Assembly: GCA_002899765.1 (NCBI GenBank)
Contig: PPDH01000025.1
Coordinates: 151,984 to 196,903 of the forward strand
Source of the DNA: Sulfurimonas sp.
Lineage (GTDB): Bacteria > Campylobacterota > Campylobacteria > Campylobacterales > Sulfurimonadaceae
DNA length: 44,920 nucleotides
Direction of reading: 5' to 3'
The notes below the pieces were generated by a model, which made no database searches, had not been told where the DNA came from, and was given only the letters and a program-made list of their open reading frames with translations. Shown in pieces: positions 1 through 44,920 of this stretch. Numbering within the stretch: position 1 is the stretch's first letter; each line of letters opens with the position of its first letter. Both the position numbers and the translations under genes were made by a program.

Positions 1-1
1 A

Positions 2-73
2 ACTGAAAAATACATGTCAATAGATATGACAAATGCTGAGAGAATACCGCTACTACCGAATGTAACACTATAA
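2..73 (+). CDS. C-terminal end of a gene that begins before the window
   Basis: An open frame runs from the window edge to a TAA at 71-73 and would encode the last 23 residues of a protein ending in PLLPNVTL. It is followed by a short gap and the next gene's ribosome binding site. No family can be named from so short a piece, and the frame could be open by chance. Confidence 0.3.
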   Translation, partial: TEKYMSIDMTNAERIPLLPNVTL

Positions 74-116
74 AATTAGGTGCGAAAGCTCAGTTATTTA
101 ATTAAAGGATTTTATT

Positions 117-662
117 ATGTCAAATGTAGATTTGGTTCAATTAACAGAGGAAACTAAAAAGTTATCGGCAATGGTTGTTGAAGATGAAAAAGTAGCTAAT
201 GAGCTTTTAAGTTCTACTTTTAGAAACTTTTTTTCTGATGTTAAGTCATACTTTGATGGGAAAGAGGCTTTAGAGGCTTACTCTAAATCAGCTCCGGATA
301 TTGTTTTTGTAGATATTATTATGGCTGGAATGGATGGAATAGAACTTTCACGTAAAATTCGTGAGATAAACCCTAATCAAATTATCATTGTTATTTCAGC
401 AAGCAATGATATAGAAAAAATATCTGAATCTATTGAAGTTGGAGTAAACAGTTTTATTCAAAAACCGATTGATACCAAAAAAATAATTGAGCTTTTATCA
501 AGCGTTGTATCTATGGTTAACAAAAAAAAGAAAATTGAGACAAAGACATTTTCAATTTCTCTTCCATTAGATATATATTAAACGGTAAATGACAATGCAA
601 AAGCTGAGAGTATCTCTAAAAATGCGGTAATCATAAGAGCTCTTCGCAATTTTTACGAATAA
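117..662 (+). pseudogene. Response regulator: CheY-like receiver with C-terminal ribbon-helix-helix domain, interrupted by in-frame TAA
   Basis: Residues 15-135 form a CheY-like receiver. The acidic pair follows VVE (VVEDEK), the phospho-acceptor Asp lies in DIVFVDIIMAGMDG, the Thr/Ser position is in VISAS, and the Lys is in QKPID. A Lys-rich linker leads to FSISLPLDIY, then TAA at 579-581. The same frame continues for 26 codons to TAA at 660-662 with TVNDNAKAESISK and then IIRALRNFYE. Joined, the strand, the turn and two helices fit a CopG/Arc ribbon-helix-helix DNA-binding domain. The stop removes both helices, so the shortened product could be phosphorylated but should not bind DNA in this way. 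The ATG has an AAAGGA site upstream. A receiver with this output domain is unusual. Whether the stop is real is doubtful given eight more like it in the window. Confidence 0.75.
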
Positions 663-669
663 ATCTCTT

Positions 670-741
670 TTATTTACTGAGTTTTGGCAATTTTATATTT
701 TATTAAGAAATAAATCTATATAATTTCGGCTCAGTAAATAA
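670..741. repeat. 12-bp inverted repeat around the tRNA-Glu promoter
   Basis: TTATTTACTGAG at 670-681 is the exact reverse complement of CTCAGTAAATAA at 730-741, with 48 bp between the arms. A TATAAT box lies inside at 719-724, about 30 bp before the tRNA. The right arm therefore sits in the 5' leader and the left arm upstream of the promoter. It may be an operator or a chance or relic repeat. Confidence 0.6.
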
Positions 742-752
742 GACTGTTCAGT

Positions 753-827
753 GGCCCCGTCGTCTAGCGGTAAGGATCCATGGTTTTCATCCATGTTACA
801 GGAGTTCGATTCTCCTCGGGGTCACCA
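753..827 (+). tRNA. tRNA-Glu (anticodon UUC)
   Basis: A 7-bp acceptor stem (GGCCCCG with CGGGGTC, one G-U pair) and a 5-bp anticodon stem (CATGG/CCATG) around the loop TTTTCAT place TTC at the anticodon. The T arm carries GTTCGAT between AGGA-type stem strands, followed by discriminator A and an encoded CCA at 825-827. It reads glutamate codons GAA and GAG. It lies next to glnS and a GluRS paralogue, so three genes concerned with Glu/Gln tRNAs are clustered here. A TATAAT box at 719-724 is the likely promoter. Confidence 0.97.
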
Positions 828-874
828 CTTCACCAACTAAAAACAATCACAAATAGATTATATATTTGCACCCA

Positions 875-3130
875 TTATTTTAACTTCTGTGCAACAAGTT
901 CATTTACCACTTTTGGGTTTGCTTTGCCATCTGTAGCTTTTAGAACCTGCCCTACAAAAAAACCAAGTAGATTAGTGTTCCCTGCTCTAAACTTTTCTAC
1001 ATTGTCCGGATTTTTTGCAATTATCTCATCGATAATAGGTTCGATTACGCTCGTGTCACTTATTTGAATAAGTCCTTTGGCTTCAACTATTTGAGTAGGA
1101 TTTTCTCCGCTTTTTACCATCTCTTCAAAAACTTCTTTAGCTATTTTGTTTGAAATGGTGCCATTATCTAGAATTTTTACAAGCTCAGCTATCTGAGCTG
1201 GATTAAATTGAAGCTCATCTATCTCTTTTTCTTTGAGTTCTCTTGCAACCTCATTTGCTACTAGGTTTGCAATAGTTATAGGTGAGTTGTTAGCTGATAG
1301 CGTATCTTCATAAAAAGAAGATAATTTATTATCTCTAGCTAAGATCTCTGCAACCATACTATTTAGTTTAAGTTCAGTCGTGTATTTGTTAAATAGAGCC
1401 TGTTCATGCTCACTCATAGGTTCTGTTTCACCCTCTATTTGAACTTTTTTTGGTTGAGTTCTTCTTGTTGTTAAAGGTTTCTGCTGCTTCTCTTTTTTCC
1501 CCCAAGAATCTTTTAGACCTACTATTTTGTTAAATACAGGGTTTGCATCTGTATAGTCTATTGGATCAGCATAAAAGTACCCTTCCCTTTCAAACTGGAA
1601 CCTCACATCTGGCTTCTCTGTTATAACTGCAGGCTCAATAAGAGCATTTTTTATGATTTTTAAAGAATCAGGATTGAGATCCTCTATACTTTGTGGGTTT
1701 TCGCAAGAATAGAGTCTGTCATATAGTCTTACCTCTACTTTTTTAGCAGATACGGCATCTACCCACTGAATAGCACTTTTTACTTTTATACCGCTTGTGT
1801 CTTGTCCGCTTTTAGACTCGGGGTTATATTCTGCTATTATCTCGGTTATATTGCCATTTCTATCTTTTTTAATTTCTTTACATGTGATAATATAAGCATG
1901 CTTAAGACGAACAGCTTGAGTAAGCGTTAGACGGTAATAACCTTCTGGCGGATTTTCTGAGAAGTCTTCTCGCTCTATGTATATCTCTTTTGAGAAAGGT
2001 ACTTTTCTTGCCCCCTCTTTAGGTACGTCATCCGGGTAGTACGGTGCGTCAAGTTCTTCACTGCCTTCATAGTTCTCTATGGTTACTTTTAAAGGGTCAA
2101 GCACACACATGACACGTGGCACTTTTGTGTTTAGATCATCTCTAATACAAAACTCAAGCTGTGAAAAATCAACAGTGGAGTTTGCTTTTGCTATACCGAT
2201 TTGATCGCAGAAGTTTAAAATAGATTCGGGAGTGTAACCTCTTCTTCTAAAACCTGCGATAGTAGGAAGACGAGGATCATCCCATCCGCTTACTCTTTTT
2301 TCATTGACTAATTCCAGAAGCTTTCTTTTGCTCATGACAGTATAGTTAATCCCAAGTCTTGCGAACTCATGTTGATAAGGGCGTGGCGGTTCGAGTTTAA
2401 GCGTATCTAACACCCAGTCATAGATATCACGGTTGTTTTCAAACTCTAACGTACAGATAGAGTGAGTTACACCTTCAATATAATCAGAGAGACAGTGGCC
2501 AAAGTCATACATAGGGTAAATTGCCCACTTATCCCCTGCTCTATAGTGATGCGCATGACGTATGCGGTATAAAAGAGGATCACGCATCTTCATATTTGGA
2601 GCAGACATGTCAATCTTGGCACGAAGAACATGTGCACCGTCTTTAAACTCGCCGTTTTTCATTCTCTCTAAAAGGTCTAGGTTCTCTTCGACGCTGCGCT
2701 TGGCATATTCACTGCGACGCCCTGATTCTGTGACAGTACCGCGGTATTCGCGCATAGTCTCTTCATCCAAGCTGTCAACATAAGCTTTGCCCATTTTGAC
2801 AAGTTCAACTGCCCAATCATAAAGTTTCTCAAAATAATCAGATGTATAACGTACATCACCCTCCCACTTAAATCCAAGCCACTCAACAGCATCTTTAAGC
2901 GCTTCAACGTATCTTGTGTCTTCTGTAGTCGGGTTTGTATCGTCCATTCTAAGGTTGCAGTAACCGTTATAATCACGAGCTATACCGAAATTTATAGCGA
3001 TAGATTTAGCATGTCCGATATGAGGGAAGCCGTTTGGCTCTGGAGGGAATCTTGTGATAATATTTTTGTATTTGCCTGATTTTAGGTCTTTTTCAACTAT
3101 TGTGCGTAAAAAATCTTTGTGTTCACTCAT
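875..3130 (-). CDS. glnS: Glutaminyl-tRNA synthetase fused to a C-terminal YqeY/GatB-like domain
   Basis: This class I synthetase charges tRNA-Gln with glutamine in the cytoplasm. The HIGH region PPEPNGFPHIGH is at residues 29-40 and the KMSKS-type motif VMSKRK at about 265-270. An anticodon-binding beta-barrel region follows to about residue 570. A Lys-rich linker then leads to a helical YqeY/GatB-tail domain from about residue 600 to 751. The whole is about 200 residues longer than the E. coli enzyme. Such GlnRS-YqeY fusions are known, for example in Deinococcus. Most Campylobacterota instead make Gln-tRNA through misacylation and GatCAB, so this gene looks acquired. It is divergent from a GluRS paralogue whose catalytic motifs are damaged. 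The ATG at 3130 begins just before the conserved N-terminus. Confidence 0.95.
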   Translation of the reverse strand: MSEHKDFLRTIVEKDLKSGKYKNIITRFPPEPNGFPHIGHAKSIAINFGIARDYNGYCNLRMDDTNPTTEDTRYVEALKDAVEWLGFKWEGDVRYTSDYFEKLYDWAVELVKMGKAYVDSLDEETMREYRGTVTESGRRSEYAKRSVEENLDLLERMKNGEFKDGAHVLRAKIDMSAPNMKMRDPLLYRIRHAHHYRAGDKWAIYPMYDFGHCLSDYIEGVTHSICTLEFENNRDIYDWVLDTLKLEPPRPYQHEFARLGINYTVMSKRKLLELVNEKRVSGWDDPRLPTIAGFRRRGYTPESILNFCDQIGIAKANSTVDFSQLEFCIRDDLNTKVPRVMCVLDPLKVTIENYEGSEELDAPYYPDDVPKEGARKVPFSKEIYIEREDFSENPPEGYYRLTLTQAVRLKHAYIITCKEIKKDRNGNITEIIAEYNPESKSGQDTSGIKVKSAIQWVDAVSAKKVEVRLYDRLYSCENPQSIEDLNPDSLKIIKNALIEPAVITEKPDVRFQFEREGYFYADPIDYTDANPVFNKIVGLKDSWGKKEKQQKPLTTRRTQPKKVQIEGETEPMSEHEQALFNKYTTELKLNSMVAEILARDNKLSSFYEDTLSANNSPITIANLVANEVARELKEKEIDELQFNPAQIAELVKILDNGTISNKIAKEVFEEMVKSGENPTQIVEAKGLIQISDTSVIEPIIDEIIAKNPDNVEKFRAGNTNLLGFFVGQVLKATDGKANPKVVNELVAQKLK

Positions 3131-3175
3131 TACTTACTAAACCTTTGTTTAAAACTTTTATTAAGAATTGTATTT

Positions 3176-3207
3176 TATCAAATTGGAGCTTTAGCTAAAA
3201 CTTGATA
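3176..3207. promoter_or_regulatory. Imperfect palindrome in the glnS/gltX2 divergent intergenic region
   Basis: TATCAA at 3176-3181 and TTGATA at 3202-3207 end a 32-bp near-palindrome centred on AGCT-TT-AGCT. Twelve of 15 arm positions pair. It lies in the 109-bp space between the two divergent synthetase genes, where a shared operator would be expected. No regulator is identified. Confidence 0.35.
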
Positions 3208-3239
3208 GAATTCCAAAATCACATTATACAGGAATAGAA

Positions 3240-4514
3240 ATGCTAAGATTTGCGTTTAGCCCGACTAGCGATATGAACATTGGTGATTTAAGAGTTGCCT
3301 TATTGAACTATATTGTCTCAAAGCAGAGAGGCGAAGGCTTAATCGTTCGCATAGAAGATATGGATAAAGAGAGAAGTATAGAGCAAAAAGAGCAAGAGAT
3401 AGTTGGTATTTTGGAACTTTTCGAGATTGAGTACTCTCATGTTGTTTATCAAAGCCAAAATTTTCGTTTTCATACAGCGATGGCACTGCAACTTTTGCAT
3501 GAAGCTAAAGCGTTTAACTGTTTTTGTTCACCCGATTGGCTTGAAAAAAAGAGAGAAGAAGCCAAAAACAACAAAGAAGCATACAAATATGATGATGCTT
3601 GCGCAGACTTGCCTGACGAACTTGTAATCGACAATGAAAATCCATTTACAGTCAGAATAAAAAAGTCGCAAGAACCGATAGTCATAAAAGACTATATTAA
3701 AGGTGAGATGATTTTCAAGCCTCAAGATTTGGAGAGTTTCATTATAATGAGCGAGGATAAGAGACCGACTTACAGCTTTGCCTGCGGGATTGATGATATG
3801 CTCGGCGATATATCTTTAATAATCCGTGATGAAGAACATGTCAGCAATGCACCGAAAGAGGATTTGATTCGAACATCGCTTGGTTATGAAAAGAAAATTG
3901 AATATGCTCATCTATCTGATATATTGAGTGAAAATGATGCTTTAAGCGTTAAGTGGCTTCTTGAAGAGGGTTACCTGCCATCGGCTATAGCAAACTACCT
4001 TATACTGATAGGAAACAAGCCGCCAAAAAAAATCTTTCATCTAGCAGAAGCCATAGAGTGGTTTGATTTGAAAAATATAGCAAAGTCCCCTGAGTGTTTT
4101 GATATAAATATGCTCAAATATATAAACACAGAACATATAAAAATGCTTGAGCCAAAAGAGCTCTCTCGTTATGTTGGTTTCGCCGATGAAGAGATAGGAG
4201 CGCTTGCTAAAATTTACCTAGAAGAATCAAATACGACGAAAGATTTAAAATCTAAAATAGAGCAGATATTTTCACAAAAAACAGTTCCTGATGAGTTTAA
4301 AGAATCAGCGGAGATACTTGCAAAAACTATTAAGAGTGCGCCCTATTTTGAAGAGTATGAGGATTTTAAAAACTTTATAATGAAAGAATCAGGGCTCAAA
4401 GGCAAGAATTTTTTTAAACCTCTGAGACTTCTTTTAACAGGAAGTGAACATGGACCCGATATTGCGTTGGTGTATAAATATATTAAAAATTATATAGGAG
4501 AAATCGTAAAATGA
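3240..4514 (+). CDS. gltX2: Divergent glutamyl-tRNA synthetase paralogue lacking the KMSKS loop
   Basis: Overall this is a 424-residue class I GluRS resembling the second GluRS of epsilonproteobacteria, which in Helicobacter charges tRNA-Gln with glutamate. The HIGH region near residues 7-17 reads SPTSDMNIGDL, where SPTG-(x)2-HIG would be expected, so the His is replaced by Asn. After the HL that precedes the ATP-binding loop, the sequence jumps to SENDALSVKWLLEEG. About ten residues that normally hold K(M/I)SKR are missing, although both flanks are well conserved. The rest, including the C-terminal FKPLRLLLTG segment, is intact. The enzyme is probably unable to activate glutamate efficiently and may be decaying, or repurposed, because a GlnRS is encoded next door. 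Its stop overlaps the yggT start. Confidence 0.85.
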   Translation: MLRFAFSPTSDMNIGDLRVALLNYIVSKQRGEGLIVRIEDMDKERSIEQKEQEIVGILELFEIEYSHVVYQSQNFRFHTAMALQLLHEAKAFNCFCSPDWLEKKREEAKNNKEAYKYDDACADLPDELVIDNENPFTVRIKKSQEPIVIKDYIKGEMIFKPQDLESFIIMSEDKRPTYSFACGIDDMLGDISLIIRDEEHVSNAPKEDLIRTSLGYEKKIEYAHLSDILSENDALSVKWLLEEGYLPSAIANYLILIGNKPPKKIFHLAEAIEWFDLKNIAKSPECFDINMLKYINTEHIKMLEPKELSRYVGFADEEIGALAKIYLEESNTTKDLKSKIEQIFSQKTVPDEFKESAEILAKTIKSAPYFEEYEDFKNFIMKESGLKGKNFFKPLRLLLTGSEHGPDIALVYKYIKNYIGEIVK

Positions 4515-4795
4515 GTATTTTAATAGAGATAGTTCAAGGCATCGGAGCGATAGCTCTTACGTTTATCAATATATACATGTGGGTTGTTATCATAACGGCT
4601 CTGCTTGGTTTTGTAAATCCTGACCCATTCAATCCAATTGTTCAGTTTTTGTATAGAATAACAAATCCTGCATATGCGCTTGTAAAAAGGTACATAAGGA
4701 CAAATTTCAATGGTCTTGATTTGGCGTCGCTGATAATTATAGTAGGACTGCAGATAATCATCGTTTTTCTTTGTGCTCTTTTGCGCGCTCTTTAG
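4511..4795 (+). CDS. YggT family membrane protein
   Basis: This 94-residue integral membrane protein has two hydrophobic segments, about residues 5-35 and 68-92. Between them is the YggT signature: proline-rich NPDPFNPIVQFLYRITNP, then a basic stretch KRYIR. Family members are inner-membrane proteins of poorly known role, linked in some bacteria to osmotic tolerance or placement of division proteins. The ATG overlaps the TGA of gltX2 (ATGA), so the two are translationally coupled. Confidence 0.85.
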   Translation: MSILIEIVQGIGAIALTFINIYMWVVIITALLGFVNPDPFNPIVQFLYRITNPAYALVKRYIRTNFNGLDLASLIIIVGLQIIIVFLCALLRAL

Positions 4796-4811
4796 GAGTG
4801 CGTGAAAACTT

Positions 4812-5297
4812 CTACTCTTTTTTGTATTTTATAACCCTTGAAGATGATGTATTGTCATCAAGAGTAAGATTTATTGTGTCTGATTGTTCAAATGCAACAA
4901 GATAGTATTGATTCCAGTCGTTTTTTGTATCGACTAGATGAGAAAATTGATTTTCTTGAGGCAATTTTTCTACCTTGAGAGGCAGTTTTGAGTTTAATTT
5001 AAGCCTCATGTCTGCATCCTTTGGATTTTTCTGGTTATAAAGCTCTTTGGACTCTTTTGTAAACATAAATACAAAAAAGTACTCATTTTGATTGAATGAT
5101 TTTGGATAGACTTCATTTAAATATATTACGGAAAAAATACCGCTTATCTTGCCATCTTTTGATACAATTTTTGAGCTTTGCAGACTAGATGCGCTTAACT
5201 CCTGATCCCTATCCATAGCAAACCCAAAAAAAGCGTCTTTGTTAGAACAACCACTAAAAAATAGTAAAATAGTAAAAATAGTAAAAATAATTTTCAT
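4812..5297 (-). CDS. Putative lipoprotein of unknown function
   Basis: The 161-residue product starts with a short basic and hydrophobic signal ending in a lipobox (LFFSGC), which predicts lipidation at Cys17. The mature part is polar, with mixed charge and no recognisable catalytic motif. It is convergent with yggT and divergent from mobB. No family is recognised. Confidence 0.7.
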   Translation of the reverse strand: MKIIFTIFTILLFFSGCSNKDAFFGFAMDRDQELSASSLQSSKIVSKDGKISGIFSVIYLNEVYPKSFNQNEYFFVFMFTKESKELYNQKNPKDADMRLKLNSKLPLKVEKLPQENQFSHLVDTKNDWNQYYLVAFEQSDTINLTLDDNTSSSRVIKYKKE

Positions 5298-5359
5298 TCA
5301 AATTCCTCTAAATAATCGCAGAATTATATCTTATTAAACAAGTTTTTAACGACTATTTT

Positions 5360-5365
5360 GTATAA
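5360..5365 (+). promoter_or_regulatory. -10 box for mobB
   Basis: A perfect TATAAT lies 29 bp ahead of the chosen TTG start. It overlaps the region that a longer upstream TTG start (5358) would use, which argues against that longer start. Confidence 0.6.
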
Positions 5366-5393
5366 TCACTTAAATTTAAACAAAGTAATAAAA

Positions 5394-5897
5394 TTGAAAA
5401 AAAGATTAGCAGTTGCATTTACCGGTCCGTCAAACAGCGGAAAAACGACACTTATTTTAAAAGTTGCCAGAAAACTTATTCATGACTTTAAAAAAGAGGT
5501 TGCTATTATTAAGCATGACCCAAAAGACAAAGCTCGTTTTGATGTTGAAGGAAAAGATAGCTACAAGTTTTCAGACTTGGGCGCGGAGGTTATTGTGACC
5601 TCTCCAAATCGAACCACCTACTTTTCACAAAAGCACAAAGAACTTGATGAAATGATCAGGCTTTTTAATGACTTCGACATCTTGCTGGTTGAAGGGCTAA
5701 AGAACCTGCCTCTTCCAAGAATAAGCGTATTCAGGAACGAGCTAGATAGTGACTACTTCCCTTACATGGATGCTTTAGCAACTGATGGAAGCATAAACTT
5801 CAGTGACTATGAACTACCCAAAAATGTAGATATTCTCGACATTAACAACTGCGAAGATGTAATAGAGTGGATATTTAAAAATGCAAAGGAAGTGTAA
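5394..5897 (+). CDS. mobB: Molybdopterin-guanine dinucleotide biosynthesis adaptor MobB
   Basis: A GTP-binding adaptor that helps convert molybdopterin into the guanine-dinucleotide cofactor of molybdoenzymes. The N-terminus holds the P-loop GPSNSGKTT. It is followed by [20 protein letters not shown], the typical MobB stretch where KH(T/D) and D.EGKDS are conserved, and later [14 protein letters not shown]. The start is placed at TTG 5394, giving 167 residues and beginning [11 protein letters not shown], because an earlier in-frame TTG sits on the -10 box. The gene lies upstream of fbp with a 5-bp gap. The order mobB-fbp-small Cys protein-metG is, as I recall, shared with Campylobacter. Confidence 0.9.
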
Positions 5898-5902
5898 GCG
5901 AG

Positions 5903-6742
5903 ATGACTGATATATTTAGTGCTATACAGAGAACGGCTATTAGAATTAAAGATGCGATTGATACGAAAGATATCGGTTATTCACAGCAGGAGAACAGCTC
6001 CGGCGAGACGCAGCTTCAGCTTGATATAAAGTGTGATATGATTATTGAAGAGGAGTTCTCGAACGTAGCGTCTATCCATACGATTGCAAGTGAAGAGAAA
6101 GAAAAAGAGCTCATGTTGCATAAAGAGGGAAGATACTTTATTGCCTATGACCCGCTTGACGGCTCCTCTTTAATAGATGTTAATCTTAGTGTAGGTTCAA
6201 TTTTCGGTATATACGAAAATGGTTTTGGAGCGCAAAATATGGTTGCTTCATGCTACGTAGTTTTTGGACCTCGCGTAGAGATGGTTTTTGCGCATAACAA
6301 AGCAAAACTTCATCTGCTTCAAGGCACAGAGTTTGAGTTTGTAAAAGAGATCCGTCTTAATGAAAAAGGCAAGCTAAACGCACCTGGCGGGACACAGCAG
6401 AACTGGAAACCTTACCACAAAGAGCTGGTAGACAGCTTTTTTGCCGAGGTTTATCGTCTGCGATACTCCGGCGGAATGGTGCCGGATCTGCACCAGATTC
6501 TTCTAAAAGGCGGCGGGCTTTTTAGTTATCCGGGAACTTCCGACAAGCCAGATGGCAAACTTCGCAAACTTTTTGAGGTATTTCCTTTTGCATTTATCTT
6601 CAAAACTGCCGGCGGTGAGGCGATTGATGGCAAAAAAGATCTGATGGAACTCGATTTTGCACATATACATGACACATCGCCATGTTTTTTCGGCTCCAAA
6701 TATGAGATGCAAAGAGTAAAAGAAGTCTATGCAAACAACTGA
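5903..6742 (+). CDS. fbp: Fructose-1,6-bisphosphatase, class I
   Basis: Hydrolyses fructose 1,6-bisphosphate to fructose 6-phosphate in gluconeogenesis, which an autotroph fixing CO2 by the reverse TCA cycle needs for sugar synthesis. Metal-binding motifs are visible: ASEEKE near residue 63, DPLDGSS near residue 92, and the substrate-loop [14 protein letters not shown] near residue 186. GGEAIDG near residue 233 is followed by the closing Glu/Asp region. The product is 279 residues, slightly shorter than the usual 330. It overlaps the following small gene by 14 bp. Confidence 0.95.
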
Positions 6743-6935
6743 TGTTGTAGAGATGGACAAATTTGAGCTTTATCTTGATGAGATGATAGAGAAGCTGCAT
6801 AGATGTCAAAAAGAGAAGCCCTCGGCAAGCTGCAGCAGTTGCAAGCTCTATTTAGATTGTGAGCTAAGAAGCAACTATGTAAAAGCGGTTTACAATAGTA
6901 TGTCTAAGGGTGATACCGGCGGATTTGAATTTTGA
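6729..6935 (+). CDS. Small cysteine-containing protein between fbp and metG
   Basis: Up to 68 residues, or 60 from the in-frame ATG at 6753 (MDKFELYLD). Four cysteines occur as HRCQ, CSSC and LDCEL, suggesting a small metal site. It ends [10 protein letters not shown]. No function is known to me, but a small protein of this kind occupies this position in related genomes. Its last 33 bp are repeated exactly 140 bp downstream. The second copy continues into a TAA joined to metG's ribosome binding site, which looks like the ancestral gene end. Confidence 0.75.
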
Positions 6936-7073
6936 TATACTTGCTTAAAAAAATCTGACGCTTTAGCGTCAAGCTTTAGTGCCACAGCGGCTAGCGTAGC
7001 TAAGCGGGACTTGTTCCGATTAGCGTTGTAATCAAAATTGTGTCTAAGGGTGATACCGGCGGATTTGAATTTT
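6901..7073. repeat. 33-bp direct repeats enclosing a 107-bp structured element
   Basis: Positions 6901-6933 and 7041-7073 are identical. The 107 bp between them contain GACGCT-TT-AGCGTC (6957-6970), a TAGC-GTA-GCTA hairpin (6992-7002) and GATTA/TAATC. ATTTTGAT (6929-6936) and ATCAAAAT (7031-7038) form 8-bp terminal inverted repeats at the element's ends. The best reading is a small non-coding mobile or REP-like element inserted at the end of the small Cys gene with duplication of the target. Confidence 0.7.
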
Positions 7074-7085
7074 AAGGAGAAAAAA

Positions 7086-9020
7086 TTGAGTAAATATATA
7101 ACAACACCTATCTATTATGTAAACGGCGAGGCGCATATCGGGCATGCATACACAACTTTTATAGCAGACTCTATGGCTAGATATGAAAAGCTAAAAGGGG
7201 AAGATACCTACTTTTTGACAGGTACGGATGAGCATGGTCAAAAGATTGAAGAGTCGGCTCAAAAGAACTTTAAACCTACGCAGGAGTTTGCAGATGAGAT
7301 AAGTGCGGGCTTTAAAAATCTATGGGATGATTTTGGAATAAGTTACGACAAGTTTATTCGCACTACCGATGAAGATCATAAAAAAGGTGTTCAAAAAGCT
7401 TTTGAAGCCATATATAACAAAGGCGATATCTACAAGGATTTTTATGAGGGTCATTACTGTGTGAGCTGCGAGACATTTTTTACTGAAATGCAGCTGGTTG
7501 ACGGTGAGTTTTGCCCTGACTGCGGCAGAAGCACAAATGTTATCAAAGAGGAGAGCTACTTTTTCAGACTCTCAAAATATGAAGATGCACTCCTAAAACA
7601 CTATACGGATAATCCTGATTTTATAATGCCGCGTTCTCGTGCAAATGAGGTAATAAACTTCGTAAAAGGAGGTCTTCGTGACCTATCCGTGACTAGAACA
7701 TCATTTACATGGGGCGTAAAGATGCCCGAGTCAATCAAAGACGACAAGCATGTCATGTATGTGTGGCTTGATGCACTTTTAAATTATGTAACGGCTCTTG
7801 GGTATGGAACGACGGAGGAAAATATGAGTTATTGGCCGGCCTCCGTTCAATTTGTCGGTAAAGATATTCTTCGTTTTCACGCCATCTACTGGCCTGCCTT
7901 TTTAATGAGCTTAGACCTCCCTCTTCCGAAGCATATCGGCGCACATGGATGGTGGACAAGAGACGGTGAAAAGATGAGCAAGTCAAAAGGAAATGTTGTC
8001 TCTACAAGAGAGGTTGCGGATGCTTACGGAGTCGAGAATCTAAGATATTTTATGCTCAGAGAGGTGCCTTTTGGACAAGACGGCGATTTTTCTCAAAGAG
8101 CATTTATTGACAGAATTAATTCTGAGCTCAGCAACGATTTAGGTAACCTTTTAAACCGTATTATAGGCATGAGCGGCAAATACTCCGACTTTGAAATAGA
8201 TAGCAGTGACGTTTTAAAGTACCATAAAAAAGAGCTTGATGCCATGAATATTGTTTTAGATTAGCTTGATGCATATATGAAAAATCTGCAGACACACAGA
8301 TATCTTGAAGAGCTTTGGAAGCTCTTTTCAATCGGAAATAAGGCTATAGAAGAGCATGCCCCATGGGTTAAGATGAAAGAGGAGAGAAAAGATGAAGCAC
8401 TTGCTACCGTTGCGCTTGTAGCAAATATTTTGGCTAAAGCTTCTATTATGCTCTCTCCTGTTATGCCTCGTACAACAAATACTATAGCGGATGCTCTTAA
8501 TTTTAAGATAGACCATGCAAGCTATATAGAACTTATTCAAGATAAAAAACTATTGAAATTGTTTAATATCAAGGTGGTTCCGCCTCTTTTCCCACGCGTT
8601 GAAGAGCCGTTAATGGCAGAAGCTCCTTTAGCTCATCCAAATATTACCGATGAGAGTGCAGAAGCCGAGACGCAGAGTAAAAAAGAGGAAGATAACCTTA
8701 TTGAGATTGGACAATTTTTTGAGACATCACTCAAAGTAGGTGTTATCGTAGAGGCAGAAGAAGTTCCAAAGAGTAAAAAACTTTTAAAACTTCAGGTTGA
8801 TTTGGGTGAAGAAAAACCTAGACAGGTTGTTGCCGGAATCAGAGAATTTTACACAGCAGAATCTCTGCTTAACACGCAGGTTTGTGTTGTTGCAAACTTA
8901 AAACCCGCAAAACTTATGGGAATGGTCTCAGAGTGAATGCTTCTTGCTGCTAAGGATGAAGACGGTTTATGTTTAATCAGACCGGAAAAACTTAAAAAAG
9001 CAGGCACGCCTATTGGATGA
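7086..9020 (+). pseudogene. metG: Methionyl-tRNA synthetase, interrupted by two in-frame stops
   Basis: Charges initiator and elongator tRNA-Met. It shows the HIGH region TPIYYVNGEAHIGHAYT, the zinc-knuckle cysteines CVSCETFF and CPDCGRS, KMSKS as KMSKSKGN, and a C-terminal EMAP/Trbp111-like tRNA-binding domain. The TTG start at 7086 has a good AAGGAGA site 5 bp upstream. A TAG at 8262-8264 (codon 393) falls between NIVLD and LDAYMKNLQTHRYLEELW, where a Glu or similar is expected. A TGA at 8934-8936 (codon 617) replaces the invariant Gly of SEGM (seen: VSE-stop-MLLAAKDEDG). The frame continues to TGA 9018-9020, which overlaps the next ATG, confirming the natural end and about 644 codons. A real double null in this essential gene is implausible if no other metG exists. 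Confidence 0.93.
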
Positions 9021-10012
9021 GACTCGAAAACTTTTTAGCGCTTACACAAGCCACTCTTGTAAATGAACCATGTATACACGGTTTTGAAAACATTGTTTTT
9101 GAAGCTTCTAAAGTAAAGAGAGGCGACCTTTTTTTTGCTTATGATTATGAAAATATATCCTTGGCAGTTACAAATGGCGCTTATGGTATTGTGTTTGAAG
9201 AAAAAGTTGATATTATAGACTCGGAGATTGCTTGGATTGAAGTTGAGAGTCTTGATACTGCCGTGAAAAAACTGCTTCGATTTAAGATGATTGAAAAAGA
9301 AGTTATGGCGTACGAGTGTAATGAGATTGTTTTAAAGCTCTCATTGCAGGTGATTACCCAGACAAATTTTCTTTCACTCGTTGGAGATTTAAAGTCAGTT
9401 TTTAAAACCCTTTGGGATATACAAAACAGGACAATTGTGTTGTTCTGCCCTGCTCTAACGGATAGTTCAATATTTGCAAGCGTAAAGACAGTGCCAAAAA
9501 GACCATTTGCACCTATTGAGATTATGGAGCAGACACTCTTTGAAACATCATTTATATATGATGATATATTTTATGAAAGACAGCTGATATCTCCGTTTTT
9601 TATCTCATACCTAGAGGAACTTCTGAACTTTTTTAAAATGCTCAAGATTAGTTATAAGCTAAAAAAATTCACTCCTATAGATCACTTTGAAGCTGTTTTT
9701 GTAAATAAAAAATTTGAGATAAAAAATTTCGGTACAAGTGAGAAAGTGCTTATTTTTGAGCCTAATAGCGATTTGATAGATTCGCAAATTCTTTTTCTGG
9801 AGCGTCATGCATCTTGGGCTAGGATTATTTTTATCACTCCATCCTATATTAAGCCAAACAGGAGTGAAAATATTTTTAGTTATAAAAATGAGAAAGATAT
9901 TGTCGATATACTCAAAAATAACAGCTTTCACTTTGCTCTGATTGTGGGAGTCGACAAATCAATATTAAGCAAACCGTTAGTTAAGCAGACTCAACTTACG
10001 ATGGATTTTTAG
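9017..10012 (+). CDS. Mur ligase-like protein without a nucleotide-binding loop
   Basis: 331 residues. The N-terminus (FENIVFEASKVKRGDLFFAY) matches the substrate-binding start of MurE/MurF enzymes, where D(S/T)R.V..GDLF.A is usual. The central part does not contain the GTNGKT ATP loop; at the expected place it reads TQTNFLSLVGDLKSVF. It is therefore probably not a working ligase. It is coupled to metG by an ATGA overlap and precedes a TRAP binding protein. A comparable unassigned protein follows metG in Campylobacter, as far as I recall. Function unknown. Confidence 0.6.
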   Translation: MRLENFLALTQATLVNEPCIHGFENIVFEASKVKRGDLFFAYDYENISLAVTNGAYGIVFEEKVDIIDSEIAWIEVESLDTAVKKLLRFKMIEKEVMAYECNEIVLKLSLQVITQTNFLSLVGDLKSVFKTLWDIQNRTIVLFCPALTDSSIFASVKTVPKRPFAPIEIMEQTLFETSFIYDDIFYERQLISPFFISYLEELLNFFKMLKISYKLKKFTPIDHFEAVFVNKKFEIKNFGTSEKVLIFEPNSDLIDSQILFLERHASWARIIFITPSYIKPNRSENIFSYKNEKDIVDILKNNSFHFALIVGVDKSILSKPLVKQTQLTMDF

Positions 10013-10026
10013 ACAAAGGTAAAATA

Positions 10027-11157
10027 ATGAATAGAAGAGATTTCTTAACAACTGCGACGGCATCTGCTTCTATTGTTTTAGTAGGATGCAATGATAACAA
10101 TCGAGAAGCAATAGACTACTCAAAACACCCCGCAAAAAAAGAGAGTGATACAAAGATAGTAAATATAAACAGAAACAAAAAAACTACTATCAAGCTTGCA
10201 ACGAGTTGGCCTGCAAGCTTTCCTATTATGGGTGTGGGTGTTGAGAGATTTGCTAAGAGGTTAAAAGAGATTAGCAGTGGTTCTTTGGATGTTAAAATCT
10301 ATCCAAAAAATGTTCTTATTCCTGATTTGGCGGTGTTTGATGCCTGTTCGAGCTCTCAGATAGATGCTTTTCACTCAGGACCGTACTACTGGAAAGGAAA
10401 AAACAGTGCATTTTCACTCTATAGCGGAATTCCTTTTGGTTTTACCGCAGAGGAGATAAACTCATGGATGCTCTTTGGCGGCGGAATAGAGCTATGGAGA
10501 GAGCAGTATGCAAAATACAATCTTTATCCGTTTATGGGCGGAAATACTAATATCCAGATGGGTGGATGGTTTAGAGAGGAGATAAAATCACTCGCTGACA
10601 TGCAGGGACTTAAGATGAGAATTCCCGGTCTTGGCGGAGAGGTTTTTTCTAAAATGGGAGTAAATTCGGTCTTGCTTCCTGCGGGGGAGATATATACTTC
10701 ACTTGAGCGTGGAGTTATCGATGCGACAGAATGGGTTGGACCCGCACTTGATATAAAAATGGGGTTTTACAAAGTAGCGCCCCATTACTATTCAGGCTGG
10801 CATGAGCCAGGCTCAATTCTTGAACTTACGTTTAACAAGCAGTTTTACTCTAAGCTCTCTTACGAATATCAGTCCATGATAGAGGTTGCTTCAAGCGAGA
10901 TGAACTCAAATATGACATATGAGTTTCATAGCCAAAATATTAAAGCTTTTAGGAATTTAAAAGAGCTAAATATCTCTTTGCGTCAGTTTCCTGATGATGT
11001 TTTGCAAGCAGGTAAAGGGGCACTCAGAGAGGTAATCGAAGAGCTTAGTGAAAAAAACAGCGATTTCAAGCGGGTTTATGACTCCATAGAGAGCTATCTC
11101 CAACTTTCAAAAGAGTGGAGTGATGCAAGTTTAAGATATTTTTTAAATGAAAGATAA
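10027..11157 (+). CDS. TRAP transporter solute-binding protein (DctP family)
   Basis: 376 residues. The N-terminus has a twin-arginine motif (NRRDFL) and a lipobox (VLVGC), so it is probably exported folded and lipid-anchored. The mature protein follows the DctP/DUF-TRAP pattern: IKLATSWPASFPIMG, the long-helix region, GGWFREEIKSLADMQGLKMRIPG and SLERGVIDATEWVGP. The last is the conserved segment with the Arg that binds a substrate carboxylate. No DctQ or DctM membrane subunits are adjacent, so the permease is elsewhere or the protein works alone. Some twin-arginine members of this family are linked to 2-oxo acids such as pyruvate; the substrate here is not known. Confidence 0.88.
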   Translation: MNRRDFLTTATASASIVLVGCNDNNREAIDYSKHPAKKESDTKIVNINRNKKTTIKLATSWPASFPIMGVGVERFAKRLKEISSGSLDVKIYPKNVLIPDLAVFDACSSSQIDAFHSGPYYWKGKNSAFSLYSGIPFGFTAEEINSWMLFGGGIELWREQYAKYNLYPFMGGNTNIQMGGWFREEIKSLADMQGLKMRIPGLGGEVFSKMGVNSVLLPAGEIYTSLERGVIDATEWVGPALDIKMGFYKVAPHYYSGWHEPGSILELTFNKQFYSKLSYEYQSMIEVASSEMNSNMTYEFHSQNIKAFRNLKELNISLRQFPDDVLQAGKGALREVIEELSEKNSDFKRVYDSIESYLQLSKEWSDASLRYFLNER

Positions 11158-11167
11158 GTAAGGCAGC

Positions 11168-12451
11168 ATGATTTTGAGATATATATTATTTTTATTTTTT
11201 TTATATGAGTCCGTTTTATGGGGTTCTTTTAATGCAACGATTATTGATAAAACTACGTCTTTGCCTATAGCAAACGCTATTATCAGCGACTCTAAACTAA
11301 GCATAAAGAGTGATCAAAACGGTACTTTTGTTTATGAAAGTGATGAAGAGAAACTTCACATAAAAGCGTATGGATATAGACCATACAAGCTAAATATGGA
11401 AGATAACGGCACGGTTGTTAAGCTTGAACCTATAACCGTTAAAGCTCTTTATCTCAGTTTTTGGCGTGCAAGTAATAATTCCCCGAGACTAAAAGAAATC
11501 TTGGAGATTATTGAGCAGACTGAGATTAACACGATTGTTGTAGACGTTAAAAACGAGTATGGCTCAACCTCTTATAAAACTTCTTTTGAAAAAGCAAACG
11601 GTTATGGCGCACATGAGGATAGAACCAACAGAAATATTGAACAGTTTATAGAGTTAATGAAGTCTAGAAATATATACACAATTGCTAGAGTCGTAACATT
11701 TAAAGATGAACTTCAGGCTTCCAATAATCCTGAATATGCCATAAAAAAAGAGGATGGAACTATTTGGAGAAATCATGATGATATGGCTTGGGTTGACCCG
11801 TTTGACAAAAGAGCACATGAGTATACGGTTTCAATCGCCGAAGATGCTGCAAAAGTAGGTTTTGATGAGATAAATTTTGACTATATCCGCTTTCCGGCAA
11901 AAACAGGATTGCTGTTTTCAAAAGAGAATACAGAAGAGAGCCGTATACAAGCCATAAGCGAATTTTTACAATTAGCACAAGAGAGGCTCAGAAAATACGG
12001 TGTTTTTATATCTGTAGATACTTATGGAAATGTCTGTTGGGAAGAGAATGACATCGGGATTGGACAAAAGATAGAGTCGCTCTCAAAATATGCAGACTAT
12101 ATCTCTCCTATGCTCTACCCTTCAGGTTTTTCAAAAGGCTCATTTGGACTTGAAAATCCTGCCGAACATCCACATGCGGTTATCTTTAAAAGTTTAAAAA
12201 ATATAGAGCATAAGATTGACTCAAAAAGGCTCAGACCTTGGCTGCAATCTTTTAGAGATTACGCACATACAAAAATTGCTTACAATTACTTTGAAATAAA
12301 CGAACAGATAAGAGCGGCTGAGGACACAAATTCAGGGGGATGGATGCTTTGGTCACCCTCTAGCAAATATAAAGCAAGTTATTTTATGGTTGAAGAGAAA
12401 AGTGTCTTAACATTCGATTCAAGTCGCGGTAATCAGGAATATATAGACTGA
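11168..12451 (+). CDS. Putative secreted glycoside hydrolase (DUF4015-type) with N-terminal carboxypeptidase-regulatory-like domain
   Basis: 427 residues. A signal peptide (ILRYILFLFFLYESVLWG) is followed by a beta-sandwich of the carboxypeptidase regulatory type (ATIIDKTTSLPIANAIIS), about residues 23-93. A TIM-barrel-like domain then contains TIVVDVKNEYG, NEQ/NRN-IEQF, WVDPFDKRAHEY, FDEINFDYIRFPA and ISVDTYGN, typical of the DUF4015 family of putative glycosidases. The acidic residues in EINFDYIRFP are the likely active-site region. Its last 68 bp overlap the end of the convergent metallopeptidase gene. Confidence 0.85.
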   Translation: MILRYILFLFFLYESVLWGSFNATIIDKTTSLPIANAIISDSKLSIKSDQNGTFVYESDEEKLHIKAYGYRPYKLNMEDNGTVVKLEPITVKALYLSFWRASNNSPRLKEILEIIEQTEINTIVVDVKNEYGSTSYKTSFEKANGYGAHEDRTNRNIEQFIELMKSRNIYTIARVVTFKDELQASNNPEYAIKKEDGTIWRNHDDMAWVDPFDKRAHEYTVSIAEDAAKVGFDEINFDYIRFPAKTGLLFSKENTEESRIQAISEFLQLAQERLRKYGVFISVDTYGNVCWEENDIGIGQKIESLSKYADYISPMLYPSGFSKGSFGLENPAEHPHAVIFKSLKNIEHKIDSKRLRPWLQSFRDYAHTKIAYNYFEINEQIRAAEDTNSGGWMLWSPSSKYKASYFMVEEKSVLTFDSSRGNQEYID

Positions 12452-13049
12452 CAAGGTCATGAAATTTTTTGGAGTGGTTCATATGCACTAGATGAGCTAG
12501 CTCATGCACTACGACAAAATCAATAAGCCTTTTATCTATCTTCATAAGTTCCGTATTGAAAGTTATAGTGCCTCTTGAGCTGCAGCTTCCCCATCTGCTT
12601 CTCATTTTTCTAAACTTTATGCTGTTGTAGCTTAGAGCCATCTCTTTGGCATAGTGTTCTGCTCTTTGGGCAAGATAGTTTTTTGCGTAATTTTTATAAA
12701 ATATGTCATAACATTTTAAGATAGCATCAATTTTTGATATATCTATTTTTTTCAGATACTCTCTTAATTCACTCGCTTCATCGCTGTCTATGCTAAAGAG
12801 CTCTCCAAAGAGCAGAACTTCATCTTGGAGATTGTGGGTTTTTGGCGGATTTTCTTCTACAATTTTTAGCTGTTTTCTTATCCATGGTTCTTTTTTTGAA
12901 AGAAGGTTTTCAATATAACTCTCTGATACTCTTGGAGTTTTAAGCGTTATATCGCCATTTTTTTTCACACTTATATAACTGTTTTTTAACTTTGGTTTGC
13001 ATAGATGCAAAATCACAAGGTCGTTAAATTGTATTTTATTGGTACTCAA
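12384..13049 (-). CDS. YgjP/M48-like zinc metallopeptidase domain protein
   Basis: 221 residues ending in a DUF45-type zincin: [20 protein letters not shown], then [19 protein letters not shown], where HELAH gives the two zinc His and the catalytic Glu and a third His follows. The N-terminal part has the usual beta-rich stretch [14 protein letters not shown]. The start is a TTG overlapping the queC stop by 14 bp, so the two genes are probably co-transcribed. The physiological substrate of this family is unclear. The final 68 bp are antisense to the glycoside-hydrolase gene. Confidence 0.85.
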
Positions 13050-13710
13050 TTGGATCTTTTACTCCGGCTGCATCAAAACCTCTTAGTCTTAAACGGCAAC
13101 TGTCACAGACTCCACATGCTTTGTCTTCGCTTTTGTAACAACTCCATGTAAGATTAAGAGGAACATTGAGTTCAAGCGCATATTTGACTATTTGAGACTT
13201 TTTAAGATGTACCAAAGGCATCTCAATCACTATATTTGTATCATCTTTTGTACCGAGATTTATAGTGCGCTGCATACTTTGTATAAAAGATTCTCTGCAA
13301 TCAGGATAACCGCTGCTGTCCTCTTCTACAACGCCTATGGCAATAACCTCGGCACCCTCTTTTTCTGCTATGGCTGCAGCCATACTTAAGAATATACCGT
13401 TTCTAAAAGGAACATACGTAACGGGCACACACTCTTGTATGCCACCTGTTGGAACCTCTATATTTTTATCAGTCAGAGCAGAAGCACCGATTTGAGCAAA
13501 AAAGTTCAAATCCAAAACATACCTGCTTATAACTTTTAACTCATCGCATATTGCATGAAAACATGTCAGCTCTTTTGCCTCAGTTCTTTGTTCATAGTTA
13601 AAATGCACAGCAACAATCTCATATCCAGTTTTTTTCATTATATATGCGCTAAGTGTCGAATCCATACCGCCGCTCATGACACAGAGCGCTCTTTTGTTTT
13701 TCGTTATCAT
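13036..13710 (-). CDS. queC: 7-cyano-7-deazaguanine synthase
   Basis: Forms preQ0 from 7-carboxy-7-deazaguanine using ATP and ammonia, in queuosine biosynthesis. It has the PP-loop SGGMDST near residue 14, [21 protein letters not shown] and the four-Cys zinc site [17 protein letters not shown] near the C-terminus. The length of 224 residues is normal. It is divergent from ybeY across 48 bp. Although a QueC homologue (QatC) occurs in the Qat defence system, this copy has housekeeping neighbours and the complete queuosine-type zinc site. Confidence 0.95.
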
Positions 13711-13743
13711 AAAAATATTTTAACATAATTTGTTTACTATATT

Positions 13744-13752
13744 TGCTATAAT
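13744..13752 (+). promoter_or_regulatory. Extended -10 (TGCTATAAT) directly before ybeY
   Basis: TGCTATAAT ends 6 bp before the ybeY ATG at 13759. Transcription normally begins about 6-8 bp after a -10 box, so the mRNA would start at or next to the ATG with essentially no leader, and no Shine-Dalgarno sequence fits in the gap. Confidence 0.6.
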
Positions 13753-13758
13753 TCGCCC

Positions 13759-14178
13759 ATGATTGAATTAGACAACAGAACCTCCTTAAAAATTGACACT
13801 ACTCTTATAGATGCAATAGCAGATTCTCTTACAAAAAAAGAAATAGAGCTTATTCTCTTAAGCAGTGATGAGATGAGAGAGATAAATAAGACACATCGCA
13901 ACATAGATAAAGATACCGACGTCCTTAGTTTTCCTTATGAAGAGATGCCTATGAGTCCTCTTGGAAGTATAGTTATCTCATCTTCACATGTAGAAGCGGG
14001 TTCGAAAGAGTTTGGGCACACTGCAGACGATGAGTTCGCACTTCTTTTTATTCATGGAATGCTGCATCTTCTTGGATATGACCATGAGAAAGACGGCGGT
14101 GAAATGAGAGAAAAAGAGGCAGAAATTATTGAAAAGTTTAATCTGCCAAAAAGTTTAATAATCAGAACACAAGGATAG
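13759..14178 (+). CDS. ybeY: Endoribonuclease YbeY (16S rRNA maturation)
   Basis: A metal-dependent RNase for 16S rRNA 3' processing and ribosome quality control. The signature HGMLHLLGYDHEKDGGEM has the three zinc-binding His in HGxLHLxGYDH. Upstream, TDVLSFPYEE matches the conserved (D/T)VLSFP motif. 139 residues, normal length. The likely promoter touches the start codon. A 6-bp gap separates it from the exchanger gene, suggesting one transcript. Confidence 0.95.
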   Translation: MIELDNRTSLKIDTTLIDAIADSLTKKEIELILLSSDEMREINKTHRNIDKDTDVLSFPYEEMPMSPLGSIVISSSHVEAGSKEFGHTADDEFALLFIHGMLHLLGYDHEKDGGEMREKEAEIIEKFNLPKSLIIRTQG

Positions 14179-14184
14179 AATCGT

Positions 14185-15111
14185 ATGGATTTTGTAATTT
14201 TTATAACTGCCATGGCAGCGCTCATTTATGGAGCCGATTTTGTCATAAAAGAGTCCGAGAGAATAGCCCTTCATTTTGATATATCCCACTATGTAATCGG
14301 TGCTACCCTTATAGCTTTTGGAACATCTTTGCCGGAGATGGCTGCTTCCATGATGGCATCTTATGCAGACAAGAGCGAAATGGCAGTCGCAAATGTTGTG
14401 GGAAGCGTTATTTTTAACATTACTCTTGTACTTGGAATCGTTTTTTTAATTTCTAAAAAAATGGTTCCAAATAGAGATCTTTTCTCTTTGGATAGTGCTT
14501 GGATAGTTATTCCGGTAGTAATCTTTTTTATAATGATTCAAGACGGTATGATAAGCAGGGTAGATGGAATTTTATATCTTCTTTTGATGCTCTCTTATCT
14601 TATATTTTTATTTGGAAGTTCAAAGGAGACACTTGAGAGTGATATCGATAAAGAACTCATTAAAGAAAAATTTAACTGGGGTTTGACGATAGCGCTTCTT
14701 ATTGTAGGTTTTGTTTTAACTATCGGCGGAGCTAATTTTGTTGTGGAGAGTGGTACGAATATAGCAAGGTCTTTTGGCGTCAGCGAGTGGATTATAGGCC
14801 TTTTCCTTATAGCACTTGGAACATCGCTTCCTGAGCTTGTTGTTTCTGTAGTAGCTATAAAAAAGGGCAACGCAGAGATGAGCATAGGAAATATTATCGG
14901 TTCAAACGTTGCAAATTTCTCTATGGTATTGGGATCTGCATCGCTTGTAAGCCCGTTGATAGTAGACCTTGTGGCAACAAAGTTTGATCTTTTTATTATG
15001 GCAGCAGCTTCGATTGCCCTTGTTTTTATCTTAGCAAACAAGCTCTACAACAGAGCCGGAGCGATATTTTTACTAATTATATTGGCTCTGTTTATACAAA
15101 ACGCAGTATAA
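14185..15111 (+). CDS. Calcium/sodium antiporter, YrbG (CaCA) family
   Basis: 308 residues with about ten membrane helices and the two inverted alpha repeats of the family. Each carries the ion-binding core: AFGTSLPEM near residue 50 and ALGTSLPEL near residue 213, paired with the GNxxGS motifs VANVVGSVIFN and IGNIIGSNVAN. An Asp/Glu-poor loop of about 30 polar residues separates the halves. It exchanges cations across the inner membrane. The 3' end lies inside a 24-bp tandem repeat that extends beyond the stop. Confidence 0.92.
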   Translation: MDFVIFITAMAALIYGADFVIKESERIALHFDISHYVIGATLIAFGTSLPEMAASMMASYADKSEMAVANVVGSVIFNITLVLGIVFLISKKMVPNRDLFSLDSAWIVIPVVIFFIMIQDGMISRVDGILYLLLMLSYLIFLFGSSKETLESDIDKELIKEKFNWGLTIALLIVGFVLTIGGANFVVESGTNIARSFGVSEWIIGLFLIALGTSLPELVVSVVAIKKGNAEMSIGNIIGSNVANFSMVLGSASLVSPLIVDLVATKFDLFIMAAASIALVFILANKLYNRAGAIFLLIILALFIQNAV

Positions 15112-15176
15112 GTTTATTTAGAAAACTCTTTATGAGTTTCTTTAGAAAACGCAGTATAAGTTTCTTTAGAAAACTC
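15098..15176. repeat. 24-bp tandem repeat across the 3' end of the exchanger gene
   Basis: The core AGTTT(A/C)TTTAGAAAAC begins at 15111, 15135 and 15159, exactly 24 bp apart. A longer 31-bp block starting AAAACGCAGTATAAG occurs at 15098 and 15146. The first unit contains the exchanger stop codon. The unit is a multiple of three. Confidence 0.8.
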
Positions 15177-15182
15177 TACGGC

Positions 15183-15214
15183 AGCTACATATTTACATGT
15201 AGCTTCTATTTTTC
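15183..15214. terminator. Terminator between the convergent exchanger and mrdA genes
   Basis: AGCTACAT (15183-15190) pairs perfectly with ATGTAGCT (15197-15204) over a 6-nt loop, followed by TTCTATTTTT on the plus strand. It lies right behind both convergent genes and touches the mrdA stop. Confidence 0.75.
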
Positions 15215-16993
15215 AATATACTCCATCTCCAAAAGCTTGTTATAAATATCTGAAACTATTTTACCCGCTGCCGCGCCGCCGTGTCCGCCATGCTCAACCA
15301 TAACCAAAACCACATACTGAGGATTCTCATAAGGTCCATAAGAAGCGAACCAAGCATGAGAGCGGGAATAGTACTCCATTTCATGCTCTAGTTCTCTCTC
15401 TTTTATATTTTGTAAGATGCCGACAACCTGTGCCGTTCCTGTCTTGCCCGCAATTTTGATTTTTGAACTTAGATAACCTGTTGCAGTTCCGCTAGGATAA
15501 TTACAGACTTCATACATAGCTTTTTGGATAATTGGAAGTTTTTTTAACTCATCTTCATTAAGCACCTCTTCAAACTCCGGCTTAACTTCTTTATCTCCTA
15601 TCTTATTTGCAAATTGCGGGCGAGGAAGTTTAGCTGTAGCCATAAGTGCCGTAAACTGTGCAATCTGCATGGGTGTAGTTAGAAAATCACCCTGCCCGAT
15701 TGATGTATTTACCGTCTCTCCTATATACCAAGGTTTGTTATATTTACTTCTTTTCCATTCTCTAGAAGGCACGGTACCGACAAACTCATTCGGTAAATCA
15801 ACACCTGTTTTTCTGCCAAGGCCGTATCTAATAAGTCCATCGCTCATCTTTTTGATGCCCAGTTGAATACTTCCTTTGTAAAAATAGTCATCGCAACTCT
15901 CTCGTATTGCTTTTGTTATGCCGGTGTTTCCATGTCCGTCTTTTTTCCAACATCTAAAAATTCTTTTGCCAAGCGGCATTGATGCAGTGCAGTGAACTCC
16001 CCAGTTAGGACCAATTTCAGGTGCAGTAATATAGATGAGTCCAAGACCTGTTTTTATAACTGAACCAGGAGGATAAAGTCCATGAATCAATTTGTTTGTA
16101 AATGGTTTTTCAAGACTGTTTGAAAGTCTATCCCAATCTTCATAAGTAATTCCGGTTACAAACGTGTTCAAGTTGTATTCAGGAAAGCTGCCTGCCGATA
16201 AAATAGCACCGTCCATACCCATGACGACAACAGCACCTGATTTCTCTACAAAGAGAGACGATATATATTTTTGAAGTTCAATATCAATGTTTAGCGTTAA
16301 TTTTCTATTTTCTATTGCCGCTTCACTTGAGAGTTCTTCTATTTCCTGATTATTTGCATTTACCTTTATTTCTCTTTTTCCAGCTTCTCCCTGCAGATAG
16401 GAGTTGTAATATTTCTCTATACCTGATTTGCCGGTATAGCCTATGAGCTCTTGAAGTTTGTCATCTTTTATATCGCTTTTGTTTGCACGCGAAACGTACC
16501 CTATGGAGTGAGCAGCAACTTCGTTATATGGATAAAATCTTTTTGGAGAAGAGACAATATTTATTTTATCTCTAAGATTTAGTAATGAGTATACCGGCAT
16601 AATATCTTCATAAGAGACGAATTCAACTATATCGATAAAATTGTGATTGTAGTAAGAATCACTCTTTTTATAATTTTTTATAATTTTTTCTCTATCTAAA
16701 TTTGGTAAAAGTTTAAGAAGAGTGTCAACCTCTTCCCTTAAGATATGATCATTTTTTTTCAGTCCTAGATGCGGGGCTAACTGTATCTTAAAACCAAGTT
16801 CATTTATTGCAATGGGCTTGTTGTTTATATCTAAAATCTCACCTCTTACCGGCGGAATTTGTTCAGTTTTTATAGTATTGTCGTAAGATAGTTTTTCATA
16901 ATAAGTATTCGACTCTACGGAGAGTAAAAAAACCCTTGCTAAAAGTGCAAGCCATATTGCGGTAAATATAAAAAGTATAAATTTAATTTTCAT
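15206..16993 (-). CDS. mrdA: Penicillin-binding protein 2 (elongasome transpeptidase)
   Basis: Cross-links peptidoglycan for lateral wall growth. 595 residues: one N-terminal membrane helix (1-24), the PBP dimer region with RGEILDINNKPIA, then the transpeptidase domain. The catalytic SxxK is in PPGSVIKTG, the SxD-type motif in RESCDDYFYKG, and KTG in GKTGTAQVVG. HxWFxxYGP(Y) follows, as in other PBP2 proteins. It overlaps the upstream small membrane gene by 4 bp and closes the long minus-strand operon. No rodA is seen here. Confidence 0.95.
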   Translation of the reverse strand: MKIKFILFIFTAIWLALLARVFLLSVESNTYYEKLSYDNTIKTEQIPPVRGEILDINNKPIAINELGFKIQLAPHLGLKKNDHILREEVDTLLKLLPNLDREKIIKNYKKSDSYYNHNFIDIVEFVSYEDIMPVYSLLNLRDKINIVSSPKRFYPYNEVAAHSIGYVSRANKSDIKDDKLQELIGYTGKSGIEKYYNSYLQGEAGKREIKVNANNQEIEELSSEAAIENRKLTLNIDIELQKYISSLFVEKSGAVVVMGMDGAILSAGSFPEYNLNTFVTGITYEDWDRLSNSLEKPFTNKLIHGLYPPGSVIKTGLGLIYITAPEIGPNWGVHCTASMPLGKRIFRCWKKDGHGNTGITKAIRESCDDYFYKGSIQLGIKKMSDGLIRYGLGRKTGVDLPNEFVGTVPSREWKRSKYNKPWYIGETVNTSIGQGDFLTTPMQIAQFTALMATAKLPRPQFANKIGDKEVKPEFEEVLNEDELKKLPIIQKAMYEVCNYPSGTATGYLSSKIKIAGKTGTAQVVGILQNIKERELEHEMEYYSRSHAWFASYGPYENPQYVVLVMVEHGGHGGAAAGKIVSDIYNKLLEMEYIEK

Positions 16994-17442
16994 AAGATAT
17001 TCAAAATTAAAAATTCAACTGCAATATAGTAAATAACATAATAGTTTATACTTGGCATAGGAAGTAAAAATATATTGGCTAAGAGCAAATTAAAAAGGAA
17101 AAAACCAATATAGACTAAAAGGACGATTGCAAATTTTACACATAAGTTACAACTAAAATTTTGCTTTATTTTTGGAACAACATATTTATGAATAAGTGAG
17201 AAATAAATAATAGTGCTAAAGAGCATATAACTGTTTTGTGCTTCGAAAAAAAGCAGGCAAAAAGATACGAGGGTTAAAGAAATAACATCTTCTTGCATAA
17301 GTGCTTTTGAAAAAAGAACATATAAAATTGCAAAAAAAGGCGGCAAAAATAGATATATACCGCTTAATGCGGTATATATTATAAACAACGCAGCATATAG
17401 AAGCGGTGTTAAAGAGTTTTTATGAGAGAGACTTCGTTGCAT
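16990..17442 (-). CDS. Small polytopic membrane protein, MreD-like by position
   Basis: 150 residues with about four or five membrane helices and very few charged residues. It sits directly upstream of mrdA with a 4-bp overlap, the place taken by MreD in many genomes. The size and topology fit MreD, but no signature is strong enough to confirm this. Confidence 0.5.
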   Translation of the reverse strand: MQRSLSHKNSLTPLLYAALFIIYTALSGIYLFLPPFFAILYVLFSKALMQEDVISLTLVSFCLLFFEAQNSYMLFSTIIYFSLIHKYVVPKIKQNFSCNLCVKFAIVLLVYIGFFLFNLLLANIFLLPMPSINYYVIYYIAVEFLILNIL

Positions 17443-17873
17443 ACCGGAAAGTGCTTACATTTTATACAATCAGCCCAGATTTTATGTTCTGGAAGTGATT
17501 CTTTTGGAATTTCAACAAACCCAAGGTTTTCAAAAAAGTGTTGTCTATAGGTTAAACTAAGAACTTTTTGTAAACCTAGTATTTGAGCTTCTTCAATTGC
17601 TTTTAGTACTAAGTTCTGCCCTATTTTCTGTCCTCTTTTACTATCTTTTACGACAAGAGACCTAATCTCGGCAAGTGATGGAGTATGGATATGAAGAGCA
17701 CAAAATCCAACAATCTCTGAATCTTCTTTTGCCAGTATATAAGATCTTATATTTGTCGCTATCTCATCAGAACTTCTAGCCAAAATAAGACCTGCTTCAA
17801 CTTCGGGAATAACAAGTTTTTGCATATTTTCAATATCTGATAATTTAGCTTTTGAAAACTCAATGTTACTCAT
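17409..17873 (-). CDS. argA: GNAT acetyltransferase, probably short-type N-acetylglutamate synthase
   Basis: 154 residues, a single GNAT domain. The acetyl-CoA loop is in DSKRGQKIGQNLV, where R/QxxGxG/A is expected, followed by LTYRQHFFENLGFVEIP. The tail WADCIKCKHFPVCNEVSL has the Cys pattern (DC..C..F..C.E) of short-type N-acetylglutamate synthases such as the mycobacterial one, which start arginine synthesis. The start is ATG 17873, overlapping the engB stop; a TTG one codon earlier is also possible. It overlaps the next gene by 34 bp. Confidence 0.75.
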   Translation of the reverse strand: MSNIEFSKAKLSDIENMQKLVIPEVEAGLILARSSDEIATNIRSYILAKEDSEIVGFCALHIHTPSLAEIRSLVVKDSKRGQKIGQNLVLKAIEEAQILGLQKVLSLTYRQHFFENLGFVEIPKESLPEHKIWADCIKCKHFPVCNEVSLIKTL

Positions 17874-18480
17874 CAAAAGCTCCTTTTAAGATATCGTGTA
17901 TTATTGTTACAACCTTTTGCAAGCCTTTTTTTTTCGAGCTCGAAACCATGACGGCTTGCGGAAACTCTTTTTTAAGAGCATTTTGCTCTTTCTGATTAAG
18001 CTTGTCTATTTTTGTAAATATTTGCAACACATGCTGCGTTTCATCTGCATGTTGAAGCAAAAAATCTGTTACCGACTTATCAATTTCCAAATATGGATGT
18101 CTGCAATCAATAAGATGAATAAAGAGTTTTATCTGTTTTCTTTGTGATATATAATCGGTTAGATTCTTTTCCCAGTCACTTTTTATAGATTTTGATACTT
18201 TTGCATAACCGAAACCGGGTAAATCAACAAATTTTGCAAAACTTTTTTGAGCATCTTCTCTATTTATAAAAGTAACGTCAAAATAATTTATAAGCCTTGT
18301 TTTACCGGGTGTTGAAGATACTTTAGCCAGTCCTTTATGATTACTAAGAGCATTTAAAAGAGAACTTTTACCTACATTTGAGCGAGCCATAAAAACAACT
18401 TCATTTTGCTCATGTGTATCTGGAGCTCCTTCTATATTTGCCGCCGATGTGACAAACCTTGAATCAACAATCTCAATCAT
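17866..18480 (-). CDS. engB: Ribosome biogenesis GTPase EngB/YsxC
   Basis: A small TRAFAC GTPase needed for late 50S assembly. G1 is GRSNVGKSS-like (ARSNVGKSSLLNAL), G2 the Thr of STPGKTRLINYF, G3 VDLPGFGYAKV, G4 TKID, and G5 near VSSSKKKG. 204 residues, full length. It overlaps lptA by 4 bp and the acetyltransferase by 8 bp. Confidence 0.96.
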   Translation of the reverse strand: MIEIVDSRFVTSAANIEGAPDTHEQNEVVFMARSNVGKSSLLNALSNHKGLAKVSSTPGKTRLINYFDVTFINREDAQKSFAKFVDLPGFGYAKVSKSIKSDWEKNLTDYISQRKQIKLFIHLIDCRHPYLEIDKSVTDFLLQHADETQHVLQIFTKIDKLNQKEQNALKKEFPQAVMVSSSKKKGLQKVVTIIHDILKGAFDE

Positions 18481-18956
18481 TTTTTGCTCTTATTGCTATC
18501 TTGCGACATGTCAAATATCATAATTACAGGCTCTTGCTGTGCGCCTTTTGCGTATGCTTTGCCCTCTATTGTTTTTAAAATAACTTCTTCTCCTATAATC
18601 TCTTTTTTTTCATTAGTTTGCTTAAGATGAACCTCTTTAAAAAAGTGATACTCTTTTTTAATCGGAAGATATATCACTTTTTGTGCCTTGCCCTCGTAAA
18701 GAGCGCCATCTAGTGTTTCAATATGAAAAGAAGCATTTCCTTCAGCTATAAATTTTGTCGGTTCTTGTTCTTCGTTTGTATGAATTGTGACTTTTGAAGC
18801 ATTTAATTCATCTTTGCCTCTGACTATATTAACCTCACCTTCAAAGACAGAGACACCCGTTTTTTGGTCTGCATTAAAAAGATTTGCCTTAATCTTTAAC
18901 TCTTGTGAAAAGAGTGTTGCCGTTAAAAAAATTGTTAAAAAAATTGTTTTTTTCAT
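18477..18956 (-). CDS. lptA: Periplasmic LPS-transport protein LptA
   Basis: 159 residues with a signal peptide ending near ATLFS. The OstA-like beta-jellyroll follows: FNADQKTGVSVFEGEVNIVRG, TKFIAEGNASFHIE and YEGKAQKVIYLP. It forms the periplasmic bridge carrying lipopolysaccharide from the LptBFGC complex to LptD. It follows lptC with a 4-bp overlap. Confidence 0.88.
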   Translation of the reverse strand: MKKTIFLTIFLTATLFSQELKIKANLFNADQKTGVSVFEGEVNIVRGKDELNASKVTIHTNEEQEPTKFIAEGNASFHIETLDGALYEGKAQKVIYLPIKKEYHFFKEVHLKQTNEKKEIIGEEVILKTIEGKAYAKGAQQEPVIMIFDMSQDSNKSKK

Positions 18957-19474
18957 TTATTACTCTCTTTTAATTGATATACCGCTTTGACATTTTTTGA
19001 CTCTACTCTCTCTAGAGAGTTATTATACTTTAACTTCTCTCCAACTACCCTGTTTGAGTCTCTATAGAGAACAAAATCTCCATCCGCCGCAGCTATACTT
19101 GTTTTTTTGTTATAGGTTGCTTTTTGCGTCTCAAAAGTTAGCCCGTCCTCTCTTATATATACTATGTCTCCGTCTAAGTAAACCATGTCATTTTTATATA
19201 TTCCGCTGTTAGCTTTCATGTTTGCCATAAACTCTTTTGAATTATCAGTATATTGCATCTTTTGTACAGTATATCTGTTGGCATATTTAGCTGCTTCGCT
19301 GCCATTCATCAAGGTTACAAGTCCATTTTAGTCTAGTTCATGCATAGTAAAAGATGATATAGTAAACAGTGGTACCTCTTTAGATACATGTTGTTTAATT
19401 TCTAGAGGTTTAAACAAAAATAGAATCATCAGTAAACACAGAGAAAAAAAAATAAAAAAGTAGTTTATATTCAT
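18953..19474 (-). pseudogene. lptC: LPS-transport protein LptC, interrupted by in-frame TAA
   Basis: The frame starts at ATG 19474 with a membrane anchor (NYFFIFFSLCLLMILFLF) and runs to HELD, where TAA at 19330-19328 is codon 49. It continues in frame as NGLVTLMNGSEAAKYANRY and on to the LptC jellyroll (YKNDMVYLDGDIVYIREDG). A Glu, Lys or Gln at the stop would restore a normal 173-residue LptC. LptC joins the inner-membrane transporter to LptA and is normally essential where lipopolysaccharide is, so a true null is doubtful. An internal ATG just after the stop (19312) would make a protein without its membrane anchor. Confidence 0.85.
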
Positions 19475-19477
19475 AAT

Positions 19478-19972
19478 TTACAGCCATACGGACAAGAACT
19501 CTTCTCTTGTATCGTTCTCGTCTACTAAAATATCTATCATTTCTCTAACGGCACCTTCTCCGCCTCTTAAGGATAAAACCGTATCAACAAGTTCTCTAAT
19601 CTCTTTTACGCCGTCTTTTGGGGTAAAGCTTCTGCCAACATAGCTTAACATCTTATAGTCGTTTAAATCGTCGCCTATAGCTGCTACTTCATAACTTTTT
19701 AACTTAAGTTTGCCTGTAAGCTCTTTTAGTCTCCCCTCTTTATCTTTAACATGTTGAAAGAGATATTTTATACCTAGTTCTTTAGCTCTTTTTTCAACTA
19801 TTTTGGACTCTCTTCCCGTTATGATTGCAGCGTGAAACCCCATTTTTATCCATGAGCTTATAGCTAAGCCGTCTTTTACATTAAAGTGCTTTGTTTCTTC
19901 GCCGTTTGAAGTATAGATAATATCTCCATTTGTAAGACAGCCGTCGACATCTAAAACAATAAGCTTAATCAC
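19478..19972 (-). CDS. kdsC: 3-deoxy-D-manno-octulosonate 8-phosphate phosphatase
   Basis: A HAD-superfamily enzyme, C0 type without a cap, that dephosphorylates KDO 8-phosphate for the inner core of lipopolysaccharide. Motif I is DVDGCLTNG, motif II the Thr of IITGRES, motif III Lys in the KDKEGR region, and motif IV GDDLND. 164 residues, normal. Neighbours lptC and lptA act later in the same LPS route. It overlaps hisB by 4 bp. Confidence 0.93.
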   Translation of the reverse strand: MIKLIVLDVDGCLTNGDIIYTSNGEETKHFNVKDGLAISSWIKMGFHAAIITGRESKIVEKRAKELGIKYLFQHVKDKEGRLKELTGKLKLKSYEVAAIGDDLNDYKMLSYVGRSFTPKDGVKEIRELVDTVLSLRGGEGAVREMIDILVDENDTREEFLSVWL

Positions 19973-20541
19973 AGCATCTCTTTCGTACTAGGGATGCCGA
20001 CTCTTTCATTTTTCTGCATTGCACGACGAATCGCAACAGCAAGTGATTTAAAAGCTGCCTCTATAATATGGTGTTTGTTTTTTCCTCTAAGAGCCACTAT
20101 ATGTGTACTTATTTTAGCATTTAACACAAAAGCTCTGAAAAACTCTTCGACAAGTTCCGTGTCAAACTGTCCTACTTTGCCTGCCACGTCAATTTCGTAA
20201 ACAAGATACGGACGATTGCTTAAGTCTAAATCACAACTCACGCAAGCTTCATCCATGACAATATTGGCGCTTCCAAAACGTTCCATATTTTTAACCGGAT
20301 ATATCGCTTCTGCCAAAAGAGAACCAAGAACGATTCCAATATCCTCTACACTGTGATGGTCATCTATATTCGTATCGCCTTTGCATGATATTTCTAAGTC
20401 AATTAGAGAATGCTTAGAGAAACTCTACAACATGTGATCCAAGAAACCGACACCGCTATTTATCTTACTTTTCCCTTCTCCGCAAAGTTCTAGTGAAATC
20501 GTGATATCCGTCTCTTTTGTTTTTCTGCTCTTGCTAATCAT
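19969..20541 (-). pseudogene. hisB: Imidazoleglycerol-phosphate dehydratase, interrupted by in-frame TAG
   Basis: Catalyses the sixth step of histidine synthesis. Starting at ATG 20541 the frame gives a normal 190-residue HisB, including [28 protein letters not shown] and the metal-binding DLSNRPYL and KNKHHIIEAAFKSLA. TAG at 20427-20425 is codon 39, directly after DHML and before SFSKHS, where Glu or Asp is usual (GAG to TAG fits). All other active-site residues are present. Translation ending at codon 39 would give no enzyme. Confidence 0.9.
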
Positions 20542-20550
20542 GCATCAGTC

Positions 20551-21357
20551 CTATCTTACGATAAATGAATCTTTAAAATTTCCAAGTGATTTATAATCCC
20601 TAGCCTCTTGTTCGCTTCTAAAACCTTTTAGCCATACTTTAAACATTCTGCCGTTTTGCGTATGCATATCTTTGATAATAGTTTTGTATCCATCCGTATC
20701 GTTATACTTTTTTTGTGTTAAAAGTGCACCCTCAAATTTTGAAAATGATGCTATTTGAAGAGCAAATCCATCTATTTGCTGATCAGGAGGAGACTCTTTT
20801 AGCTGCTCTTGAAGAGGAACTTTCTTTTGATTTTTTGAGTGAAAACCAAGAACTTCAATTGTAACAGGTGCCGTTCCATCGGCAATCATATCTATTTTAC
20901 GTGCCGCAGTATTTGAGAGGTCTATGATTCTTGTTGCAATAAAAGGTCCTCTGTCGTTTATTCTAACAACTGTACTTAAGCCGTTTTTCTTGTTTGTAAC
21001 TTTTACAATTGTATTCATCGGCAGAGTCTTGTGTGCGGCCGTCATATCATACATGTTGTAGGTCTCTCCGTTTGAAGTCAGCTTGCCGTGAAAGTCCGGA
21101 CCATACCAGCTCGCATTACCGCCAAACTCATCACCTACATTTACAACGGTCGGATAATATTTTACTCCCCGTATAACATAAGGTCTCATAGTAGGATGTT
21201 TATAATCTTTTTGATTAATAACTGAACTGTGTAATCTGCTGTCTGAGGAGTAGCTTTTTGTTTGAGCAAAATTTGTATACGTTCTTGTACCTCTCGTACT
21301 ACACCCTGTTGTTAAAATAAGAACTAAGATGATCGTAAAAAAAGATGTTTTATTCAT
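20551..21357 (-). CDS. rlpA: RlpA-like septal lytic transglycosylase lipoprotein with SPOR domain
   Basis: 268 residues. Lipobox LTTGC near residue 19; a double-psi beta-barrel with [35 protein letters not shown] and VRINDRGPF, whose Glu/Asp/His residues match active RlpA; and a C-terminal SPOR domain from about residue 195 ([15 protein letters not shown]) that binds denuded septal glycan. It removes glycan strands lacking stem peptides during division. Its start overlaps the mltD stop by 8 bp. Confidence 0.92.
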
Positions 21358-22576
21358 AAAGTTTTAACCTCTCGCCTTCTCTAATCATGCTGCCTTTGAG
21401 CTTATTTGTAAGCTGTATACTTTTAATACTTATCTTATATGCTTTGGAAATTGATTCTAAAGTATCGCCCTTTTTAACTAAATGATAAATTTCTTTATTA
21501 ATTTTTTCAACATTAGCCTTATTGTCTATAGGAATAATTAATTTTTGATTTAGGCTTATAATACTTTTTTTAAGATTGTTAAAATCCATAATCATTTTGT
21601 ATGAAACACCGTACTTTTTGCCTATCTCGTAAAGGCTTTCGCCTCCTTTAACGACATGTACTTTGTAGATATTTTGAATTTTTTCTTCAAAATATTTTTG
21701 TTTAAAATCTGAAAGTTTTATATATGGAATATAGATATCATAACCGCCAAAGTATGGAGGAACAAAATCGTACTTGAGATGTCTGTTTAGTTTTTGCAAT
21801 TCACTAAGAGGTATTCCGACAAGTTTTGATATTCTGTTTAATGATTCGCCTCTTGGAACTCTGACTGTGGAGATAGAGTAAGCATTTGCCCTGTTCAGAA
21901 GGTGTTCATACTCACTTTTAAGTAAAAATTGCTCGTCGTTTCCCATTATGGCAAGAGCTACAATTTTTCTGATATATAGTCTGCTCTCTCTTGGGATATA
22001 CTTTTTTTTAGGATCTAGTAAAATATTCAGTTCATCACTTTTTGCAGCCTCTATTGCCTTGCCGAGTCTTCCGCTTCCACAGTTATAGGCTATTGCAGCT
22101 AAATACCATTTACCGAATCTATCATGAAGGTCACGAAGATGTTTTGCAGCTGCTTCAGTTGACTTAATCAAATCTCTTCTCTCATCAACATAGTTATCAA
22201 TTTTAAGTCCGTAAATTTTACCTGTTTCAGGCATAAACTGCCATAATCCTGATGCTTTCTTGACTGAGTATGCTTTTAATTAAAAATGTGATTCTGCCAT
22301 TGCAAGAAAAAGAAATTCTGCAGGTATGCCATGTTTTGCCAAAATACTTTTTATTGCCGGAATGAAAAGATAAGCATCATTCATAGCCTGAAAAAAGCGC
22401 TTATCTTTATAAATATTCATATTGCTATTTTTCATTCTATTCATAATCGGGTCATATAAGAAGGATGCTTCTATATCAAAAGATTCTAATACGGATATCT
22501 CTTTAGTGTGGTTTGAAGTGAAATTAAGGCTTGCACCCAACAAAAACGGTATTAAAAGCAAAAGGATATATTTCAA
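21350..22576 (-). pseudogene. mltD: Membrane-bound lytic transglycosylase D-like protein with three LysM repeats, interrupted by in-frame TAA
   Basis: The signal peptide (YILLLLIPFLLGASL) leads to a GH23 transglycosylase core: HGIPAEFLFLAMAESHF with the catalytic Glu. TAA follows at 22282-22280 (codon 99), then in the same frame LKAYSVKKASGLWQFMPETG, and IAYNCGSGRLGKAI. Three LysM modules follow (VPRGESLNRIS, VKGGESLYEIG, VKKGDTLESIS). Without the stop the protein would be 408 residues. The TAA falls three codons after the catalytic Glu. Ser (TCA) or Glu (GAA) is a likely original residue. The second part could only be made by reinitiation and would lack the catalytic residue. Confidence 0.88.
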
Positions 22577-22653
22577 AATAGCAACTCTTATTTTAAATTT
22601 AAAATGTAGATTTTATCTAAAGCAATATTAAATAGAGTTAACAGATTGTGATA

Positions 22654-23430
22654 TTAAGAAATATTAAAGAGTCTTAGGGCATTTTCAGTGGTTGTTTTTT
22701 CTATATCTTGCAGTGAAATCTCTAATAGTTCGGACATTTTTTTTGCGACAAAAGTTGTATATAGCGGTTCATTCCTCTCACCTCTATGCGGAGTCGGTGT
22801 CAAGTATGGGCCGTCTGTTTCAATCAAAAGTTTCTCATGTGGGATTTTTGGCAGTACATGAAGCAATTTTTTTGCATTTTTAAAAGTTAAAACACCGCCT
22901 ATTCCAAAGTAAAATCCCTCCTGCGCAAGGCTTAGCAGCTCCTCATCCGCATTATAGCAGTGAAGAACTCCTCCAACTTCTTTTGCATTATGTGCAAGGA
23001 GAATCTCTTTTGAGTCTCTTGAAGCATCTCTTATATGCACGATAAGCGGTTTTTTATACTCTTTGGCTATCTTGATTTGAGCTATAAAAATCTCTTTTTG
23101 GCTCTTTTTTTCTCTCTCTTTCTCTTCATCTGTTCCCTCAAGCCTAAAGTAATCAAGTCCGCATTCGCCTACGGCTATGCATTTTGGATGATTTATATAG
23201 TTATTAAAATCATCTTTGTTAAATGACTCCATGTCATAAGGATGCACGCCGATGGCAAAATAGACATCGCTGTTATTTTGAGCAATTTCTACAGCTTTTA
23301 TCAAGTTTTTTGGATCTGCTCCGGGAATAATAAAACGCTCCACCCCACTCTCTCTGGCTCTTTTTAGCACTTCATCCAAGTCATCTCTATATCTCTCATC
23401 ATCTAGGTGTACATGTGTATCAATTATCAT
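22654..23430 (-). CDS. tatD: TatD family metal-dependent hydrolase
   Basis: A TIM-barrel amidohydrolase-type nuclease. Metal ligands: DTHVHLDD at the N-terminus, GECGLDYF, HIRDA, LHCYN and ETDGPYLTP. 258 residues from ATG 23430, the start that places MIIDTHVHL at the N-terminus as in the family; an upstream in-frame start would lie inside recN. TatD enzymes are 3'-5' exonucleases linked to DNA repair. A TatD-like protein (QatD) also occurs in Qat defence, but the other Qat components are not here. Confidence 0.93.
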   Translation of the reverse strand: MIIDTHVHLDDERYRDDLDEVLKRARESGVERFIIPGADPKNLIKAVEIAQNNSDVYFAIGVHPYDMESFNKDDFNNYINHPKCIAVGECGLDYFRLEGTDEEKEREKKSQKEIFIAQIKIAKEYKKPLIVHIRDASRDSKEILLAHNAKEVGGVLHCYNADEELLSLAQEGFYFGIGGVLTFKNAKKLLHVLPKIPHEKLLIETDGPYLTPTPHRGERNEPLYTTFVAKKMSELLEISLQDIEKTTTENALRLFNIS

Positions 23431-23440
23431 ATCGTTCTCT

Positions 23441-24976
23441 CTATTTTTGTAAACTAAGCAGCTCTTTTGCAAACTTTTTAGCCTCTTGCGTAATGCTTTC
23501 GCCGCTTATAATTCTTGCTATTTCATCAACTCTCTCATCAAATACAAGCTCCACTACATGTGACTCATCGCCTTTTTTATGTACCAAAAAGTGCTGGTCT
23601 CCCATGGAGGTAAGTTGCGGCTGGTGCGAGATTACAAATATTTGGAAATGTCTTGATAGTTCCTTTAATACCCTTGCAACGCTCATAGACTCTTCACCGC
23701 TGAGATTTGCATCAATCTCATCAAGCATCAAAACGCCGCCGTTTTTGTGCATAAACTCAGATTTTAAAGCCAGTACGGCAAGACGAAGCCTGTTAAATTC
23801 TCCAGTACTCACCTTTTGTAAATCGGTAGCATTTAGTTTAAGAACTATTTCGTCTTTTCCAAAAAAACCATATTCAGTATCCTTTATCTCGACCTGAGCA
23901 TCTCGAAGATAGAGCTCTTTTAGATATCTGTTTAAATCATCTTTAAAAGATTTTAGCTCATCTAAGCGAAGAGTGCTGATTTTTTTTGCCAAATCTTTTA
24001 CTTTCGCCTCAAGTCCCGCCTCTCTTGCTGCCAAATCGCCTTTTGTTATCTCTATATTTTCATACTTTTGCAGCTCTAAAATCTTTTGTTCTTTGTACCT
24101 AAGAGCATCCTCTATACTTCCGTATCTTCTTTTTAAATCACTTAACTCTTCAATACGGTTTAGCACCTCTTCTATATCTACTTCATCGAGCGCATTAAAC
24201 TTCTCCTGGGCACTCTCCATAACTGCTCTGAGTTCGTTCATGGCATCGCTAAAAAAAGAGCTCTCTGCATTTAGTGCATCCAGCGCGTTAAATACGCTGC
24301 TCTCATGTTCAAAAACAGTATTTGCTTTGGCTATGGCATCTAACACTTTCTCTTTTTTTGAGAGCTCTTTTTTTATTCCTAAAAGCTCTTCATCTTCAGA
24401 TATTTTCGGGTTTATAGCTTCTATTTTTTTAATTTCAAATGCTGCAAATTCTTTAAGCTCAGATATCTTTTTTTGTTCTTCTTCAATTATCAAAAGCTCT
24501 TTTTTGACTCTTTTATGTTCTAAAAAAGCTTCTTTGTAGTCACTTTTGAGTGCATCTATGCCGTGAGTTTGTTTTTTTATCCTACTGTCTAAAATAGATA
24601 AAAGATTTTCATTTTCAAAATCGCTGAAATCCCTTAAAGAGAGATGTCTTAAGTAGTTTGAAGATAAGTTGTCCATCGCTTTTTTGGAGATGCTTTGGTT
24701 GTTTATAAAGTATCTTGATTTCTCTTTTTTTATATGCTTAAAGATATATATATCATCGCTTTGTATGCCATGTTTATCAGCATCCAACTCCCATGAAACA
24801 GTCGATTCACACAATGATGCATCACATGAAGCAGTTCCGAATGATGATAATATCGAGCTCATCAAAATCGACTTTCCGCTTCCGCTGGGGCCTGTGAAAA
24901 CCACCAATCCACACTTTAAGTCTAACTCAACTTCTTTAAAGCTTAGATAATCTTTTAGGTAAAATCTCTCTATCAT
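23441..24976 (-). CDS. recN: DNA repair protein RecN
   Basis: An SMC-like ATPase acting at double-strand breaks. Walker A is GPSGSGKSILM near residue 30. A long coiled-coil arm spans about residues 130-340. The ABC signature region is STGEFNRLRLAV, Walker B LMLDEIDANLSGEES, and the switch His in FVISHQPQL. 511 residues, slightly shorter than E. coli RecN and typical for the group. It is first in the long minus-strand series. The 200-bp AT-rich gap upstream holds divergent promoters. Confidence 0.94.
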   Translation of the reverse strand: MIERFYLKDYLSFKEVELDLKCGLVVFTGPSGSGKSILMSSILSSFGTASCDASLCESTVSWELDADKHGIQSDDIYIFKHIKKEKSRYFINNQSISKKAMDNLSSNYLRHLSLRDFSDFENENLLSILDSRIKKQTHGIDALKSDYKEAFLEHKRVKKELLIIEEEQKKISELKEFAAFEIKKIEAINPKISEDEELLGIKKELSKKEKVLDAIAKANTVFEHESSVFNALDALNAESSFFSDAMNELRAVMESAQEKFNALDEVDIEEVLNRIEELSDLKRRYGSIEDALRYKEQKILELQKYENIEITKGDLAAREAGLEAKVKDLAKKISTLRLDELKSFKDDLNRYLKELYLRDAQVEIKDTEYGFFGKDEIVLKLNATDLQKVSTGEFNRLRLAVLALKSEFMHKNGGVLMLDEIDANLSGEESMSVARVLKELSRHFQIFVISHQPQLTSMGDQHFLVHKKGDESHVVELVFDERVDEIARIISGESITQEAKKFAKELLSLQK

Positions 24977-25180
24977 TCATAACAGCCTTGTAAAATATTT
25001 TCAGATTATACTTGTTTTGTGTTAAAAATCTAAAAGCATCTATAATTATAATTATTTTTATATCGGTAAGACTTTTTTATTTAAATTTGTCATATTTTAA
25101 TTTATTTTAAAACTTATATTATAAAAGTTTTTTAGATATAGTATATTATAAATTTAAAATATATAAATAAGGATTAAAAG

Positions 25181-25387
25181 ATGCAAATAAAACTCTGTAA
25201 GAAATATCCTAAAAAAAATAAACTTGTAAAAAAACTCACTTCAAACTTTCCGGCTGCGTCTATTATAATGGAATCATGTATCGACATGTGTAAGTATTGC
25301 AAGTTAATGCCCACCGCCATAGTTGACGGCAAAAAAGTAAAAAAGAAAAGTATTAAGAAGTTTATAAAAACGCTGGATAAAAAATAG
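25181..25387 (+). CDS. Small CxxC protein, possible thioredoxin-like fold
   Basis: 68 residues, strongly basic. The middle reads ESCIDMCKYCKLMPTAIVDGKKVK, with a cysteine cluster followed by a PxAIVDG strand-turn such as is seen in small thioredoxin-fold proteins of the DUF1450 kind. Good RBS (AAGGA). It is convergent with nadK with a 4-bp gap. The 204 bp upstream (24977-25180) contain no gene, only very AT-rich promoter-like sequence. Function unknown. Confidence 0.6.
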   Translation: MQIKLCKKYPKKNKLVKKLTSNFPAASIIMESCIDMCKYCKLMPTAIVDGKKVKKKSIKKFIKTLDKK

Positions 25388-25391
25388 AGTT

Positions 25392-26246
25392 TTATTCACC
25401 CCATCTTAGTTTCTCTTTTAATACATCAAAGTAGTTGTACTCCTCTTTATGTATCAGCTTAATCGTTTTTTGAGCCAGTTTTATATGTACGCTCTCGCCC
25501 AGTTCAAGCTCATGTACATCCTGCCCGTCTATTATTATAAGGGCTCTCTCTTCAGATGTTTTCATCTCTATTGCGTATTTTCCCGGAAGCACTAATGGTC
25601 TTTGCGTAAGAGAGTGAGGACATATCGGAGTAAGGGCAAATACATTTGACATCGGGAAAAGTACGGGCCCTCCCGCCGAGAGGTTGTAAGCGGTAGAACC
25701 TGTCGGAGTAGAAACTATTACGCCGTCACCGTAATAAGTGTTAAATGAGCGAGAATCCACTAAAGTCTCTATATGTATCATATTTGAAACTCTTGTACGG
25801 GTTAAGACTATATCGTTAAAAGCGTAGTATTTTACCTCTTTGTTGTTTTTAATTACCGTTGCTTCAAGAACCGCTCTCTCGTCTATCCTATACTCTTGTT
25901 TGATTATTTTTTTAACAAATGTATCAAGCTCGTCAATGGATAAATCGGCTAAAAAACCAAGGTTTCCTGCATGTACGCCGAGTATCGGTATATCAAAATC
26001 AAACGATTTTCTAACCGTGGAGATAAGCGTACCGTCACCGCCGAAACTTACTAAAAAATCACACTCAACACATATCTTTTCAAAACTTTCGCCCGTCATG
26101 CCTATCATTAGGGCACTCTGACTTTCTAGTAAAACTTCTATCTCATAATTTTTAAAAATTTTTTCAAGTTTAATGTAGCTATCTTTTAATTCGGGTGTAG
26201 AAGGTCTTAAAACTACGCCGATTTTTTTAATTTTTTTATTATTCAA
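25392..26246 (-). CDS. nadK: NAD kinase
   Basis: Phosphorylates NAD to NADP. GGDGT motif in VSFGGDGTLIS near residue 70, the substrate-binding NE/ND region (AFNDIVLTR), and the glycine-rich TPTGSTAYNLSAGGPVLFP. 284 residues, normal length. As I recall, nadK lies close to recN, aspS and adk in Campylobacter as well, and that order is partly kept here. Confidence 0.95.
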   Translation of the reverse strand: MNNKKIKKIGVVLRPSTPELKDSYIKLEKIFKNYEIEVLLESQSALMIGMTGESFEKICVECDFLVSFGGDGTLISTVRKSFDFDIPILGVHAGNLGFLADLSIDELDTFVKKIIKQEYRIDERAVLEATVIKNNKEVKYYAFNDIVLTRTRVSNMIHIETLVDSRSFNTYYGDGVIVSTPTGSTAYNLSAGGPVLFPMSNVFALTPICPHSLTQRPLVLPGKYAIEMKTSEERALIIIDGQDVHELELGESVHIKLAQKTIKLIHKEEYNYFDVLKEKLRWGE

Positions 26247-26361
26247 AGCATCTCTTTATAAATTTTTTTCGTAAATTATACACTTTTATGGTGTTTTGAT
26301 TACTTAAGCTTAAATAATATACAATGTTTTTTTGGTTAGATTCTAAACAAAGGAGTTTGAT

Positions 26362-26973
26362 ATGAAAGTATTGATTGTTTATTATTCAATGTATGGACAT
26401 GTCCATAAGATGGTAGAAGCGGCTGCTCAAGGAGCAGGCTCTGTTGAAGATGTAGAAGTCATTATCCGTAGAGTTCCGGAGACTTTACCCGAAGAAGTAC
26501 TAGAAAAGATGGGTGCATTAGAATCTCAAAAACTTCAATCTCATATACCTATATGTACTCTAGACGAATTAGCGGATGCGGATGCCGTTATTTTTGGTAC
26601 ACCTACTCGTTTTGGCAACATGTGCGCACAGATGCGTCAGTTTTTGGATGCTACAGGACAGCTCTGGGCTAGGGGAGCATTAGTCGCTAAAGCGGGGAGT
26701 GTTATAACAAGCTCAAATACGCAGCATGGTGGTCAGGAATCTACAATTCTAAGCTTTCATACTACACTGCTTCATCACGGTATGGTAATAGTAGGTCTGC
26801 CGTATACCTTTAAAGGTCAGATGATAATGGATGGGATAAGCGGCTGTTCTCCGTACGGAGCTTCGACCATTGCAGGAGGTGACGGAAGTCGTCAACCGAG
26901 TGAAAATGAGCTTGAGGGAGCATATTTTCAAGGTGAACATGTAGCTCGTATAGCAAAAAAACTAAAAAGCTAA
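26362..26973 (+). CDS. wrbA: NAD(P)H:quinone oxidoreductase, WrbA type
   Basis: A flavodoxin-fold FMN protein that reduces quinones by two electrons. FMN-phosphate loop [11 protein letters not shown], then [21 protein letters not shown] and [13 protein letters not shown], and [19 protein letters not shown], all family hallmarks. 203 residues. The SD AAAGGAG is strong. One Cys in [11 protein letters not shown] stands where Gly is usual (GGC to TGC would be another G-to-T change). Monocistronic; the 136 bp to aspS hold a short GCCG/CGGC hairpin and promoter-like sequence. Confidence 0.94.
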
Positions 26974-27109
26974 GCCGGTTCTATCGGCACTCTAAAATTT
27001 AGTTATAAAATAACTCTATTAGAGAAATCATATCTTAAAAAGATTCTAATCAAGCGATAAGCCAAATTTAGATACAATCGCGAAAATTATTTACTAGGAC
27101 TCTATTTTT

Positions 27110-28864
27110 ATGAGAAGTCATTATTGTACAGATTTAAGTGAAGCAAACGTTGGACAAGACGTTGTTCTGACAGGTTGGGCAAACAGTTACCGTGATCACG
27201 GCGGGATTATTTTTATTGATTTAAGAGACAAAAGCGGACTTATTCAGCTTACATGCGACCCTGAGGATAATGCAGCCGCACATAAAGCGGCAGACGGTGT
27301 TCGTGACGAGTATGTTTTAATAGCTAAAGGAACGGTTCGTCATCGTGGAGAGGGTCTTGTAAATCCTCGTCTTAAAACAGGAGCTATCGAGGTTATAGTA
27401 AAAGAGCTTATTATAGAGAATAAGTCGGCTCCAATCCCTTTTGTTATCGGCGATAAAAATGTCGGCGAAGAGACAAGGCTTAAATACCGTTACTTAGAGC
27501 TAAGAGACCCTGCCATGTATGAAGCGTTTCGTCTTCGTTCAAAAGCGGCAATCGCCGCGAGAAACATACTGGACGCAAACGGCTTTTTAGAAGTCGAGAC
27601 TCCGATTTTAACAAAGTCAACCACTGAGGGTGCTAGAGATTACCTTGTTCCATCTCGCGTTCACAGCGGTGAGTTTTATGCGCTTCCGCAATCTCCGCAG
27701 CTTTTCAAACAGCTTTTGATGGTCGGTGGATTTGACAGATACTTCCAGATAGCAAAATGTTTTCGCGATGAAGATTTAAGAGCCGATCGTCAGCCCGAAT
27801 TTACTCAAATAGATGTCGAGATGAGTTTCTGCGACCAAGAGGATGTTATTAAAGTAGCAGAAGATCTTCTTGAAGCTATGTTTGGCGCTTGCGGTATCAA
27901 TGTTAAAGCTCCATTTAACCGTATTTCACACATGAATGCTATGTAGTGGTACGGTTCTGACAAGCCTGATTTAAGATATGACCTTAAGATGGTTGACGTT
28001 ATAGATATATTTGAGAGATGCGACAATGAAATCTTTACAAATATCGCAAAAAAGCCGCATACAAACCGCATTAAAGCTTTAAAAGTTCCAGGTGCAGACT
28101 TGATTTTCTCAAAGAGAGAGATGAAGAGTTTTGAGGATTATGTACGCCAGTTCGGCGCACAAGGTCTTGGCTACTTTCAAATGAAAGAAGACGGTCTTAA
28201 AGGTCCTCTTATTAAATTTTTTAGCGAAAATGATATTGCGCTTTTAGTTGAAAGACTCGGTATGGAAGTCGGTGATGTTGTTTTCTTCGGCGCAGGCGAC
28301 AAAAAAACAGTGTGGGATTACATGGGGCGTCTTAGAATCTTTATTGCCGAACATGAGAAGATGAATCTTGTAGATAAAGATGCTTTTGAATTTGTATGGG
28401 TTGTTGATTTTCCTATGTTTGAGATTGAAGAAGGACGCGTAAAAGCGCTTCACCATCCGTTTACACAACCAAAAGATACCGATAAAGATGATGTTGAAGA
28501 GATAGAATCTATAGCATACGATATCGTTTTAAACGGTACAGAGCTTGGCGGAGGAAGTATCCGTATCCACAAGCCTGAAGTTCAAGAAGAGGTTTTTAAA
28601 CTGCTGGGTATTGATGAGGAAGAAGCAAAAGAAAAATTTGGTTTCTTGCTTGATGCTCTTAAATTCGGCGCTCCTCCACATGGCGGTTTTGCAATCGGAT
28701 TTGACAGACTTATGATGCTAATTACGAAAAAATCAAGCATCCGCGACGTTATAGCATTTCCTAAAACGCAAAAGGCTTCTTGTATTTTAACAAAAGCGCC
28801 TAGTCAAGTAGATGCTACGCAGCTTCGCGACCTTCATATCAGACTACGCGAACAAGTAAAATAA
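27110..28864 (+). pseudogene. aspS: Aspartyl-tRNA synthetase, interrupted by in-frame TAG
   Basis: A class II synthetase of 584 codons. It has an OB-fold anticodon domain ([24 protein letters not shown]), motif 2 [29 protein letters not shown], the bacterial GAD insertion, and motif 3 [14 protein letters not shown] at 27944-27946 (codon 279) falls in ISHMNAM[16 protein letters not shown], and the frame continues unbroken; GAG to TAG fits. The enzyme is normally single-copy and essential, so the stop is suspect. In most Campylobacterota AspRS is non-discriminating and works with GatCAB; that cannot be decided here. Confidence 0.93.
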
Positions 28865-28871
28865 TCAACTC

Positions 28872-29437
28872 ATGAAAAAACTATTTTTAATTATCGGAGC
28901 ACCAGGCTCCGGTAAAACTACGGATGCTGAACTTATTGCTGAACAAAATAGCGCTATAACACACTACTCTACAGGCGACATGTTAAGAGCAGAAGTTGCA
29001 ACCAAAAGTGCTCTTGGGCTTGAAATAGACAGCTACATCTCCAAAGGGTTAATAGTTCCGATAGAAGTAGCTATTAAAACTATAACTAATGCTATAAAAA
29101 ATGCACCAACCGACATTATCATCATAGACGGATATCCTAGAAGTATGGAGCAGTTAAATGCTTTAGACGAGTATCTACATGTAGATTCATCTTTAGAACT
29201 TTGCAGTGTTATAGAAGTACATGTAAACGAGAAAACTGCCAGAGATAGAGTTTTGGGTCGTGCGCGTGGAGCTGACGATAATACAGAAGTGTTTGATAAT
29301 CGTATGAAAGTATACATGGAGCCTTTAGCGGATATACAAGCATTTTACAAGGCTAAAAATCTTTTACATGTAATAAGCGGTGAAGGAACTATTGAGACAA
29401 TAGTTTCTGAAATGGAAAGCTTTATAAACTCTAAAAT

Positions 29438-29441
<4 letters not shown>
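28872..29441 (+). CDS. adk: Adenylate kinase, epsilonproteobacterial type
   Basis: P-loop GAPGSGKTT at residues 9-17, then the NMP-binding [13 protein letters not shown] and IIDGYPRSMEQ, the family's conserved (D)G(Y/F)PR. The lid is short: VLGRARGADDNTEVFDNRMKVY. 189 residues. It closely resembles the adk that follows aspS in Campylobacter, as recalled. It catalyses AMP + ATP to 2 ADP. It lies 7 bp after aspS and ends inside a palindrome shared with a second adenylate kinase on the other strand. Confidence 0.9.
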
Positions 29442-30161
<720 letters not shown>

Positions 30162-30227
30162 CTATAAATAAACCTCCTCTGAAGCGTAACTTTCATAAAA
30201 TACACTCAATTAACTACAGGAAGCCAA

Positions 30228-31457
30228 ATGTCATTTTCCAAACTGGGTCTCTCTCCGCAAATCCAAAGTACGCTTAAAAAAAGCGGCTTTATAGTACCTA
30301 CTCCTATTCAAGAAAAAGTTATTCCTCTTGTGCTAAAGCATAACGACATTATGGCAATGGCGCAGACAGGAAGCGGTAAAAGTGCCTCTTTTGTGCTGCC
30401 GATACTTGAGCTTTTGTCTAAGAGTGTCAGTGAAGGAAAGCCTAAGATAAAAGCACTTATCTTAACCCCTACTCGTGAGCTTACACTTCAAGTTGCGGAT
30501 GCTTTTTGCACTTTTGGTGCAGATCTCAAAAGAGAACCAAAGGTTGTCTCTATCATAGGCGGAGAGAGTATAGGTGATCAAATCTATGCCATTCAGCAGG
30601 GATGCGATATCTTGGTAGCGACATCAGGAAGACTTCTTGACGTGCTTACAAAAAAACAGACAAACCTCTCACACTTAGAGTTTTTTGTTCTTGATGAAGC
30701 AGACAAGATGCTAAATCTTGGTTTTTCTCAGGAGCTTGATGCCATCCTTGAAGCGATTCCGCAAAAGCGCCAAAACCTTCTCTTCTCTGCAACCTACCCT
30801 CAAAAAATCTTAGATATTGCCTCAAAAATTACACAAAATCCTATCAGAGTAAATATTGAGCAAGATGTGCCTACTGTAGAGAGTGTGGTGCAGCGCGCCA
30901 TAGAAGTAAATCGTGAAAATCGCGGTCCGCTTCTAAGGCATTTGCTTGATAATCAAAAATTAGAGCAAGTTCTTGTGTTTATGGCAAACAAAAGAGCTAC
31001 GGACAACATAGCGGCTAAGTTTAAAAAATACGGCTACAAGGCGGAGTCGTTTCACGGAGATCTGCTTCAAGATGAGCGAACACTTACGCTAGATGAGTTT
31101 AAAGCCAAAAAGATACGCATACTCTTTGCAACCGATATAGCCGCTAGAGGACTCGATATAGAGAATGTCTCATGTGTTATAAACTTTGACCTTCCTCGCT
31201 CGCCAACCGACTATATCCACCGCATTGGACGTACAGCAAGAGCCGGAAAATCAGGAATGGCAATATCATTTATATCACATGAGGACAGAGCGCATTTTAG
31301 TATCATTCAAAAACGCTGCAAAACAAATCTGAGAATGGAGCAGATAGAAGGGTTTGAACTCAAAGGTGAAGCTGTCCTAAAAGTAAAAGGTCCACAGCCG
31401 ATTAAAGGCAAGGGCAAAAGTAAGAAAGACAAAGCAAGAGAAAGGGCTCTTAAATAG
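30228..31457 (+). CDS. DEAD-box ATP-dependent RNA helicase (RhlE-like)
   Basis: 409 residues with the full motif set: Q motif FIVPTPIQEKVIP, motif I AQTGSGKS, Ia PTRELTLQV, II DEAD in VLDEADKML, III SAT, then domain 2 with ATDIAARGLD (V) and HRIGRTARAG (VI). The short basic tail (KGKGKSKKDKARERALK) suits RNA binding. The general role is RNA unwinding in ribosome assembly or decay, and cold growth. The next gene, a KAP NTPase, starts after a 244-bp gap with inverted repeats and is probably separate. Confidence 0.92.
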   Translation: MSFSKLGLSPQIQSTLKKSGFIVPTPIQEKVIPLVLKHNDIMAMAQTGSGKSASFVLPILELLSKSVSEGKPKIKALILTPTRELTLQVADAFCTFGADLKREPKVVSIIGGESIGDQIYAIQQGCDILVATSGRLLDVLTKKQTNLSHLEFFVLDEADKMLNLGFSQELDAILEAIPQKRQNLLFSATYPQKILDIASKITQNPIRVNIEQDVPTVESVVQRAIEVNRENRGPLLRHLLDNQKLEQVLVFMANKRATDNIAAKFKKYGYKAESFHGDLLQDERTLTLDEFKAKKIRILFATDIAARGLDIENVSCVINFDLPRSPTDYIHRIGRTARAGKSGMAISFISHEDRAHFSIIQKRCKTNLRMEQIEGFELKGEAVLKVKGPQPIKGKGKSKKDKARERALK

Positions 31458-31488
31458 GCTATATCTGATTTGAAAGGCAGCTTTATTT

Positions 31489-31586
31489 GTTCCATAATCA
31501 CTTAAGGTTTATGGAACTTTGCAGTTTTAACTTTTTGAACACTTTGTGGAACACTGGAAACTTATTTGAGCTCTTTATGTTCCACA
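31489..31586. repeat. Two inverted repeats built from GTTCC/GGAAC half-sites upstream of the KAP gene
   Basis: GTTCCATAA (31489-31497) pairs with TTATGGAAC (31509-31517). TGTGGAAC (31545-31552) pairs with GTTCCACA (31579-31586). Four related half-sites within 100 bp suggest a regulator-binding array or folded leader RNA; an element end is also possible. No gene other than the 33-codon ORF lies in 31458-31701. Confidence 0.55.
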
Positions 31587-31603
31587 AGTAAGAGGTTTTA
31601 GGT

Positions 31604-31705
31604 ATGAAAGCTCGATTAATTAACTTATTGGAAATTAGAACGATATTGATACAATTGAAATTAAATTTAATATTTTTAGAAGATGTAGAAAAGGAGGTAA
31701 AATGA
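31604..31705 (+). CDS. 33-residue ORF coupled to the KAP NTPase gene
   Basis: The ATG at 31604 has AGAGG about 9 bp upstream, and the frame ends in a TGA that overlaps the KAP start (ATGA). The peptide is Leu/Ile-rich with charged ends (MKARLINLLEIRTI..., ending EDVEKEVK). The KAP ribosome binding site AAGGAGGT lies within its last codons. It may be a leader peptide, a tiny partner protein, or chance. Confidence 0.4.
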   Translation: MKARLINLLEIRTILIQLKLNLIFLEDVEKEVK

Positions 31706-33192
31706 TAAACCTTAATTTTAGTAATTATTTAAATGAGAATCAAGAAGATCAAATCAAAAAAATCTGGGAAAATGATAAGCTAGATAGAGCTAGTGAGTCA
31801 CTTTACATAATTGAATACATTAAGAAAAAATATGAAGTTAACCCGAAGCAATCATACGTTATGAATATCAATGGTGAATGGGGTTTTGGAAAAACTTATT
31901 TTATGCAAAAGTCGTCTGAGATGTTAAAAGTGATGGAACACCCCGTTATTTATTTTGATGCGTGGAAAAATGATTATACAGATAACCCACTACTCGCATT
32001 TATATCTGAACTTAATGAATCTATGAGTGATCATTTCAAAGATGACGGAAGTAAGAAGTATTTAAAAGATGCATATCAAGCTATAAAAGCAACATTTTTA
32101 CATATCTTAATGAAGAAGTTAACGGGTCATGCTTTAGAAGAATTAGAAGAAAAAATAAACGCTGGAAAAGATGAACTTGATGATGATTTTAAAGATGGGA
32201 TTAGCTCTTTAATGACGAAAGCCGCGACATTTGCTTTAAGTGAACATAATGCAGTTAAAGATAGTATAAAATCTTTTATAGAAAAAATGAAAATACTATT
32301 AGAACATATACATAATGAAGTTGAACATCAAAATCTACCTCTTTTTATTTTAATCGATGAACTTGATAGATGCAGACCAAGTTATGCCATAGAATTACTT
32401 GAAAATATAAAGCATATTTTTGACATACCAGGAGTGGTCTTTTTTATTGCTACAGACTCCAAACAACTAGCACACTCAATTAATGCTATATATGGAAATA
32501 ATTTTGCATCAGACACATACCTAAAAAGGTTTTTCGATCAAGAGTACACGCTATTAGCTCCCAAGAGACATAATTTTGGTCAATTTCTTTTAGAACAATC
32601 TAAATTAAATGAATCAAAAAATTATTTTGTTCTTTTTGAACCGATGCGTGCAAAAGATAATACAATTACATCAACATATGAAATTTTAGGAAAATATTTT
32701 AACTTGTCATTAAGAGATCACCAGCAAGTTATTAATTCTTTAGAGACCATAACCTTAACATATCCAACAAATGCAGGAAAAATACATTTTGCATATATGG
32801 TTTTTCTTATAATGTTTAAACAAAAGTTTCATCATCAGTTTGAATATATATTTTTTAATACCTCAGTGGATAAACGAATAAAAAAGCTTGAAGAGTTTTT
32901 AGACTCTCAAGAAAATCTTGATAAAGACTCCCTTTTTTATTATTTCGATACTGAACTTAAAAAAAGAGTACCTTTTGCAATACCTTTAATAGCAACAGTT
33001 TATTTGAATTTACACAATAAAGAAGGAAAAGAAATGGCAAGTATGTATGATTATGAAACAAATAAACATATTAAAAGTATCTATAAACAAATACCTGAAG
33101 ATTTAAAGACTATGTGCTCAGAAAACGATAGAGTTGATTATGCTACAAAACTTTATCCTCAAATGGTATTACAAGCCGGAAATTTTAAATAG
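31702..33192 (+). CDS. KAP-family P-loop NTPase
   Basis: 496 residues. Walker A GEWGFGKT at 58-65 and Walker B LFILIDELDRCRP at about 214-226 are typical KAP signatures, as is VIYFDAWKND soon after the P-loop. The region between them is helical and charged, without the membrane segments that many KAP proteins carry, so this one looks soluble. After Walker B come FFIATDSKQLAHSI and YLKRFFDQEYTL, the usual KAP sensor region. The C-terminal half is not recognised. KAP ATPases occur in anti-phage systems and mobile islands. The gene is noticeably richer in AT codons than its neighbours, has a near-perfect SD (AAGGAGGT) and ends in its own terminator, so it was probably acquired. No partner such as QatB, QatC or QatD is adjacent. 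Confidence 0.85.
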   Translation: MINLNFSNYLNENQEDQIKKIWENDKLDRASESLYIIEYIKKKYEVNPKQSYVMNINGEWGFGKTYFMQKSSEMLKVMEHPVIYFDAWKNDYTDNPLLAFISELNESMSDHFKDDGSKKYLKDAYQAIKATFLHILMKKLTGHALEELEEKINAGKDELDDDFKDGISSLMTKAATFALSEHNAVKDSIKSFIEKMKILLEHIHNEVEHQNLPLFILIDELDRCRPSYAIELLENIKHIFDIPGVVFFIATDSKQLAHSINAIYGNNFASDTYLKRFFDQEYTLLAPKRHNFGQFLLEQSKLNESKNYFVLFEPMRAKDNTITSTYEILGKYFNLSLRDHQQVINSLETITLTYPTNAGKIHFAYMVFLIMFKQKFHHQFEYIFFNTSVDKRIKKLEEFLDSQENLDKDSLFYYFDTELKKRVPFAIPLIATVYLNLHNKEGKEMASMYDYETNKHIKSIYKQIPEDLKTMCSENDRVDYATKLYPQMVLQAGNFK

Positions 33193-33226
33193 AATTATAT
33201 GCTTATTGAACAATATAACACCATAA

Positions 33227-33258
33227 GGTGTACTTTCTCCATAAAGTGTACCTTTTTT
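33227..33258 (+). terminator. Rho-independent terminator after the KAP gene
   Basis: GGTGTACTTT (33227-33236) pairs with AAAGTGTACC (33243-33252) in RNA, using two G-U pairs, over a 6-nt loop. TTTTTT follows directly. Confidence 0.7.
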
Positions 33259-33320
33259 AAAAAAGAAGATGCTTCGAGTTTAAAATCATTACTGTATCAT
33301 TTCACTAAAAAAAGGGTTTT

Positions 33321-33563
33321 ATGAAACTGTTACTGCCATTTTTGCTATCACTCTCTCTGCCAAGCACTGCATCTGCAGATGAGAATTGGATTCCCATAAC
33401 ATCTGTAGATAAGCCTCAAACTTCAAAACAGGTTGGAGCGGTGAACAAAATGATTAAAAATGCCACTGTCATTAAACAACTGATTGATACAACTGGTAAA
33501 AAAGAGATAGTAACCACCAAGGACAAAAATTGGTTTGTGCTGAGTAGTGAGGAAAGTAAGTGA
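33321..33563 (+). CDS. Small secreted protein of unknown function
   Basis: 80 residues with a clear signal peptide (LLLPFLLSLSLPSTASA) cleaved near residue 19, leaving about 60 periplasmic residues with DENWIPI near the mature start and DKNWFVLSS near the end. No Cys and no known domain. It follows the KAP terminator, so it is probably transcribed alone. A small CATGTC/GACATG hairpin at 33591-33607 separates it from the convergent gene. Confidence 0.6.
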   Translation: MKLLLPFLLSLSLPSTASADENWIPITSVDKPQTSKQVGAVNKMIKNATVIKQLIDTTGKKEIVTTKDKNWFVLSSEESK

Positions 33564-33622
33564 TTATATTAGATTTTTAAAGTAGTCTTACATGTCAAAT
33601 AGACATGCAAAACCACAGAGAA

Positions 33623-33910
33623 TCAATCCTCTTCAAATCCAAAATCATCATCTTGAGACTCTTTTTGAGCATCTAAAATATCATCTATAAGCTCTTTACA
33701 CTCATCTTCTTCCATGTCTCCGCTTTTAATGTCATCTAAAACATCTTGTAAATCAGCCTTGAACTCTCTTAGCTCTTCTATCTCCTCTTTTGCATCTTCG
33801 CCTGCTTCTTTGCTCTCGGCAATCTCCTCAAAAATTTCATCCAATCTTTCATCAATATCCGGAATAACGTTTTTTGTTATTAACTCTTCTAGTTGCTGTG
33901 CGTATGACAT
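33623..33910 (-). CDS. Acidic coiled-coil protein of unknown function
   Basis: 95 residues, about 40 percent Asp/Glu, with heptad-like spacing across residues 18-70 (predicted coiled coil) and a DDDFGFEED tail. No enzyme motif. It is divergent from the CinA-type gene. The composition suggests a structural or chaperone-like partner, but this is a guess. The long open frame on the opposite strand comes from its repetitive codons. Confidence 0.65.
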   Translation of the reverse strand: MSYAQQLEELITKNVIPDIDERLDEIFEEIAESKEAGEDAKEEIEELREFKADLQDVLDDIKSGDMEEDECKELIDDILDAQKESQDDDFGFEED

Positions 33911-33934
33911 CTATTTTTCCTTAACTGTTTTTAG

Positions 33935-33940
33935 TATAAT
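33935..33940 (+). promoter_or_regulatory. -10 box upstream of the CinA-type gene
   Basis: A TATAAT 30 bp before the ATG at 33970, in the divergent gap after the acidic coiled-coil gene. Confidence 0.55.
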
Positions 33941-33969
33941 ACATAAAAAAAATAAAGCAGTAGATAAAA

Positions 33970-34701
33970 ATGAACTTTTACGCATGTATAATCGGCAGTG
34001 AGATATTAAACGGACGCAGAGAAGATAAACATTTTGAATTTTTAAAAAATGAACTTCAAAAATATGGACATGAACTCTTTGCCTCTTTTATTATCAAAGA
34101 TGATGAGGAACTGATAAAAAAAATATACAGATTGGTAAAAGATGATTCGCAGAGCGTTATATTCTCTTTTGGCGGTATCGGTGCTACTCCCGATGACTTG
34201 ACAAGAGCAATCGCGGCAGAAGTTTTTACCTCAAAACCACTGCAGCGACATGAAAAATTTGAGCAGGATATTATAGAGAGATTTGGTAAAGATGCTTATC
34301 CGCACAGAGTGCATATGGCAGACTTACCGCAAAATGCCGAGCTTTTGTTTAATCCTATAAACAACATGTCGGGCTTTTCTCTGCAAAATAGATACTTTTT
34401 TACTCCCGGATTTCCACAAATGTCACATCCTATGATTAGCTCTGTTATAGAGCGTCTATTTAGCACATCACAACAAAAATACAGAGTCACGCTACTCGCT
34501 AAAACAAGTGAAAATACGCTTATAGACCTCATGAAAAAGGTTCCCTCCGAGGTTGAACTCTCCTCTTTGCCTATTCTTAACGCGGAAGGCACATCTGTTG
34601 AAATATCACTTTGCGGGGTGGATAAAATGGTTGTAGATAAAAGTTTCAAGCTATTTACCGATTTTTTACAAAGCTCAAAAATATCATATAATTTAATATA
34701 A
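33970..34701 (+). CDS. Competence/damage-inducible (CinA-type) MoaB/Mog-fold protein
   Basis: 243 residues. The molybdopterin-binding-like fold is shown by CIIGSEILNGRREDKH, VIFSFGGIGATPDDLTRAIAAEVF (the conserved GGxGxTxDD) and YFFTPGFPQMSHPM. It lacks the C-terminal amidase domain of full CinA. Related stand-alone proteins act on NAD-derived or nucleotide pyrophosphates or have unknown roles. A promoter for the next small gene overlaps its stop. Confidence 0.85.
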   Translation: MNFYACIIGSEILNGRREDKHFEFLKNELQKYGHELFASFIIKDDEELIKKIYRLVKDDSQSVIFSFGGIGATPDDLTRAIAAEVFTSKPLQRHEKFEQDIIERFGKDAYPHRVHMADLPQNAELLFNPINNMSGFSLQNRYFFTPGFPQMSHPMISSVIERLFSTSQQKYRVTLLAKTSENTLIDLMKKVPSEVELSSLPILNAEGTSVEISLCGVDKMVVDKSFKLFTDFLQSSKISYNLI

Positions 34702-34702
34702 T
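34697..34702 (+). promoter_or_regulatory. -10 box for the small membrane protein operon
   Basis: TATAAT at the very end of the upstream gene predicts a transcript beginning near 34709, just ahead of the hairpin at 34718. Confidence 0.5.
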
Positions 34703-34717
34703 CAAAATATGGTCGAT

Positions 34718-34744
34718 TTCCTTGAATAAGTAAAAATCAAGGAA
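34718..34744 (+). promoter_or_regulatory. Leader hairpin that hides the Shine-Dalgarno sequence
   Basis: TTCCTTGA (34718-34725) pairs perfectly with TCAAGGAA (34737-34744) over an 11-nt loop. The AAGGAA in the 3' arm is the ribosome binding site for the ATG at 34752, so folding would block initiation. Confidence 0.6.
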
Positions 34745-34751
34745 TTGCATC

Positions 34752-34877
34752 ATGATAATTTGGTTATTGGCACTCTTGTTGCTTTGTTTGTCTTTATATG
34801 TTGCTTATCGTTTCTTGTTCTTTCATAAAAAAGAGGGAAATTATAAAGAAGAGCATCATTACACTTTTAAAATATAA
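34752..34877 (+). CDS. 41-residue single-span membrane protein
   Basis: MIIWLLALLLLCLSLYVAYR is one membrane helix, followed by FLFFHKKEGNYKEEHHYTFKI, a polar tail with adjacent His residues. It has an SD 7 bp upstream, masked by a hairpin, and lies 12 bp ahead of the DUF6166-like gene. It may be a small regulatory or assembly protein of an envelope complex. Function unknown. Confidence 0.6.
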   Translation: MIIWLLALLLLCLSLYVAYRFLFFHKKEGNYKEEHHYTFKI

Positions 34878-34889
34878 GAGGCAATAAAA

Positions 34890-35528
34890 ATGGCTATTAT
34901 GAGAAACAATCATGTTTTTAAGGGGCATAAAACACTGTTGGGTGCAAAGTATGTAACCTATGGCGAAGTAGAACTTCCTTTAAGACTTGATATGTTTTGC
35001 TTATCTAAAAATGGCTTTGACTGGGGAAACACGGGAAGTGCTGCACAACAACTTTCATTTTCAATACTTTGTCAATTAAGCAACGAAGCTTTTGCAAGAG
35101 AAAATGTGTCTCTATTTACGACAGATGTTGTTTCAAAATTTAACGGCAGAGATTGGCTGATATCAGCCTCGGAAGTTTTAAAATGGATAGAAAAACATAC
35201 TAAAGAAGATGATACTTGGAAGAAACAAGAAGAAGAGGAAAAAAAAGAAGCGCCCGTAAATACTATAATACTTAAAACACAAAAAACTTTCAAAAAACCT
35301 AAACAAAAAAATAATGTAGTTAAAGAGATATGCAAGGAGTTGCAAATAACACAAAAAGACCTTGCTTCTATTTTAGAGATTCCGGAAGGAACTATAAGTA
35401 GCTGGGCTGTTAAAAATGAGATTCCAAGACTTGGCAAAAAAGCTATAGAGTTTTACATGCAGAGTCAAAAAAACCAACAAATAATAGAGAGCTATAAAAG
35501 TTTTGTTAAACTGCTTGATGTATCATAA
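34890..35528 (+). CDS. DUF6166-like domain fused to a helix-turn-helix domain
   Basis: 212 residues. Residues 8-95 resemble DUF6166, found in phages and mobile elements: FDWGNTGSAAQQLSFSILCQL fits its (L/F)xWG..GSG.AQLA pattern. A Lys/Glu-rich linker (105-140) leads to an XRE/Cro-like HTH at about 145-185 (CKELQITQKDLASILEIPEG, then TISSWAVKNEIP). The fusion suggests a DNA-binding protein from a prophage or mobile element. It follows the small membrane protein gene in what looks like one transcript. The role is not known. Confidence 0.65.
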   Translation: MAIMRNNHVFKGHKTLLGAKYVTYGEVELPLRLDMFCLSKNGFDWGNTGSAAQQLSFSILCQLSNEAFARENVSLFTTDVVSKFNGRDWLISASEVLKWIEKHTKEDDTWKKQEEEEKKEAPVNTIILKTQKTFKKPKQKNNVVKEICKELQITQKDLASILEIPEGTISSWAVKNEIPRLGKKAIEFYMQSQKNQQIIESYKSFVKLLDVS

Positions 35529-35544
35529 ACAGAATCTTTAACGG

Positions 35545-36048
35545 TTATCTTGCATAACCTCTGTTTTTTGGAGCATTCTCATCGTACTCCAAAAGAAGCA
35601 AAATGCTTTTTTTGTTTGTTTTTCTTGCGAAATCTATCACGCTAATACCTTTTGCATCAACGGCATTTTTATCTGCACCATGTTCTAAAAGCAGTTTTGC
35701 AATTTCAAACCGCCCATAACAAGCTGCTGCCATAAGTGGAGTAAACCTGCTTCTTCTGGTTGTAGCGTTGACATCTACCCCTTGAGAAATAAGATACTTT
35801 ACCATATCTATATTGTTATAGGTAACTGCCATATCAAAAATACTGACACCCTCTTCGTCAAAATCATATATGTCAGCACCGTTTTCAACTAGATGCATTA
35901 CAATGTCAAAGTCGCAGCCGTATCTCAAGCAAGATGCCAAAACAGACTCTCCGCTTTCATTTGCTTCATTTACGTCAGCACCGTCAATTATGTATTTTTT
36001 AACACCTAAAAAATCATTTTTTTTTAAAAGTTCAATCCAAGTGTTCAT
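35545..36048 (-). CDS. Ankyrin-repeat protein
   Basis: 167 residues consisting almost wholly of four to five ankyrin repeats: GADVNEANESGESVLASCL, GADIYDFDEEGVSIFDMAV, GVDVNATTRRSRFTPLMAAA and GADKNAVDAKGISVIDFA. No signal peptide, so it is cytoplasmic and presumably binds a protein partner. It is convergent with the HTH gene. Single-gene unit. Confidence 0.9.
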   Translation of the reverse strand: MNTWIELLKKNDFLGVKKYIIDGADVNEANESGESVLASCLRYGCDFDIVMHLVENGADIYDFDEEGVSIFDMAVTYNNIDMVKYLISQGVDVNATTRRSRFTPLMAAACYGRFEIAKLLLEHGADKNAVDAKGISVIDFARKTNKKSILLLLEYDENAPKNRGYAR

Positions 36049-36132
36049 AATAATATCTTTTTTATTTTATAGTTTTTTAGTAAGCAAAGCCAAGAACAAT
36101 TATATACTAAATTGTTATTAATAATGTTTAAG

Positions 36133-36138
36133 TATAAT
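36133..36138 (+). promoter_or_regulatory. -10 box for dapD
   Basis: TATAAT overlaps an in-frame upstream ATG at 36137, which therefore cannot be the translated start. This supports ATG 36170. Confidence 0.6.
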
Positions 36139-36169
36139 GCTTTTAGAAAAATTATTTAAGCGAGAATTC

Positions 36170-37366
36170 ATGGAAATCATTCAAACGACAGATGCTTTTA
36201 GGGCGCTGGTAGAAAACATTAAATCCTCAACTAAAGGGTATAGAGATCCTTTGGCTTTTGTTATATGCAGAGTTGATTTGGGACAGCTAAATCTTAGTAA
36301 AACATTACAAGCAACCTACCCTGTAATTAACTGGGATGAAAACTTTGGAAGTGCGGCTATTTTTATTAGAGCATTGGCAGAGCAAGGTATTGAAGTGGAT
36401 TTTAGTAAAAATGAAGTGGTTTGCAACATAAATACCCTGTTTTTAAAAAGTTGTCTAAATGCTTTTTCTCCTTATTCAGATGAAGCTTACGGCGATGCTC
36501 ATAAAAATATTCAGGTTGTCTCAGCACTTTACAATCAAATCATGAATAGCGGCTCTTTGGAAGGTGAGTTTAAAGTTACATTTATTTTTGCGGACGAAGC
36601 TCTAGAGAGCGTTGAAGCAACTTATTTGAAACTATATGCCCTTTCTCAGGCAAAAGTTGAGATAAGAAGTATAAACTTAAACGGTGCTTTTGGTGCATTG
36701 CCAAATGTTGCATGGTCAAACGGGCAGCCCATTGAACTAGATTATCTACGTGAATTTGAGATAGAGTTAAAACTCTCAAACGAGTATCCTCATATCGATT
36801 TTGTAGATAAATTTCCAAGATTTTTACAACATGTAATCCCTGCAGACAACACTAGAATACTAGATACTTCTAGAGTAAGATTTGGCGCGCAACTTGCTGC
36901 CGGAACTACTGTTATGCCTGGCGCTTCATATATAAACTTCAATGCAGGAACCACAGGCCCGGTGATGGTAGAGGGTAGAATATCAAGCTCTGCAATCGTT
37001 GGAGCAGGAAGTGATGTCGGCGGAGGAGCTTCCATTCTCGGCGTTCTTAGCGGAACAGACGGAAATCCTATTACTATCGGCAAAAATACACTTCTTGGAG
37101 CAAACTCTACATGTGGTATTCCTCTTGGAGACGGATGTATAATTGACGGCGGTTTGGCTATTTTTGCAGGCACAAAAGTCCACATCAATGATGAGGAGAT
37201 AAAAGAGATTCAAGAGGTAAATCCTGGTGTAAGCCTTTCTTCTATCATGAAAGCATCTGAATTAGCGGGACTAAATGGACTTCATCTTAGACAAAACTCT
37301 CTTAATGGGCAATATGTGGCACAAAGAAGCACAAGAGAAATTAAATTAAACGCAGATTTGCACTAA
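36170..37366 (+). CDS. dapD: 2,3,4,5-tetrahydropyridine-2,6-dicarboxylate N-succinyltransferase, long epsilon type
   Basis: The succinyl-CoA-dependent step of lysine and meso-diaminopimelate synthesis, which supplies peptidoglycan and protein. 398 residues from ATG 36170. An N-terminal domain specific to the longer family is followed by a left-handed beta-helix of hexapeptide repeats (VRFGAQLAAGTTVMPGA, VEGRISSSAIVGAGSDVGGG, IGKNTLLGANSTCGIPLGDG). The length matches the Campylobacter-type DapD, not the short E. coli form. It has its own promoter and terminator. Confidence 0.93.
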   Translation: MEIIQTTDAFRALVENIKSSTKGYRDPLAFVICRVDLGQLNLSKTLQATYPVINWDENFGSAAIFIRALAEQGIEVDFSKNEVVCNINTLFLKSCLNAFSPYSDEAYGDAHKNIQVVSALYNQIMNSGSLEGEFKVTFIFADEALESVEATYLKLYALSQAKVEIRSINLNGAFGALPNVAWSNGQPIELDYLREFEIELKLSNEYPHIDFVDKFPRFLQHVIPADNTRILDTSRVRFGAQLAAGTTVMPGASYINFNAGTTGPVMVEGRISSSAIVGAGSDVGGGASILGVLSGTDGNPITIGKNTLLGANSTCGIPLGDGCIIDGGLAIFAGTKVHINDEEIKEIQEVNPGVSLSSIMKASELAGLNGLHLRQNSLNGQYVAQRSTREIKLNADLH

Positions 37367-37376
37367 TAAAATATAG

Positions 37377-37402
37377 AATCTCTATACATGAATATAGAGA
37401 TT
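37377..37402 (+). terminator. Terminator after dapD
   Basis: AATCTCTATA and TATAGAGATT form a perfect 10-bp stem over a CATGAA loop, followed by TTCT. Confidence 0.75.
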
Positions 37403-37490
37403 TTCTATGTTTTTAGGACTACTTTTTTAAAATAATTGTTGTTTCAGCTTACTAAGACTAGAATGAGTAAAATAAAGACGAAGGATTTTT

Positions 37491-37796
37491 ATGAATATTT
37501 CAAGTAATATATCATCAATACAGGCACACCAAACTATGATGAACACATCTGCTACTAACGTTGCAAATGTAAATAGCGACGGTTATATTCCAAGTGAAAC
37601 AAGAGTGGTTTCTAGTGAAAATTCGGTTAAAGCCAACACTTTTAAAGCTAATGATAACGGCTCAAAAATGAGTCAGACTGAGCTATCAAAAGAGATAACA
37701 AATCAAATCATTGCTCAAGATGCAACAGAGGCAAATGTAACAGCACTAAAAGCACAAGATGACATATTAGGCTCCCTTCTAGATATAAAAGCCTAG
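37491..37796 (+). CDS. Miniature flagellar rod/hook-like protein
   Basis: 101 residues. The N-terminus SNISSIQAHQTMMNTSATNVANVNSDGYI has the flagellar rod motif (SALQAxQxxLNxxANNxANxxTxGY). The C-terminus (ELSKEITNQIIAQDATEANVTALKAQDDILGSLLDIKA) resembles the C-terminal rod helix of FlgB, FlgC and FlgG. The core between them is absent. It may be a shortened FlgC-like axial protein or an export-linked factor. No other flagellar gene is near. Confidence 0.7.
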   Translation: MNISSNISSIQAHQTMMNTSATNVANVNSDGYIPSETRVVSSENSVKANTFKANDNGSKMSQTELSKEITNQIIAQDATEANVTALKAQDDILGSLLDIKA

Positions 37797-37810
37797 AAGG
37801 AAACTTTTTT
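37775..37810 (+). terminator. Terminator at the end of the rod-like gene
   Basis: CCTTCTAG (37775-37782) pairs with CTAGAAGG (37793-37800), and TTTTTT follows at 37805-37810. The stop codon lies inside the 3' arm. Confidence 0.8.
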
Positions 37811-38921
37811 ATCTTACTACTATAGATTCTTTAACCCCTATGTACGGTCTTATAAATTCTTCAGTTTTAATATCTAGTTTTTCAGCAATTTTTGGATTTA
37901 TTACGTAACTTATCCAAGTTGCTTCTATCTCGTCGCCTTTTTGAAGATTATCCACGGTATAAGTGATTGTTTTAGCTTCAAGTGCTTTTAGATTTTGGTA
38001 TAGAGCATAGCCTTTTGCCTTGTTTGGCATAGACTGCTTGCCGTCTTCATCTTTAAAAGCAACTATAAAAGTCGCTTCCTTATCTTCTATAGGTGAGTCT
38101 TTAAAATTACTCCATATAATTTTAGAGTCTCTTTTTACAACTGTTTTTACAAATTTAAGTCTCATCGGATGCGTAATTATAGAGTGCCCCATTTTATTGA
38201 TAATTGTCAATTCTATTTTATTTTGCTTATGACTTAGCTCTAGTTTAACACTTCTTTTTACCATCTCATCAGATCTAATGCCTAAAAAATTATGAGTTGC
38301 ATACTCTTCTCTGCCCCTCTTGTTAAATTTTTCATTTCCTCCGGGTGCTTTTGGCATATGACACCCTATACAATCACTTCTGCTATCATGCTGATCTTTC
38401 GTGTTACAAACTTCAAAGCCGTGACTGTTTTGCTTGTGTGAATGGCATCCCATGCAAACTTCGCTGTTTTTGTATATCTCATTCTCTTTTGAATCATGTT
38501 TATCTCCAAAATCGGGATTTTTCAAGTTGCCGAACATTGTAGGCTTATCGCCATTTACGGCACTTGAGAAGTTTATATTGTATGCTTTTGAGTAGTGAAT
38601 CTTACTTATTTGGTGGCAGTAGAAACAAGAGACTCCGTCTGTATGGCTTTTATCGTTAGAGTCCAATTTTTCTGTTCCGCGAATAACAGCAGATAGATTT
38701 TTAGCAGCAGGCATGTGACACAAAGCACAAGAGTAACCATCTTTACCTTCAATCTCTTTAACTTTTTTGTGTACTTCATCGCTGAAGATTGATGACTTGT
38801 GATGCATTGACTTTGTGTGTTCTGCGTAAATATCTTCATGACACTCTTTACATGTAGCACTATCGAGATATTTTCCCTCAGATATCCCAAGTAAAATCAA
38901 AAATAATAAAATAACCTTCAT
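37809..38921 (-). CDS. Periplasmic multiheme cytochrome c (five CxxCH)
   Basis: 370 residues from ATG 38921, chosen because GGAG lies upstream and the sequence then opens with a proper signal peptide (KVILLFLILLGISEG). Heme-binding motifs are CKECH, CALCH, CFYCH, CMGCH and CIGCH, all in the first 190 residues, as in cytochrome c554-type proteins. The C-terminal half is a heme-free beta-rich domain (KIELTIINKMGHSIITHPMRLKF). It is a likely electron carrier or reductase in respiration. The substrate is not evident and no membrane quinol partner is adjacent. Confidence 0.88.
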   Translation of the reverse strand: MKVILLFLILLGISEGKYLDSATCKECHEDIYAEHTKSMHHKSSIFSDEVHKKVKEIEGKDGYSCALCHMPAAKNLSAVIRGTEKLDSNDKSHTDGVSCFYCHQISKIHYSKAYNINFSSAVNGDKPTMFGNLKNPDFGDKHDSKENEIYKNSEVCMGCHSHKQNSHGFEVCNTKDQHDSRSDCIGCHMPKAPGGNEKFNKRGREEYATHNFLGIRSDEMVKRSVKLELSHKQNKIELTIINKMGHSIITHPMRLKFVKTVVKRDSKIIWSNFKDSPIEDKEATFIVAFKDEDGKQSMPNKAKGYALYQNLKALEAKTITYTVDNLQKGDEIEATWISYVINPKIAEKLDIKTEEFIRPYIGVKESIVVR

Positions 38922-39006
38922 GTTAACTCCGTTGTTGATTTGTCTAGTTATTATACTCAAAATAAATTATAATTAATATATCATTGGCTTATATTTAAAA
39001 TATATT

Positions 39007-40380
39007 TTAGTATGTGAGTATATTCATGCTGATTAAATTTTTAAGCAACTCAGCCTCTTCATCATAATTTTCTTGATATTTTCCAAGTCTTAAATAGCTA
39101 AAAATAGGCTTTCCTATGATTATCCTGCCCTCAGCATCTTCTTTTTTTGTTTTTATGCCCCATGTATTATGAAATATAATAATTTCATCATGATAGGTTC
39201 CGACATAGAGAACAACATGCCCTTTTTTATACAGAAGAGTCTCAAAAGGAATACCTTCTTCTTTGATAATTTTTATCTTCTCATCATTAGACAAATTTTC
39301 TAAAGATATTATTTTTCCTATCTTGCTTTGTTGAAAAGAGTTTCTAGGCAGCCATATTCCAAATGGCGTAAACATATCACGTAACATAGACGAACAGTCT
39401 CTTTGTTAATACATTCCGCCCCATCCATAGTTTGTTTTTGAAACTTCTCTTATGATAGAAACTAAATTATTTCCATCTAGTTTAAATACCTCTTTTGTTG
39501 CTATGTTTTTAGATATTTCTGATTTTAAAAAGAGCGGCTTTGAGTTCTTGTATGAAGAGACTGTTAAAATAGTATATGTCTCTTTATTTTCGGAGATAAG
39601 CGCAAAAATCATGCCGATTTTTGATTTAAATAAAAAATGCCCCTGCATGTCATAAATAGGTTGGTTTTCAACTGTAATTGCAATCTTCTTTGCTTTTTGC
39701 AAATCATGAACATGCTCATCTTTTAAAATTACGAATTCATTAGATTTTAGCCATCCAGAAGCGTAGCTGCTAAAGACAAATGCCCACTCCTTATCTTTTG
39801 TATAGTGTGAGATAAAAAGAGGCTCATTTGCATGTATAGAGCTGTTTTGAAGATAGTCAAAAGGAAAGCCCTCTCCTGCTGCCGTAGGATCTTTTAAAAG
39901 ATGTCTTATGGTTGGAAAAGCTCTTATGTTACTGTATTTTAGTGTTAAGGCTTTTTTATTTACTTTGCCATACTCTTCAAAATTTGCATTCTCAAGCATC
40001 TTATCAAAAAAACTCTTCTCTAAAAGCTGTAAATTCTCCCCATAACTTTTATTGAACGTAAATGAGGCAAAAGGCCACATTGCAGATTTTAAATCTTCTT
40101 GAGGCTTATCAATATTCCACACACTAAAATAGTTTTGTTCATATTTTTTTTGAATGTCATAAAATATAGGTTCTTTATTTATATTGTTTATAAAATAGCT
40201 TACATCTTGAGGAATATTCTGCAGGTCATATATCTTGGCTTCTTTTATCTCTATTTTTTTTGCCGACTTAGCAGTTTTATCTTCAACTGAGATATCTTCT
40301 GCAGACCTTGATGCAACATCTTCTTTTGACGAAAAGCCCGTCAATAAGATAATTGATAAAACTATAAAAATATATCTCAA
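39007..40380 (-). pseudogene. SH3/NlpC-P60 family cell-wall hydrolase, interrupted by in-frame TAA
   Basis: The start is TTG 40380, after an AAAGGGA site, giving a signal peptide (RYIFIVLSIILLTGF). The N-terminal domain and SH3-like region (DLQNIPQDVSYF, then YSNIRAFPTIRHLL, then YASGWLKSNEFVILKD) lead to SKTNYGWGGMY and TAA at 39408-39406 (codon 325). The frame continues QRDCSSMLRDMFTPFGIWLPRNS, which holds the catalytic Cys of the NlpC/P60 domain, with the His in IFHNTWG later. Without the stop the protein has about 457 residues. The stop removes all catalytic residues, so the truncated form would be only a wall-binding protein. A GAA codon is a likely original. Confidence 0.85.
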
Positions 40381-40393
40381 AACCAAATCCCTT

Positions 40394-41053
40394 TTAATCA
40401 ACGCTTCCAAATCTACTGATTACTCTTCCTATCACCTCTATTTCAGAGGGCTCCAGTGTTTGAGTGGAGTAAACTTGATTATCTGATATTATATCTATTT
40501 TCCCGTCAATTCTTTTTTGTACTCTTTTTATAAAAAGCCCTGCTTCCGTTCTTATGGTAAAAACACCGCCTCGTTGAAGGTCTGTTTTGCTTCTGTTTAT
40601 AAAGACTATATCGTTATAACTAAAAGTAGGCTCCATGGAGTCTCCTGATACATTTATAGCTTCTATATGTTTTAACTCTCTCTCTCCTCCAAGCATCAGT
40701 GCAAACTCATGTGGAATCTCGATTCCCTGAACCTCCTCTTTGTCCGTGTCTGCTCCACCGCCTGCGGATGCATTTACATTTCCGAAGTACTTGACCATAA
40801 AAAATCTATTTGTTGCTTCAATAAGACTCTCAGGTGATTGACCGTAAAGAAGCCAGTTTATAGATATGGATTTTGTCGCACAAAAGTCTAAAAGTTCACC
40901 GAAAGGAATCTTGTTTCTTTTTTTCATTGTCGCAAAATTCATCTGAGAAACCCCCAAAATATCTGCAACATCTTTGTCGTATATCTTTCTGCCGCCAAAC
41001 TCTGTAGAGACAATGCTTTTAATCTCTTCTACTATTTCAAGAAAATTTTTCAT
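40394..41053 (-). CDS. S24-family (LexA/CI-like) self-cleaving repressor
   Basis: 219 residues from ATG 41053 (SD AAAGGAA). An N-terminal HTH at about 25-50 (DKDVADILGVSQMNFATMKKR) of the Bacteriophage CI type is followed by the S24 domain. The cleavage site is Ala97-Gly98 in NASAGGG, the nucleophile Ser139 in SGDSMEPTF, and the general base Lys176 in GLFIKRV. Such repressors respond to RecA-ssDNA during the SOS response. It sits alone with no phage genes, so it is a cellular regulator or prophage remnant. TTTTGCAAAA-type sites upstream suggest autoregulation. Confidence 0.9.
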   Translation of the reverse strand: MKNFLEIVEEIKSIVSTEFGGRKIYDKDVADILGVSQMNFATMKKRNKIPFGELLDFCATKSISINWLLYGQSPESLIEATNRFFMVKYFGNVNASAGGGADTDKEEVQGIEIPHEFALMLGGERELKHIEAINVSGDSMEPTFSYNDIVFINRSKTDLQRGGVFTIRTEAGLFIKRVQKRIDGKIDIISDNQVYSTQTLEPSEIEVIGRVISRFGSVD

Positions 41054-41063
41054 GTCGTTTCCT

Positions 41064-41133
41064 TTTTGCAAAATATTAAAATATTATATTTGATTTTTGC
41101 AATTTAGTCAAAATTTATATGACAAAATGCAAT
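41064..41133. promoter_or_regulatory. Operator-like region between the S24 repressor and a 27-codon ORF
   Basis: The palindrome TTTTGCAAAA (41064-41073) is followed by TTGCAA (41097-41102) and AATGCAAT (41127-41133 region), about 30 bp apart. GTCA and TGAC (41107-41110, 41120-41123) lie between. The arrangement fits cooperative repressor sites on a divergent promoter. Confidence 0.5.
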
Positions 41134-41191
41134 ATTTTTTAGGTAAAAATGAAATTATGTGTAAGATTTGGAAAAATCAAAAGGATTTTAT

Positions 41192-41275
41192 ATGATAATC
41201 GTAGTGAAAAATGTACAAAGCATGCTAGATAAATTTGAAGATATATTAGAGAGATGGGCTCAAAAAATTTTTTAG
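41192..41275 (+). CDS. 27-residue amphipathic peptide ORF divergent from the repressor
   Basis: ATG 41192 has a strong AAAAGGA 6 bp upstream and encodes a peptide starting MIIVVKNVQSMLDK and ending WAQKIF. It is helical and amphipathic, with hydrophobic and charged faces and one Trp. This is like small membrane-active peptides or type I toxins, but that is inference from composition. Its placement under the repressor's operator-like sites is the main support. Confidence 0.45.
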   Translation: MIIVVKNVQSMLDKFEDILERWAQKIF

Positions 41276-41279
41276 AGCC
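41257..41279. terminator. Bidirectional terminator-like palindrome
   Basis: GGCTC and GAGCC enclose AAAAAATTTTTT in a near-perfect 23-bp palindrome with a single A-A mismatch pair. It overlaps the 3' ends of the 27-codon ORF and the convergent 46-codon gene. Confidence 0.6.
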
Positions 41280-41412
41280 TCCCTTCTTTCTCTTTTACTC
41301 TCTTTTCGTCAGCTTCTCTTTGAGCTGATTTGTTTTTATGATAGCCGCCAAAGACAAAAATCATAAATAGCACGAAAAGAAGAGCCATAACTATATCTAT
41401 AAATTCTTTCAT
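41272..41412 (-). CDS. 46-residue single-span membrane protein
   Basis: MKEFIDIVMALLFVLFMIFVFGG forms one membrane helix, then a basic, polar tail (YHKNKSAQREADEKRVKEKE). Its ATG overlaps the trmL stop by 4 bp, which supports real translation in the leuD-to-trmL series. Function unknown. Confidence 0.6.
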   Translation of the reverse strand: MKEFIDIVMALLFVLFMIFVFGGYHKNKSAQREADEKRVKEKEGRL

Positions 41413-41879
41413 ATATTCTCCTTAAAAGTTGTGTAGTTTTGTCTTATCGCTTCATAAAGTACTATTCCCGTACTTATCGCCAAATTTAGGCTTCTGCCTT
41501 CTTTGGTCATAGGTATGGTTATGTTTTGCTCTTTATGGGCATTTAAAATATCCTCAGGTATCCCCGCAGTTTCGCTTCCAAAAAATATATAATCATCCTC
41601 TTTAAACAGTGCTTCAAAGTATGGCTTATCTGTTTTTGTAGTAGCAAAATGGGCATTATCTGATATTTTATTGTTTTGAAAAAAATGCTCCAGACTCTCC
41701 CAGACATGTAGATCCAGCTTATGCCAATAGTCAAGTCCTGCACGTCTTACAGCCTTTTCGTCAATATCAAATGCGATAGGCTTGATGATATGTAAAGATG
41801 CTCCGGCATTTACGCATAAACGCCCTATAGCGCCTGTATTGTTTGGGATTTGCGGATTTACTAAAACAAGATTAAACAA
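41409..41879 (-). CDS. trmL: tRNA (cytidine/uridine-34 2'-O)-methyltransferase
   Basis: A SPOUT-class methyltransferase of 156 residues. Motifs: LVNPQIPNNTGAIGRLC (motif 1, with the Asn and the Arg), FFGSETAGIPEDIL (motif 2) and ITIPMTKEGRSLNLAISTGIVLYEA (motif 3, the knot that binds SAM). It modifies the wobble base of tRNA-Leu isoacceptors. It is 2 bp downstream of purU. Confidence 0.93.
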   Translation of the reverse strand: MFNLVLVNPQIPNNTGAIGRLCVNAGASLHIIKPIAFDIDEKAVRRAGLDYWHKLDLHVWESLEHFFQNNKISDNAHFATTKTDKPYFEALFKEDDYIFFGSETAGIPEDILNAHKEQNITIPMTKEGRSLNLAISTGIVLYEAIRQNYTTFKENI

Positions 41880-41881
41880 TG

Positions 41882-42724
41882 CTATCCTTGAAAAATAACG
41901 GTTTTATTTGCATATACAAAGATTCTATCTTCAAGTGCAAGCTTAAGCGCTCTGGAGAGAACGACTTTTTCAACATCTTTGCCTAAGCGCTGCATGTCTC
42001 TCCACCCGTAAGCATGATCTACATGTATAACTTCTTGAGCAATAATAGGACCTTCATCAAGGTTGTTATTTACAAAGTGCGAGGTTGCACCTATGATTTT
42101 CACGCCTCTTTCATGTGCTTGCTTATAAGGGTTGGCTCCAATAAAGGCCGGTAAAAATGAGTGATGAATATTTATGATTCTATTTTCATAAACTTCTACA
42201 AACTGAGGTGTTAACACTCTCATGTATTTTGCCAAAACAATATAATCTATCTCCTCAAATTGAGCCAGATACTCAAGTATTTTATCTTCATGTTCTTCTC
42301 TGCTTAAATCTACATGAGAGATGCAAATAAAAGGAATATTGAATTTACAGACGAGAGATTCTAAATCGCTGTAGTTTGATATTACTGCCAGTATATTCGC
42401 CTCTAACTCTCCCGCTTCATGTCTGATTAAAATATCGCCCAAAGCATGCATCTCTTTTGTTGCCATTATGATTATATTTTTATTTTTTTGCGCAATTACG
42501 TCGATGTTTGCATCTTCGGGCATAACATCGCTTATGAGCTGATATAATTTATCTAAAACAATATCGCCGTCAACTACGCTCCTCATAAAAAATTTATTGT
42601 TTTCTTTATCGACAAATTCATTGTTTGAGAGAATATTCATATCGTTTTGATAAAAAACGGTAGAGACTTTATGAACAAGACCTTTTTCGTCATTTGCGTC
42701 TATTAACACCCTGTATTGGCTCAT
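41882..42724 (-). CDS. purU: Formyltetrahydrofolate deformylase
   Basis: Hydrolyses 10-formyl-THF to formate and THF, balancing one-carbon pools and feeding formate to purine synthesis. 280 residues: an N-terminal ACT domain (LIDANDEKGLVHKVS) of about 80 residues, then a formyltransferase fold with the catalytic Asn-His in IINIHHSFLPAF and the Asp in LDEGPIIAQ. It overlaps the CiaD-like gene by 4 bp. Confidence 0.94.
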   Translation of the reverse strand: MSQYRVLIDANDEKGLVHKVSTVFYQNDMNILSNNEFVDKENNKFFMRSVVDGDIVLDKLYQLISDVMPEDANIDVIAQKNKNIIIMATKEMHALGDILIRHEAGELEANILAVISNYSDLESLVCKFNIPFICISHVDLSREEHEDKILEYLAQFEEIDYIVLAKYMRVLTPQFVEVYENRIINIHHSFLPAFIGANPYKQAHERGVKIIGATSHFVNNNLDEGPIIAQEVIHVDHAYGWRDMQRLGKDVEKVVLSRALKLALEDRIFVYANKTVIFQG

Positions 42725-43107
42725 GTACGGTGACCTCTCTCTATCTCTTCAACTCTTGAGTAAATGGTTACGAGCACATACTCTAAAAAATTAAGCGTCA
42801 TATCTATTTTAGCCTCTATATTTATGTTATTTGGAGCCTGAAAACCTTCAAAAAGCACAAGCAATCTCTCTCTCATAGACTTTAAAAATTGCATCTCACT
42901 GCTTAGAGACCGTTCGTCTTGGGAAGTAGGATTATCTTCGCTTTGAACTTCTGGCTTGTACTCTTTTTTCTGCTCTTTTTGACTTTTTTCTTGACTGTTT
43001 TGGATAGGCTTTATGTTGTCTATCATGTTTTTTTCAGGTTTTATATTTTCCATCTCTGCTAAAGTTGAGAGAATTACATCTTTTAGTTCCATAACTTTAA
43101 TAGCCAC
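42721..43107 (-). CDS. CiaD-like domain protein
   Basis: 128 residues. The N-terminus ([16 protein letters not shown]) and the C-terminal helical segment (FLKSMRERLLVLFEGFQ, then IDMTLNFLEYVLVTIYSRVEEIE) match, from memory, the pattern of Campylobacter CiaD, which also lies near purU. The middle is Lys/Gln-rich and low complexity. In Campylobacter CiaD is a secreted effector; in a free-living relative its role is probably different and unknown. Confidence 0.6.
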   Translation of the reverse strand: MAIKVMELKDVILSTLAEMENIKPEKNMIDNIKPIQNSQEKSQKEQKKEYKPEVQSEDNPTSQDERSLSSEMQFLKSMRERLLVLFEGFQAPNNINIEAKIDMTLNFLEYVLVTIYSRVEEIERGHRT

Positions 43108-43331
43108 CTTTCAAATTCATTAAACTCAATCTCATCTTCCATCTTAACAAAGTACTCTTTCATCTGAGAATTTACGTTTAAAAATTTCTTTCTCATGCCG
43201 GAGAGTCTTCGTATTGCGATTTTGGCATCACTGTTTGAAGGCTCTTTTTTTAGTATTTCTTTATAAATCTCAAGCGCCTCTTCTTTTAAGCCTTGGAGCT
43301 CATAAATATTTGCTAAAGTGAGTGTCTTCAT
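43083..43331 (-). CDS. Small tetratricopeptide-repeat protein
   Basis: 82 residues. One TPR-type helix pair ([30 protein letters not shown]) is followed by a second helical segment rich in Lys and Arg and a Trp-containing end ([10 protein letters not shown]). It starts 4 bp inside the leuB stop and overlaps the next gene by 25 bp, so it is tightly coupled. Probably a protein-binding adaptor. Confidence 0.7.
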
Positions 43332-44395
43332 TTCGCCGCGTAATTAGCAATTATGGAACCCATCTCACTTGTAGAACAAACTTCTTTAGCATCAAATTGA
43401 GCTAAATCTTTTGTTCTATATCCCTCTTTAAGTGCTCTTTTTACAGCGGCATCTATCTTATCTGCCGCATCATTTTCGCCAAGAGCGTATCTAAGCATCA
43501 TTGAAGCCGATGAGATAGTTGCAATAGGGTTTGCAATTCCCTGTCCTGCAATATCAGGTGCTGAACCATGAATAGGCTCATAAACACCGATTTTTGCGCC
43601 GACGGAAGCCGATGGGAGAAGCCCTATAGAGCCTGAGAGCATACTTGCTTCATCGCTTAATATATCGCCGAAGATATTTCCCGTAAGCATTACATCAAAC
43701 TGTCTAGGGTCACGTATAAGCTGCATCGCAGCATTATCTACATACATGTGAGAGAGCTCAACTTCAGGGTACTCTTTTGAGACTTCTGTAACTACATCTC
43801 TCCAAAGCTGAGATACGTCTAAAACATTTGCTTTGTCTATTGAACAGACTCTTTTGCTTCTTGTCATGGCAATCTTAAATGCTTGATGAGCAATTCTCAC
43901 AATCTCTTCACGAGTATAGACCATCGTATTCCAGCCTCTGTTTTCATCACGCCCTTTTGGCTCGCCGAAATAGATTCCGCCGATAAGCTCGCGAACAACC
44001 ATCAAGTCAACGCCCTTAACGACTTCAGCCTTTAAAGAGGAAGCATTAATAAGTTCATCATACACAACCGCAGGACGTAGGTTTGCGTAAACACCAAGCT
44101 CTTTACGGAATCTTAGAAGTCCGCTCTCAGGTCGTTTTTAACGGGGAAGATTATCCCATTTTTGCCCGCCGATTGCACCAAATAGAACTGCATCGCTGTT
44201 TAGTGAGATGTTAATCGTCTCTTGAGGAAGAGGATCACCGGTAATATCATAAGCACAACCGCCCATCAAAGCCTCTTCATAAGAGAACTCTATGTCACAA
44301 CATGAAGCTACTGCATCTAAAACTTTTACGGCTTCATCTATAATCTCAGGACCGATACCATCACCCTTTATCAGTGCAATTTTATATGTTTTCAT
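43328..44395 (-). pseudogene. leuB: 3-isopropylmalate dehydrogenase, interrupted by in-frame TAA
   Basis: An NAD-dependent oxidative decarboxylase of leucine synthesis. The 355-codon frame holds KGDGIGPEI at the start, GGQKWDNLPR, then TAA at 44140-44138 (codon 86). [22 protein letters not shown] follows, and later [18 protein letters not shown] and [18 protein letters not shown], with the metal and substrate residues all present. The family has [12 protein letters not shown], so GAA to TAA fits exactly. It abuts leuD, sharing one base. Confidence 0.93.
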
Positions 44396-44898
44396 TATTT
44401 ACCTTTAATCTCATTTTGTGCAAAATTCATAAGTCCGCCTGCATCTATAAGCTCTTGCATAAAAGCAGGGATAGGAGTAAAGCTATATGTTTTGCCTGAT
44501 GTTTTGTTTGTAATAGTTCCATTATTCATGTCTATGCTTATTTCATCGCCCTCTGCAATCTCATGGCTCTCTTTAAGCTCAAATATAGGAAGCCCCATGT
44601 TAAATGCGTTTCTATAGAAAATTCTTGCAAAAGTAGGAGCAATAATCGCCGCAACACCAGCTGCTTTAAGAGCTATAGGTGCATGTTCGCGAGAACTGCC
44701 GCAACCAAAATTCTCATCCGCAACTATTACATCTCCTCTGCTCATTTTATTTACAAATTCAGGATCGGCATCTTCCATGACATGTTTTGCCAACTCTTCA
44801 GGTACAGACGTGTTCAAATAACGAGCCGCTATGATTAAATCCGTATCAATATCTTTTCCAAATCTCCAAACTTTGCCGTTAATATTTGCTTTTTGCAT
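44395..44898 (-). CDS. leuD: 3-isopropylmalate dehydratase small subunit
   Basis: Pairs with LeuC to isomerise 2- to 3-isopropylmalate. 167 residues, of the shorter archaeal-type small subunit. Signature: WRFGKDIDTDLIIAARYLN at the start and DENFGCGSSREHAPIALKAAG, the swivel domain's conserved loop, then FARIFYRNAFNMGLP. SD AGGAAT upstream. It starts the minus-strand leucine series; leuC is not within the window. Confidence 0.95.
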   Translation of the reverse strand: MQKANINGKVWRFGKDIDTDLIIAARYLNTSVPEELAKHVMEDADPEFVNKMSRGDVIVADENFGCGSSREHAPIALKAAGVAAIIAPTFARIFYRNAFNMGLPIFELKESHEIAEGDEISIDMNNGTITNKTSGKTYSFTPIPAFMQELIDAGGLMNFAQNEIKGK

Positions 44899-44920
44899 AT
44901 AAATTCCTAATCATCTATTC

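Follow-up and report, generated by a model that had tools for sequence, protein, structure and literature searches.

The S24-family protein described here is very probably the SOS repressor of the Sulfurimonas-like lineage, doing LexA's job, with a 27-residue peptide encoded opposite its gene among the SOS targets. Both genes lie in a 44,920-nucleotide stretch of a Sulfurimonas sp. genome (GCA_002899765.1, contig PPDH01000025.1, positions 151,984 to 196,903; referred to as the window), and their features are collected in Table 1. A sequence-only reading of the locus had proposed an orphan repressor, acting through three TTGCA sites, that would release a membrane-active toxin after DNA damage. 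It is borne out in part: the repressor, the shared operator region, the conserved peptide and the link to damage stand, whilst the orphan status, the three-site operator and the membrane toxin are where it falters.

Table 1. Features of the repressor/peptide locus (window positions) and operator places in the same genome
Feature	Position	Strand	Basis or remark
S24 (LexA/CI-like) self-cleaving repressor gene	40394-41053	-	219 aa; ATG at 41053, end 40394; CI-type helical DNA-binding domain
First TTGCAAAA box	41066-41073	+	Not kept in relatives
Repressor promoter TTGACT-17-TATAAT	41083-41111	-	Promoter scan; conserved AGTCAAA read in relatives' alignment
Second TTGCAA box	41095-41102		Inside -35/-10 spacer of repressor promoter; seen in near relatives
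Operator ATGACAAAATGCAATATT	41119-41136	+	27.3 bits; common to repressor and peptide promoters
Third box TGCAA	41128-41132		TTGCA on other strand; within conserved operator
Likely extended -10 of peptide promoter, TGTGTAAGAT	41158-41167	+	Read by eye; relatives TGTGTANTAT
Shine-Dalgarno AAGGA of peptide	41181-41185	+	6 nt before ATG
Conserved micropeptide ORF, MIIVVKNVQSMLDKFEDILERWAQKIF	41192-41275	+	27 aa; translation; conservation
GGCTCAAAAAATTTTTTAGAGCC near-palindrome over peptide stop codon	41256-41278		Read by eye; no call by terminator scan
46-aa membrane-like ORF	41272-41412	-	Converges on peptide
Operator place: S24/peptide pair
Operator place: recA
Operator place: IMS-family Y-polymerase			Adjoining HTH protein
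Operator place: dinD			NF008573, 361 bits (cut-off 242)
Operator place: radA	G000:C27:122292-122310		L288; near-perfect palindrome TGGCAAATTGCCATAT, about 60 bp upstream
Operator place: polysaccharide deacetylase gene			Followed by dprA-like ORF
Operator place: TPR protein
Operator place: small ORF			After DpnII gene
Operator place: RhuM-like gene
Operator place: adjoining glyQ			L121; without clear target

A chromosomal S24 repressor in genomes without canonical LexA

A Pfam search matches the protein to both Peptidase_S24 (62.3 bits) and Phage_CI_repr (25.9 bits), each above its cut-off, and Ala97-Gly98, Ser139 and Lys176 are invariant in 31 of 31 aligned relatives, in agreement with the earlier description of a LexA/CI-like repressor with intact self-cleavage residues. 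The winged-helix domain of LexA (PF01726) is not found in the protein, Phage_CI_repr being matched instead, and the N-terminus of the AlphaFold2 model (pLDDT 81.6, pTM 0.55) is all helix; the score against TIGR00498 (LexA) is 21.8 bits, for a cut-off of 110.95. By Foldseek, the model is closest to a lambda-186 hybrid repressor, to the phage 186 repressor and to LexA, with E-values as low as 1.1e-10; a search of solved structures by sequence gave no match at E 0.01.

Among 135 genomes of the same genus, 126 have a repressor match at E 1e-3 or better (counted by eye), this being strong (E < 1e-20) in 116 and weak in 10, with none in the other nine; weak or missing matches extend to assemblies rated 99% complete (G056, G122). 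Across the phylum, a match at E 1e-20 is found in 197 of 397 genomes and 50 of 68 genera, the repressor being mostly absent or weakly matched in two of the families, labelled f2 and f3. The purU gene lies near the S24 gene in 68 of 80 loci. In view of this wide distribution and conserved synteny we have dropped the description as an orphan or as a prophage repressor; the S24 gene is a core gene of the chromosome, outside prophage. Canonical LexA (PF01726) passes the cut-off in none of the 135 same-genus genomes, with one weak sub-threshold match, the control genomes being positive.

Two side observations belong here. Genome G122 (99% complete) has no S24 match and a RecA match that is weak and RadA-like, representing either joint loss or an assembly gap. 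Many genomes also encode short proteins that match only residues 1-70 (HTH) of the repressor, at some 40-47% identity (e.g. G011:C1:1740448-1740687); absent from the genome under study, these are possibly antagonists or Cro-like partners.

One operator between two promoters

The S24 gene and the peptide ORF are 138 bp apart, and the tiny ORF with its Shine-Dalgarno sequence sits opposite the repressor gene at the coordinates first given for it. From 110 loci we kept the 89 with non-identical sequence and at least 150 bases upstream. In 70 of these the sequence between the two genes matches a strictly defined site, and an 18-bp PWM was built from them; the remaining 19, several with variant sites, were left out, the figure of 70 reflecting the pattern chosen. 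The operator consensus is one 16-18 bp site, TGNCA-N3-TGNMATAT, and the sole site in the window above 10 bits is that at 41119-41136; the idea of an operator region common to repressor and peptide is upheld. All three of the TTGCA boxes previously noticed do exist, but only the third falls inside the conserved 18 bp; because this site is the conserved one and the other boxes count for less, we have dropped an operator made of the three boxes, and describe a single site in place of three TTTTGCAAAA sites. Lying immediately before the -35 region of each promoter, it is well placed for a bound repressor to block RNA polymerase.

Over the stop codon of the peptide, the GGCTCAAAAAATTTTTTAGAGCC near-palindrome is possibly a two-way terminator, shared with the converging 46-aa ORF. 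The letters of a similar ORF are seen in several relatives, and the 46-aa product matches no protein family over cut-off.

The operator elsewhere: a predicted regulon

Upstream of recA, the PWM finds an operator of at least 14 bits in 30 of 30 sampled loci from relatives and in none of 600 shuffles. The Y-family polymerase is preceded by a site of at least 8 bits in 22 of 30 loci; of the eight loci below this score, two offer a short upstream stretch of about 70-105 bases. At the same 8 bits, the control region upstream of purU is negative in all 68 loci. Random 200-mers from the loci of the PWM test were positive in 11 of 240 cases, presumably as windows over the true operator itself.

As a pattern, TGNCAWWWTGNMATAT gives 948 strand hits in the 135 genomes, compared with 38 for the reversed control; the genome under study has 10 such places, with 13 strand hits as against 1 in the control. 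Operator places in this genome are included in Table 1, where radA and the dprA-like ORF are what we take these genes to be from their sequences. Three pattern sites at gene starts or within genes (L112, L116, L119) were set aside, and another (L115) lies near a comM-like gene without a clear target. The link to DNA damage, which the sequence-only reading expected, is stronger than that reading knew, because the same operator precedes recA, the Y-polymerase, dinD and radA.

A conserved, amphipathic micropeptide

A reading frame broken in relatives had been named as grounds for rejecting the peptide; instead, by HMM, the ORF is kept in 82 of 89 loci, with E-values down to 1e-17. Its length is 27 aa in 78 of these, 25 in three (one of which runs off its contig) and 28 in one, with a consensus of about MSIIIKNAESLFERFENSIEIWAEKIF; all 82 have a Shine-Dalgarno sequence, the start chooser having preferred starts with one. 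Seven loci gave no ORF call: one lies at a contig edge (L018), one drops out of frame close to the end of its contig (L068) and one has unusable upstream sequence (L077), whilst L072, L089, L101 and L105 hold no peptide ORF at the locus by HMM, L072 apparently (by eye) containing an insert. Median dN/dS is 0.41 (pairs with pS < 0.6), and diversity by codon position is 0.295, 0.213 and 0.454, the third being the most variable; by these sequence measures the peptide is real, conserved and under purifying selection.

The mean helical moment of the peptides is 0.515, 85.9% of them lying more than 2 sd above shuffles, and their charge runs from -2 to +3 with a mode of 0; the peptide is predicted to fold as an amphipathic, near-neutral helix. 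Composition and moment reveal no transmembrane segment, and Pfam and NCBIfam return no family. The proposed membrane-active toxin is therefore matched in its amphipathic character, but a TisB-like membrane spanner is unlikely, because mean hydrophobicity is low (0.06, against 0.47 for TisB on the same scale, with no hydrophobic span) and charge is near neutral.

A second peptide ORF of about 30 aa, ending LSxKxL, immediately follows uppP in 14 of 31 loci (L342, L346, L350, L353-L362 and, in the genome under study, L365 at G000:C15:16600-18100). It resembles the SOS peptide at E 0.002-0.05 (A2 profile) and is possibly its paralog; in the seven copies fetched, no SOS operator was found nearby.

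Divergent partners in other families of the phylum

We read by eye the ORFs divergent from the repressor in 60 ortholog loci outside the genus, with families labelled f1-f11. A short peptide with a genus-like ending occupies this position in 34 of them (11/12 in f1, 12/14 in f7, 8/8 in f10 and single loci of f2, f3 and f9), and a Y-polymerase in 10 (4/4 in f5, 5/6 in f8 and 1/1 in f11; 10/11 together). Eight of 12 f4 loci (L216, L240, L243-L246, L265, L268) have a different small ORF, consensus-like NSGCKTAAELALFLR, and one f4 genome (L264; 1/60) an ORF that we take, from its sequence, to be uracil-DNA-glycosylase-like; a membrane-like ORF of 83-85 aa is found in two of the 60 loci and no divergent ORF in five. 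With an HMM built from the genus only, peptides are matched in 9/12 f1 loci at E 1e-3, 4/8 f10 loci at 0.05 and 2/14 f7 loci, against 0/60 on the control strand. Kinship is thus clear in f1. In f10 the E-values are no better than 0.003-3, and the f7 peptides are mostly without a match; kinship in these two families accordingly rests on position and the C-terminal motif.

At 8 bits, the PWM detects the operator in the repressor promoters of f1 (12/12), f7 (13/14), f10 (8/8), f4 (7/12), f2 (1/1) and f9 (1/1), in 0/1 of f3, and before the repressor in 0/11 loci of f5, f8 and f11. Among 20 recA promoters from other families, read by eye, operator-like sites occur in f1, f4, f7 and f9 and, with a divergent box, in f2; no such site was seen in f5 and f8.

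Discussion

We envisage that, in the undamaged cell, repressor dimers would occupy the TGNCA-N3-TGNMATAT operators observed beside -35 regions, and so block the repressor's own gene, the peptide, recA, the Y-family polymerase, dinD, radA and a few others. Upon damage, RecA filaments would stimulate cleavage at the conserved Ala97-Gly98 bond by Ser139 and Lys176, switching the regulon on; induction of the peptide along with the regulon is inferred from these sequence features. Against the S24 protein as SOS repressor count the eight of 30 Y-polymerase loci below 8 bits, the misfit of the operator in f5, f8 and f11, and the genomes with a weak S24 match or none.

The peptide may in turn be a damage checkpoint effector that docks on a divisome or envelope protein. 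We propose this role because SOS division inhibitors are encoded beside lexA, and on that analogy we tentatively favour it as the likeliest for the peptide; counting against it, the known division inhibitors SosA and YneA have a transmembrane segment and the peptide does not. Taken further, a CI-like S24 repressor, once captured, could govern an unrecognised SOS response without LexA in much of the Campylobacterota, its hallmark target being a new family of amphipathic checkpoint micropeptides of 23-34 residues directed at division or envelope synthesis, with the possible paralog beside uppP (undecaprenyl phosphatase) pointing to the lipid II cycle; this larger proposal is possible, though doubtful, and the lipid II cycle enters it because the possible paralog lies right after uppP.

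Might the peptide instead act upon the repressor, as a DdrR-like co-repressor or modulator? The layout is that of Acinetobacter, in which a small ORF and the gene of an S24 repressor other than LexA point away from each other and share an operator, DdrR is a genus-specific co-repressor that binds UmuDAb (PMC11332147, available part), and an amphipathic near-neutral helix would suit a protein partner. However, a strong operator still precedes recA in each of three tested genomes with no peptide at this locus (G006, 23.9 bits; G096, 21.0; G099, 23.9), and in f4 and f5/f8 the repressor is present without a genus-type peptide, which makes a co-repressor unlikely. The SOS-induced self-toxin of the sequence-only reading, acting on the membrane like TisB to bring dormancy after damage, draws on the small size, SOS-type operator, amphipathic helix and strong Shine-Dalgarno of the peptide. 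We consider it quite improbable given the low hydrophobicity and near-neutral charge described above, and because 82 of 89 loci retain the ORF under purifying selection, no gene for an antitoxin being seen.

The remaining alternative touches the repressor: a leftover of a prophage that controls only itself and the peptide, the box before recA being a shared AT-rich promoter feature. Its CI-type N-terminal domain would fit such an origin, as would the full-length relatives (36-39% identity), probably prophage repressors, of which both G044 and G067 carry several copies. Yet the strong matches in 116 of 135 genomes, the nearby purU in 68 of 80 loci, an information-rich operator absent from purU upstreams (0/68) and from shuffles, and its recurrence at the dinD, radA and Y-polymerase promoters together leave this explanation very little room.

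In the available part of one study, Epsilonproteobacteria are reported to be without a LexA ortholog and ciprofloxacin to evoke no typical SOS response in Campylobacter jejuni (PMC2390758), and our searches of open-licence papers turned up no account of an SOS regulator from Sulfurimonas or any other member of the Campylobacterota. If free-living Campylobacterota do have a CI-like S24 SOS system, the pathogens may have lost one rather than never had it, and a phage-type repressor, with a new operator, would have captured an SOS network in a further case. For the 27-residue micropeptide family, DNA damage would then offer a clear setting for the search for a function.

Comparison with known systems

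Canonical LexA (TIGR00498, PF01726) shares with the Sulfurimonas repressor its S24 domain, its Ala-Gly, Ser and Lys residues and target genes, but has a winged-helix DNA-binding domain that the latter lacks. TisB is a hydrophobic, membrane-spanning peptide, a feature in which the Sulfurimonas peptide differs (0.06 versus 0.47). DdrR of Acinetobacter is 84 aa in length. It diverges from umuDAb and strengthens DNA binding by UmuDAb, an arrangement that resembles ours in pairing an S24 regulator with a divergently encoded small protein, in its shared operator and in the lack of LexA; it differs in that UmuDAb derives from UmuD, DdrR is another small protein and the targets are error-prone polymerases (PMC11332147, available part). 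FddR of Francisella is likewise a phage-type repressor serving a DNA-damage response in a LexA-less lineage, as we infer for Sulfurimonas, but governs a small, genus-restricted network; Campylobacter and epsilon are not mentioned in the part of that study available (PMC13148647). In several Gram-positive bacteria the neighbours of lexA encode inhibitors of division that belong to the SOS response; the genes for YneA, SosA and DivS are small, SOS-controlled and divergent from the SOS repressor, a layout that the Sulfurimonas peptide shares with its proposed repressor and common operator, whereas their products have a transmembrane segment (PMC6851548, available part).

By function, LexA is the chromosomal repressor of the canonical SOS network (PMC8565304, available part); the Sulfurimonas operator precedes recA (30/30) and the translesion polymerase (22/30) and is found at the repressor's own promoter (27.3 bits). 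The same definition takes in control of cell-cycle arrest, for which the peptide is a candidate. Closest in kind is the non-canonical LexA of Sanchez-Osuna et al. (2021), a family restricted to Bacteroidetes, in whose study the text gives no match for 'epsilon' or 'campylobacter' (PMC8565304). The two differ in their motifs, GGA-N5-TCC or CTAA-N5-TTAG as against TGNCA-N3-TGNMATAT, and in the divergent micropeptide of Sulfurimonas, none being described for Bacteroidetes LexA in the available part of that work. Alike, both are S24 proteins with a CI-like, all-helical DNA-binding domain, and both are tied, on the Sulfurimonas side by its operators, to autoregulation and to recA and Y-polymerases in a LexA-less phylum (PMC8565304, available part).
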